Part shown: positions 1 to 64,000 of the stretch, in pieces | Layout of the letters: every line of letters begins with the position of its first letter | Numbering within the stretch: the stretch's first letter is position 1 | NCBI GenBank assembly: GCA_029959195.1 | Contig: CP114122.1 | Location: 1,302,001-1,366,000 of the forward strand | Source of the DNA: Dictyophora rubrovolvata | Lineage: Eukaryota; Basidiomycota; Agaricomycetes; Phallales; Phallaceae | Direction of reading: 5' to 3' | Length of the DNA stretch: 64,000 bases | The notes under the pieces: model-generated | Told to the model about the DNA's origin: nothing | Databases searched by the model: none | What the model saw: only the letters and a program-made list of their open reading frames with translations | Position numbers and translations under genes: made by a program

Positions 1-44
1 GTAAGCGCAAGTCACTAACAACATTTTAACCCATGTCCTTGCAG

Positions 45-2017
45 ATGGCATGATTATTATATGGTGTCAAACTGACAGACCGCCCCCCATGTTGTATGGT
101 AGTGAGAACAATGGGGAAGAAGATCCGGAGCATTGGAAAGTTCGAATCTCATTCCGGTTCGATAGGTTTCCCTTCCTTTATATCCCGAATACATTTTCTC
201 AGCGCAGTTGCAGATGCACTACAAGTGAAATTTATGACCTTGCATGGAGTCCTACAGGAGAATATATAATTGCTGGGAGCACAGATAATGCCGCGCGGAT
301 ATTTAACGTCGCAGATGGTTCTTGTGTCCGCGAATTAGCCGAACATACACACTATGTTCAAGGCGTTGCTTGGGATCCCATGAACGAATTCATAGCAACG
401 CAAAGCAGTGACCGCGCAGTTCATGTCTATAGCATTTCCACGAAACATGGCACCTTCGAAACCCACGCAATCGGTAAAAATGTAAGAATGCCCGTCAGAA
501 GTAGCCGAGCTCCCAGCACCAATGCCAGTCGTCCAAGGATGATACGACGATCATCTACAGCTAGTGATGCCGAATCTGCAGTCAGTGAACAGGTTCCCCA
601 GCGAGAAGACCCAAGTCATTCTTCTGCCGCCGCTCCGACAACGCCTTCGACTTCTATTGCTAGTACCCCTAGCATGTTTCCTCCACCACAAGTAGAAAGG
701 CCCTCTTCTAGGCGTTCTTCCTTCAGTGGCTCAAATGCACCTCCTTCTCCGGCGCCATCAAGCCATGGTCACTTTGGTCGATCACCGTCTCCAATGCCAC
801 CTCTGCCTGCCATACGTCCCCAGCCCGGGAACTCATCATGGACCTCTGTCAAGCTGTATGGAGATGAAAGTTTCACCAACTTCTTTAGGAGACTGACGTT
901 TAGTCCTGATGGCGCCATGCTACTTACCCCAGCAGGTCATTTTGAAGATCCCGCAGTCATTCCTATGCGAGGTCGTAAAGGCGGGAGTAATAACACAGAC
1001 TCAGATCCTTCCTCTGTTTCGTCTGTTTACATTTACACTAGAGCCAATTTCGCACGTCCTCCTGTAGCTCAATTACCTGGCCACAAGAAACCCAGCGTTG
1101 CCGTTAAATTCTCACCTATATTGTATGATCTCCGGCCTGACTTAACGGCAGCGCCGGGGCCATATAAACGAGTTTCAGTTGAGCGCGGCCAGGATACTTC
1201 GGTGGAAGTTGATATCGGTGCTGCACCACCTGTTTCTTCGGAAGTCACTCCTGTCAAAAGTGGTCAAGCGTCGACATCTGCGTCTACAACTTCGTCTACA
1301 GTTATGCCCGCTCCTTCTCTACCGGCGATATCTCCTACTAACGCACAAGAATCGCTGTCTATATCAACTACACCAGTTGTACATTCTACACCTACAACAC
1401 CTGCCACACCCGCCAGCGTATTCGCTCTCCCGTATCGCATGCTATTCGCCATTGCCACAATGGACACGATCACAATACATGATACACAGCAGACCAGCCC
1501 CATATGCATGTTTAGCAAGTTACATTACGATGAGTTCACAGATATGACATGGTATGAATATTCGTTGTCCGCATGTTAATCTCCTCAGACGTTCACTATA
1601 TTCACTCATAGGTCCCCGGATGGCCAATGTCTCGTGTTATCTTCTCGCGATGGTTTTTGTACGATAGTCATTTTCGATGAATATCTCCCCCAATACCACA
1701 CACAACAACAGACACTCCAACTCCAAACGTTAGCTCATTCGATCGGTCCGCATCCACCTTTAACACCTGTTCACTCCCATTCACACACTTCTTCTTCTTC
1801 TATCCCAAGCAAACGGAGCGAACCTTTGTCTGCTTCATCCAAAGAAGAAGTCATTCAAAAATCAAATGCCTCAGCTTCAGAGCGGTCTTCGGAAGCGTCC
1901 GGGACCCCTACAAGAGCGAGGAATGAGTCCAAGGATACTCAAGAACAGCGTGAAGAACCACCTAAGAAAAAGCGACGTATCGCTCTTACACACCTCGGAG
2001 CTATAGGCTCTCAATAA
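45..2017 (+). CDS. CAC2: Chromatin assembly factor 1 subunit B (CAF-1 p60 / Cac2), 5' end outside window
   Basis: This is the WD40 subunit of CAF-1, which deposits H3-H4 behind the replication fork. The window opens on an intron (1-44, donor gtaagc, branch actaac). Exons are 45-156, 214-1551 and 1612-2017, about 618 residues visible. The 57-nt intron 157-213 is a multiple of three and has no stop, so the frame stays open across it; removing it gives RCTTSEIYDLAWSPTGEY, the expected family sequence. WD repeats are clear (IYDLAWSPTGEYIIAGSTDN, HYVQGVAWDP, and SLYGDESFTNFFRRLTFSPD-like text at 855-905). A long Ser/Pro-rich insert separates repeats near 520-830. The C-terminus carries PPKKKRRIALTHLG, like the basic tail of p60. 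The 5' exons are upstream, so the start cannot be placed. The family call is firm. Confidence 0.93.
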
Positions 2018-2445
2018 ACTCACCAAAAGCCGAGCTTTGGAGCTTTATTTGCGTCTCTCTTTCTCTAAAATGAAATTACATCTCGCGTAATACCTGTTTC
2101 CTTTTCGTCTTTTGCTATCGCACGATTGTATGTGTGCATTTTTAAACCCTCAATATGTAGTATTTACCAACGAAATATGAATCCGTCAGATCCTGAAGTT
2201 TGAGAATTTTGCGCAAGTGTCACTTCATAATTCAACTCAGTTCGGGTCAGGTAGCCCACTTGATTCAAGTACCAGAAGCAAAGCAAAATAAATTTCCAAC
2301 CTCTCAAGTTACGAACTTGCCACATACACAAGTACTCCTAGTCCCTAATCACTCGACCCGCACAGCCGGTACCGCAAACGACACAGAACCCTAATTTGCT
2401 TTGTACTCTTTCTAATATCTCAAGGTGTGTGAATGGAAGAGGTTA
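2018..2445. other. Intergenic, convergent 3' ends
   Basis: This is the space between the CAC2 stop and the stop of the minus-strand DJ-1 gene. It holds only short open frames that resemble no family. It presumably contains both 3' UTRs. Confidence 0.6.
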
Positions 2446-3383
2446 TTAGACAGCGTTATGGACCGCCGCGAACTCATCATCATCTTGTTCTCTAACAGTC
2501 AGCTCGATAACGTTTCTAATCAAGGTGGTTGTGTCCTCGCCCACTAAATGAGTTAGAAATGCATTCGCCATGTCAATTCCTGTTGCGTCGTTTAGATTGT
2601 TAATCTCTACTTGAAGAGACTAATTATACCATACCTGCCGTGACACCAGAACTTGTCCAAATATTACCGTCGACAACCCATCTCGCCTTTCCGACCCACT
2701 GGATTTTATTGCTCACATCGGCCTTTTCTGAGATATAATCTGGTTTGAAAAAAGCGATAATGAATGTCTATCTTACTTTGACAGTAGCGAATGCTGCTTT
2801 GTTCGTCGTTGCTCTTTTGCCCTCAAGGAGACCACATCTGGCCAAAATCCAGGACCCTACGGCTCAAGTGAGTGGAAAGTACCCTTATAAATCTCTGATT
2901 TCACCTGTGCAAACAGTAAGGATGTACCTTGCTTTCGGTGCCTGTCGTTTTACGAAGGACAGCACTTCTTCGGGTGTATTACCCGGTCGAGCACCAGAAC
3001 CTTTAGTCCTTTCTTTAGGATAACTTTTGGCTCATTCAACAGCATTTACCTCCAGGAATGAATATAATATCAAACTGTTCCTCTTGCTTGACATCGTCAT
3101 ACGTCCTACTTGGCACTATCTGTGGTCCGGAATCTGGCTCAACTGGATCCAACGTATGGGAAAGATAGGTGATTTCTATCAGATATGGGCAACTCTCCGG
3201 CAGCTTTTTTTTAGTGCTATTTTTCGGTGATATAAACCCAAATTGTTCCACAGGCCCTTGATAATCCAAAGCTCGAAGCGGGATGAACAAAATCGGCCTG
3301 AACGATCATTGAAGCGATCTCATCAGCTCACCGAATACACCTGGGAAAAGGCACAAAGCCAGTTGTAATGTCTGCCGCGTCAT
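2446..3383 (-). CDS. DJ-1/PfpI (class I glutamine amidotransferase-like) family protein
   Basis: A six-exon model of about 225 residues. Start ATG is at 3383 (MTRQTLQLALCLFPGVF). A 60-nt intron joins it to ALDYQGPVEQFGFISP. The middle has ITYLSHTLDPV and FDIIFIPGG. The nucleophile elbow reads TVCTGSWILARCGLLEG, with the Cys expected for the family, and is followed by ATTNKAAFATV. Later segments are IQWVGKARWVVDGNIWTSSG and GIDMANAFLTHLVGED, the usual end of the fold. The stop is 2446-2448. Members include isonitrile hydratases, glyoxalase III-like enzymes and redox-sensing proteins; the sequence does not say which this is. The acceptor of the third exon (near 3018) is the least certain boundary. 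No defect is seen. Confidence 0.85.
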
Positions 3384-4006
3384 CTGCAAAATATATACTC
3401 AAAAAAGGAAAGTCGAGACACGGATGAAGGGGTTAGGGCAGGTCAGGGCGCCGGCTCGGAGTTCCAATGATACAGAATAGGCCTAACTACACCTCAAGGC
3501 AACAATCACTCCCATGTACTAAAATGCTGTCATCCGAACTATTTACAAGGTCGAGAGCCCTGCGTATAGGCATAGATTTTAAAAAAGTGTTTCACTGGGA
3601 CAAAGTGCATTATGCAGGAAGATTTTCTACTAGAACGGCTTCCTCCAGTATCCTTTGCAACCACGCTCTCCGCGGGCCCGGGGATATTTGGGGGAATGAT
3701 GGATTTAACCCCTGTTGATTCATCAATGACCATTCCGCACCTGAACATATGTTTTACTTTTGAGCTTGACTAATTATCCATTATATCAATACTTGAGGGT
3801 CATTTTCAAATTTCAAGGGACGAACAGCAGCGAACAGTTTGATCCCAACAATCTAGATTCGAAAGTGCTTTTCCCAGCAAGCGAGGCATGTCAGGCCAGA
3901 ATCACCGCGGAAATAAAGACTTGATGCAGTGCAATCAGCTGGCATATTGTTTGAACTTTTTGCTAGTATAGCTTTGACAATAGCCGCTTTCATTGATCAA
4001 GCCAAG
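3384..4006. other. Intergenic, divergent promoters
   Basis: About 620 bp between the divergent DJ-1 and acyl-CoA synthetase starts. Open frames here (for example 3539-3748 minus) show no recognisable protein. It likely holds both promoters. Confidence 0.5.
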
Positions 4007-7000
4007 ATGTCGACTTTCGACAGAATTCAAGAACATCTCTATCCTGCTCATTTCAGTCTATCTAGACAATCTTTTGAGGTGTCTGATTCCCGCGCTCCTG
4101 GATACTCAGGTATATACATCTCCTTGACTTATTCGTTTAGTTGAATCATAGTTGCTTTCAATATAGGAATTCACAGAAACTGTATGTCAAAGAACTCAAA
4201 AACCCGCAACTCCCTTTTGTTCATCCTTTTCAGCCGGATTCGATCTAGTTACTTATACATCTCGATACGCTCGCAAAAATCTTCTTGAGATATTTCAGTC
4301 GGGGCTGAATCTTTCACCAAACGGCAATTGTCTAGGACACCGACCGATCGTGTCCTTATCTCCTCAAGTCGCATATGCCCCCCAATTTGTCTGGCAGACA
4401 TATCGAGAAGTCGATGTTCGACGTCGGAATGTTGGCAGTGCATTTAATTTCTTGCGTGAAAATGGCCGCGTCGGAGGAGGAGATTTACCAACGGTTGGCA
4501 TATGGAGCTATAATAGGCCTGGTACGTCCTACACTTTTTTTGCCATCTTTACAGACAGTGATTAAGCCCTCGAATAGAATGGCAAATTATAGACCTTGCC
4601 GTGCAAGCATATGCTGGTGTGACAGTGAGCCTCTACGACTCGTTTGGACCGGATTCAGTTGGTATGTAATATGTTGAGCTGAGGTTTCACAACTAGCCAA
4701 CTAAACCAATCAAATGCACACTTCTTTGAATGAAGAATACATGTAAGTGTTTGATTCTCGTGGAGGTGAAGATCACTCAAGTGACAAGTTATCCAGCTGC
4801 AATCACGCTGAAATTAGCATCATATTCTCGATTCCATCTCATTTTCCAGCATTGCTCTCGATTGCTCGTAAACTCAAGTTCCTTAAAGCTGTTGTATGCA
4901 TCGAAGATCCTTTGTTGGTTGGTATCCCCAAATCCCAGCCGAATTCTATCGACATATTACGGATGTGGGCATCCCAGCTGGGTCTAGAATTTTTCACTCT
5001 GTCAGAATGTAAAGGAAATTCTCTCTTATTCTGTCTCTTCTGTAATAACTTTGTTCTGGTATCAGTTGAAACACTTGGCTCTCAGCATCTTATCGATCCA
5101 ATACCAGCAGATCCAGAACAAATCTATTCTATATGCTATACATCCGCAAGTCTTTCTCTTCACGTAACTTCTCGTTCATGTAATTATTCCGTAGGGAACC
5201 ACCGGAAACCCTAAGGGCGTTATCTTGAGGCATGGCCAATGTGCAATTGGAGTCGTGATCAGCGTGTATGGAAGTCCATATATTAAGGATAATGTTTTTC
5301 TTTCCATTCTTCCGTTAGCCCATTGCTTTGGGGTTAGTTCTTTCGATTATAAGCCTTTCATACCCATGGACTCAATATCATCTTGCTGAATTAGCGTGCA
5401 AAGGAATTGGCCATGTTTAACACCGGTGCAGCAATAGGCTATCTGACGGCTGGCGATCCTACTCGAATAATTGAGGACATGCAAATTCTTCAACCGACAG
5501 AGATTATACTTGTTCCTCGTATTATCAATCGTTTCCACCAAATTATTAGGGAGCGCACAGGTGTGGATAAGTCGGAACTAAAAGGTTGGTTTGAATATCG
5601 GGTCTCAATTTTTGTATCACTAATACTTCGGAACACATCCCAGCGAAAATCATGAGACGAGCCGTCAGCGATAAACTCGCTCTGCTACGCCCTGATCAAA
5701 TGACATTTCCAACACATCCAATTTGGGACAGGTTAATTTTCAACAAGGTATACCGTTTTCATCACTTATGGGTTTGATTAGTTTTTAATCCTGATAGATA
5801 CGGAATTTATTTGGTGGAAAATTGTTTATGGTGTCAACAGGTGCATCACCTATTGCGTCCGAAGTTCTCGAGTTCTTCCGTGCTGCGATAGGATGCTATG
5901 TAGTTGAAGGTATGTCTACCTTCAAAAAACTTGTTAAAAAAACCTTGTTTGTAAGAATTAACTTTATCAGGGTAAAATCCATAGTCATGAAGCCCCGATT
6001 ATATCGGTTACTCACTTTCACCTTTTAAAAAAAATCTAGATATGGTCTAACAGAAACATTCGCCGTAGTGACAAAAGCGATCTATAATGATTTTGATTCG
6101 GGCGGGACCGTTGGCACGCTACAAACGTCTATTGAACTGAAACTGAAAGACATCCCGGAAATAGAATATATGACATCGGACAAACCATGGCCGAGAGGAG
6201 AAATATTATGTCGGGGTATCAACGTTATCACTCGCGACAAGGGCTATTACAAAGGTATGGCCATGATACTTTATTTTTCACGAGCATCTCCACAAGAATC
6301 GTTCCCTAGATCCAAAAGCCACTGCGGCTGCTGTGGATGAAGATGGGTGGTTTCACACTGGGGATGTCGGTGAAATAGGCCCTTGTGGTCGTCTGAAAAT
6401 TATCGACCGGGTCAAAGTGCGGTTTCATCTTTCCTCCTCTTATTATTCGTATTTAAGGAATACTGGGACTGACAGAACGTCGTCAAACTTTCTCAAGGAG
6501 AATATGTGGGTTTAGAAAAAGTCGAAAGCGCATATTCTTCCTATCCGGCGGTTTCCCAAATATATATTCACGGTGACTCCTTGAGAGATTATTTGGTTGG
6601 CGTTATTGTCCCAGATCCCAGTTTCCTGGCCCGCGTGGGCATGACTTCAGAAGAAAAGGTATGTTTCATCTTGACAAAGTGAGGCCAGCGAGAAAATTTA
6701 CCAAGGCACAGGATGAAAGTCTCAATGAGGCCCGCGTTACAAACCTTCTCTTATCAGAACTCGATGCACATGCTGTCAAGATGGAACTTCATGGATTTGA
6801 AAAAATCCGTCGAATATATCTTACGCTTGAACCGTTCACCATAGAAAACGGCATGCTTACCCCCACGTTTAAACTACGAAGGTACTCGCCGTTCCTACGA
6901 TTGAATCTATCACAACGCTAACGTGTTTCTCTTTACGAATAAGACGAGATGCGTATGCCAAGTATAAACACGCACTTGATAAATTATATACAGATAAGAC

Positions 7001-7028
7001 TGAAGGATCTACTAGACCCAAGATGTAA
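4007..7028 (+). CDS. Long-chain fatty acid-CoA ligase (AMP-forming acyl-CoA synthetase)
   Basis: Activates fatty acids to acyl-CoA through an acyl-adenylate. The model has about 15 exons and roughly 690 residues. It starts [18 protein letters not shown] and ends EGSTRPKM-stop. Diagnostic motifs in order: [12 protein letters not shown]-loop [16 protein letters not shown] (around 5140-5240); [31 protein letters not shown] (joined around 5905-6055); [46 protein letters not shown] near the end. All family landmarks are present and in frame after splicing, so it looks functional. Splicing is odd: exons of 15 nt (4167-4181), 7 nt (4736-4742) and apparently 1 nt (5971) are needed, and intron 5146-5194 starts with GC. 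I see no N-terminal membrane anchor or clear targeting signal. It could be a peroxisomal or cytosolic FAA-type enzyme. Confidence 0.93.
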
Positions 7029-7509
7029 ACTAATTGCCAGACAAGTTCACACCATACTTTAAATTGACAGGTTTCGATAAAGTAATATCGATGAGATCAG
7101 GATATGAACAAGCGGCCCGGAGATAGTGCCGTCGCCCCAGAAAGAACTTGGAAATCGATACATAAGAGTCTATCTTACAAAAGGCATATCTGATGATTCT
7201 ATTCCATTCTGTAAGTTAGTTAATCTCTTCTTTAGTTGTCTGTAGGACGACTAGAGAAGGGGTGACGCGATGATGTGCGTGATGCCGGCGCCCCAATTGA
7301 AGTCACTAGTAATTGTCTCAGGAGATCACTATTTATCGAATTTTACTAGAGGTATGCCTACTCATCAGTTTCGAGGCGGCAATCAATTAACGTTCTCTTC
7401 TAGAAGTAAAGCCCTATGTACTATTAGTATCTACAATGCTCACTATTTATTTGGGACGTCATATGTCAGCAGAACAGATCAATCGATGCCTGAACTTGCC
7501 GTTTGCTCC
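7029..7509. other. Intergenic, convergent 3' ends
   Basis: 481 bp between the acyl-CoA synthetase stop and the stop of the minus-strand nuclease-like gene. A short frame at 7270-7530 has no recognisable content. No repeats seen. Confidence 0.5.
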
Positions 7510-8711
7510 TTACTCCTCCAACGTCAATAGATCAGCCATGGTAGGGGTCAACTAAAAAAATCCATCATCCATGAGAAAAGACAATTTCAGGAAGAGAAAG
7601 GCTTACCCATTCACAAATGAGCGCGACGATCTCGCATAATAAGATGTCAGAGTCCATGAGGACGTTTCTCTCAAAGCAACGTATTGCTGACTCGTAATAA
7701 GTTGGCGTCCCATCCTCCAGCTTCACAATAAAGAAAATCCATTTCTGCCCTTCAGATAGACAGAAACGGACCTCAGGAAGGCTAGAAGGGGTTGCTCAGA
7801 GACGTACCTGGCGGACTTCAGCAATGCAATCGCCTGGCTGACGGTCTCAGGGATATACGAGACCAAGCTTGATTCAAAGTTTTGTCGCTTGGCTTCAACC
7901 AGGAATAGGTGACCCCTTGCGATCTTGAATATATTCTCGCTTGATTGGCCAGGGGTAAGCAAGCGGGCTGAGACGGTTGTTAAGTAATTCGCTGGGCGAA
8001 GGTGTTGGTAGTCTGACTCACTCTTGTTATCCAGCACGTCTTCGTACTCAATAATTGTGTAGTCGACGCTGCCACTCAACCACAGTTCACATCCGGTGAC
8101 AGGGTGAGTAATTGAGGCCCCATCTCCTTGAACGATCTTCATCTCCGGGAAAATGACGACGCCTCGCTGGTCGTCGGAGAGCATCTCTGCTAGGGTGAGC
8201 AGCATTGCGTCGAAAATCATTCTTGAGCCCGCCTCATACTACGAGCAAGTATTCATTTAGATGACCGAGTGCAAAAGTGATAAATGAAAGACGCACATCC
8301 ATGCTGACATGCTTATATATTTTCTTGACCCTAGAATGAAGTTCCGTGATTTCCGCTTTTGCATCCATCGGCATCCCTTCCGCTATTTGAGTCACTTTTG
8401 CCGAGTCAAAATAAAGAGATTTCCTTTTGACCCCAGCCTTTTCAAGGTCTCCTGATGTGACGATTGATGAAGTCTCTCTCTGAAGCATAGTTAATAATAG
8501 TACATCACGCGAGAACTATGAAACATACTGATTTGTTGGCACTCTTTACCATGGTTTCCAGAATGACGACGTGGTCTAAAGCAGTCTGCAATTCTTTCCC
8601 TGTTCCTTTGATTTCACCCAACTCTTCCTTGAGGGCCTCAATACTATTCAGCATCTTTGATAGGTCACCAATAGAGTCCTGGAGACTGCGCTTGTGACCG
8701 CGTTCAGACAT
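7510..8711 (-). CDS. Uncharacterised protein with PD-(D/E)XK-like signature, copy A of an inverted pair
   Basis: Five-exon layout matching copy B (9567-10800). Exon 1 (from ATG 8711) encodes a helical, probably coiled-coil N-terminus (SLQDSIGDLSKMLNSIEALK...). Exon 2 begins RETSSIVTSGDLEKAG. Exon 3 (YEAGSRMIFDAMLLTLAEML) holds ELWLSGSVDYTIIEYED and, about 60 residues on, HLFLVEAKRQ. The spaced D ... E-x-K pattern resembles the active site of PD-(D/E)XK nucleases; that is inference, and the family is unknown to me by name. Exon 4 encodes LPEVRFCLSEGQKWIFFIVK and the last exon ends LLTLEE. The intron between exons 3 and 4 (around 7783-7808) is only about 26 nt, versus 50 nt in copy B. That is below the normal minimum, and reading through it truncates the protein. 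Copy A may therefore be decaying. Confidence 0.6.
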
Positions 8712-9566
8712 GTATATGGTGATTGAGGTTCCCTCGGGCTTTCATGTGATGCTAGGGCTCTACGAGGCTCTACGGGTCATCGAATTTTCCATGTGCTATT
8801 TATCTTTGTTTATTTACGTAGTAATCTTACACATACTAACGTCACGTGATCTAGTGCGACACTAGAGGCGGACCCGCCGGATCCCTTTGTAATTAGTTAG
8901 TCTGAATATATTATCATCTGCTTGAATCTTTGTCTGGTCTGAACTCTTAATTCTTTATCTTAAACTCAACTTGTAACTGAACGCAATCTAGCTGACAGTT
9001 ATATAGTCTACAATCTTATCCTTTCGCGTTCTCGATTCTTCCAAGTTCCAACAACAAGCCTTTGACCCGAAAATCACATTTATTAGACTTCTATTTAATT
9101 AACTTTATTCCGGTTTATCAATTAAATCTATACTACTCAATTTAATTGCGCATACATTGTTATCTAATCGCGGAAACCTAACACCGCCCTTGACTCACTG
9201 ATAAACCAAATATGCTTTTATGTTATGAGTCTTTCCAATATGCCATCCCTTCTTCACCATGGTTTCAACCCCATAGACACAAGCTTGTTATGGAGGTAAA
9301 TTATTGTCCGTAGCTACATAGCTCAACCAAAAAAAAAAAAAGAACGCTTCCACAAAGTGACGTTTGGTAAGCGCCTAATACGGACAATGCTATTCCTCTT
9401 TTCTTGCGAACTTTCTTGCGTTTTCCTTTATATATAAACTGTTCAATTCTGTCTGAGTCCAAACTCCTCAGTTGTTCTCATACGCTGAGTCCTATCAATT
9501 AATAGTCTAGAGATTAATTGCTGACCCCCCGTAAAACCTTATTATAGTCGTATCTAATTCCTTTTT
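8712..9566. other. AT-rich spacer between divergent copies A and B
   Basis: 855 bp without a gene. Next to copy A lies a cluster of short perfect palindromes (8842-8878). The middle holds a TGT...ACA-bounded AT-rich block (8888-9183). Next to copy B there is an A-run near 9330 and a TATATAAA stretch around 9430. The two gene-proximal flanks are not similar, so the inverted duplication does not extend into this spacer. Confidence 0.6.
8888..9183 (-). mobile_element. Possible old solo LTR
   Basis: A 296-bp AT-rich block that, read on the minus strand, begins TGTTAGG and ends TTACA (TG...CA ends). It has a TATATAA box in its middle. The 5-bp word AAGGG occurs beside one end and 3 bp off the other, a weak target-site signal. 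No internal retroelement coding sequence is nearby. It could equally be plain intergenic DNA. Confidence 0.28.
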
Positions 9567-10800
9567 ATGTCCACTGAACAAAAACCCAGTCACAAGCGCA
9601 AGCGCAGTCTCCAGGACTCTATTGGTGACCTATCAAAGATGCTGAATAGTATTGAGGCCCTCAAGGAAGAGTTGGGTGAAATCAAAGGAACAGGGAAAGA
9701 ATTGCAGACTGCTTTAGACCACGTCGTCATTCTGGAAACCATGGTAAAGAGTGCCAACAAATCAGTATGTTTCATAGTTCTCGCGTGATGTACTATTATT
9801 AACTATGCTTCAGAGAGAGACTTCATCAATCGTCACATCAGGAGACCTTGAGAAGGCTGGGATCAGAACGAAATGTCTTTATTTTGACTCGGAAAAAGTG
9901 ACCCAATTAGTGGAGGGGATGACGATGGATGCAAAAGCGGAAATCGTGGATCTTCATTCCAAGATCAAGAAGATATATAAGCATCTTAACATGAATGTGT
10001 GTCTTTCATTTTATCACCTTTGCGCTCGGTCATCTAAATGAATACTTGCTCGTAGCATGAAGTAGGTTCAAGAATGATTCTTGATGCAATACTGCTCGCG
10101 TTGGCAGAGATTATGTCAGACGAACAGAGAGGTGTTGTCATTCTTCCGGCGATGAGGATTGCTCGAGGGGATGGGGTTTCAATCACTCACCCCGTCTCAG
10201 GATATGAACTGTGGTTGAGTGGCAGCGTTGACTATGCCATTCTTGAGTACGAAAACGTGCTGGATAACAAGAGTGAGTCAAACTACCAACACCTTCGCCC
10301 CACGAATTACTTAACAACCGTCTCAGTCCGCTTGCTCACCCCTGGTGTATTGAATGAAGATATATTCAAGATCACAAGGGGTTGCCTATTCCTAGTTGAA
10401 GACAACCGTCGGGATTCCTTACAAAGCTTAGTCTCCTTTATCCCTAAGGCCGTTAGTCAGGCGATTGCATTGCTGAAGTCCGCCAGGTACGTTAACACTG
10501 CCCGCTAGACCTCTTCATCTGAGCAACCCCTTCTAGCCTTCCAGAGGTCCGTTTTTGTCTATCTGATGGGCAGAGATGGATTTTCTTTATTGTGAAGCTG
10601 GAGGATGGGACGCCAATTTGCTATGATTCAGCAATGCGTTGTTTTGTCCTCGAGGACTCTGACATATCATTACGCGAGATTGTGGGGCTCCTTTGTGAAT
10701 GGGTAAGCCTTTCTCTTCCTGAAATTGTCATTTCCCATGGATGATGGATTTTTTTTAGGTGAAGCCCACCATGACTGGTCTGTTTGAGTTAGAGGAGTAG
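9567..10800 (+). CDS. Uncharacterised protein with PD-(D/E)XK-like signature, copy B of an inverted pair
   Basis: Paralogue of copy A in divergent orientation, about 345 residues in five exons. Exon 1 starts MSTEQKPSHKRKRSLQDS. The intron-1 acceptor leads into RETSSIVTSGDLEKAG. Exon 3 starts HEVGSRMILDAILLALAEIM and contains LWLSGSVDYAILEYEN. A normal 50-nt intron leads to LPEVRFCLSDGQRWIFFIVK, and the last exon reads VKPTMTGLFELEE-stop. The frame is intact throughout. The segment matching copy A's LVEAKRQ reads LVEDNRR here, so the putative E-x-K is lost and a nuclease activity of this copy is doubtful. Exon 1, intron 1 and the start of exon 2 are identical in DNA to copy A, while later exons differ at many sites. 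Function and location are unknown. Confidence 0.7.
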
Positions 10801-11204
10801 AGGGTAGCGAACAGAGAAATGGGAGTAATATATTTAAATATGAATGATATAGGTAAATTTCATGTTTTAGAATGAAATGTGGTTGGGGGATACATTGGAG
10901 GTGAAAAGCAGTGGAGGATAAGCTGTAAAAAATTGCGAATAGACGAGTAATTTAAATGATGTACATAAATTTACAGAAATCTCATGTTCCTTTTTACAAT
11001 AAAAAACACGAAACGGTCGATTTGAACTTGGAAACCAATACACGAGTCGAAATAAAGAGTCTTGTCCACCTCCCGAGATAAATAATTTGTCTTTAAATGG
11101 TGTGATCAATTGGTCTGTACGAGTTGCCTCTTCATGCATCATGCATCATGTGTGACGTGGCCGTGACATCCTATGTGGTCTAGCTCCAGCCCTCCCACTG
11201 AGCA
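10801..11204. other. Intergenic
   Basis: About 400 bp between copy B and SOF1. Nothing is recognised. The last part is presumably the SOF1 promoter and 5' UTR. Confidence 0.5.
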
Positions 11205-13024
11205 ATGGTTAGTTAAAACTCGCCCGTAAAAATACCAAACTAATTAGATCTTTTATATATATATATATAGAAAATATCCGTTTTGCAACATGCTCCAGTC
11301 GAGCATTTACCAATGCGACCTGGAGATGTTACACCTACCTCGAGAAATTTGGACCCGCTAATGCATCCTTTCGCAAAGGCCAGGGAACGCAACAGAGCAT
11401 TAGTGGCTGTTAAGATGGAAAGAATGTTTGCTAAACCTTTTCTTGCAAGTCTCGAGGGTCATATCGATAGCGTTGGTGTCATGGCCAAAAAGCCTAATTC
11501 TTTAAATGTCATCGCCAGTGGCAGCGGAGATGGAGGTGCAGACTTTTACTTTGAATGTTTCAGTTGTTGCTTTATTTACTTACATTGAGCAGAGATTATT
11601 GTTCATGATATATCTCAAAGAAAACGACTGACGAGGACACAAGCTCACAACGGGATGCTTTCTGGCCTTTGCTTTACTACAAACAACCGAATTCTAAGCT
11701 GTGGGCATGATAAAACCGCAAAACTGTGGAGTTTAGAAACAGATAATCTATCTTCTGATGAAACAGGACCTTCCGAGGTAAAATGTCTTCTTCTGCAAAT
11801 GATATTGTTTAACCGCAATCTATTAGCGAAAACCTTTAAACGTGTATACCGAAAAAGCGCCATTGAAGTATGTCTGGTTGTCATGATGAAACAAAATATT
11901 GTTCATTCTTTTTTTCACAGTTCTATCGATCATCATCGTTCAGATCCAATATTCGTAACAGCCTCAAATGTAGTTCATTTGTGGGATGAATCAAAGTGAG
12001 TACGTCAGCTCACTCTTAAAGGATGTCTTTTTTAGTAACGTTCTATCCGAAGAACCTCACCTATATCAAATCTAACCTTCACAAGTTCAAACGAGACAAC
12101 AAATGCCGTCCGGTTTAATCCCTCGGAGTCTTCTGTCCTGGCTTCTGTCGGTTCAGACCGGTCCTTTATCCTATATGACGTCCGGACAGGAAAAGCAGAG
12201 CGGAGGGCAATCATGCAAGTCAGTGGCATTTAACATTACATTTTTAAAAAACCACTAGTCTCTTATACTGTATTTTTATTAGATGCGTATGAATTCCCTT
12301 GCATGGTCACCGACCTTTCCGACTACAGTCTTACTTGCCTCTGAAGACCACAATCTTTACACCTTTGACGTTCGCTCCCTTACTAATGCGACGCAAATTT
12401 ACAAAGCACATGTTTCCGCCGTTATGAGCTGTGATTGGAGTCCAACAGGTACCGAGTTCGTTAGCGGTGGCTGGGATCGTACAGTTCGAATATGGAGGGA
12501 GGGAGTGGGCGTGAGACCCGAAGTATATCATGCAAAACGGATGCAAAGGTCAGCTAGTATTATTACATCACATATTTGTCGTTTCCAGGTAGCTAACTTG
12601 TTCTTATCAGGGTTCTAAGTACATTGTTCACGTCAGATGCCAGGTTTGTTCTATCAGGATCCGATGACGGGAACGTAAGGTTATGGAAAGCCAAAGCTTC
12701 CGAAAAGCTGGGTGTTCTCGATACCCGCGAGCGAGCAGCGATAGAGTACCGGGAAACTCTTAAGAAACGATGGAAACACGATATCGAGGTTGGTCGGATT
12801 GAAAGGTACGTTCACTCGTAAAAAATAAAAACCCGCTCCTTCCAGCTTATTATCATTCCAGACGACGTCATATACCTAAGCCTGTTCTCAAAGCTGGACA
12901 GCTCAAGAAGACTATGTTGGACGCGAGGGCGGTTAAGGAAGATCGGAGACGACAACATACGAGGGCTGGAGAGAGTAAGCCGATGCCAGAGCGGAAGAAA
13001 ATTGTTATTAAGGAGGATAGCTGA
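11205..13024 (+). CDS. SOF1: SOF1/DCAF13 family WD40 protein (SSU processome)
   Basis: U3 snoRNP-associated protein needed for 18S rRNA maturation in the nucleolus. The protein starts M|KISVLQHAPVEHLPMR, matching the family start MKxKxLS only if the first coding exon is the ATG alone (11205-11207) followed by a 63-nt intron (11208-11270). The signature SRNLDPLMHPFAKARERNRA and LERMFAKPFLASLEGHIDSV follow. WD repeats then run LSCGHDKTAKLWSLET, DHHRSDPIFVTASNVVHLWD, SVLASVGSDRSFILYDVRTG, MNSLAWSPTFPTTVLLASED, EFVSGGWDRTVRIWREG and FVLSGSDDGNVRLWKAKASE. The C-terminal SOF1 domain has RRRHIPKPVLKAGQLKKTML and ends PERKKIVIKEDS. About nine exons, roughly 445 residues. The intron ending near 12052 uses the later acceptor (gaag), because the first AG leads to a stop. 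Confidence 0.94.
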
Positions 13025-13206
13025 CATATCTGTCCTGGGAATATACTTTGTTACTTTCGACAGTGCATGTTCACGACATTCGTAGTGAATCGAACCCATT
13101 AATCTCGCGGGGGATTTGCTGATCCCGAGAGATAGATATACAGGGGAAAATACTTTGTAGTTCATCAATATCAGCAGGGACTCATACCAGAAACATGCTC
13201 ACGACA

Positions 13207-13596
13207 TTATAAGCTTAGTTCACCCAAAGTCATCATTATTGCAATAATGATCAATATTCCAACTAACATGGAACTCAAAACCATGACTGCAATCTCGGTA
13301 GGACTAAACGGATCCATCTTGATCTTGTTACGCGAAGTATCGATGACATATTCATCTTCTAAGTGTCCATGCAGCTCTTTGGGTGATATTCTTGATTGGG
13401 ATAACAGGGGAGTAACCCCATCCCTACTGCTGGCGACGTTGGGTGTGTGACTGCCACTCGACCGAAACGTCGGGTCTAACGATGGTGATTGGGAATTATG
13501 GTAGTCATTCGGATAATTTAGTTCCTCATAAACGTTTTCGTAAGAGAATGCAAGCAACGATGATTCAGAAGGCGAAGAGGGAGGTGACTTGTTCAT
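13207..13596 (-). CDS. Small tail-anchored membrane protein, hypothetical
   Basis: A single-exon frame of 129 residues. It starts MNKSPPSSPSESSLLAFSYE, has a polar Ser/Pro-rich body, and has one hydrophobic segment close to the C-terminus (IAVMVLSSMLVGILIIIAIM) followed by a short tail, TLGELSL. No signal peptide is visible, so the layout fits a tail-anchored protein with its N-terminus in the cytosol. No family is recognised. It lies between convergent SOF1 and the CYP40 gene, in the same direction as the latter. The composition looks like real coding sequence, but a spliced alternative cannot be excluded. Confidence 0.6.
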   Translation of the reverse strand: MNKSPPSSPSESSLLAFSYENVYEELNYPNDYHNSQSPSLDPTFRSSGSHTPNVASSRDGVTPLLSQSRISPKELHGHLEDEYVIDTSRNKIKMDPFSPTEIAVMVLSSMLVGILIIIAIMMTLGELSL

Positions 13597-13714
13597 GACA
13601 ATCTTGGAGGGATCGGACTTGGAAAATTCCTTGATTCATCCAATGCTCTTGATTAGTACTGAATATTTTCATACTTCTACAAAGTTCCCATTTCCAAGTT
13701 TATTATCCAAATCC

Positions 13715-15383
13715 TTAACCAAACATCTTTTTGAATGCCTTCTTCTCCTTTTCCCGACGCTGCTTTTTACGCTCCCTTAATTTACCCAATTCTCCAACAA
13801 TGGCTTGATCAGAGGGGACTAATTGATTTGCTTGCACCAAGTCACTTTCAGCTTCCTCATCCAACTTCAAACCTGATCTCGCCAGCGCTCGTCGATATAA
13901 AGCTTTGGCTAAAAGCAAAACTTAATTACACAAGGACAAAACCAGTGAATTTCGATACGCACCTTTGTCTTTATCGGAAAGTTGGGAGTTTCCTAGTACA
14001 CGAGTTGTATTCGCATCGACAAGTGTATAGCTTGGATTGGGGTCTTTAAGAGCCGCCATGCTTGAGTTTAGTAATAGGGAGGCCAAAATAGCCTTGTAAT
14101 CCTTGTCAAGATCTTCCTCTGTTCCCTCGGGCAGGTTTAGGTGAACATCAAGGTATCGAATGGCCTCTGTCACCAAAGTAAGTAACAAAAAAAGAGGAGA
14201 GAGGAGTTGACATTTACTCTGATATTTGTGTGAAGCACCCGTAAAGTCACCTTCCTTGAAGAGGGTGTTTCCAATCTCACGCAGTTCTTTTGCGATAGCG
14301 AGTGTCGTTTCAGGTTTTGAAAGATCAGTGTCATCGTCATCTGGATAATCTTCGTAGCGATCCCCGTCCGTTCGGAGTGCCGTCTCTTGAAGGTATGGAT
14401 CATTAGGATCTAATTGACCAGACTTGGTAATTACGGCAGGTTCCACGGGAACATCGCTAGACGATGTGCGAAGATTTTCAATTTGTCGAACTAGATGTGT
14501 GCAAGGGGCGCGTCATACATTTATTTGGGAGTGCCAAATTCATCCGACTCAACATACCAATAGACTTTCCGCGGATGACTTCACCGAATACGACATGTTT
14601 ACCATCCAAATGTGGTGTGGGGGCAGCTGTGATGAAAAATTGACTGTACTCTGTTAAAAAAAACAAAACCCTACTATGAGGCCTACGAATGCAACCTACC
14701 TGCCATTGGTATCTTTTCCTGCATTGGCCTAGTTTGTAGCTGTGAAAAACTGTGAAAGCATAGGTCGCATTACTTTCTTACCATTGAAAGCTATAGTTCA
14801 ATATATATATATCAGTATGTCTGGCGGTCATAAGAATTTACTTACCAAGAACGGCTTGGTATGATTGACAGAGAAGTTTTCATCAGCAAATTTTTCTCCA
14901 TATATCGACTCTCCTCCTGTAATGTTGTGAATGTAATAAAACAGCGCCAAACTAACACAATAACAAACCAGTTCCTGTCAATCACGTATTATCAGGATGA
15001 ATGATGCAATAAACTAAAAGAAAAGAAAAGCTAACCGTTTCCCATCGTGAAATCTCCACCTTGAATCATAAATCTATTTCATATATATAAGTCTGGGGCA
15101 CAGTGAGGTATTTGAACAATGAATTACCCTTTTATAATGCGGTGAAAGGAGCTGTTTTCATAATGTAAAGGCTTCCCGGATTTCCCTACACCCTTCTCGC
15201 CAGTGCATAAGGCTCCTAATTGGCGACGTTTAACAATCGAACGTATAACACAATTGGAAACTCACGGAAGTTGTCTGCCGTCTGGGGAACAATATCCGAG
15301 TATAAGGAAAACACGACCCGACCGACAGGGTTTCCTCCAATAGAGATATCGAAGAAGGTAATAGCTCTTTCGGCAGTAGGCAT
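13715..15383 (-). CDS. CPR6: Peptidyl-prolyl cis-trans isomerase D (cyclophilin 40, CPR6-like)
   Basis: Hsp90 co-chaperone: an N-terminal cyclophilin domain and C-terminal TPRs, about 375 residues. Start [20 protein letters not shown] (ATG 15383). The order is then [94 protein letters not shown] and [10 protein letters not shown]. The active-site FHRII, QGGDF, SQFFI and [10 protein letters not shown] motifs are intact. The linker is acidic (YPDDDDTD). TPR helices follow ([55 protein letters not shown]), ending [13 protein letters not shown]. The conserved GNGTGGES and PFLLSMANAG can be made only with a 6-nt exon (14969-14974, gaactg) and a 9-nt exon (14782-14790, ctttcaatg), each between good splice sites. 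Confidence 0.94.
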
Positions 15384-15613
15384 TTCTTTGGAAAATACAA
15401 GACCAAATGCCCGTGCAGATAAACCAGGAGAATCACAATCGCAGATGGAGGCGGCGCGAACCGTAGGAGACGTATACGCTATACGCTACGTTGCGGAAGT
15501 GTTCGCCGATGCTCTATTATTTATAGCACTCAATTGCCGCGGTTTTCTTCTCGCACCTTCTGGAGCAGTCACTATTAGTCAAGCGCCGGCATACATTTTT
15601 GGAGTTACATATA

Positions 15614-15767
15614 AAGTGACTCCAAAAACTGATCGCGCGCGTGACACTTTTGTGCGCGCATGTAAATATCTCGTTGAATAAATTATTTAAAATCATGAAT
15701 TTATTTACCAAGATAGATTAATATATTACCTACATTATTCATTATTAGACCTAAGAGTAAATGTTAG
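15614..15767 (+). repeat. Left terminal inverted repeat of the 1.56-kb element
   Basis: 154 bp from AAGTGACTCC to AATGTTAG. It pairs with 17025-17178 with two mismatches. Confidence 0.9.
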
Positions 15768-17024
15768 CGGCGTAAAAAATATTCGTGTCTTTTCGACATG
15801 ACTCCGTGTGATCAGTTTTTTAGCTTATGCCCCAGAATGCATATTTGGCACCCTGAGGGATAAATTATACACCTTTGAAGTGTTGAGATGGACGGAAAGT
15901 ATTAAATTATATCATTCAAATCTTATTCTATCAGATCTGCTATTATTATTTTGTGGTGAGACTCTCCATAAACTGTTTTCAAGGGATCACCTCCGGAGGA
16001 TGTCATTGTTATACCATCATATTTATTAAAGATAAATGGCACCATGTAAGGATTGATAAATGATAAATAATGTTAAATGACGTCAAAAACAACTTTTCAA
16101 GTCATATTAATCAGATGCTTTTGATCATTCTCATATCAGCTACCCGGTCCAAAGGCCAGTTTTGAACAGTATGGCACAGATCCCTATAAGCATTTTTCAC
16201 CATGAAAATAATATGAGAAGTTTCATTTATGAGTCCTACCACATATAAGAATGAGTAATATCCAAAGCCTATCTGAATTGGTGTTGAGATTGCATTTTTT
16301 CTTGTGTGCCAGCTTAGCCCTGAGCAAAGGTAAACTGGAAATATATAGCACTGGCTCAATGATAAGTATGGATGATATGATTGTCTAAATACATCAAATT
16401 AGGATAAAGTAATGTTTAGACCTCTACATTTTATTCCTGATACATATTTCTATGTATGGGAGTACCATGGTGATATCCTTGAACAGTCACCGGAATACAC
16501 TACTCTCTCCAATGTATTACAGGGCAATATTCATGGGCTACTGTGAAGAATATAGTCATAAGAAATGGATTCCTGAGTTTTGATGACATTATCAGAGTTT
16601 AGGCTCCTAAATGGACAATTTATTGTACATTTGGCTTGCATACAGGGAGGATGACATTAATAAAATGCTATGAAACAACCATTAAACTACTTATTTAATC
16701 ATTTAATTTTTAAGAGATATCAATTTAAACTCAAAGGAATGTAATCAAGCTTATCACCATGAAATGAGAACTTGTGTAAGTGCAAAACAGAGAGCAGTGC
16801 ATTCTATTGAAAGAATTTTGATAAAGTAATAATAGATGGAGTCATTTCTATCATGTTCTGTGCTGGAACCATACTGATGATATCAAAGATAATACCTATC
16901 AATTTTGAGAGCCAATGATGAATGAAAATTACGGCGAAAATCATGTTTTTGTGTTGTTTGAAGGTCAGCTCAAAAGCTGATCATATTCAGTCATGTGGCG
17001 AAGACCTGAATATCTCTGACACAA

Positions 17025-17178
17025 CTAACATTTACTCTTAGGTCTAATAATGAATAATGTAGGTAATATATTAATCTATCTTGGTAAATAAATTCATGAT
17101 TTTAAATAATTTATTCAACGAGATATTTACATGCGCGCACAAAAGTGTCGCGCGCGCGATCAGTTTTTGGAGCCACTT
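17025..17178 (-). repeat. Right terminal inverted repeat of the 1.56-kb element
   Basis: Reverse complement of 15614-15767. The outer end reads GGAGCCACTT. Confidence 0.9.
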
Positions 17179-18623
17179 CATCTTTGAAGATTGGAATTCC
17201 ATCAGAACGTTTTTCATCTTAATAGGGACTCAATGAATGCGATGGATTGGCAGAAAATAATTAAAGAGATCGAAAATTTCATTCGTAATCATTCCAACGC
17301 TAGTAGCAATAAAATATCATTGTTGTAGGGTGTACGCATTGGTGTCATTCCAAATTTCCAGATGCAATCAACTTCAATTCGGTACTGTCGCCGTGTTCCA
17401 TTATCTCTACTTACCAAATGTCTCACTTGTAATATGAACGGCCCAAGTTCCGCTGAACTCACCGCGGTTGATAACTGAGGTCATCAAGGCCCCCACTATA
17501 AGATCTTGAATATAACCGTGGAGGGATTGAATCCAGTTCCGTACCAAATAATAATTAAATAATCATCCAAAGAAATGAGTTGCAATTGGAATCGTAAAGA
17601 GCTCGTGGGCTAGGACATCGTTATAAGGGGGGACTACTAGTAGAATCCATATACATGAATTAGAATTGTCGTGTATTCGTCTGACGTCCAAGAGATATAT
17701 ACAGACTCTGGTTTTTGGGTAGATCATTTGAAGGTCTGCCATGGACCATGGTTATTACACTGGCTACGATAAACTCGGGCTAACTTGAAATGGACTTTGT
17801 CAGGCTCTGTGAGGTGGAAATTGAAAAAAACTAGGAAATATAATAAAAACATGTTCTTTCTTGTTGTCCGCTTGTGACCCACTGTACAACCTCACCGATC
17901 AATTTCGGTTATTGTTCGTTGTTTTAACTATTTTCATAACAACTTTGAAGGGTAAAAATATCATGCGGATAATCCTGAGGAATTGTGTTGGGAGCTTCTT
18001 AGTGAAGATTTCCGAGACAAGGCAGAGTCCACGCCGTCGAATGCAATACATGACGATTTCACCCACGCATGTTTTCATTCGTGTGTATGATGTGCATGAA
18101 ATACAGAAATAAACTAAACTAACCAGCAGGCCTATAAATATAAATATAAACATAGATAAGAATAAAAAATCAGGCTTGTCAATCTGGCTGATGATTGAAA
18201 CCAAGGTTCAATATCTCGCGTAAGTTGCCACCTAACGACATACTCCATACTCTGGACAGCATTGTCCAGAAGAGTGGGACAGAGTATGACCGTCCCGTCT
18301 TCACGAAACTTTCTTTTCAAGTCTAGGGTAATTAACAATCCTGAGATGCTGCACGTTCAGTTTTCTTTGACTCGTCCCAAAATCATTTAATCTGCTCGGG
18401 TCAACTGCCGATGTCTGCCGCGAGTCGGCCGGCGGGGTTCGAATCTATTTTACCATAGGAACCTGTCCTAAAGCTTAAAGACAGTCCGTCCGAGTCTGCC
18501 CTTTCTGTCCTTCGGTTTTCGGTTCTTTTAACAACGCAGGTCGTTCGCTCTTTCTTTAATCTCCTTTAATTCTCTCCATCTCTCTCTTTTCTTCTCGCTT
18601 TCTATCTGTTAGAATAGCTAATT
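17179..18623. other. Intergenic, upstream of the NADPH oxidase
   Basis: 1.4 kb without a confident gene. A coding-like minus-strand stretch lies at 17415-17544. 18540-18620 is a CT-rich tract before the NOX start, typical of a fungal 5' UTR. Confidence 0.5.
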
Positions 18624-20777
18624 ATGAAGCGTTCCTCCGGTCTCGATTTTTCAGACAGCGACAGATTCCCTGCTGCTATGACTGACCACCCAGACATTGT
18701 CATTGATCCTATGACAGGACCTAGTCATCTACAACGGAACAAGACAGAGCGTAGGAGGCTCCAGGGACTAATGAGGGTCGACGGCCCACGGCAAGTGGAA
18801 AGAGTCACTTACTCTCCTCGCAATCTACGCGACAAATGGAACCACTGGATGGTCAACGAGGGTGGAAAGCGACTCTTCTTTTTTCTCTGGATTTTTCTCC
18901 AATTACTTGTCGCGGTTTTCGGCTTCGCTAATTACAAACTTAAAGACAACCTTAACACTGCCAGAGCCACATTCGGGATTACCTACCGTAAGTTCAAACT
19001 TGGCGGTCATTCTGAAGCCTATTTTCAATATTTCATTTATTTATTTATTTTCTTTCCAGCCATCGCTCGTATGGCTGCGCTAGTTCTACACGTCCTGGTT
19101 GTATTCATATTACTCCCAGTCTGCCGCAACTTCATTTCCATATTCCGTCGTACACCATTGAACTCGTACATTCCCTTCGATAAAAACATAACGTTTCACA
19201 AGGCTGTTGCATGGTCAATCGTGTTCTGGACACTCGTACACATCCTAGCGCACATGGTTAACTTCGCAAGACTTGCAAAGGCAGACCCTGACGCGACTAC
19301 TACCGGCCAGCGGTTCGTTGTTTTCCTAGAGGCTAATTTTGCCACTGGTCCCGGAGCTACTGGATGGATCATGACCGTTTGTCTGGGATTGATGGTTTGG
19401 TATGCCATGGAAAAACGTCGTCGAGCCCATTTCGAACGGTTTTGGTACTCTCACCATCTTTTCCTTCCTTTCTTCCTTTGCTGGCAATTGCACGGCATGT
19501 TCTGCATGATTAAGCCTGATAGGGCTCCGTTTTGTTCATGGAACACGATCGGTGTTTTTTGGGTAAGAAATTTTTATGTAAACGAAACATTTGTGATGCT
19601 AAATTACATTCTAGAGGTACTGGTTAGTCGGCGGGTTAACCTACACCTTTGAACGTATTCTCCGAGAAGTTCGGGCACGTCATAGAACTTATATCTCCAA
19701 AGTTATTCAACACCCGTCAAAAGTGGTTGAATTACAAATCAAGAAGGAGAAGACAAAAGTTCGAGCGGGTCAATATATTTTCATCTGTATTCCCGAAATT
19801 TCGTATTTCCAATGGCATCCGTTCACGCTCACCTCCGCCCCACAAGAGGACTACTTGTCTGTTCATATCCGTGTAGTCGGCGATTTCACCGAGGCGGTGG
19901 CTAAAGCCGTTGGGTGTAACTTTGATACTAGAAGCGAAAAAGGCGATGATGCTGAAATGCCGGTTGCGCCTCCGATAAATAAAAATCTTCCTCGTGTCAT
20001 GGTGGACGGTCCATTCGGCAGTGCATCAGAGGATTTTTTGAATTATGAAACGATTCTTCTCGTTGGTGCTGGTATTGGAGTTACGCCCTTCGCATCTATT
20101 CTGAAGACGATCTGGTATAGCATAAATGACAATCGTAAGACAACTAAGACACGATTGACCCAGGTATGGAAAAATCTTGGAGAAAGGTTTTAAACTGCGA
20201 CGATTATTCTAACGAACCTTTTTGTTCTTTTTTCTTTCAGGTTTATTTCGTATGGGTTATTCGTGATTTCGGTTCGGCTGAATGGTTCCATTCATTGCTA
20301 CACGCCATAGAAGAGCAAGACACTCAGAACCGTATTGAGATTAGTATATATCTCACCGCCAAGATCAAGGATGACGAGATGAACAACATTATCGTACAGG
20401 ATGTTGGTTCAGAGAAGGATGCTATAACCTCGCTGCGAGCGCCGACGCACTTTGGACGGCCTAATTGGGATAGAGTTTTCCCGTCTATCGTGGAGAAGCA
20501 TCCTGAAACTGACATCGGTGTGTTCTATTGTGGACCGTCAGCCCTGTCCCGAACGTGAGTTTTTCTATTCATTTCATATTTCCAGCGAAGTTCATCGGTC
20601 TTTTTCTCACCCCGGAATTTTGATTAGACTCCATGCCACATGCAACAAGTATACCAATCCCAAAGGAACGAGGTTCTTCTTTGGCAAAGGTTCGTTTTGC
20701 CCGAATGAGAACAAGGAACACCTGATTGATTGACCATAAACTTGATTCTTTTTTTTTTTCAAATAGAGAACTTTTAA
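18624..20777 (+). CDS. NADPH oxidase, NoxB-like
   Basis: Transmembrane flavocytochrome that makes superoxide from NADPH, about 600 residues. It starts MKRSSGLDFSDSDRFPAAMT. The polar N-terminal extension of about 75 residues before the first membrane segment favours the NoxB class over NoxA. The ferric-reductase-type membrane domain has FGFANYKLKDNLNTARATFG and the haem-histidine helices KAVAWSIVFWTLVHILAHMV and WYSHHLFLPFFLCWQLHG. The FAD site is WHPFTLTSAPQEDYLSVHIR. NADPH-binding parts are DGPFGSASEDFL, LLVGAGIGVTPFASIL, VYFVWVIRDFGSAEWF and GVFYCGPSALSRTL, ending TRFFFGKENF. Introns lie near 18988-19058, 19564-19614, 20164-20240 and two more before the stop. All catalytic regions are present. 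Regulatory partners (NoxR, Rac) are not in this window. Confidence 0.94.
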
Positions 20778-21903
20778 GCGGAAATATGCCAGCGTGCAGG
20801 GCGGCGAACAGCTCTTCGTCTCTTTTTTGGATATCTTTATGATTTTATCTTCCTTCTTGAATTTCATCGGGCTATGAACTAAATAAACATTTCATAGAGG
20901 TTCACCACAAGGGGAGGAGAAGAGTGCTAGCGCTTTTTGTAACTCTCTTATTGATATGACGGCCTGTCATAAACATATATATGTTGTTTTGTTGTATAAA
21001 TAAATAATGTAGCTGTTGCTACACGAACAAATACGCTGCGATGCGATGTGATGTACATATTTTTGATTTTTTGATATATCAATTAGTTGTGAATTCCGTC
21101 AGAATCAGACACATGGGTGCACGCGGTTGCCTGAAGTGACTGATTTGGCTCCTCAGGTCAAAAGGGGCTGACCGTGCGTGGCATGGCGTGAAAAGAAAGT
21201 GCTACGTACTCATTCCACTCCGATCTACTCAATATACATACATGCACACCCTTCAACCAACGCATCATTGAGTATATAGCAATTGCAAGTGCCTAAGGCG
21301 CCGCGCTAGACCGTCAAAGCAGTGCTGCGAACCGTATATTTTCTTTTCAAATCCGTGATCGTCTCACATGTTCGATTCTTTTTTTTTCAGGGTCGGATAA
21401 TCATTTGAAGAAACACGTTCTATATTGAGCCACGAATTTTGCGCCCAATATCAAAGATCGTACCAACGCGGTTAGATCCGGTGAGAAATTACCGCTTCAT
21501 ATAAACAAGTCAGAGATAAGGAAATTCATACGTCCGTATGTATGTATTTATGTATGTATGAAGAGTTCCGGAACGTGTTATAAGCATGCAAAACTATATG
21601 CACTTTTCACCAAATACAGACGAAGGCGATGTAGAATACAAAGAATCCAATCATACAATGTAAAAGCAATTAAGATAATGCGGCGACAAAATGTACTTTG
21701 AAAATCTCTCCTCTTCATTAATGCAAAACTTGGGAAAAAAGAAAAAGAAAAGAAAAGAGGAAAACATGCGGTATAAAATTCTCTAAGATAAAACGGAATA
21801 AGTCATCAAAAAAAAGCAGCAGGCAAAGGAATTAAAACGAATAATCAAAATGCAAAGGGGGGTAAAAGCAGCAGCAGAAGAAATAACTATGTAGATTATC
21901 AAA
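20778..21903. other. Intergenic, convergent 3' ends
   Basis: 1.1 kb between the NOX stop and the homeodomain gene's stop. There is a short (TATG)n-like run near 21535-21562. No gene is recognised. Confidence 0.5.
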
Positions 21904-23180
21904 TCAAACTTCAATGGCCAAGCTTGACCGAAGGGCTGATTCTGGGTATCCGGGACATGTAGACACTTCGCTGGACCAGGAAGAGACCGAGTCGTCGTCA
22001 TCGTCATCGTCACAGACCATCGTTGGCACAGAATTAAGGGTGCTTGGTTCGATCAAGATTGTTTGTGGAGAAGTTGTGACGGCGGGAATCCACGAGGAAG
22101 GGACAGACATGAACGAAAGCAAAGAAGGGAGAGCATACGGATCTGATTTCGGTTTGGTGGGTTTGAATGAAAAATTACTGACATTATTGATGTTGTTATT
22201 GATGTTGTTGTTGGTGTTGATATTAATATTACTGTTATTATCCATTATTGGTGCAAGTGTTGTTGTTATTGGGGAGGATACGCAACGGAGAGGACTCGGT
22301 TGGAATTCTCGGTAAATTGTTTTGGGTATTAGCGACGGCTTGAGCGGCTCGGAATACGATTTGTCGTCAGTAATAGGATTCTCGTTGGCGTCACAATTAT
22401 TATTGGCAGGGCCAAATACGTTTTGGGGTCGCAATTCAGGGTTGGGCGAGAAGCGAGAGGAATCAGTGATATGTTGTTGGTCGAATGTTAGTGCGCCTGC
22501 GGGAATGCTGGATTGAGCTGGTGTCGAAGCGCGCTAAAGAAAAAAAGATTGATGTTAATGGAAAAAATCGTTCAAAAACGGAATGATTGGAGAGAGAGAG
22601 AAAGAGAGGGAGAAAAGATTTTTGATGAGAGAATATATTCTCACCTCAATTTTTAGTTCTGGTTCCAGCTCAAGTTCATCACCAGACCCTGATGCGGAGT
22701 GAGACGAGGCACTGCCTGTGGCCCAACCGCGGTATCCTTGGCCTGTTTTGCGACGAAGAGCCCTTTGGTTAGAGAACCAATTTTTGATAATACGTCGTTC
22801 CCTGAGAGAAATGAAAGAAAATGTTCAGAGATCAAAAAAAAACAATAAGGATACATAATTTATGTATTATTATTATTTAAGTTGCTTACACGTTTAGTAA
22901 TTTTGCAAGACGGTCCCTTCTTGCAGCAGGAGGATTCGGGTCAGCTTCGAATTCGGCTAAGAGAATGCGCTTTTGTGCTTCTGTTGTTTTGTGGGGCGGT
23001 CGACGACATGATTTTGCGCTAGAAGAGGTAGCGACGACCATTGCCTGTCTGACTTCTCGTCGAAGGGGAAATGAGGTAGATCGTGCTTCATAGCTCTGAT
23101 GGCATTCGGGTTAGAATGGAGCAGACAAAAAAAAAAGAGCCAATTGAGCGAATTCTCACCTCTGTCATCAGCGTCGACAT
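21904..23180 (-). CDS. Homeodomain transcription factor
   Basis: About 335 residues in four exons. It starts MSTLMTE|SYEARSTSFPLR. The homeodomain runs CRRPPHKTTEAQKRILLAEF, EADPNPPAARRDRLAKLLN, then across an intron VERRIIKNWFSNQRALRRK. The helix-3 residues W48, F49, N51 and R53 are conserved. The tail is low-complexity: an Asn/Ile run (near 22190-22240), an Asp run DDDDDDD (about 22000-22015) and a C-terminus ending SALRSSLAIEV. The domain lies close to the N-terminus and there is no atypical HD2-type context. No mating-type neighbour (MIP, paired HD gene) is present, so this is more likely a developmental factor than a mating-type HD protein. The first tiny coding exon (ATG 23180) is the weakest part of the model. 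Confidence 0.85.
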
Positions 23181-23965
23181 GTGGGATAGCTGGCGGGTGA
23201 GGAAAAACACAGGGGGAAAAAGCACGGGTATGTCAGATGAGTTTGTTTTTTTTTGTACTGGGAAGGAAAGAAAAAGGAAGAAAAAGAAAGAAAGAGCCGC
23301 CAAAGGCAATAATTGTTTGAGACTAGAATCGGACAGAACAAAGTTAATTGTGCTGAGACTCCGGCAATGTGAAATGTGACCGAAACAGTGTGGTGCTGAA
23401 TTAAACGAACAAAAAAAGACGAATTGGTACGAGTAGTAGTAGTAGTAGTAGTAGGAATGAAGTTGTGCAAAAGGAACGTATATAAAAGAGAAAAAAAAAC
23501 GGAAAGGGATCAAGTTTTGCAATTGAGATAAGGGTTTGGTTTTGTAAGATAAGTGAGAGAGTGAGATTGATATTCGAGAGTTAAGCTTCCATCTTTACGG
23601 CCTCGAGGCACGGTCGTGGTTATGACAAACTAGCGAACGGCTATTCGGCAGGCTGGGTGTGAGACATCTCTTAACGATCTTAACAATTGATCCGTGCTAG
23701 ATTTGCAATAACAAAAAGTTCCGCTGGTCTCGCTGAGGGGGGGGGGGGCAGTGTTGTTTTTCCTTTGTTCTGTCCGAAAAAGAAACAGAGACATGCAGGG
23801 AGGAGAGAGAGATAGAAACTCAAGAGTCCTTAATGTTTACTAACTAATTCCCTTTGTTGCTCGTCACAACGTTTCAGGTGCGTTGAGGACGCATTGTTTT
23901 TGATAGATCTGCCCACTGGATTGGATATAACACACCCACGTATGTACAATACGTCGCACTTCATA
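23181..23965. other. Intergenic, promoter of the homeodomain gene
   Basis: 785 bp. It contains a (TAG)n run (23433-23453) and a run of 12 G (23737-23748). The CT-rich part on the minus strand upstream of 23180 looks like a long 5' UTR. No gene seen. Confidence 0.5.
23433..23453. repeat. Trinucleotide microsatellite (TAG)7
   Basis: Seven TAG units in a row in the upstream region of the homeodomain gene. Confidence 0.9.
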
Positions 23966-25208
23966 TCAGCTGTTGAATTTTTCGATGGCAGCGACGATGC
24001 CGTATGCAGCCCCAGCAGCGCATCCCCCTACAAAAAGCATACTCAATGCACCCCATACATATCCACTGGCGCCAGTCCCCGCGCCGGTTACACGAGCTTT
24101 GATGGCCCCGAACGCAAGCAGGACAATTCCGGTTACGACGCAAGACCAATACAATCCTTCTTTTGCGTGCGGCGTGAAGAAGTAAGGCATCAGTGGGATC
24201 AGTCCCCCAACTAGGTATCCCATCCCAATCGTAAATGCCGAGATATACAGTCGTTTTGTAGGCACCTCCTCTGTGATAAGACATTCATATTAAGATATAC
24301 GAAAATTAAAAGATAAAAAGCACGAGAACTCTCACCCATCCCTTCTCCGAACTTGAGAAGAAACGGTGTCAACCCAACATCCTTGCTCCACCGCAGTCCG
24401 CCGTCTTCTTCAGTCGATGATGCACCGGTGCCACTAGCGTCTAACCCATGCGAGTCCAATTCAACTTGGCGCAGGCAATCTGCTACTTGTCTGCTGAGCC
24501 GTTCATCTACGCCGACAGGTCCCAAGATCGCATGGACCTCACGTTCTATCTCGCCATCACAGGACCGAATGACTCTTGCTGCGGTCTGTTTGAGAAGGAA
24601 TCGATAGTGGTCACGTTCTGATTGCGAAGCAACTAATAAAGAGGTATAGAGATAATGCCCCAAAAAAAATGCTCAGCAAAATGGCAAGGAAAGCCACTAG
24701 TAGGATTAATCTCTAGTACTTACGGAATCCTCCAATACCCATAGAGATAGCACCCGCAATAAGTTCGGCGACACCACCAACGACAACCAACTTGGATTCT
24801 CCGAGACTGGAAAGACCAGCTGTTAATGCGAAAGGGACAGTAAGGCCATCCGATAATCCAATAACGCTACACACGCGTCGTTAACCAAAACGTCAGCATA
24901 AAAGAGGTGACAAATTTTTCAAAGTAGACAACATACACATCTCGAACAACGTCCGGATCGACAAGTTGTCTGTCGTCCTCATCTTTTAATTCTTTGCAGC
25001 AAACGCCATTTGGTCTTCCATGTCGATCGCATTTAGTTTGCAGTGGCGTCAGCACCGATGGATCAGTACTCGAGTTCAAAGACCAGACCGGTGGCTTGTT
25101 TCCTTGAGTATGCCTATTTTCCTCTATCCGACGGGGTAATGGCACAGAACTGGGCCTCACAGTTTCAGCTGAGCCTACAGATGTAGTTGATATGTTGCCA
25201 GTAGACAT
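23966..25208 (-). CDS. CCC1: Vacuolar iron/manganese transporter, CCC1/VIT1 family
   Basis: Exchanges protons for Fe2+/Mn2+ at the vacuolar membrane, sequestering excess metal. About 345 residues in four exons. The start is ATG 25208 in good context (cgaccATGtc); an upstream in-frame TTG is not needed. The hydrophilic N-terminus leads to the family signature VVRDVVIGLSDGLTVPFALT (across an intron), then AGLSSLGESKLVVVGGVAEL and IAGAISMGIGGFLASQSERD. The cytosolic metal-binding loop has the expected Glu-rich helices (EREVHAILGPVGVDERLS). Membrane segments follow: LYISAFTIGMGYLVGGLIPL, WSCVVTGIVLLAFGAIKARV and WGALSMLFVGGCAAGAAYGI, ending AAIEKFNS. The topology matches the five-helix family. 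No obvious iron-regulatory site was identified. Confidence 0.94.
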
Positions 25209-25555
25209 GGTCGAAGAAAAACGAAAGGAACGGATTCCCAACGAGGAGAGATTGGTTTTGAATTGGTCGGCAAAATAAAATTTTGATTATGTCAGTTTAG
25301 ATCAAAAATAGCACCATCACCGGCATCTCGGCAATTCAGGGGAGGGAAAATTCACCGTCGATAAGATCCTAAGATTAGATTAATGATGTAATTCACTCGT
25401 TTGTTTGTACACTCACGTTTACACTCGTTTGTATTATAACATCCCAATATTAAAAAGAAAAACAAATTGTAGGAGGAGTGGACATCAAAAAAAGAATTGC
25501 AATCCAAAGCAATGACCGGAGAAAAAAAAAAAACAACCACATTAACGAACAAATT
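25209..25555. other. Intergenic
   Basis: About 350 bp between the CCC1 start and the end of the Sds3-like gene. AT-rich, no gene. Confidence 0.5.
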
Positions 25556-28500
25556 TTAGAACAGCCGCTCTCGCCGTTCTCGAAGAGAATACGTATCAGC
25601 TGTCGACCCGCCACCGACGCCTGTCAAACTTATCGCAGCAGCAACACGAGCGTCATGTCGCGCGACGTCCCCTGACTCACCATAAACATCATTCCGGACA
25701 CCTGGACCGGAACTGCCGCCAAATCCTCCTCCTCTCGAATTGTCACTCATGTTAGACAGATATGCCCCCGAATTACCGCCAACCATTTTTGCTGGAACTG
25801 GACTGAGCGGTCTTGAGTTTAAAGGTTTAGATGATGATACCGGTGCATGCCCAGTAGGAACCGGCGTAATCGATACGGAACGAGGCGATGCAGGGAATAT
25901 GTTCATCGGTGGCCCGGAAGGAATACCTGAATGTGGAGGAAGAGGAAGGGGAGGAGTACCTGGAGTACCTAATGTATTACTATTCCTCGGGTGTAAAGGA
26001 TGTGGATGCGAAGTTGCCATACGCGAACCAGGACTACCGATAGGCGGCCTTATCATCCCTTCATCCCAAGAATCTTTCCGCCGCGGTGAGTTTGACGCAA
26101 ATCGCGACGGGAGTACACGTTCATATCCCATAGACACAGAGGAAGGATGGGATACAGACGGTCCATGGCTGTCAATACCAGAACCTCGTCGATCCCTGTC
26201 TCGCTCTCGCTCTCGGTCGCGATCGCGTTCGACCCTGTCTCTATCCCTTTCGCGACCACCACTAGCCTGAGCCGGCATGACTTCTCCATCCTCGCGTCTC
26301 CAATATCCACCATTACCGACCTTTTCATCTGGAGGCGCATAACCGGGCTTGTCACCAGCCAGAGAGGACGGTGGTAAGTGGCCATGCTGTGGAAGTGGTG
26401 CATCTTGGAAACGTCGCGTACTCCCAGAAGGAGGTGGAGGTGCAATGCCGGGAGGAGGAGAAGCAAGGGATCCGTTATGATGGTGATGATGTACATGTAC
26501 ATGATGATGATGAGGAGGATGAATATGCGCTGTATGAGTATGTTGGTGTGTATGTGGGAAAGCGTGAAGAGGATGTGTATGAGGTGGATGTGTATGCGGA
26601 ATAGGCTGAGGCGGAATAGCATGATTGTGTATTATTGGTGCCATCTGACGTTGACTCGAGCGATCCCTCTCACGTTCTCGCTCACCTCGACTAGGTTCAT
26701 CCGGACGTTTCCCCCAACCATTCGAACCCATCTCTTCATTAGGATACGGAGCCATCGCCACGGGTCGGAAATGCTGCATCGAGGCGACATCATATGCCAT
26801 TGCGGGAGGTCTTTGAAATTTCATATCTCCATTTCCGTTGATTCCGTTAACGTATCCGGGAGCGCTGTCGGTTGAACCACCAGGACCATCAACGGACCAG
26901 AACCGACGTTTCCCTCCACTGATGTGATTCAAATCTACTTCTACTTCTGAGGAGCTCAAAACCGATAACGTCGGGCGGTGAGGTCGCTGCCCGTATGCTA
27001 TTGAATATGGGGCACGCGACTCAAAGTCTAGGATTGTCGATAGTGGAGGTGGGGGAGGCAGTGAATGCGGAAGTGGAGGACGAGGAAGTAAACGATCTAA
27101 AATAATATATACGTTTACGTTTACGTTTCAATAATCAAGAAATAAACAGCTAATTAAACCCACGTGGTTGTGTCTTCTCATAAGCCCGACGCTGACGTTC
27201 AATCTTTCGCCTTTTGCGGTTGTGACTCGATATTACGTCCTTTTGTAATTCATCGCGCTGATGCTGTCATAAAGGTCAAATTTGCAATAATAATCATGAA
27301 AAGTAAATGACATACGGCCCACCACTCCCAAACACTATTGACCTCATTATATTTGCGAGCTCGTATACTAGCTTCTTCATATTCGCGCCGGCGCATTGCT
27401 AATTCTAAGCGTTTGTTGCGTCTACTCGCGAGTTCCATCTGGAGATGCCTTAGTTCAGGGTGGGTGCCTAGAGAAACAAGTTTTAATTTGTGTCACTGCC
27501 ACAAGAAAAGAAAAAACCAAACGGGGCTAATTACCATTGAGAATCATCCCTTCCTCTTCCACTAATTCTTCCATTTTTTCAACATACAACCGTTCGCGAA
27601 GTAAAGCAAACTTGAGTTCAATCAATGCCAACGCATCAAGGGCTTCAGCACGATGTGCGGGCATCTCTAACAAATCAGGTTCGGGTGTCGGAGAACGGGA
27701 AGAATGAGCTGCAGACTCTTCAACGTCGACTTCAGGATCTTTCGCAGCCGTGGTCGGGACCTCCTCGTTATCCACGCCTGTTCCCTCTTGTCCGACATCA
27801 ACTGTGTCTTCCTCTTGCTCGACCTCAGCTTCCGGATCCGGGTCTGGGTCTGGATCTGGATCCGGCTCATCTGTTTCAGAGTGTTCCGGGGAGACATCGA
27901 GTTCAGGTTGTCCTGGGACTGGCGAAGATACTGGGGGTATGAGGAAGGTGTTTGCTTGCTTATTGACCGGATGTGGCGGGTGGCCACCTTCATCAACGTC
28001 GGTCCCACCAGGCGAGGATGGACGGGAAGAAGCAATATCTTCTTCCTCGTCATTCTCGTCATTGGGAGCGGCAGATACTGAATCTTCGACCTCATTTTCA
28101 TCTTCGTCTGCATTCTCGGGCTCGGAAGTGCTATGCTGGTCGTCGTCATCATCGTCATCATCGTGTTCAGGAGCAGGCGCACTATCTTGTGGAGGATCGT
28201 CATCGGCCAGAGGCGGGGAACGTGCCGGTGACTTTTTAACGAACTCTTCTGGAGGTTCTACATCCATTTTGTCCTCGCCCTTGCCCGAATCCTCATGTGT
28301 AGCTTGCCGTTGCACCGTTGGCTTTTGGATTGCTTCGGCTTGAGAGTGGTTCTCGAGCGGCGTGACTGAGTGCTGCTGGACGACATCTGGGTCTGATTTA
28401 GGGCTGAGGTCTTTGGGGACGTGGCCGTCAGCATTGGGCTCTTGTTCTATCTCGCCTTCCTCTTGTTCTTGGTCGTCGACAGCACCGTCGGGATCGGCAT

Positions 28501-28792
28501 CTAGGAGTGAAGGCTTCTTTTTGTAGGCCCAATCCCACATGGCGCCAGGGAGGACTCGTTTGGCCTTTGATCTTGTCTTAGCGACTCCGTTTAGCAAGAC
28601 TTCCTTCTCTTGTTTGTTGTGTGGTTGATTTCCCTCGTCGTCGTCTGATAGTTCCGACAACTCAGAGTCTGAGCCGAAGGCCGATGCTCTGACGGGGGCA
28701 TTGATGACAGGTCTCTGGGAAGGAATCGGAGAATGGTTAGGAGATGGTGTTGGCGATGTCAAAGGCTCGCTCGACGCTGTGGAACGCGCCAT
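25556..28792 (-). CDS. Sds3-like domain protein (Rpd3/Sin3 histone deacetylase complex subunit)
   Basis: Roughly 1,000 residues. It starts MARSTASSEPLTSPTPSPNH. The N-terminal 370 residues are acidic and low-complexity (DPDPDPDPDPE and other Asp/Glu runs), with the short motif SDSELSELSDDDEG. The Sds3/BRMS1-type helical core begins AEALDALALIELKFALLRER and continues LYVEKMEELVEEEGMILNG, THPELRHLQMELASRRNKRL, ELAMRRREYEEASIRARKYN and ELQKDVISSHNRKRRKIERQ, over exons split near 27535, 27440 and 27300. The long last exon (25556 to about 27090) is Pro/His/Ser/Arg-rich with a striking His tract. The domain organisation agrees with fungal Dep1/Sds3 proteins; the choice between these two names is not settled. 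Expected nuclear, acting in HDAC-mediated repression. Confidence 0.85.
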
Positions 28793-29117
28793 GTTGGTAG
28801 AAGAAATGGAACCAATGCTTCAACCTTTGGTCTTGCAGTGGCGTCTATTGGTGTGACCGTGACAGCCTTGCAATCGTACATTCCCACGCACCAGGTCATT
28901 GCGACTTGCCTGTTTTTCTGGGCAACTACACAGCGGGTCGATGGTGAGAAGAGACTCCCAAGACAGTCTTTTTATTTCTCATTCAAAGTTCCTTGAATGG
29001 TGCACATAGTTGGAAGAGGATAAATTCCCTAGATCCTGATGTACAAACTCGAGATCATGCATATGGCCCTCGCTGCGGTTACGTACACACATCCGGAAAC
29101 ACATCTTAATACCCTGG

Positions 29118-29508
29118 CATAGTCAATATACTCAGCGTAGAAACGGTTTACGACCTTGCTGCTTTCTGGAATTCGCTCCTAACCGTGACACACAAGCCTC
29201 AAGTTTTGGCAAACTATATCGTCATTAGCGTCCGTGAGATTATGGAAAAAATGCTCAATTGCCAATATGCCGATGCACGATCAGAGTCAGAGCTGCTCAT
29301 CGACATTGCCCGGCTCACTAGCTCACGTGATCAAGACGCCAGGCAGAATTTAAATCAGATTCTAATTTCCAACACGTTCTCCCGATACACGAAATCGGAT
29401 TGGATACACGCAATGACGCGCCGAAACACAACAAAGGAGAATGGTGTGAAGGGTCGCGTATACTTATCACTCCTAATCTTCCTCGAACTGAGGAATTACT
29501 CTCTTTGA
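29118..29508 (+). CDS. Possible orphan exon or gene fragment
   Basis: An open frame that, read after a possible acceptor (cctggcatag, 29116-29125), gives NILSVETVYDLAAFWNSLLT and then VTHKPQVLANYIVISVREIM, ending LIFLELRNYSL. The composition looks like protein rather than chance. I recognise no family and could not place convincing 5' exons in 28793-29110. It may be a remnant of a gene, or a gene whose first exons are tiny. Confidence 0.3.
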
Positions 29509-29601
29509 GTCACGACTGGTACATGTATTAATTGGCCTGGCATAAATATCGAGATTCATGTTAAGAGGACGTAATCCACGGTGCCGAGGGTAAAATACAG
29601 T

Positions 29602-30431
29602 TTATTCTCTTTGTATCAGTGCAAGTAGTCCAAGTATACCCAATAAAGCATATTTTAGTTGGGGGAAGTCATTCTGAAACTGTTTAGTATCATTCACACA
29701 AAGATAAAGACTGTCGTACCATGGCAATTGTAACATAACCAACATAGGGAAGATATCTACGAATCAAGTCAGGACGAAAAGTCCAAATAAGATAAAGATA
29801 CACCTACGCTTGAACCTTGCCAACGATGTGTTTACGTTCCAACCAATCTAAACCTTGATACAGTTGAATATCATCAGCATAATTATTGTCTCCTTTGGTA
29901 AGTAATAGCTGTTGATCCGTATGCAGTAGTGTATTATTCGACGACAGACTGGACAGTTTGAGATACGGTGAGTTTGGGCTGATCTATAAATGCCAGATGT
30001 CCTTACTCTGTTCCTAAATCATGTGCTTCAAGTACACGATGTACAATAGGAATATCAACGCCCGGAATTTGATAAACAGTGATATCGCCGGTTTTGTAAG
30101 ACGTCTGAGGCGGATTCGTAAGAAAGAGTAAGTCGCCCCTGTAAAACGCAGGTTCCATAGAGCCACTAGGTAGCGTTGTTAGTTACGATTGCTGCTAGTT
30201 CAATATAGCATGAAAGCGCGCCTCAGTACGACTACTATAGGGCTCTCTGTGTTTGTTATCAAACCAAGCCCTTTCCAAATCATGAGACCGCTGGTTATGA
30301 CTGAGGCAAAATTGAGAACTTGGAGAAGTACCTGACAACCAATTGGTTTTTTTTAGAAATGGAATAAAGAGAAGAGGTATTACATGTCTAAATCCAAGCC
30401 TTCGAAATGTTTTGAGTTCTTCGGCGAACAT
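29602..30431 (-). CDS. SEC11: Signal peptidase complex catalytic subunit SEC11
   Basis: ER-membrane serine protease that cleaves signal peptides, roughly 185 residues. It starts [16 protein letters not shown]. After an intron come [20 protein letters not shown] and [16 protein letters not shown]. The catalytic serine box [16 protein letters not shown] and the catalytic histidine in [15 protein letters not shown] are present, as is [22 protein letters not shown]-terminal hydrophobic part reads [12 protein letters not shown] and [20 protein letters not shown]. The intron 30166-30221 (56 nt, with a fine branch site taactaac and acceptor tag) has no GT at the place demanded by the protein. Its 5' end reads GCGCGC after CTGAG, making a GC-AG intron exactly inside the serine codon block. 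Otherwise the gene looks complete. Confidence 0.9.
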
Positions 30432-31535
30432 TGTTCAGTTCGAGATAAGTTTTCAAGTACAGCGTTCGTTCAGACGTGTCTTAAGGCGCTAAAGTCGCCC
30501 GGTCTTTTGCTTATGTAAGCTCACCTCTTCTACTTGCTTGAACTTGACGAAAGAAACATTCTGCACTCATCGCTTCCTGCCTGCATGAAAAATCAGACAA
30601 TCTATTAAAAGAGTCTGGTCAGTTGTGCGAAGGGTTTATGATGAAGCTTTTGTCTCTTCAGAGCATCTATTTGGCCGCGGCTTTTCCTTCGGATTTACTC
30701 AGCACCGCCAAGCAGCAGTGCCCGGAGAAATGAGGACAAAGTGCAATATGTTTCGGGCATGTTACATGCGTTTCGATTAGTCAATTAATGAGCTCAACGG
30801 CAATGGCATCCCGTTGATGATCGTCGGTGTCGAAGGTGGGAACTTGAACTCCGTCCGACGAGTGCACGCCAGACTGCACATTCTTCCGTGTATGTGAATA
30901 TTTACCTCTAACCTTCCAAAGTTAAGTCCAATCTCTGAATTTAACGATGGTAAATGCCCAAGAGGGCGGGTGGTTGTGACGACGGTCCAAGCCTGGGTCC
31001 GTGCAAATTAGCCTACAGGGTCTCACTTGCATTGAAACAAACAGGCCTCGGCAACGCGATCGGAAAGACCGGCCCCCTAGAGGGCAACTGAGTTTGGCCA
31101 TGGTCCAAACCTTAAAGATCCTGTCTAAGTCCGTGCAAACTACGTAGTCTACAAGGCCTCGCTTGCAAACAAACAGGCCTTGGCAACACGATCGGGAAGG
31201 CCGGCTTTTCGTGGCACAGGATCAGCTAAGGGTCTGAAACGTCAAGGCGGCATAACCGTACATAATGTATCTCTTCTTATCGTCTTGCTTACCAGGGTCG
31301 CCTGACTGAAGAACGTCCTGTGATACATCGTAATACATTTCTCTCTGATCCTACCGAACACCCGTCCCCGAATGCCCATTCACTCCAACGGTCTGCATTG
31401 AATGACTCACTTTTTCGTCAAACTCAATTACAGGTCATATGGTCTGAGTGGTTGTTTCTCCCGAGTCTAGGGTATTTAAGCTGCTTGCTATCATAGAATG
31501 TAGATTGTGTTCGCACTTTCGTCCTCTTTTTCTCA
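30432..31535. other. Intergenic, divergent promoters of SEC11 and the chitin deacetylase
   Basis: 1.1 kb with no confident gene. It contains an imperfect direct repeat (30983-31073 and 31102-31205). Confidence 0.5.
30983..31205. repeat. Imperfect direct repeat, two copies
   Basis: Copies 30983-31073 and 31102-31205 share GGTCCAA(G/A)CC, GTCCGTGCAAA and, most strongly, CAAACAGGCC(T)GGCAAC followed by GATCGG and GGCCGGC-like ends. The second copy has a short insertion near its start. Its nature is unknown. Confidence 0.7.
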
Positions 31536-33024
31536 ATGATGTACGCTGCTGCAGTGTCCTTAGTCTTGATCGCCTCTAAAGCTCTGCTAGTGGCAGGACA
31601 ACTTGCTAAAGTATACACATCGTGCAAAGAGGTCCATTTTCTTCTTCTTCTCCGTACGAAGTTCTTTGCACTCACTGCGATTTTTTTAGTCCAATGTCGT
31701 TGCCCTCACGTTTGACGACGGGCCTTACATCTATGAAGACGGTCAGAATACTCAGCAGCGTTCATTCTTCTTTTATACTAATGCTTCCTTAGCCCTCGCA
31801 AGCATGTTAAAAAATGACAATATCAGGGCAACCTTTTTTGTGTCTGTTTGTTCCCCCCCCCCTTCCAAAGCATCTGTATTGATAATTCCACCTTATAGCA
31901 ACGGCAATAACTGTATTCTTCATTGCCATCATTGTTGCTCCACCGACGCTGACGTCCAACAGGGGCATGTATTTACGATGACAGCATGGTCTCGTCCGTC
32001 AGGGCAGCTTACACTGGTACACTGTTCACAGGTCCTTTTTTACAAGCTCACTAATAATTCATTGTGATGATCATAGATGGTCATGAATTTGGCTCTCATA
32101 CCTGGCACCATTATGACCTTAGTAAGTAAATTTGATACACGACTACACAGTTTATAAATGTTTTCTTCCAGCCACCCTACCTTGGGATGGCACTGGTGGA
32201 AGTAAGTCAATTCGACGCTCACGCATTCAATGAAGCTAAAAGAAACTCAGTCCATGATGAAATGTGGCGGTGAGTGTCAAGACAAAATTCATCAATATAA
32301 GCTGAAATACTATCCGCAACAGTACTGAGCGTATGTTGTTTTGTTTTACTTGTGTAACGCTGTTTTACCTGTGATTTCAGTGGCTTTGCAACGCATTTTG
32401 GGAGTTAGTCCCGCTCTCATGCGCCCTCCCTACGGTAACTATAATGACGAAGTGCGAGCAGCCGCATTTTTGCGGAATCAAAGTCGTTAGTAAATTCCTT
32501 ACATCGTAAATTGTCCTTCATTAACTTTTCAAAAGTGATTATTTGGGATTTCGAGTGAGTCGACTTAGAGTCCCTGCTCTCGTAATATCGTTGCTCAATA
32601 TGTCTTAGGGACGGTGATTCCGTTGGTGCTACTCCTCAACAGTCAAAAGATGACTACACCAACATTGCAAACGAACGCCCAAATAATATCCTGGCTTTGA
32701 ATCACGAAACCTACGAGACATCCGTGTAAGTCGCGATACGATCTTGACGGACCGTGATTTTGTTGAAATCATTTATAGTCAGGACGTTACTCCTTTCGCT
32801 ATCACAACCTTGAAGAATAAAGGCTACACGTTTGCTACTGTGTCTGAATGCCTTGGCATTCCACCGTATCAATGTATGTTTTTTTATATGCATTTGTGTT
32901 GCGCATTTATAAGTTGGCCTTTTTTCAGGGACTGCACCGCCTCAGACCCGCACGGTGAGTTTATTATTACGAATCAGTTTACGACTTTCTGAACCAGGAG
33001 CTCGTAGAGCGACTGGAACTGTAA
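31536..33024 (+). CDS. Secreted polysaccharide (chitin) deacetylase, carbohydrate esterase family 4
   Basis: Deacetylates chitin to chitosan at the cell wall. It starts MMYAAAVSLVLIASKALLVA (signal peptide). All five CE4 motifs are visible after splicing: ALTFDDGPYIYED (motif 1); DGHEFGSHTWHHYDL (motif 2, metal-binding histidines); LMRPPYGNYNDEVRA (motif 3); VIIWDFEDGDSVGATPQQSK (motif 4); ILALNHETYE (motif 5). FFVNGNNWACIYDDSMV lies between motifs 1 and 2. About ten exons. The end is modelled as QWTAPPQTRT|ELVERLEL-stop (33022-33024); retaining a different last frame would run to 33107. No GPI-anchor signal is seen, so it should be released or wall-bound non-covalently. A run of C lies in the intron near 31850. 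Confidence 0.92.
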
Positions 33025-33231
33025 CATTTAAAAAAATTATTTGGGTCTTAATGAAACTTGAATGGGAAACAAGGTCAACTTTTCGGACTTCAAGATTTAG
33101 TGTTTGATGTTTGGATAGTTTGTAATTAAGCGCGAAATGATATATAAAGTGGGGAATCCTTCCACATACTGAACAGTCGTTTTGGGTTACTCAGGGAAGA
33201 TAAATGAAGCAAATAATGAATTATTAATAAT

Positions 33232-36200
33232 TCATGAGATAACGTAACGGATAAACTCTCGCTTCTTCAAAGGGGTTAATGCAGGAATTCCCAATGTCGG
33301 CTTCGTTCCTTCCCTGAAGAAGACCTTAGCGAGAACTTTCGCTGTAAAAAATATTATATCTAAGATCTTGCTCGAGTATTTAAACTTACTCAGTGCTTCT
33401 AACTCTTCTGGCTTCCGGTTTTGCGAAATGAAATGGACGAATGATGTTACGGTAATGAATGTCTATAAAAAGAAAGGACGAATATATAAATAAACCCGGG
33501 CATAATTAAATGACCCCTTCTTAAACTCACGGTGCGTGTGTAACCAGGGATGTCATTCAAAATCTAAAAGAATGCGGTAGGCCAATTTGATACGAGCGCA
33601 ATTAAATAAACCTCGAACCTCAAAAACATCGTCTCTGCTTTGTGTCCGAGCGCAACGGGGATATAACGTAGGCGGAATGATAGGATCCTGAAGAGAGGTC
33701 AAAAGCCGTAGCAATGTCTGGCTATATGCGTATGCAATTTTATCTTTAGGGATTGCATCCGGATTCGAGAAGGGTACTTCCGTGGCTGAGTCGAGCGGTT
33801 GAGTGTCTAGGTACTGAATGCGGTTTGCTTGAGAAAAAAGCCAAATGATTGATAAATGATTGGGCAGTTACCTCTCCAATAGTAAACATTAGCTCTTCAT
33901 CTGCGGGTTCTAAGAAAAGTCCAGGCTATCTAACAATCAGTCTCGAAGATCGTTTGTTCTAACCTAAGCTCACGTATTCGGAACCGTTAGACATTAGCCA
34001 GTTAATCAAAAACATCAACTCCCATGGACAATTTAAATCAAATTTTCCAGGAGTTGACGGAATGTTCACGAATCGGGCAGGTGTTTTAGATGTAATGAGC
34101 TGTGAAAGGCTATTGGCGAAACATGATTTCTCTACAGCATCCAATTGAACAGGTCTTAGAGTTGGCTATGCGAATGGAATGAATTTTCTTACTGTATAAA
34201 CCAGATATTGAAATAGTATATTCTCCCCCTCGTAAAAGATATAAATGGAGTTGATCACGTAACTCAGGTTGTACGTTCAGTTTTGCTGCAAGAGGTCGAT
34301 TCACCGCTATTGTCAGATTGATACATATTGATTGTCCAGGGAGCAATAAGTCCTGTACGAAAGGATCTGTTCAGCGTTTAATGAACAATTGTGAAAATTT
34401 CACAAACAACTAACGCTGGAGGGAGTAATTGAAAGCCAGCGTTTATCTGATGTTAATATAATTAAAAAATATACGCCTACAAAGAAAGAAAGAAAAACAG
34501 AACGTACCAAGCTCAACTTGCTCCGGAATAAATCTGAATGCGAACGCTTTCTGTAGCCTACATGAATTTACAGAACATTGAGGCGAGTTTCACGTTACGC
34601 ACTTTGCCGCTGTTTTTGACAGTTAGAAATTTTGTAACTGGTTTATCATACCTTTTGAAAAGTCAATATTTAGTTAATATGCAGGACACTTCACGTACCA
34701 TAGATCCCCAAAATCAATTTCTGCCCCATTTGAAAATTCGATCTCTGGCGTCTCATCAGAATCCTCGAAATCTCCTAACGACTGAAAGATAGATTTCATA
34801 GTGCTATGATATGGTTTAGCATTTATTTCCAATACCTATTCACAGTAAGACCGGTTTTTAGCTTAAGTTTGTCATTTCGGCGTCACGTACTGTGATATTG
34901 AAATCCGCAGACACGGGATGATGATCGCTTTGTGTGATGCTTGGGTGTCCTTGATAGCTGGTCTGTGAAACCGATACTGACTGAGCACATCGATGCATTA
35001 TTCTATCCGTCCAGGCAGGTCTTCTCCTACTTCCCGGTGAGTAGAATACATGAGTAAGTATTTCATTACCTTACTTTGTATCATATCCCAATTCATCCTT
35101 CAGCGGACCATTAGCGAACCGGTAAGTTCTAAAAAATCTCATTAGATCATGAACTACAAAATTTTCCACAAGATTTCACAAACGGCATGAACATGATTCG
35201 ATCTTCGAGAAAACCGACAAAAGCTTTCTCCAGTTCCTTTGATTTGAGAAGCTAGAAAACACCGTAAGATCGCACGAGAGCTAAATTGAATATCGGCTAG
35301 CGGGCCCACCTGATCACTTCCATGCAGTTCGTCCAGATCACGAGGATGATCTAATAAATGCAATCGTATTTCATCATCTGGAAGATCGATCCGATAATTT
35401 AAGTCTAGAGAATTTTGTTAGAACATGTGTCTTTGGTGTGCGAGAGCGCCTCCGACCTCCCTGATGCGGGGACTTGTTCAGTGAAAGTCAAAATTCATGC
35501 GGGCACTGCTTACAAGCCAAAAAAGAATATCTGTTTCCCATATTGTTGCTGTTAAAGGCCCCGCATTGCGAGGTGTCTGGCATTGCAGGGGGAGCGATAA
35601 CTTCCGACATAGCTCATTAAAATCGCTGTTGCGCTTTTCTGCATAGTCATCAAAAGCTGCTAGATGTGAGCAAACGAATGTGATCGTTGTGGAGTATATA
35701 GTAAGGCGAACTGCTGTTGCTCCTTTGTTGGCCTGTCCTTGAAAGTCAGTTGTTATGTTATGAATTTTCTCGAGACCAGCCAACCATGAATCCCATGAAG
35801 CCAACAGCTGCCGTCGCAGAATTGATATCTTTCAAGTGTTCCCTCAATTCTCTTCTCAGGAATATGACGATAAATACTCCCACCAGCTGCTGACTGGCAA
35901 TCTATTCAAATAAAGTGTATTAATTTATACAACCGGTGTTGAGATAATTATCGAATTTACCATAGTAAAACTTTCCGAGGCCTCGCCCATGGCTGTTGCT
36001 ATGGCTTCCGCCCAGGCAGTACACTTTGCCACGGAAGCCGCCGTGGAATATAGCAATGTCTCAGGCGACTGGTCTATTTCTTGAAAGCCAAAGATAAGTA
36101 GGTCTGGGAGAAAGGAAGCTGAAGCTGATTTTGGCGTCTGTGAAGAGGAACCTATAGGTACTAGTTCAAATAGGTGTCCTTAATTCTGGAAGTGGAAGGC

Positions 36201-37413
36201 TTAATATTACCTTCTTCTGGTGGTTCCCTGCCCCATACCCAAGAGTATATATCTTGCACTGGCGGCGATCCATTGACGTTGAAAGTACCTATTCGTACAC
36301 TGTGCAAAAAGGAGTAAAATATACTTTCCAACAAAACCAAGGATACATACGTCAACTGTCTTTCTTCGCTGTATTCGGATTTGCGTTTAACCAGCTGACG
36401 ATGAGCCCAATGATCTCTGATAAAAGCTATATCACTTTCTTCGTCTTCCTGTAGGCCTGTGACAGAGGAAGGAATATGGGTCTCGTTGTCAATATACCTG
36501 ATATCTACGAAAAAAGGGGGAGAAAATCAATCAAATTTAAATATAATTGTGGCCTAGAAAACTAACCTTGTGGTTTTAACTGAATAAACGGGACTAAGGA
36601 AAATCAGCTTGATTAGGTTTGTCAAAATGAACACTTTATAAAATTTTACCGATTCTGCTGAAGCGACGGTTCAGATAGTAATGTAACCATTGCCAGTGGT
36701 TGTTGAATTCTTCGTCGCCATGTTGACTGTCCAACAAAATATCGAGTTTCTCGTCTGCATGTTCGTCGGGCGGTTCTGACGGTTTAGAAAATAAGTTGGA
36801 ATAAGGATCTTACAAAGGACTGCATATCAGGGGGCGTGCATCGCTCTTCTCAGGACAAGTAAAAGCGAACCAAGTAGTCTTTGTAAACGACGGCATTCCT
36901 CTAGAAGGTCATATAGACTTTGGGTGTCCATGCTGATCAACTTATAGCTTCCTTTGGGTGTCGTGATAGAGAGCTCTAGTCCTAAATGGCGGAAAATTGA
37001 TGAGAACCTCAGTAAGGATGAGATGTAGGGTACCTGTGCTGTTAAAGGGAGATTCTCGCTGGTTTAGGGATAAAGAGAGGTTCGAGTCGATGGGAACTAG
37101 TAAATGAGGGTATAATTCCGGGGAAAATGTAGATTTGTATTTCATTACAAAAAGGCTGTACGTCGTTGCACGGAAAATAAGCTTCCTAATCTGAGGTATC
37201 TAAAAAGAGGACAAACCATCCTTCTCGTCGAGGAATAACAGCATGGTGTCCAGCTTCTTCGAAAAACTGGTGGGAAACGACTGCTAACACTCTCCTGGGG
37301 TCTTTTGAAGGTTTGGTCTGGGATTCCGATCGGGGAAAGTAAAGTTCTGTTGCTGCGAGACAGGTTTCCGATTCTCGTAGTGTCAAATAAACTTCATTCT
37401 GGAGTTTTTCCAT
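33232..37413 (-). CDS. OCRL/INPP5B-type inositol polyphosphate 5-phosphatase with ASH and RhoGAP-like domains
   Basis: Type II 5-phosphatase acting on PI(4,5)P2 in membrane traffic, roughly 900 residues in many exons. The start is MEKLQNEVYLTLRESETCLA (ATG 37413), a PH-like N-terminus with RRVLAVVSHQFFEEAG. The catalytic core has PDLLIFGFQEIDQSPETLLY, NKGATAVRLTIYSTTITFVC with SHLAAFDDYAEKRNSDF, DLNYRIDLPDDEIRLHLLDH, RRRPAWTDRIMHR and SDHHPVSADF. It is followed by an ASH-type segment (LLLPGQSICINLTIAVNRPL) and a RhoGAP-like C-terminus (CPWELMFLINWLMSNGSE, LLRLLTSLQDPIIPPTLYPR), ending KKREFIRYVIS. The RhoGAP-like part has no obvious arginine finger, as in OCRL itself. Convergent with the chitin deacetylase, with 207 bp between stops. 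Intron boundaries were not all resolved. Confidence 0.9.
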
Positions 37414-38048
37414 TTGTTTTCCAAAACAGAGAAGAAGAGCGAAATTCGGAGGCTGTGACTGGTGGAGGACAAGGGTTGCGCCATGTCACACATTTGAGAA
37501 GTGGTGCCGTGCCCGGGTGCAGTCTGATGACGATCGACCATATAAATATAGTTGCAGCGAATTATTTACTTGCAAATGGCCGAGATTGCACGTAGAGAGC
37601 TCGATGTGTGATTGAGTTGGGTTTTGATGCCACTGGCAGAAACCGTCAGTCCAAGGGTTTTTGTTTAAGAGAAAGCCAAACTCAGCGCCACTGGGACTCA
37701 AGAGACAACAGATTTATTACAAAAATTCCCCAAAGTGCGATTACAAACCCGCACCGGTATTTTTTATTGTTCTTTCGGCCAGGGCAGCTTCATATTGTAC
37801 GCCGTGTTGCTGTGTGGAGGCCATCAGAGGCCATCAGAAGCCTGTTCTGCCGACGATCAATCCGTTACGTAATCTATATTACCCCCATAGGCGTCGTTTG
37901 GTAATACAGTACAAAAGATATATTGTCTGGTTACCCGGCCTGATTCTTGTTCTCTCCTTGTTCTCCCCATCATCCCCAACGCCTTTATTGGCCTCCTTGG
38001 GTCGCACATCCTCGACGACGACAAAGACCTTTCAAGACCGTCGGCAGA
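37414..38048. other. Intergenic, divergent promoters
   Basis: 635 bp upstream of the 5-phosphatase and the small secreted protein candidate. The open frame 37661-38176 overlaps both this region and the secreted candidate in another frame and looks fortuitous. Confidence 0.4.
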
Positions 38049-38533
38049 ATGCATTTCTTCGCATTGGAACTCTCCTTCCCTATCCTCCTTGCTGCATTTT
38101 CCTTGTGCACTTCGATGCTGGCTGTGTTGGGTACAGTACAGCTAGTCATTTCGACACCCTCAAATGCCCATCATAGCCACCTTGCTGCTCCCTCGCATCC
38201 GCAAGACCAAGCCGCGTTAGAAGTTGGCTTGGGGATGGAGAAACGCCTAACGCCCTGGCCACTAGGCACCATCTCACCGACAGGTATGTGCTGCCCGAGC
38301 GGCCACATCCATCCTTAGTGTTGCTCACCGTTTCATCGACATTATTATAGAACCTGGATTTACTCCATTTGAATCAAGACCGCCGTTGTCCATGGCCAAG
38401 TTGATAATGTTTCGACATGCAAGTTCAATATACCTTCGTCCTTGCGTTTCAAATTCTGACAATATTTGATTGATATAGGCGGAGACCCAGCGCCGTGCTA
38501 ATGCTCGTGCCCGACTACGGCTCTCTCAGATGA
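38049..38533 (+). CDS. Small secreted protein candidate
   Basis: Starts MHFFALELSFPILLAAFSLC, a good signal-peptide-like segment, continuing to TSMLAVLGTVQLVISTPSNA. A polar His/Ala/Pro-rich stretch follows, with a possible kexin site KR in GMEKRLTPWPLGTISPT. An intron 38284-38350 joins it to EPGFTPFESRPPLSMAKLIM. A second intron leads to a short end before a stop at 38531-38533; this last junction is a guess. No family recognised. It could be a small secreted or processed peptide, or a chance frame. Confidence 0.38.
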
Positions 38534-41384
38534 CCGTTTGAAAGTACGAATGTAAATTATGTGCACCATGTGTGGTGTCATTGGGACGGAAGCACTAAAA
38601 TGACGAAGCATCTATGGCCACTATCTCATTATTACATTACGCGCACGGAAAGTCAAAGTCCTTTAAAACAAATTAAACTGCTTCTCTTCTGTGCATACTT
38701 TCTTGCTACTTATTATTATTATCTGTACATCACGTCACTTTCTGTTTTCTTTCCAGAGCATTGGGGGCTAGGTCATTCATTTGTACTACTTTGGATGGTA
38801 TATTATCCTCCCTTCTTAGTTTTCTCAAATTATACCCGTGTGTTCTAAACGTCAGAAACGAAGCTAGTTTGGGGGCATGTCGCCGTCGTGGCAAGTCTTC
38901 ATAGGCACGTCGTCCATGGAAATTATCCCACGGGATCAGGCGTAATTACTTAGAGATGGGCGGGTGCCTCTATAATCTTCCGAGTCTTTTTCATCAGTCT
39001 TCCCCAATGTATTTCCAGAATTTATCCCCCGTGAACCGTATGGCAACAAGATAGTCGCATCATATCAGGTCATATCTCATACCTGGCAAGCTACACTGGT
39101 TGCCGCTGTGGGGGTGGCACCCAACCAGAACCTTGCTTACTACCTGTCCCCCCCGCCATAGAAGTTTCAGCTCCAGCTCAAACCTATGCGTCTATTCAAA
39201 ACTCGCCTCTTCATACATGATGTTAACATTCTCGATTCCGTACTTCTCCTACTAGGTGGTCAGAGCGTAAACGACAACTTTGCTTCGACAGAAAAACCCC
39301 ACTGCGAAGAGGCCATGGCGGTATTCTCGGAAATTCTGGTCCGAACGATTTCAAGTCACAAGGTACAGAAGGCAGGATAGTCATCGCTCCGCCAAACGCA
39401 GTGACTCTAGTGACCCGTTGGAACCACAGCGGTGAGCGAACTGCCCACCAATGGCTGTAAAAATCCACTATGGTTTACCATTCGACCCGTTTGGAGATAT
39501 CTGGAATCAAACGGTCTATCACTGCCATTCATTATCCTGCTTTGTGGGATAAGGATGACGGTCTGGACTTTTTATGCTCTCTTCCAGCTTACCGAAAGTG
39601 TGTCTGCATCACTATGTTCACTCCTTCACCAACATCAGAAGAGTTACCAACGTTTATTCTGAAATGTTGGAGATGGACGATCCGATGTCGATATAACACT
39701 TATAACACTTAGTATGGTATTGTCCGTAAGCACTTCCCAAATCAAGGATAGTATGGTAATTCGTTGAGTTCACGTATTTCCTACGGTTAGAACGTCGCTT
39801 TACTCGGAACCACTCATCGATTCCGGATTCTTTAAGCAAGTTCTGACAGATTTCCCTTAATTTGATCATGTCGAGGTTCCTGCCCAACTTTCTCGTCGTC
39901 TTTCGTCGTGTGATACCTCTCGTCTTCCGGAGAAACTAAGGCGTGGCTTGTAATGTAATATGGGATGGCAATATCTCCCCTGCGACACAGTCAACTTACC
40001 TTCGTTGTTGTCGCCCTTCGGCGGCATCGTTAGATCCATTGTAATTATGGGTTAGTATGCCTCCGAAAATCCGAGTCGTAAACCATCGTTAACACGTCTT
40101 AACGCATAATAGAGATTGGGTATCAGACTACACTTGCTGCGGCGGAACAACTCGCCGTCTGTCCTTCTAAGGGTCTATTTCTGCGCCTGCCCCTCACAGC
40201 CTTTCTTCCCTCAGGCTCTCGCTGTGGGAATTTACTTTATTTTCACACAGCCTGATGTATAGTGTCTGCAATTAGCTCGTGCGGGGTAAAATCGTGTCGT
40301 TTGTGGAGTTTATCCTTAGCAATGGCTCACTCTTTGCTCGTGCAGTAATCACCGTTCCGTTGAGTGCGAGCGATCAAGATCCCCATCATTAGCGATAGCT
40401 AAATATGATGCGAAGGGTCTCATCTAGGCTCTATCACTCGCCTGATGTAATGTATAGTGACGATCGCTTGGGAAAAGAGTCAGAATCTCTTCCAGTGGAC
40501 TCGCATCTAATTGAACCGCAGTGTCAAATTTGTTCCAGAACTAGTACTTTGTCTCTTCTTACGGAAGAGATGAAATTTATTTAGACACAGGTCACCGGTC
40601 GCCCTCCATTCAGTTATCGGTGTTCCTGAAACCTGCCAGCATGTCGCGCGATCTGTAGTAACGGTCAAGCGACTTGGGAAGCTCTAATACCCCAAGTGGT
40701 GGTTGGCTAAATATATGCGATCTCATTTATTACCAGATTTTGTATCATTCTTAATATCCTTGGCATTCCAAAGAAGTTTATAAATATATATTTCAGGATT
40801 GACACACCATTTCACAAATAGTCTCGCGGGGAGTTGAAAACTTGAACTAGCGAAGACTAGCGAACAAAAGGCTGCTTGAATGCCGTTCTTGTGATCGACA
40901 TGAAACTTGACATTGCGTACACGGAAGCCAAACTTTTACGAAGTACTTCTAGCTATTTTATTCCGCGTTGGCCAGGAGAAGGTTAAAATGGCAGTGCCCT
41001 GCCATTCCAATTGATTCCAGGGTCCAAGAAGGTCTCGTGAGATGGTCGCATATAGGCGTGCAAGAGACGCCAAAGAAGGGACTAGAAGGTCGTGTGATCT
41101 CCAAAGTGCTTGAATGACAAATTGCATGTTCAAATTCCGATCCCCTGCAAATGAGGGAAAGTATTTGAAAGGTATTCTTGAAAGGAATTATTAAATTACT
41201 ACCTTTAATAACGTCTCAAAGGATGTCGTGATTGTGAAAGGGCGTGAAAGAAATCTTAACGAGGTTCATTGATTGTGATGTCATTAGACAAACGGTGTTG
41301 ATTTCACGTGACCAAGGCCCATCGAAAGTACTTAAACCCGAGTGCCACCACCCTCTGATCTCCACTCGAATTACAACCTCGAAT
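38534..41384. other. Gene-poor region
   Basis: 2.85 kb with no confident gene on either strand. Weak coding-like pieces exist at 39280-39460 (plus; GTEGRIVIAPPNAVTLVTRW in one frame) and 39654-39887 (minus), but none shows a known motif or a splice-consistent extension. It may hold decayed sequence. Confidence 0.5.
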
Positions 41385-42096
41385 ATGACCCGCACTGAAC
41401 GTAATGTTAGCAAACGCGCCATCCTCCGCGACAGGTCAGTAGTCTATTCATCGCTATCACTGACCTGGTAATCTTGACGAATGTTGGACCGTGTGACTGT
41501 CTTACCTAGGTCAATGTCCAAGACTGGTCTCGACAAGTCTGACCGCAAGGGTGGGGCAGGTGCACACAACTGGGGTGCACTCAGTGACGAACAGGATCTC
41601 GAATTCCGTGCTGGTATCGACAACGAAGGGGAAGGTCTCGGCGCTGACGAAGCCAGTAAGTCTACTTTGCGTTCAATTTCCAATGTGATGTCAAATGTCC
41701 TGAATCATTGGGCTGTAGAAACTGAATTAGCTGGGGTTGTGGAACAGGGTCAAGCACCCGCTCATGACGGCAGTCTCAGCCAAAGGAGGAGCAGCGATCT
41801 TAGTGAGGAAGAATGGAAACAAGCCAAAGAGTTCCGCGCCCGGGCAGTCAAAAATGGTAGGCATATTCTTGATTTTTTCTCAAAATAATTATCCAAGTGT
41901 ATGCATATTTACATTCACATTGTAGGTGATTTGGGTGCCATTGCCCGTACTTCGGCTGCCGTCTCTGGTTCTCCTCCCGGAAGAACTTCCACTATTCGTG
42001 TTCTCCAAGATGCCGACGTATGTTGATCCAGATATTTCACCTTCCGCGCCTTAACTTATTGTCTTAATTTAGACCAAGACTAAGACCGTTCCTTAA
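41385..42096 (+). CDS. Small basic protein with HABP4/PAI-RBP1 (STF2-like) N-terminal motif
   Basis: About 180 residues in four exons. It starts MTRTERNVSKRAILRDRS. After a 91-nt intron come MSKTGLDKSDRKGGAGAHNW and GALSDEQDLEFRAGIDNEGE. The R/K-rich start followed by KGGAGAHNWG is the hallmark of the Stm1/STF2/HABP4 group, ribosome- or RNA-associated stress proteins. Next is a polar helical segment (LSEEEWKQAKEFRARAVKNG) and a short tail, DLGAIARTSAAVSGSPPGRT, ending DTKTKTVP. The function is inferred only from the motif. It lies 440 bp upstream of FKS1 on the same strand. Confidence 0.75.
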
Positions 42097-42535
42097 GAAA
42101 GTATTGTTATAAATATAAAACACACCTCGCTTGTATTATTATCTTTCAATGTGTTACTTACTGTAATATTCCTTTTTGCCGTCAAATTGCATCACAATAA
42201 ACCACCTCTCATATTTCTCGAAACAAAAAAAGTACTCCAGATGATTCAGATTATTCGAAATGTGGCAAGGTTTGGTGGAGTCGTGTGTATCACTCGCTGC
42301 GCAGCCGAAACTTTGCCGTCATGCAGTGACGTCTCCGTGACACGTGTGACGCATTCTGTCAGAACCTTACACGCCTGTTCCAGCTTGCGTTCTTTCCCTC
42401 ATCAAATCTCTACTAACGAATCCTTCACGACTTCCTTACTGTCACAGTCCTCTCAGTTCATTTACAACGTCTTGTTTCCGAAGAAGACACTAGGCTACTA
42501 ACACTCGGTTTAGGCGTCTTTTTGTTCCGAGAGGC
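42097..42535. other. Intergenic, FKS1 promoter
   Basis: About 440 bp. The frame 42151-42501 has no recognisable protein. Presumed 3' UTR of the small basic protein gene and promoter of FKS1. Confidence 0.5.
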
Positions 42536-45500
42536 ATGTCCGCCACTTATTACGACGAGAAACGTCGAGACACTTCTGCTCAAGCTCAAGCTGATGCTCG
42601 ATATTACGAGAGTCAAGGTTTGGCTACCCTTTCGAAACCAGATGATTATTTGTCGACTAACTTTCTGGAATAGCTAAGAAGGACGATACGGATTCGGAGG
42701 CGGAAGGCTTTGTCCCTCGCGCACCCTACTCTACGAACGACTTCAATGACTACGAGTTACGACCTAATTTGAATAGAGAGCCTTATCCTGCATGGACCGC
42801 TGAGAGACAAATACCTCTATCCAAAGAGTGAGTTTTCATCGTTTCCCTCCTTTTTCTACTAGGGTCGGCTTCGTTAACATTGCGCTCCAGGGAGATCGAG
42901 GATATCTTTCTAGATCTGACACAAAAGTTTGGGTTCCAGCGTGATTCTATGCGGAATATGGTAACTCGTTTTCCTCAATTTGGCCTGTAGACAGACTTAA
43001 CGGTTGCCTTTAGTTCGACTTCTTAATGCAGCAATTGGACAGCCGTGCTTCACGTATGACACCGAATCAAGCACTTTTGACCATCCATGCCGATTATATA
43101 GGTGGAGAGAATGCCAATTATCGCAAATGGTACTTCGCCGCTCAGCTTGATCTGGATGACGCCGTTGGACACATCCAAAATCCGGGTCTTCAACGTCTGC
43201 GCAGTGTTAAGCGTGGCTCTAGGACATCATCCGAAAAATCCTTAAACGCCGCCCAGGAACGATGGAGACAAGCCATGAACAATATGAGCCAGTACGATCG
43301 TCTCCGACAAGTCGCTTTGTACCTACTTTGTTGGGGAGAGGCAGCTCAAGTTCGATTCGTCCCAGAGTGTCTCTGTTTCATATTCAAATGCGCAGACGAT
43401 TACTATCGCTCACCGGAATGTCAGAATCGCATAAACCCTGTTCCAGAAGGCTTGTATCTGAGAACTGTGATCAAGCCCTTATACCGATTTATACGAGACC
43501 AAGGGTATGAAGTTGTGGACAACAAGTTCGTGCGTCGCGAGCGCGATCATGATCGTATCATCGGCTATGATGACGTGAATCAATTATTCTGGTATCCTGA
43601 AGGTATCGCCAGAATTGTAACGACAGATAAGGTCTGTGCCATTTTTCTAGTGTTACCCCTCTAATGTCTGAGGTTCCAAATAGAAACGACTCGTCGACTA
43701 TGCGCCCGCGCAAAGATGGATGCATTTTGAGCGTATCGACTGGAATCGTGCTTTCTACAAAACATATTACGAGCGTCGATCATTCCTTCATCTTGCCGTC
43801 AATTTCAATCGTATTTGGGTTATCCATATTGCTATGTTTTGGTTTTACACGGCTTTCAACTCTCCGGCCATTTACAGGCAAAGCCCAAATCTCGGTCCTA
43901 CGTCTGCCATGACATGGTCAGTTACTGCTCTTGGTGGAGCAGTTGCCACATTTATTATGATCCTTGCCACGATCATCGAATTCACTTACATCCCGAAGAC
44001 ATGGAATAACAGCTCGCATTTGTCTCGTCGCCTACTGTTCCTTTGCGTGGTTCTCGCCCTAACCGCTGGACCTACGGTTTATATCGCTATCGTCAACTCT
44101 GCGAACGGTCAATTACCTTTGATTTTGGGCATCGTCCAATTTTTCATCAGCGTAACTGCTACCGTCCTGTTTGCTATTCTACCTTCCGGTCGGATGTTTG
44201 GCGATCGCGTTGCTGGAAAATCGCGCAAGTACCTTGCGAGTCAAACTTTTACCGCAAGTTATTCCTCTATGACTCGCACTCAACGCATGGGCTCGATCGC
44301 TCTTTGGTTCTTAATCTTTGGGTGCAAATTCACGGAATCGTATTTCTTTTTGACTCTGTCATTCCGTGATTCCATTCAAGTCATGGTCGGCATGAAAGTT
44401 CAAGGATGTCGAGACAAGTACTTCGGAAACGCGTTATGTCGAAATCAAGCAGCCTTCGCCTTGACGATCATGTACCTGATGGACCTTGTTCTTTTCTTCC
44501 TTGATACATTTCTTTGGTATGTCATATGGAATACTGTCTTCAGTATCGGACGATCATTTTCCCTGGGTTTGTCTATATGGACACCCTGGACCGACATCTA
44601 TGCTCGATTGCCGAAGAGAATTTACGCCAAAATACTCGCGACATCCGAGATGGAAGTTAAATATAAACCAAAGGTTTTGGTCTCACAAATCTGGAATGCC
44701 ATAATTATTTCTATGTACCGAGAACATTTACTTTCCATCGACCACGTTCAAAAGTTATTGTACCATCAGGTTCAGTCGGAAACTGATGGACGACGTCTTT
44801 TGCGCGCTCCTCCTTTCTTCCTTTCTCAGACGGGTAAAGGTCCACAGGAGGAATTCTTCCCTCCAGGGAGCGAGGCCGAACGTCGAATATCCTTCTTTGC
44901 TCAATCGCTCACGACCAATATTCCGGAGGCTTTGCCTGTGGATTCTATGCCCACATTCACTGTTTTGACCCCCCACTACTCCGAAAAGATTCTTCTATCA
45001 TTGCGCGAAATTATTCGGGAGGAAGATCAGCATACTCGGGTAACACTATTGGAATACTTGAAGCAACTGCATCCCGTTGAATGGGAGAACTTTGTCAAGG
45101 ATACGATGATGCTTTCGGAAGAATTGGAAGGCAAAGGCATGTTCCATGACGAGAAGTCGAACAGTCGAGTGGACGATCTACCGTATTATTGTTTCGGATT
45201 CAAGAGTTCATCTCCCGAGTACACACTTCGAACTCGTATCTGGGCTTCTCTTCGAGCGCAAACTTTATATCGTACAGTTTCCGGTATGATGAACTACAGT
45301 AAAGCGATCAAGTTGTTATATCGTGTTGAGAATCCCGAAGTCGTTCAGATTTTTGGAGGAAATTCGGATAAGCTAGAACGCGAATTGGAACGCATGGCTC
45401 GGAGAAAGTTCAAGTTTGTCGTTTCGATGCAGCGGTATTCAAAGTTCAGTAAGGAGGAACAGGAGAATGCAGAGTTTCTTTTGCGAGCGTATCCTGATTT

Positions 45501-48343
45501 GCAGATTGCCTATCTGGACGAAGAGCCTGGCACCAACGGAGCCGAACCGAGATTGTTTAGTGCTTTGATTGATGGTCATTCAGAGTTCATACCTGAAGCA
45601 GGTAAACGTCGACCTAAATTCCGGATTGAACTTCCAGGAAACCCAATTTTGGGTGATGGAAAATCCGATAATCAGAATCATGCCGTCATTTTCTACCGCG
45701 GAGAATACCTTCAGCTCATTGATGCCAACCAAGATAACTACCTGGAGGAATGTTTAAAGATCCGAAACGTTCTTGGTGAATTTGAAGAATTCACCACGTC
45801 AAACCAGAATCCATATGCCACTTGGGGTCACAAAGATTTCACTCGTGCCCCCGTTGCTATTGTGGGTGCCCGTGAATATATTTTCTCAGAAAACATTGGT
45901 ATACTTGGCGACGTGGCTGCTGGTAAGGAACAAACGTTCGGTACACTCGCGGCACGTACATTGGCTTGGATCAATGGGAAACTGCATTATGGTCACCCCG
46001 ATTTCCTCAATGGAATCTACATGAATACTCGTGGTGGTGTTTCCAAAGCACAGAAGGGTCTCCATCTCAATGAAGATATCTTCGCCGGAATGAACGCATT
46101 TGGTCGGGGTGGTCGCATCAAACATACTGAATACTATCAATGTGGAAAAGGGCGTGATCTTGGATTCGGGACTATCCTTAATTTCCAAACTAAGATCGGA
46201 ACTGGTATGGGTGAACAAATGCTGAGCCGAGAGTATTATTATCTCGGAACCCAGTTACCCATCGATAGGTTCTTGACTTTCTATTATGGACATCCCGGTT
46301 TCCATATCAATAACGTAAGTTCCGTTATACCTTAACTCCTCATCGCTTTATCAAATCACGGCTTGTAGGTCCTTGTTATTTTATCGGTTCAAGTCTTCAT
46401 GGTAGTTTGTAAGTTTCTCCATATCTCATTAATCCCACCTCTTATGACCTTTTTTCTTGTAGTGGTATACTTGGGAACGCTCAATCAACAACTGCTCGTG
46501 TGCAAATACGACAAATTCGGCAATTTGATCAGTCCCAAAGGGTGCTACAACTTATCACCTGTTTTCTCTTGGATTGAGCGAAGCGTTATCAGTATTCTTC
46601 TGGTGTTCTTCATTGCTTTCTTGCCATTATTCATGCAAGGTAAAAAATGCAGAAGCTCTTGTTTTGAATCGTAAGGCTTACGGTGTTTTACAGAGCTGAC
46701 TGAGCGTGGTACTGTTCGGGCTGTCCTTCGTTTGTCAAGGCATTTCCTATCATTGTCGCCAGTTTTCGAAATCTTCTCGACTCAAATTCAAACCCATTCT
46801 ATCTTGACCAACCTCACGTTCGGCGGCGCTCGTTATATAGCAACTGGCAGAGGCTTTGCCACGACTCGCATATCGTTTTGCATCTTGTACTCACGGTTTG
46901 CCGGACCCAGTATCTATCTTGGAATGCGCACATTGGTTTTACTTCTTTATGTTTCGACTGCTATATGGATTCCACATCTTATTTATTTCTGGTTTACGGT
47001 TGTTTCGCTATGTCTCGCACCCTTCCTATTTAACCCCCATCAGTTTTCTCTTGCTGATTTCATCATCGACTATCGGGAATTCCTTCGGTGGATGTCACGT
47101 GGCAATTCTCGCTCTCATGCCAACTCGTGGATAGGCTATTGTAGATTATCTCGCACGATGATCACAGGATACAAGAAAAAACGACTGGGACATCCTTCAG
47201 AGAAACTCTCGGGAGATGTCCCTCGTGCGGGCTGGAGGGCCGTTTTATTTTCGGAAATTGTATTCCCTATTGTCTTAGCTGTAGTATTGTAAGCAACTTA
47301 CCTTGTCTATTTGTCATTGCCTTAACGTTGATTATCTAGTGTGATCGCGTATTCCTTCGTAAAATCTTTCCTACAAAATGGCGTGCAACCTGCGAGTCCT
47401 TTCGTTCGGATTGCAATTATTTCTCTCGGTCCTATCGTATGGAATGCCGCAATCTTGTTGGTCCAGTTTTTGGTTTCACTATTTCTTGGTCCTATGCTTG
47501 ACTCTTGCTGCGCTAAATTTGGGGCGGTCATGGCAACGGTGTCGCATGCTCTGGCACTTATCGGCTTTCTTGGGTTCTTCGAATTCTTGGTAAGTAAAAG
47601 GTATTTCTCGTCAAAAGTGAAAGGATGAGGATTTTAATGTTGGTCGCTAGTGGTTCCTTGAACTCTGGAATGTTTCCCATGCCATTTTGGGGCTAATTGC
47701 AGTGATATTCATCCAGAGAGCCATATTCAAGATTTTGATTGCCGTTTTCCTCTCTCGAGAATTTAAACACGACGAAACCAATCGAGCGTGGTGGACCGGT
47801 AAATGGTATGGACGTGGTCTAGGGGCTCATGTCATGTCACAGCCCGCCAGAGAATTTGTTGTGAAAGTCATCGAATTGTCCCTGTGGAGTTCTGATTTCC
47901 TTTTGGGACACATCTTAATGTTTATGTTAACACCGGTATTGTTGATCCCTTATGTGGATCGCGTACATGCAACTAGTAAGTAAAAAAACTTTCTTCGTGC
48001 AAATCTCTTGTCACTAATGTAATATTTTAGTGTTGTGTAAGTTCCCTGATGTTTAATGATAATGCTTTTGGATTTTTGACTAACAACCCACAGTTTGGCT
48101 CCGACCCTCCAAGCAAATTCGACCACCATTATACTCATTTAAGCAAAAAAAGCAACGTCGTACAATTGTATGAATCTTTATGTTCCGTAGAACAATTGAA
48201 CAGAATACTAACCTTCCTGCTAGGTCATCAAATATGGTCTCGTATATTTGATCGCCATTGCGCTGTTTGTTTTATTGATCGTGCTTCCCATCGTATTCCG
48301 GGGGCAAATCCACCCTAACTGCTCTTTCTGTTCATCTATTTAG
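42536..48343 (+). CDS. FKS1: 1,3-beta-glucan synthase catalytic subunit
   Basis: Plasma-membrane glycosyltransferase (GT48) that polymerises UDP-glucose into wall beta-1,3-glucan; target of echinocandins. Roughly 1,750 residues. It starts [20 protein letters not shown]. The FKS1 N-terminal domain has [20 protein letters not shown]-like text ([15 protein letters not shown]) and [17 protein letters not shown]. The first membrane block covers 43800-44620. The large cytosolic catalytic part includes [80 protein letters not shown] and [20 protein letters not shown]. The second membrane block runs 46330-47950, and the end reads [40 protein letters not shown] and [15 protein letters not shown] needs a 6-nt exon (48031-48036). 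Otherwise the frame is intact. Confidence 0.96.
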
Positions 48344-49769
48344 ACTTTATGGACCTAATAAAAAACCTGTTTACTGTTACACGGACCTTGGACTTGTAGT
48401 ACGTATGATGCTTGATTGTTACTACCATTGTTTTATTGTTTGTTTCGATACGAGGATCCCGAGATTTCCTTATATATATGATCATGATTGTTTGGGTAAA
48501 ATGCCGCCAAAGAAAGATACTCGTATTCAGAAGACCAGAGTCTTAGCTTACAATGATCCTATCCAACAGATAACCAATGCGAGGCTAGCCAGATTGTCCA
48601 TCAATGACCTAGCGACTGTTCCACAGTAAAACATATACTCCAAGCAAAACATAACAAGCACAAACCAGCAGAAGGATGGATGACCAAATGGTGTACCCTG
48701 CTGCATATAATGACGAGCACTGAAATGTATCCAGGATTTCCTGGATTTAGGCAGGTCGTTTGCTTGAATACCCCATGTTTCGCACAGTTTCTACTTTCTT
48801 TCACCTGTAAAGCTTGCTCTCGCAGCCTCGAATTCGAACAAACCTATATCCTCTTCTACTCATAAGAAATGAAAACTAAACTAACGTACTAAACATTCGG
48901 CACGAGACTATGAGTGACTATAGAAAGTGTGTTCGCCAGCTTTGGAGTGTATAACAACAAATCTCGTGAAAAAACTTACTCCATCGTCCGCTATCTCAGA
49001 GCTACTGCTGCCCTACGATCCTCTTTTGCTACATAACCTTATCATTTCCCCATCAGGGTGTGGATTGCTCAGACCTTGCAAACCTTTTTCGACGCTCATG
49101 CTCGCGAAGAGGAAAAGGAATTCTTGCCCAAATGGATAAAAATCTTAATCCGCAAGAATACGCAAGAACTGTGAAGACTGTTTTAGCCACACTGTGGCCT
49201 TGCTTTGAATCGGATTTATGTTTTTTTGGAAGGAACGCCGTCCCAAAACTTTTCGATGTGATTTTGGCTGTGCATGGGATGCAATAGTCCCGCATTAACA
49301 ATCGTGTTTTTTGTACACCATAATTGGAAGAAATCGGTGTAATCTCGAGGTTTCGACTCAGGCTATTGTTGCGCGAGTGCAAGGGCATGCTATTTATGTA
49401 ATTGAATTTATATTTTGACAAATACAACCTACTAGGATTTAATCAATCATGACCATTTCCGTAAATACCGTCAAAGGCCAATCGTGTCAACCCCACGTCC
49501 TTCGATCAAGCCATGTGCTATACAATGTGCTTACAACGAATTTCAAAATACATTCTATGGATGGAATGATAAGTTGGAATACAATCAAACGAGGAGCTGG
49601 ATGAGGTGGATGAAGTCCAGATGAACGAAAAACTATACAAATAAAAGAACGATCCTTGGAAGAAATAAAATAGAATTATAAGTGAACTTAACAGATAATC
49701 AAAGAAAAAAGAGGAAAAGAAACCAAATTTTCCGCTTTCGTCTGAAAGAAAGAAAAGGAAACACAAAAA
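48344..49769. other. Intergenic, convergent 3' ends
   Basis: 1.4 kb between FKS1 and the SAP-like gene. Short frames at 48510-48629 (MPPKKDTRIQKTRVLAYNDP) and 49060-49287 read like protein but show no family, no partner exons and no clear start. They are left unannotated. Confidence 0.45.
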
Positions 49770-52320
49770 TTAACGAGGGAGGAATTTACTCCAGTCAAGC
49801 TTTCCCAAATCTCTTCCCAAATCTCTTCCGTAGTCGCCAAATCGGGTATCTCCGTCAAGCTCGGTACCATATAGTGTTCTTAATTGAGGAGGAGAGGCTT
49901 CCGTGGAATTTTCTTGTGGGTTTTCTTCTCGTTCATCTTCCGCCACGGTAGACAAAGGCGCAGGACTCTTTAGCCCCGAAGAAAACCCACGAATCGGAGT
50001 CAAGCCGGTGCGTTGTCTGGTGCCACTAGGTCCACGCTGAGGAGTAAAATATGGGTTATATTTATCATTCCGTTCCCGTCGGCTACCGCTGGGACGAAGG
50101 GTATAATTGCCAGGCGACGGCGGCGACCTTGTTGTCCCAGAGCCTTCCAGATCGCCGGATCCACTGACAATGGGTATCCCGGAATCCTGCGTATCACTGA
50201 TCTTTCTCGGAGAACGCCAGGGTTCACCCAATCGAGGCGTGGCATATTGAGCAGATTGATTCAGAATATCACTAGGATTGGGTGGTGTAGCCGGTATGAG
50301 AGGGAAGGGTAATTCGGACGCCTGCACATGACTTTGAAAGACAGGATGCATTCCCGCAAAAAAACTCGGATCGTAAATTGGATTAAACGCTCGATCTCCG
50401 AATGTACTCGACAATTTAGGTATTTTAGGAGACGGTGTACGAGGTATAGCGCTTTTAGGACGCTCCGGAGATTTGTTATCTTCTTTGTTGTCTTCCTTGT
50501 TGTCAGCCTCAAGTGGTTTGTCACTACGAGGCCCACTATCGTCATCAAACTGAAGGTAAAACTCCATGTCATCGTTGTCTTTCTTTTTCTCCAGTGGGGT
50601 GGGTACTGCGGGGCCAAAAGGGAAAAAACCGGGAGATGAGTTAGGCGGCTTCTGCCGGGAGGTTGTCGAGTTCTTGGGTGTCGACGTAGAAGATGGACCA
50701 GCTTCTTTGTCTGAGAATATAAATGGTATGGAGTCTTCGTCAGGATCCAATCTGGGCTTCTTCTTCTGGGGACGCTTAACACGGTGAATTGCGTCCATGT
50801 CAGCATCTGCTTTCGGTGCAGATTCGACGCCACTAGTGTCGGGTGTGTCGCAGCGAATCCGTTTCCCTAAAGCAGGCTGGGCAGGAGATGGATCCCCAGG
50901 CACAAGTGGACTATTACAACGAAAGTAATCTGATTAGCCTGTGTGCCAAAGTTACAGAGTAATAAAAAAAATACACACAGATTTGGATCAGGGTTTGAAA
51001 GATCATCACCGGATTCACGTTCTTGTCTACCGTCCTTTGAAAGATTGGTAACAACACCTGTTTTGGGAACATTTTCAGTTGCTTGTTTCGCATTTTCAAG
51101 TTCAGATATCTTCCGTTTCAGTAGCATGTTATCCGCTAAGAGTTCTTTGACTTGGTTTTCCAAAGTAACAGCGCGAGTCTCCAACTCAGCGTGTATTTTG
51201 CTCAGCTGAGAGACCCGGCTTTCAACATCTTTGTTGGCCGTTTGTAACACCCCAAAAAGATCCTTCAAAAGTGGCAATTCGATAAGGGGAGACTGTAGTA
51301 GGTTTAGGGAATCTTCTACTTTAGAAAGCCTGCTTGCGATTTCTGAGCTTTCCAAGTGTGTTATACGAGATTCTAAAGCGGAAATTTGGGGAATGGAATA
51401 CGAGGGATGAGACGGTGCAGGAGTAGGTAGTTGAGCGGGTGTTTCATTTGGATCTTGTGGCGATGGAATGCGAGGAGGGGGTAATTGTGTCGGTGACGTT
51501 GGAACAGCTAAAAAAACAGTCAATGTTATGGTTATCCGACGATTTTTCTTCCCCAAACTCACCTGATTCGGTCTGTGACGATTCTATTTTCTCAACGGTA
51601 GGTACGCTAAATTTTTGGGTAGTTTCTTCCTCTGATTGAGTGGTTAATACTGATTCTAATATTGAGGATAGCATGAAACGTACCTTCTTCAGCAATGGGG
51701 GGATGTAGTACCATGCTCGTCTTTGCCCTCCTTCCATTTCCCTTGCTGAAAGCCTTTGTAATTTTGCGTGCACCACTCCCGCCAGCAACGACGGGACGGC
51801 CCTTTCCGAGACGGGTTTGAACGTCTTTGGCCTTTCGGCGTGTAGTGGGTGCAGTGATTGGTAATGAACCCGGGGTGCTGACAACTGATTCTACATCTGT
51901 ATTAGACTCGGAAGGTTGGAGAGCGGCTTTCTTGGTGGTCACAACATCTTCGACTTTGGAAGATGTAGACCGGGCTGAAATCTGTGCACTGGGGAGACGA
52001 GAGCTTGGTGGTTGAGACATTAGACGTTCTGACATTAATCGTGTGGGACGAGGGACATCTTTTCCACTAGTTGAAGGAGGTTAAATTGGCAGCGAACTTG
52101 ATGAAGAATTAGTTAATTTACTTTACTAAATCGCATAGAGCATTTATCATTTCATCGGTTCGCATGTTGGCTTTGATGTTGTTGTCCTAAATATGAAGAG
52201 GAAATGAGTAGGAAAGAACGAAAAAATGAGAGAATGTCGGATGCTGCAAACCTTGCAAAGCTTCTGAATGTCGGTTCTTGACATTGACTCTAGGTTCTCT
52301 CTGTCGGGAATTTCAACCAT
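49770..52320 (-). CDS. SAP-like domain nuclear protein, hypothetical
   Basis: Roughly 790 residues. It starts MVEIPDRENLESMSRTDIQK. The first two small exons together give LESMSRTDIQKLCKDNNIKA and NMRTDEMINALCDLVKNGKD, a SAP-like helix-turn-helix (DNA/RNA binding). The middle is basic and Ser/Thr-rich (TTRRKAKDVQTRLGKGRPVV, KAFSKGNGRRAKTS). A coiled coil follows, from ISALESRITHLESSEIASRL to LENQVKELLADNMLLKRKIS. The C-terminal 370 residues are Pro/Ser-rich with RVKRPQKKKPRLDPDEDS (likely a nuclear import signal) and end LDWSKFLPR. I do not recognise the family beyond the SAP-like start. A chromatin or RNA role is plausible but inferred. Confidence 0.75.
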
Positions 52321-53468
52321 TCTGGGTATTCAAAAGTTCTGGGATTACAATAGGTGGTATAGGCCAGGTAGTTAAATACGTTGGCGTTGAAGACGTGCGG
52401 GGAGAGAAGGAGGCGTGGTGACGGTGAGGAGAATAGTTCGGACGCGAATGATCACGTGCTAACTCCTAAGTGCATTGCACTTTCCTTCCATTAAATTTGC
52501 TTCCGCTTGGACAATCTCTGCCGGCGGTGGTCACGCCGATCACACATCACACACATGCATCACATGATCACACAGTGTCAGACATCCGATTATCCTATCA
52601 CTGCATTTCAAATGCCGTCCTCTATCAGAACATACATGATATACAAAATAATATTCTGGTACTTGATTTGCGATGCCAATGCTTCAGAAGAATAAATGAG
52701 ACGCAATTCGCCTTGTCCAGTACATGTCCAGCGCCCGAAGAGCTAGCTATGCTCAGAGCTGTCCAGACCCGTCGACCCTGGCTTACGAGTTGACGGACGA
52801 AGCAATTATGGACATGTTGTGGAACTCCTCTGTCATACAATTACGGAAGACTTGGGCTGTCGACATCGAGAAAAGCGGCAAATTATTGTCAAATTTTCCT
52901 GTTTTGGACAACCATGTTGCCAGCAAGCTTCAGATGCAAAACCAAAAAAAGGAGCCACATACTGTCCGTTAGTGGATAGATGCCAAGATCCGGCATAATA
53001 ATAATTGATAATAACATGCCATCAACAAATGATGTTCGACGAACATCCCTGCAGTACGCCATTTCGACCTATTCACGGGCTCGGAGGAAAGTGCCGATTC
53101 CATTATCTCTGGCTATCTCAGGTATATACGACCACAAAAAGCCTGGCAATTCCTTGTTAGTAATATATCTGTGAGGGCAGCTGCGCCGAATGCCATGCAT
53201 CGATGCCTCGTGCTACACTCGCCCAAAAATAAGTCCGGGACAGCATAATGGCACAGACAATGAATCCGAAATAATACGACAATTGCCGTCGTCTGCTGTG
53301 CCTCTGTCAGCTATATAAAAGCATCCGAGAGATAGCATAAAGCGAATATCCAAGTTGACACTGGTCCTCGTCGTCCACTACCCATTTACAAGTCATTTGA
53401 ACTCCGCTAGTACCACCCTCCTAAACCAGCCAAATTCCGGGTAACGAGTGTAACGCTGCTTAAAGCTC
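52321..53468. other. Intergenic, divergent promoters
   Basis: 1.15 kb between the divergent SAP-like and velvet genes. An 82-residue frame at 52724-52972 (starting MSSARRASYAQSCPDPS) has no recognisable motif and is not called. A TATATAAAA box lies at about 53310-53320. Confidence 0.45.
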
Positions 53469-55128
53469 ATGCAGTATCCGGTGAGCACGCTGGTTTCCTT
53501 CCTCCGCTGAATTCATCACACTCTCACTTGCTGTTCACACTCATAGTATCATGACAATTTACCCAATCCAGCACAGTCTGCTCATCCGGCTGTATCTCCG
53601 ACGATAGTTCAGCCACCAAACCAACGCGAACACAATATTAGTCGCATTGGAATGCCTATTTTATTCGCTTCCGGTCCTTATGCTGGCCAAACTATCAGGT
53701 TAGTTCTCCGTTCTCAAAATTATGACGTTGATTGCTGAAGATATCCTCTTTCAAGGGCTCAAATACAAGGTACATTTTAGAGTTCATTAGTCATGAGTCG
53801 CCTCTCGTCGTCGATACTAATGCTAATAACCGTGTCACAAAGAAATTCAAAAGCCTGATTTAGGCCGAAAGTGCGTCATATACGTACCATGTTTATTATT
53901 CTTTGTTTTACTCTTTCTCCAAAGATTCGCGAAACGAGATCGGAGGCCTCTCGACCCCCCACCCGTTGTGCAACTACGTATGTATCAGGTCTTCAATGCC
54001 GAAACGGAACACCCGACCGAACAGGAAATACCACCAGAGTGCGTATTACCCTTCTCTCACTCTGTTTTCTCTACGCCTTTAACCAAATCTCTGTCCTAAG
54101 TCAAGTTGAAGTAGGAGGTCTCGTCTGTCACGTCGACCTATACGCCATTCGTCCCCAAAGCCTTCCTAATTTAAGAGCCGTGGGTTCCGGTGAAGGTTCT
54201 TCATCACCTGTCGCGTCTACTTCGACAGCTGGAAATCCTGCTAATTTTAACCAAATGGTCACCCCAATTCCCCCACCCGAGGACGCGAAGGCAACAGATG
54301 CTCTTTTTGGAACAACGTTCTCCGTCGCATCCCAAATTAAGGGTTTAGACGGAAACGAAGTAATTTTCTACGTGTTTTCTGTGAGTCCCAATTTATTCTT
54401 TCCCTTGTAGCTGATTTAACATTGCCGTTTTTTATAGGACTTGTCCGTCAGAACGGAGGGAATGTGAGTCATACCATACATAAGCTCCATTTCTCACTGA
54501 CGATAATCAAACTAATTTACCCCTAGATTTATACTCCGTTATAGAATGTTTGACATATTCAGGTTTGAAAGATATTTGAACCCGAAGTCGGAGCACGATT
54601 AACTCATTTCACGTTTCAGTCGAATGGAAGGGTCCGAAGATATCCCGGTTCTAGCTGAATGCCACGGAGGACCATTTGCCATATATTCAACAAAAGAGTA
54701 GTGTTAAATTCTCGTGTATGCTTTCTTCATTTCCTAAAGAAGCATTTTAGATTTCCAGGCTTGCGCGCTTCAACTGAATTAACAAAAGTACGTCTCAAGG
54801 GAAGCCTATTCAAACACGGCGCTGACCGATCTTATCTTTTGAAAAGCACCTCTCACGTTACGGTATTCGCGTCAATCTTCGCGAAGCTGAGCGAAAGCGA
54901 AAGCCCGTGGAACCCCTCATGCCCCCACCTCCAGTTCCATCCATATCGCCACCTACCCGAGTCGCTGCGCCGGTAGGCCCGGTGTCCACTGCCCCTCCTC
55001 CTGTTACAACAGCTCCTTCTACGCAAAGAGTCGGTGTCGATGAGGATGAACCTGAAACTATTCGTCAGGCTGGTCATGTAGTCTCAACTCAACCAGTTGA
55101 ATCAGACACCGATAACGAGGTCACGTAA
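53469..55128 (+). CDS. Velvet factor
   Basis: Fungal regulator of development and secondary metabolism; the velvet domain is an NF-kappaB-like DNA-binding fold. It starts MQYP|YHDNLPNPAQSAHPA (exon 1 is 12 coding nt, 53469-53480). The velvet domain is built from several exons: EIQKPDLGRKFAKRDRRPLD, PPPVVQLRMYQVFNAETEHP, QVEVGGLVCHVDLYAIRPQS, a Ser/Pro insert, LFGTTFSVASQIKGLDGNEV, IFYVFSDLSVRTEGIFILRY, RMFDIFS, RMEGSEDIPVLAECHGGPFA and STKEFPGLRASTELTKRLN. The tail is Pro-rich (PPPPVPSISPPTRVAAPVGP). RRPLDPPPVVQLR favours the VosA/VelC side over VeA, but the subclass is not settled. Introns as short as about 45 nt are needed in the second half. Confidence 0.92.
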
Positions 55129-55379
55129 ATTCCTGTGCGACCATTGTTCGAATGGGACTTGTAGATTCTAATATATTGCTCCTCAAAGTATTTGGCAAAT
55201 TGTTGTAATCAAGAGGTACAAGAGATGCTTTGTATAATTACTTATATCTGTTTTGATCAATGGACATCGCAAGTTTGTCCAACTGTTGTTATATAACAAA
55301 AAGATTAGATAAAGCAATGTAAGGAAAAAGGATAGCATGACTCTGAATATCTACAAAGGCATACTTCTAAGTCGTCCCA

Positions 55380-56800
55380 TCAAGCTGCCATCCGCAGAAT
55401 TTCCTTGACTTGTTCAGGTTTAGTAAGAGGACAAGGGTTGGTTTTAGCCCAGGAATCCGATAAAGTATGAATCGCAATAGTATCATAAAGACCTTCTCCG
55501 ACTCCCACCTCTTGAAGAGATGTTGGCAAGCCAAGTGTTTTCACGAACGCTTTGACAACGTCACCGGCATCCGACGTATCTCGAGTCAAGCCAGCCTTCT
55601 CGAATGTGGAACCAGCATCGCTCCAAAATATATCTGCAACGCGCTTCTGAAGTTCAGCGTTTACGGTTTTGTTGTATTTCAGCACAAAGGGCAGCATGAC
55701 ACAGCTAGTTTCACCATGAGGTACGTTGGCTATACCTCCGAGTTGATGTCCAATAGCATGAGATGCTCCCAATTGAACCTTGCTAAGTATTCCCCGCATA
55801 GCTTGCCAAGCCCCGATTTGACATTGATGTCTTGCCTTTATACCCTTTTGGGGATCCGTGTTGGGAGATGTCAATGCCAATAAACCAACTATCAAATACC
55901 GCAACGCTTCTTCACACACCGAAGCGGCCTCAGATGTACACTTGTCGGTGCACAAAGCTTCCACACAATGATCGACCGCTCGCATTCCAGAACCAAGCCA
56001 AAGACGGATTGGAGTAGTCTCGCATAATTTCGGATCCAAGATGACACATCTTGCAGCACAGTTCGAGTGTCTGAAACTCTGCTTATGTCTGGTGTCGGGA
56101 TTTCTTGCGCCTGCGCCGGGGTTGTATTCCGCTGCCGACAGGGTTGTGGGGACTAGGAACAAGGACAGCGTTGGAGTTTTTGATGCCTCTACTGGCCGCG
56201 TTTCCGCTGGGACTATAGCCAGGCTTTCGATGCTTGATATGTTTATATCATCGGATGGCTTAAAAGTAGCATGGGCCATCTTTCATGGCGCGATCAGCGG
56301 GAGGGCTGTTAATAAAGATGGATGATGTTTACCATAGCTATTTTTGCAGCATCAGAATATGAGCTACTTCCTATAACTACGATACTATCAGCACTGCAAA
56401 GATTCAGCAAATTACAATTCATCCAATAGCCGAGTTAGAAAAAAAAGCAGACCTGGTTTTCCACAGTTGTTTTGTAAGGTCAATAACATCGGTATAGGGG
56501 GTATGACTGGCGATACCTAGAGTACAATCAGTACTGTGCTCAGCTACCGTCGTAGTGAAGGTGACCGGTTTTTTTTCCTACGATCTTATGCCCCAAGACT
56601 GTTTCGATTGATTTGATGAGATCAGTGTTGGAATCAAGGCTTTTCGATGCTAGTAAAAATGCTTTGGTACACCCAGCGGTTCCCAACTCTTCGGGTACCG
56701 CCTTGAGATAATTTGCATAAACCCTGACAAAATGATTTGGAGTATCGGGAAACTGCTGTAGCCTGACATCGACAACATCATCAAGATTTTTGAAAGTCAT
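55380..56800 (-). CDS. Iron-containing alcohol dehydrogenase family (maleylacetate reductase-like)
   Basis: NAD(P)-dependent, metal-using dehydrogenase of the Fe-ADH fold, about 440 residues. It starts MTFKNLDDVVDVRLQQFPDT (ATG 56800; the frame upstream lacks another ATG). N-terminal Rossmann-like part: ELGTAGCTKAFLLASKSL and VGKKTGIASHTPYTDVIDL, the latter joined across a 49-nt intron. Nucleotide-binding segment: SIVVIGSSSYSDAAKIAM, in place of the usual GGGS. Metal-site region: GMRAVDHCVEALC, GASHAIGHQLGGIANVPHGE and TSCVMLPFVLKYN, with three candidate metal-binding histidines. It ends TKPEQVKEILRMAA. The substrate is unknown; fungal relatives include maleylacetate reductases of aromatic catabolism. 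Divergent from the DUF2235 gene across a 495-bp shared upstream region. Confidence 0.87.
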
Positions 56801-57295
56801 AAGCGGAGAAGAAGCTTTTGAGAAGCTTATAACACACAAGTACTCTTCTTTTGAAAAATTGGATAGTTTCGCTAGTCCGGACGACGTTCAGGAAAACAGT
56901 TATGGTTGATGTTGATGATGAACTGGCGCTGATGACCGTACTCACCACGTCGTCACCCTGATCAATGTATTTTTACTTTCTCAAGTGACAATGTTATCGA
57001 TCCCATTGGTCGCGTTAGGCATCATAATCTTTTCAGCTATTACAGTTGACTTAGCGGTGTTTTGAATAGGCGGCCTTTACTTAAGGTCGGCGCTGTTGCA
57101 CTAAGAAAACGCTCCACAAGATCGCCGGCTAGCAAATCAAAATTGTGGTTTTCACACTATTCAAACGTTTGGTGCCCAGTGCGCTCATAACGCATCGACT
57201 ATTGGCTATGACTTTGTTTACCTTAACAAAAGAGGCAAACAACTGATAAATACTTTCATCTCAATCCACGCTATTGGCAAACTCACATCAGAAAA
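56801..57295. other. Shared upstream region of divergent genes
   Basis: 495 bp between the Fe-ADH and DUF2235 starts, a candidate bidirectional promoter. No clear TATA box or repeat was identified. Confidence 0.5.
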
Positions 57296-59424
57296 ATGTC
57301 TTCCACTCAATTAAACATGCACACTTCGTTGTCTCCAAACCATTCTTTTCGCACTCATACGATTGATAACCAAGGCCTGTCAAAAGTTTCTAAGAAGATA
57401 ATTGTATGTTGTGATGGAACATGGCAAGGTGAACACTGAATATGTGTAGATTCACGCGTTTCGAGGGTTGTTTTTCTCAAAAATGTCACCTAGATGGGTT
57501 TACTTGTAGGGCTCCTTCGCAATATACAAACATCCTAAAGGTTTGAAGCATCTCTAATTTGATGATTTGGACCACGCTTCTATTTCTTTCCCTCGTTATA
57601 GATTGCTAGAGCACTGGATCCTGAAGATTCGAGAACGTGGGAGGTTTTTTTATTAAATTAGATAAACTCTCATTGCAGTGGTGCAAATTAGAAAAATCCC
57701 TGTTCCGCAAATAGTCTATTATCAGGCCGGTGTTGGGACAACTTCTACTTTCCTCCTGAATTGCCTCGATGGTACGTCGAAGAGTTCCTTGGATAACGCG
57801 CTTCCACAAGAGTTATCTTCACATTATTAGGTGCAGTAGGCGGCTCTCTTCGAGATAAAGTTGAAGATGCCTATGCTTTCATTGCGAGTAACTATCAACC
57901 GTTTGATGAGGTCCGTAGCCTTTTGTAAATTCGATCGAAAAATGTTCACTTTCAATTAGATTTTTCTGTTCGGGTTTTCTAGAGGGGCTTATACGGCACG
58001 CATGGTCGCTGCAATCATTGTACGTCAGATATTAATACATTATTACAATGCAATTAATCAGAATTGTCTAAAAAGGGGGAGATTGGCATTTTGGACAAAC
58101 GAGAAATGTCTTATTTTGCTGATATTTTCGACGCCTATCAAAAGAGGACTCATGCCAAAGACGAGCACAGTATGCAAATGAGTTTGGAATTGGCGTATTT
58201 TCTCACACACAGATTTATTTTAGAAAGGCAAGCTGCGAATGATTTTCTTGCTCAATATAGGGATTCGCGATCTCCTGGCCGCATGAGAGCTGACCCGGAC
58301 GGCGATAAATTTACTATCAAGTAGATCACATTCACCTTGTCTTCCTTTGGTTCGCTTGTTTACATGCTATGGAAGGTTCATCGGCGTCTTCGACACAGTG
58401 GGCGCATTAGGTTTACCTACAGAACTACGACCTGGGCACAAACACGAAAGGCTATTTGGATTCCCTGATAAAAAGTTAGGGGCACATATTCAATATGCCT
58501 ATCAAGCGCTCGCTATTGACGAAACTCGAAAGGATTTTGTAAGTATCTACTCTGTATCACGGAGCTAAGATTTAATTTAAAGATATCTTAGACAGCCGCA
58601 GAATTTCGACAAACCAAGGAAGGTCAGGCAAGGGGTCAAGTTTTGAAACAAGTTTGGTTTTCAGGTAGAATTAAAATTGTGTTGAAGTAAACAGTTTAAA
58701 CATAACTGGAAATCCCTTGTAGGTTGTCATTCCGATGTAAGCCCGTGACAAATTCGTTATGTTCACATCCAGATTCAAAACTGAAGGCTTATAGATCGGA
58801 GGGGGCTATGCTGCTCATGATCTCTCTGACATAACATTGATGTGGATGGTAGTAAGTGTCATTCATCATCTATGCGTGTGCATATATTTTTTTATCCATG
58901 GTCTTCAAGTCCCATGTTGACTCCCTTCTGTCTTTCGACCTGGAATTCTTGTTAAGAGACCTTCCTCACCCCGTTGATGACTGGGGAAAACAACCACCTC
59001 ACGAGTTTGTTTCTTTTCAGCCATCGTTAGTCATAATAAGAATATAATGACTTTTTTTAGCTCGAAAACAGGTGTATTCACATTGGCGGCGTGCAGCACC
59101 CGGACGTTCCCGTCGTTGTCCTGTCCTGAATCGCCAACCTTCCAGTATATACATCCATCCGTCTTAGAACGAAAGGAGTGTCCACCTTCCATAACACATT
59201 TGATCGAAAACAACCCTAATATCATGTGCAAACTCCAGCCTTTTGAACTGTCCGTTCGAGAATATTGGCACAAGCATTCCAGGCAAGACAAGGCGAAAGC
59301 TATGGCCGAGGACGCATATCGACGTCGCCGTCCGTTTTCTTTTAGAAACTTAGCCATGGTCCTACTTCGCCTAAATACCAAGCTTTCCAGTTTTCTGACC
59401 AAAATGCGGAAAAAAATCGACTAA
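57296..59424 (+). CDS. DUF2235 alpha/beta-hydrolase domain protein
   Basis: Family of Tle1-like lipase-fold hydrolases common in basidiomycetes. It starts MSSTQLNMHTSLSPNHSFRT and then has the hallmark KIIVCCDGTWQ. QYTNILKIARALDPED and KIPVPQIVYYQAGVGTTST follow after removing an intron whose donor is GTGGGA near 57638. The nucleophile elbow FLFGFSRGAYTARMVAAIIG (GxSxG) is intact. FIGVFDTVGALGLPTELRP and WFSGCHSDIGGGYAAHDLSD (catalytic Asp/His region) come next. A 14-nt exon (58723-58736) alone encodes GCHSD. The C-terminus is less conserved and basic, ending LSSFLTKMRKKID. About ten exons, roughly 560 residues. The enzyme substrate is unknown; phospholipase activity is inferred from the fold. 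Confidence 0.9.
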
Positions 59425-59613
59425 TTTTTCTTTCCTGCGTTGGAATAAATTGTCGGATGCTTGCAAACCCATCTGTTTATGCGCATTTTTATTTTTATAA
59501 TGAATCCTACGATTATACATGTATCAACGATTAACTTATAACGCTTGTAATGAAGTTACTTATGTACTCACGATTACTATCAGGAATATCCTGGGACACA
59601 TTCATATGACTTA

Positions 59614-59837
59614 CAGCGCTTTTCAAAAGCTAAGGCGGGTCGGCTAAGAAATTTCCCACCTGAGAACGAGGATTTCTCAAGCACTATGTAAGATAATTGC
59701 CTACTTTTTATTGCAATGGAATTGTATAACTTTTATCTAGCACTTGCCCATATTTTTTGGGAGTTAATTGTGTTGAGTGTCTTAAAAAATCCAATATTTC
59801 AAAAACAGTCACCCGCCTTAGCTTTCAAAAAGCGCTG
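59614..59837. mobile_element. MITE with 27-bp terminal inverted repeats and TA target duplication
   Basis: Ends read CAGCGCTTTT(CA/TG)AAAG followed by CTAAGGCGGGT on both strands: 27 bp with two mismatches. It is flanked on each side by TA (59612-59613 and 59838-59839). The 224-bp length and TA duplication fit a Tc1/mariner-type non-autonomous element. No coding sequence. Confidence 0.85.
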
Positions 59838-60933
59838 TAATAACACCGATACACAGACTTCACATAAAACCTTGGATATAATATAAGTTGATTTGAGCCG
59901 TAAAGACGAGGTGTTCAGTTGATCTTGCTGCTATGTCCTCGCACGGGAACATGCGTCGGGGCGAACGTCAGACTCTTCGAATCTTATTCCTCGTTTTCTT
60001 CGGCAGTGTGAATTAACGCTATAGCCATAATTACATGCGCCTGAAAAGGTCTTCAGCTGAATCAGCCGATTGTGTGGTTATTGTGGCAACTGCACTTTAT
60101 TTCTTTTACGAACGCCTATCAAAATAAACCCAGAAGAATTTGCACCAAATCTGCAGTTTTACAATCTTGTTTGGATTAACACATAGATGTTCCTCCTATT
60201 GTATTCTTTAATATAAATATATTATGTCTTCAGTGTTTTCAATTGCGGTTTTCCATATATCTCTGGCTGTGTTTAAATATATATCAATGACTCGGATGGT
60301 CCCCGTCAGGAACGAACAAGGGAGAGTACTGGTAAACCTGGCATTAAGTAAAATATTTCATATGCGGGCGTCGCCGAGTCTCGTCGCTCCATTGATTGAC
60401 GTATCAGACTATTCCATAGAGGGTAAGCAGACGACAGTAGTGACATGTATGCGCTCAGACTGGATCGCTGTCGCTTTTTGAATTCTCATTTCTTGAAAAA
60501 AAAAGTAGTATGCGAAGTTTCCCCTGAATTCGAACTAAAATCCAAATACTCGTCTCAAGCAAGTTGTGCGGTACCTGCGAGAACCATTATCGGAGCTGAA
60601 AGACATAAACTGCAAAAACAGCTTATAATTCAAATTTCTTGACGGCTTGAGAACAGTTGTATTTCGCTTGGACCTGAACTTTGAAGTCATCTGATGTAAG
60701 ACACAGGACGCTGACAATTAATCGACGGGTGCATGAGCGGTTTACTTGACATCAGTGACTGTTGGGAAACCCGGCCTATCATTTTAGTCATGGCTTGCAC
60801 GTCTAGCTAATTCATATAAAAAACAGCGCACAGTGGCTTGTTCTTCACGTACCTGCGTGCCGAGTAGACAGCCTATTCAACTTTCGCCTGTTATGCCAAA
60901 CAGCTCATCATTAGGTACACACAGTCAGTGATG

Positions 60934-60940
60934 TATTTAA
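60934..60940 (+). promoter_or_regulatory. TATA-like box, secreted Cys-rich gene 1
   Basis: TATTTAA about 63 bp before the ATG at 60997, at the same place as TATATAA in the second copy. Confidence 0.5.
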
Positions 60941-60996
60941 AGAATTTGAACGTGCCCTACCATTTGTTTCATCGTAGTCTCTCAAAGAAAGTCAGC

Positions 60997-61552
60997 ATGA
61001 AGTCCTTTACATTCCTCGTGTTAGGAACTCTTTTTTCAGTAGTAATCGCGAACCCATTGGTGATAGGACCAATCTGCCACATCGTCTGTCCGGAAGAGGA
61101 AGGACTCACTATATGTCCTTCCAGCACTGGATCAACATGTAGCTGTTGTCCGAGTCGTACGTTCCTTTAAATCACATTGAAGAATAAGAACCACTCAAGA
61201 TCATATTTCTAAAGCTATTGCAACCTTAACACTGAGCGTTCTTCCGGAACCCACCGTAATTTGTGAAATTGCCTGCGTTCTTCCCTCGGTTTTTTGTCCA
61301 CCTTGCGGTTGCTGCGGTAAGCACTAAATCACAAGCCCCTGAACCTGTGTATTTACTCACCGATATATTTAGAACCCAGCGGCACTGTAAAGTTACCGAT
61401 TGCTACTCGTACAGGAATTATCTGCGATATTGAATGCCCTCTCGATGAAGAGAGTTCTTGCTGTGGTAAGACATCCTTTAGCTATTTTTGAATCTGAAAG
61501 TTGACACGACATTTCAGGTGGACCAATTGTTGCCACACCGTTGGCAGATTAA
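60997..61552 (+). CDS. Small secreted cysteine-rich repeat protein, copy 1
   Basis: About 128 residues in four exons, all introns in phase 1. Exon 1: signal peptide MKSFTFLVLGTLFSVVIANP, then PICHIVCPEEEGLTIC and CSCC. Exon 2: PTVICEIACVLPSVFCPPCG and CC. Exon 3: TGIICDIECPLDEESSCCG. Exon 4: GGPIVATPLAD-stop (61550-61552). Each of the first three exons carries one unit of the form C-x-I/L-x-C ... C-x-CC or CC. Unit 3 is shortened and lacks two cysteines found in copy 2. No known family recognised. Secretion is inferred from the signal peptide; the role (wall protein, effector or other) is unknown. Confidence 0.75.
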
Positions 61553-62026
61553 AACGGAAAGTTTGAGCTTTGGATTCAAAATCCATTTCGACATCTTGGG
61601 AACGGCGTAAGATCAATGGCTAATAGGGCATAGGATAGTCTTTGAAAAAAAACAGCTTATAATTCAAATTGTTTGACAGCTTGAGAACAGTTATATCTCG
61701 TTTGGACCTGAATTTTGAAGTCATCTGATGTAAGACACAGCCTGAGGAGGACCGCTGACAATAATCGACGGGTTTACTCGACATCAGAGACTGTTGGAGA
61801 CGCGGCCTATCATTTTACCATGAGTCAGGGCTTGCACGTCTAGTTAATTCATATAAGAGAACGGCGCACAATAGCTTGCTCTTCGCGTACCTGGTAGACA
61901 GCCTATTCAACTATCGCTTGTTATGCCAAACAGCTCATCATGAGGTACACCGTCAGTGATGTATATAAAGAACTTAAACGTGTCCTACCATTTTTCATTC
62001 AACATACTCTCTCAAAGAAAGTCAGC
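61553..62026. other. Intergenic between the tandem Cys-rich genes
   Basis: 474 bp containing the 3' flank of unit 1, the duplication junction (about 61645) and the upstream region of copy 2, with a TATA box at 61962-61968. Confidence 0.6.
61962..61968 (+). promoter_or_regulatory. TATA box, secreted Cys-rich gene 2
   Basis: TATATAA 65 bp before the ATG at 62027, conserved in position with copy 1. Confidence 0.6.
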
Positions 62027-62605
62027 ATGAAGTCCTTTGCATTCCTCGCACTAGGAACTCTCTTCTCAATAGTAATTGCAAACCCATTGGTGACGAGTCC
62101 AATCTGCGACATCGTCTGTCCGGAAGGTGAAGGACTCGCTATATGCGCTGATTCCACTGAATCAACCTGTAGTTGCTGTCGTACGTTCAGTTAGATAAAA
62201 ATATAAGAATCGCTCACGATTATATCCCTAAAGCTATTGGAATCGTGTCGCCTGTGAGCCTTACTCCGGAACCCACCTCGACGGAGCCCCCCATAACCTG
62301 TGATCTTGCCTGTGCTCTTCCATTGGTTCTTTGTGCACCTTGCAATTGCTGCCGTACGTATTGAGCAGAGTGCTCCTCTGTCTAAGTGCTCACCGTCATA
62401 TTTAGAACCTAGTGGAACTATAACGCTACCGATCGTTACTCCTACAGGAATTATCTGCGACATTGCATGCCCCCTCGATGAAGAGATATGTGAACCTTGT
62501 TCTTGCTGTGGTGAGACATCATTCCCTTTAACGATTCTTGCATCTAGAAATTGACACGACATTTCAGGCGGTGGACCAATTGTGGTCACACCGGTGGCAG
62601 AATAG
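62027..62605 (+). CDS. Small secreted cysteine-rich repeat protein, copy 2
   Basis: Paralogue of copy 1, about 143 residues, same four-exon, phase-1 architecture. Exon 1: MKSFAFLALGTLFSIVIANP, PICDIVCPEGEGLAIC, CSCC. Exon 2: PPITCDLACALPLVLCAPCN and CC. Exon 3: TGIICDIACPLDEEICEPCS and CCG. Exon 4: GGGPIVVTPVAE-stop (62603-62605). Here all three units are full: C-D-x-x-C, a spacer, then C..C-x-CC. Introns are near 62180-62232, 62355-62402 and 62512-62568. Cysteines dominate the mature part, so disulfide-rich folding is expected. A long minus-strand frame over this gene is its shadow. Confidence 0.78.
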
Positions 62606-63723
62606 AACAGAAAAGTTTGAGCTTTGGATTTAAAATCCTGAATCATTTCGACATTTTGAAAACAGCGTAAAGCTATTGAATGGCTGGTACATAAAATAGT
62701 CTTGAACAACAATGTCTCAAAATACAGCTTTCTTTCTTTCCAAAAGTACATGCTCACCATCTCAGACATCCGATGGAATCTGAACCTCAGGCTCGTTGTG
62801 AACGAAAAAAATAATTCCCGAGAAATAGAAACGCACCGGTGTGGATCTGTAGGATCTTGTATCAAGTGGATATTATGCATTAGTTAGCTCCGCAACCGTG
62901 ACCATAAACAAGCACCGAGTACATTTTGAAACCGATCAGAGTGCATATATATTGCACCGGTGTCTTAATACGGTCCCCTTATACCGCAGTCCTGCAGGGG
63001 TTAACGTTCAAAGTTCAGCAACCGGAACAGGGAAGTTATAATAGAACCAGGGTTCTAAAGATCTTTGCGCAAAAGTCCGAGTACCGCTATAGTAGCCCCA
63101 CTGCTCAGGCTGCGTGAAATCATTGTTTTCTTTTTATATGACTCGGAGTAATACTGTGTCGACTGGAACGGTCAATAGTGTGTACAACTGGCATAAAATC
63201 ACTGACCCTTTTCCCCTTAGTGGGGAAATGACCACTTTGTAAATTTAGACAAGTGCAAATAGTCACCGTAGATCTCATGATAGTGCCCGAAGTCGCGACC
63301 CTAACACGAAGGGAATAAATCGTAATTTACGGCCTTTGTCAATGCCAAATGGAGCCTCACTAGCTCGGTAATATTTACCTGCACCAAATTTCCCCGTCGG
63401 GTGTTCGTTTGAGATCGAGTTCATGGATCATTGAAGTTAAAACAGAAGTCGGAATTTACTGTGGCAATAAACAACAAGTCTCTTTGAGGACTACTAAAGT
63501 GAGTGTATGATGATTTTGTAATCGTACACTATATGAATACAAGACACGGTAAAAAATTTTTTTGATGTAAGTTGGTTTCTCCGGGAGTTTATCCAAACGA
63601 GGAAGCTAGCCAGAAAAGAGTGTTGATCATAAGCTACTATGGGCCACACGACGTGGCTTTCGGCAAAACATAAAAATAACAATGATGGGAGAAAATGGTT
63701 ACTTCTGTTCATACAAATCACAA
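62606..63723. other. Intergenic
   Basis: 1.1 kb with no recognised gene or repeat beyond the 3' flank of the tandem duplication (to about 62706). Confidence 0.5.
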
Positions 63724-64000
63724 CTACATAACCTCTTGAATTCTTTCAAGTGTTATTTGAATGCCGCCGAGTCGGGCTGAAGAAGTACTGTGTTGCTGGG
63801 TCATATCGAATGAGTCCTTTTGGAAATCGCCACGATCTTCTAGATCGTCTCCGGGCCATGTCATTTTGACATTGTTGACAGAGTGTTTGATATGGCTGGT
63901 TCGCTTTTCTAAAGAAATGTTCTCCTCGACGGCTCTCTGCCCATTGGAGCCGGACTCTTGGTTACTAAGCGAAACCATGTGGAACGGTAAATTGATCGGC
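63724..64000 (-). CDS. C-terminal end of an unidentified gene running out of the window
   Basis: An open minus-strand frame with stop at 63724-63726. It reads MVSLSNQESGSNGQRAVEEN and continues hydrophilic to LGGIQITLERIQEVM. It stays open to the window edge, so the methionine at 63978 need not be the start. A polar, charged tail of this sort is common at the C-terminus of membrane or regulatory proteins. No family can be assigned. Confidence 0.35.
   Translation of the reverse strand, partial: PINLPFHMVSLSNQESGSNGQRAVEENISLEKRTSHIKHSVNNVKMTWPGDDLEDRGDFQKDSFDMTQQHSTSSARLGGIQITLERIQEVM

What the first reader, a model, noticed from the sequence alone, without database searches (positions are those of the whole stretch)
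60997..62605. Secreted cysteine-rich proteins built of one repeat unit per exon
In both genes each of three exons encodes one unit with a C-(D/H/E)-(I/L)-x-C start and a C..C-x-CC end, and all introns between units are phase 1. Same-phase boundaries let units be added, lost or swapped without frameshift. This is the exon-shuffling design of animal extracellular proteins and is uncommon in fungi. The tandem duplication of the whole gene adds a second level of expansion. I know of no described family with this arrangement.
Basis: partly seen in the sequence, partly recalled or inferred. Interest (0 to 1): 0.78.

Follow-up and report, generated by a model that had tools for sequence, protein, structure and literature searches.

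The report
Fungal cysteine-rich exon-repeat gene pair
Two neighbouring fungal genes appear to encode small secreted proteins in which each of three exons carries one similar cysteine-rich unit, a gene layout best known from animal extracellular proteins; what the protein does is not known.

Summary
At 60997-61552 and 62027-62605 lie two head-to-tail copies of a gene for a small, acidic, probably secreted cysteine-rich protein (129 and 138 aa). Each has FOUR exons and three introns, all phase 1 in the best model. Exons 1-3 each carry one unit; exon 4 is a short tail. The C..C-x-CC end is present in 5 of 6 units. Coding is supported by exon indels (4 of 4 multiples of three; introns 1 of 4, flanks 2 of 12) and dN/dS 0.50 (0.29-0.87). 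Weak point: intron 1, whose AAAG acceptor scores poorly. No Pfam family matches at E<=10, no bacterial or archaeal relative was found, and own-genome protein searches show only these two genes. The evidence fits old exon duplication inside one gene; shuffling of a module among genes is not shown. Most likely a lineage-specific disulfide-rich extracellular protein of a basidiomycete with hydrophobin and class II peroxidase matches. Function is inferred only; other fungi could not be searched.

The parts
60997..61156 (+). Gene 1 exon 1: signal peptide (MKSFTFLVLGTLFSVVIA, cleavage assumed after residue 18) + unit 1 (6 Cys)
   Evidence: translation and phase; hydropathy of residues 3-18 mean 2.21
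61157..61214 (+). Gene 1 intron 1, phase 1, GTACGT...TAAAG, 58 nt; weakest intron
   Evidence: enumeration of frame-keeping GT-AG pairs; site scores
61215..61316 (+). Gene 1 exon 2: linker + unit 2 (6 Cys)
61317..61372 (+). Gene 1 intron 2, phase 1, GTAAGC...TTTAG, 56 nt
61373..61465 (+). Gene 1 exon 3: linker + unit 3 with 4 Cys (third and fourth Cys absent, exon 12 nt shorter than in gene 2)
61466..61517 (+). Gene 1 intron 3, phase 1, GTAAGA...TTCAG, 52 nt
61518..61552 (+). Gene 1 exon 4: tail GPIVATPLAD and stop, resembling the start of another linker
   Evidence: resemblance by eye
62027..62180 (+). Gene 2 exon 1: signal peptide + unit 1 (6 Cys)
62181..62233 (+). Gene 2 intron 1, phase 1, GTACGT...TAAAG, 53 nt
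62234..62353 (+). Gene 2 exon 2: linker + unit 2 (6 Cys)
62354..62405 (+). Gene 2 intron 2, phase 1, GTACGT...TTTAG, 52 nt
62406..62510 (+). Gene 2 exon 3: linker + unit 3 (6 Cys)
62511..62567 (+). Gene 2 intron 3, phase 1, GTGAGA...TTCAG, 57 nt
62568..62605 (+). Gene 2 exon 4: tail GGPIVVTPVAE and stop
60614..61647 (+). First copy of the tandem duplication unit, including about 380 bp of conserved upstream DNA (322 of 383 aligned upstream bases identical)
61648..62701 (+). Second copy of the tandem duplication unit (right end approximate)

Best explanation
A tandem pair of lineage-specific genes for a small secreted protein made of three small disulfide-rich units joined by Pro/Thr/Val-rich linkers. 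The units arose by old duplication of an exon inside one gene, the phase-1 introns keeping the frame; a later tandem duplication copied the whole gene with its upstream region. How it most likely works (inferred): the signal peptide sends it out of the cell, six cysteines per unit close three disulfides, and the string of compact acidic knots acts in several copies at the cell surface or in the extracellular matrix, as a structural or binding protein. Shown from sequence: reading frame, constraint between the copies, tandem duplication, unit repetition. Inferred: splicing, secretion, disulfides, place of action, order of duplications.
For: Frame-keeping phase-1 models in both copies. Exon indels 4 of 4 multiples of three. 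dN/dS 0.50, bootstrap 0.29-0.87; 16 of 17 aligned positions holding a Cys in either copy hold it in both, against 59 of 93 identities at the other mature positions. Hydrophobic N-terminus (mean hydropathy 2.2), 14-15% Cys, pI 4.05, no dibasic sites; the gene 2 mature part has no K, R, H, F, W or Y. The two cysteines missing in gene 1 unit 3 are absent together, leaving an even number, as expected of disulfides. The donor lies one base after the last CC codon in 5 of 6 unit exons, and two codons plus one base after it in the sixth.
Against: No transcript evidence. Intron 1 scores poorly: totals 0.1-3.5 in gene 1 and 1.7-4.9 in gene 2 over four trainings, the 95th percentile of decoys being 4.0-4.7 in the three trainings. 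A CAAG acceptor present in gene 1 only scores above AAAG there in two of the four trainings and close below in a third. Gene 1 intron 2 also falls below the decoy 95th percentile in two of the three trainings (4.1 against 4.5, 4.5 against 4.7). Unit 1-unit 2 similarity hardly exceeds the cysteine scaffold. Exon 2 alone has dN/dS 1.4 and exon 4 1.3 on few changes, so constraint there is not shown. The unit fold was predicted with low confidence (pLDDT 72.8, pTM 0.32). Wall or matrix location rests on composition alone.
Confidence: 0.5

Rival explanations
1. A secreted effector-like or defence protein acting on another organism (host, competitor, grazer), diversifying after duplication.
For: Small, probably secreted, Cys-rich, tandemly duplicated, no known family; exon 2 changes fast (19 nonsynonymous against 5 synonymous differences).
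Against: Strongly acidic, unlike typical cationic antimicrobial peptides (general knowledge); whole-gene dN/dS 0.50. Hydrophobin and class II peroxidase-extension matches in the genome fit a decaying mushroom (recalled) and say nothing of a host.
Confidence: 0.25
2. An extracellular metal-binding, metallothionein-like protein.
For: 14-15% Cys, C-x-C-C motifs, no aromatic residue or His in gene 2, acidic.
Against: The signal peptide leads into an oxidising compartment; cysteines are spaced and even in number per unit, and two are absent together in one unit; no Pfam match at E<=10.
Confidence: 0.1
3. Introns were inserted independently at the same proto-splice site of an intronless repeat, so the one-unit-per-exon layout is secondary and the introns played no part in making the repeats.
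For: Introns of one gene show no clear similarity (10 to 189 of 200 shuffles reach the score). A basidiomycete gene family gained introns quickly, with no significant phase bias (28 of 64 phase 1; PMC3584928, passages seen).
Against: Three parallel insertions at the equivalent site are needed; old exon duplication explains position and phase at once, and intron sequence decays fast: even between the two gene copies intron 1 keeps 40 of 53 and intron 2 34 of 52 aligned bases.
Confidence: 0.25
4. The gene model is wrong: intron 1 is not removed, or is removed elsewhere, so the main product has one unit; or the loci are decaying pseudogenes.
For: Weak intron 1 acceptor. Retaining intron 1, 2 or 3 gives a stop 3-14 residues after a unit's CC in 6 of 6 cases, so shorter products made of complete units are possible.
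Against: Exons 2 and 3 keep frame in both copies and nearly all cysteines; no frameshift or internal stop in either spliced model.
Confidence: 0.15

Closest known systems
Animal class 1-1 extracellular modules (exon shuffling as reviewed in PMC8001218, passages seen)
   Same: One Cys-rich unit per exon, phase 1 at both ends, protein with a signal peptide.
   Different: Unit not found in another gene of this genome; fungus; no shuffling between proteins shown; the first unit shares its exon with the signal peptide.
Fungal small secreted cysteine-rich proteins (SSPs/SSCPs), as a class
   Same: Size, signal peptide, cysteine content, no known domain, tandem duplication.
   Different: Repeated six-cysteine unit with one exon per unit; no Pfam match.
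Fungal IGY-motif SSP family (PMC4367982, passages seen)
   Same: Small secreted family with conserved exon structure in Dikarya.
   Different: Two conserved cysteines and a motif split over two exons; no unit per exon described in the passages seen.
Hydrophobins
   Same: Small secreted Cys-rich fungal proteins; hydrophobin matches occur in this genome.
   Different: Eight cysteines in the order C-CC-C-C-CC-C (recalled) against a repeated C-C-C-C-CC; no Pfam match.
Metallothioneins
   Same: C-x-C-C motifs and lack of aromatic residues (resemblance recalled).
   Different: Signal peptide; even-numbered, spaced cysteines; no match.

Membership tests
Class 1-1 exon module (animal type) | Exon boundaries coincide with unit boundaries and both flanking introns are phase 1 | tested here: met
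   Exons 2 and 3 of both gene models; prediction only, intron 1 acceptor uncertain
Class 1-1 exon module (animal type) | Module occurs in different proteins or architectures (mobility) | tested here: not met
   Own genome returns only the two window genes at E<=10 (loose first look, short exons can be missed); other fungi not searchable
Class 1-1 exon module (animal type) | Unit number varies among homologues | tested here: inconclusive
   Three units in both copies; only two homologues available
Hydrophobin (PF01185) | Pfam profile match and eight-cysteine order C-CC-C-C-CC-C (order recalled) | tested here: not met
   0 families at E<=10; cysteine order differs
Metallothionein | Pfam profile match | tested here: not met
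Metallothionein | Metal bound by free thiols | not testable with these tools
   needs purified protein
Kex2-processed repeat precursor (fungal RiPP or KEP type) | Repeats separated by dibasic cleavage sites (recalled) | tested here: not met
   no KR, RR, KK or RK in either protein
CBM1, CFEM, LysM or another Pfam secreted domain | Pfam profile match | tested here: not met
   0 families at E<=10 for both proteins
Small secreted cysteine-rich protein (loose class) | Under 300 aa, N-terminal hydrophobic signal, Cys-rich | tested here: met
   129 and 138 aa, hydropathy 2.2, 14-15% Cys; no signal-peptide program was run

The most novel reading that the evidence does not exclude
A fungal instance of the animal-style class 1-1 design: a six-cysteine extracellular module whose copies multiplied by exon duplication through phase-1 introns, in a lineage where such assembly is held not to occur. 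Each intron, if kept, ends the protein just after a complete unit, so one gene could give one-, two- and three-unit products.
Probability: 0.3. Interest if true: 0.6.

Novelty: new variant of a known kind. Interest (0 to 1): 0.42.

Why it matters
If transcripts confirm the model, this is a compact case for asking whether intron-mediated duplication of extracellular modules happens in intron-rich fungi, a process that a review treats as restricted to animals (PMC8001218, passages seen). One family with two members and equal unit numbers cannot settle that; orthologues with other unit numbers would.

Tried and rejected
Phase-2 splicing of intron 1 (61161-61236 and 62185-62258): keeps frame in both copies, but scores badly in all four trainings (totals -7.1 to -0.9). 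Rejected.

More paralogues: a donor-linked motif (CxCC + N + GTRNGT) gave 11 places in the genome against 16 for the reversed control. Of the 11, only the two in gene 2 have C-(D/E/H)-(I/L)-x-C upstream (read by eye). The motif catches only 2 of the 6 known unit exons, so this is a weak test. A DNA search with the whole finding returned only itself; protein searches returned only the two genes.

Relatives elsewhere: genome contigs (bacteria and archaea) gave 42 pattern stretches, none confirmed. PDB sequences: two chance-like hits, E 0.072 and 6.8. Of the family libraries I ran Pfam alone. Viral contigs were not scanned. No fungal collection was available.

The first dN/dS run used a poor exon-2 alignment; one search used exon-by-exon alignments that I placed by hand, and replaces it (0.49 and 0.50 overall). 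One search timed out with no output.

Unit fold: AlphaFold2 on six unit sequences gave a low-confidence beta-rich model; I ran no fold search on it, since a low-confidence model gives meaningless matches. The whole spliced protein was not folded.

Full report
WHAT IS THERE. The window is part of contig C6 of a 28.24 Mb, 11-contig genome. The genome gives 26 exon-level matches to the hydrophobin profile and 14 to Peroxidase_ext, PF11895 (recalled as the extension of fungal class II peroxidases); the window holds a 1,3-beta-glucan synthase ORF. From this I infer a basidiomycete of the mushroom class; the species is unknown to me. At 60997-61552 and 62027-62605 lie two head-to-tail copies of one gene. 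Each is modelled with four exons and three GT-AG introns of 52-58 nt, all phase 1. The predicted proteins have 129 and 138 residues, a hydrophobic N-terminus (mean hydropathy 2.2), and mature parts (cleavage assumed after residue 18) with 16 cysteines of 111 residues and 18 of 120, pI 4.05, 2 and 0 Lys+Arg, 1 and 0 aromatic residues (F, W, Y).

THE UNITS. Exons 1-3 each hold one unit beginning C-(D/H/E)-(I/L)-x-C (6 of 6) and ending in CC (6 of 6), preceded by C-x in 5 of 6. Gene 1 exon 3 is 12 nt shorter and lacks the third and fourth cysteines, so that unit has four; the joint absence keeps the number even. The donor sits one base after the last CC codon in 5 of 6 exons and two codons plus one base after it in gene 1 exon 1. 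Exon 4 is a tail (GPIVATPLAD and GGPIVVTPVAE) that by eye resembles the start of another linker. With cysteines held in place, 1000 shuffles reach the observed score for u1-u2, u1-u3 and u2-u3 in 333, 29 and 51 cases (gene 1), 36, 1 and 13 (gene 2); cross-gene pairs give 603 and 452, 13 and 15, 2 and 35. Units 1 and 3, and 2 and 3, are thus likely true relatives; 1 and 2 by way of 3. At DNA level exons of one gene are at shuffle level in 4 of 6 comparisons, borderline in G2E2-G2E3 (5 of 200) and above 200 shuffles in G2E1-G2E3 (11 bases); introns of one gene are reached by 10 to 189 of 200 shuffles. Any exon duplication is old.

IS IT CODING, AND IS IT SPLICED SO? The two copies differ by indels that are multiples of three in 4 of 4 exon cases, 1 of 4 intron cases (a 3-nt gap at the acceptor of intron 3, which belongs with the extra Gly of gene 2 exon 4) and 2 of 12 flank cases, a few of the latter at the edges of the duplication. 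dN/dS by exon-wise alignment is 0.50 (bootstrap 0.29-0.87; 0.85% of 2000 resamples at or above 1); per exon 0.34, 1.41, 0.19 and 1.28 on small counts. Of 17 aligned positions with a cysteine in either copy, 16 have it in both; of 93 other mature positions 59 are identical. I listed the frame-keeping GT-AG pairs for introns 1 and 2 and scored the model and alternatives with splice-site matrices trained on 260.5 kb of the same genome without the finding. The training is thin and partly circular: 70-1453 ORF-junction groups, 18-86 confident introns, a branch-site model set by hand. Introns 2 and 3 score 4.1-9.1 over the four trainings; gene 1 intron 2 falls below the decoy 95th percentile in two of them. 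Intron 1 scores 0.1-3.5 in gene 1 and 1.7-4.9 in gene 2, because its acceptor is AAAG; within only gene 2 in the loosest training passes the decoy 95th percentile there (4.9 against 4.7). The phase-2 alternative shared by both copies scores -7.1 to -0.9. A CAAG acceptor present in gene 1 only is also phase 1 and beats AAAG in two of four trainings. So phase 1 for intron 1 is preferred, not proven. Among confident introns phases 0/1/2 were 12/3/3 of 18, 18/8/6 of 32, 32/18/15 of 65 and 35/24/27 of 86. Three phase-1 introns in one gene would then arise by chance in roughly 0.5-2% of three-intron genes (hand arithmetic from these fractions): unusual, not astonishing.

DUPLICATION. Repeat copies are about 1,020-1,060 bp apart. 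Aligned identity: upstream 322 of 383, exons 126/154, 79/102, 81/93, 30/35, introns 40/53, 34/52, 44/52, downstream 80/107. The upstream DNA is as well kept as the exons, which suggests retained regulation or some gene conversion. By eye, an A-rich ACAGCTT stretch stands at both copy starts and near the right end of the second copy, a possible seed for unequal exchange.

RELATIVES. No Pfam family at E<=10 for either protein. Own genome at E<=10, searched with the gene 2 protein and a 65-residue part of it: only these two genes (the tool's first look is loose and short exons can be missed). Bacterial and archaeal genomes: none. PDB sequences: no credible hit. Nine full-text searches (listings only, save passages read in PMC4367982, PMC8001218 and PMC3584928) showed no such family.

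HOW IT MOST LIKELY WORKS. Export by the signal peptide; three disulfides per six-cysteine unit; a chain of three compact acidic knots on Pro/Thr/Val-rich linkers, acting in several copies outside the cell, most likely at the wall or matrix. Only anatomy and constraint are shown; the rest is inference. The AlphaFold2 model of one unit (six-row alignment) is beta-rich but of low confidence. Rivals: effector-like role, metallothionein-like role, independent intron insertion (possible, since a basidiomycete gene family gained introns fast; PMC3584928 passages), or a wrong gene model. If any of the introns is kept, translation stops 3-14 residues after a unit's CC (6 of 6 cases), so shorter products of whole units could exist; with stops common in introns this may be chance.

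COMPARISON. The layout works like an animal class 1-1 module gene, but the mobility test is not met with what could be searched, and the unit-number test is inconclusive with two homologues. A review treats exon shuffling as restricted to Metazoa (PMC8001218 passages). The IGY family shares conserved exon structure (PMC4367982 passages). I file it as a new variant within fungal small secreted cysteine-rich proteins. Interest is moderate: a neat, testable oddity that needs transcripts and orthologues.

Noticed in passing
window 59611-59840: A 230-bp element with 30-nt terminal inverted repeats (93% complementary), MITE-like; 20 long matches at 89-100% identity including this one, plus one split copy on C10 (22 of 49 match rows; the other 27 rows are the arms), so probably recently active; it lies about 1.2 kb upstream of gene 1.
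   Followed up: partly
window 7723-8238 (-) and 10056-10508 (+): Two similar ORFs (171 and 150 aa) of an unknown protein in opposite orientation, a second local duplication by eye; the first has no Pfam match at E<=0.001, the second was not scanned.
   Followed up: no
window 60614, 61648 and about 62730: An A-rich ACAGCTT stretch at both copy starts and near the right end of copy 2, a possible seed for the unequal exchange that made the tandem (by eye).
   Followed up: no
window 61157-61214, 61317-61372, 61466-61517 and the gene 2 introns: Retention of any of the six introns gives a stop 3-14 residues after a complete unit, so products with whole units only would result.
   Followed up: partly
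window 60614-60996 and 61648-62026: Upstream DNA of the two copies is 84% identical (322 of 383 aligned bases) with blocks of 89-94%, as well kept as the exons; conserved regulation or gene conversion.
   Followed up: no
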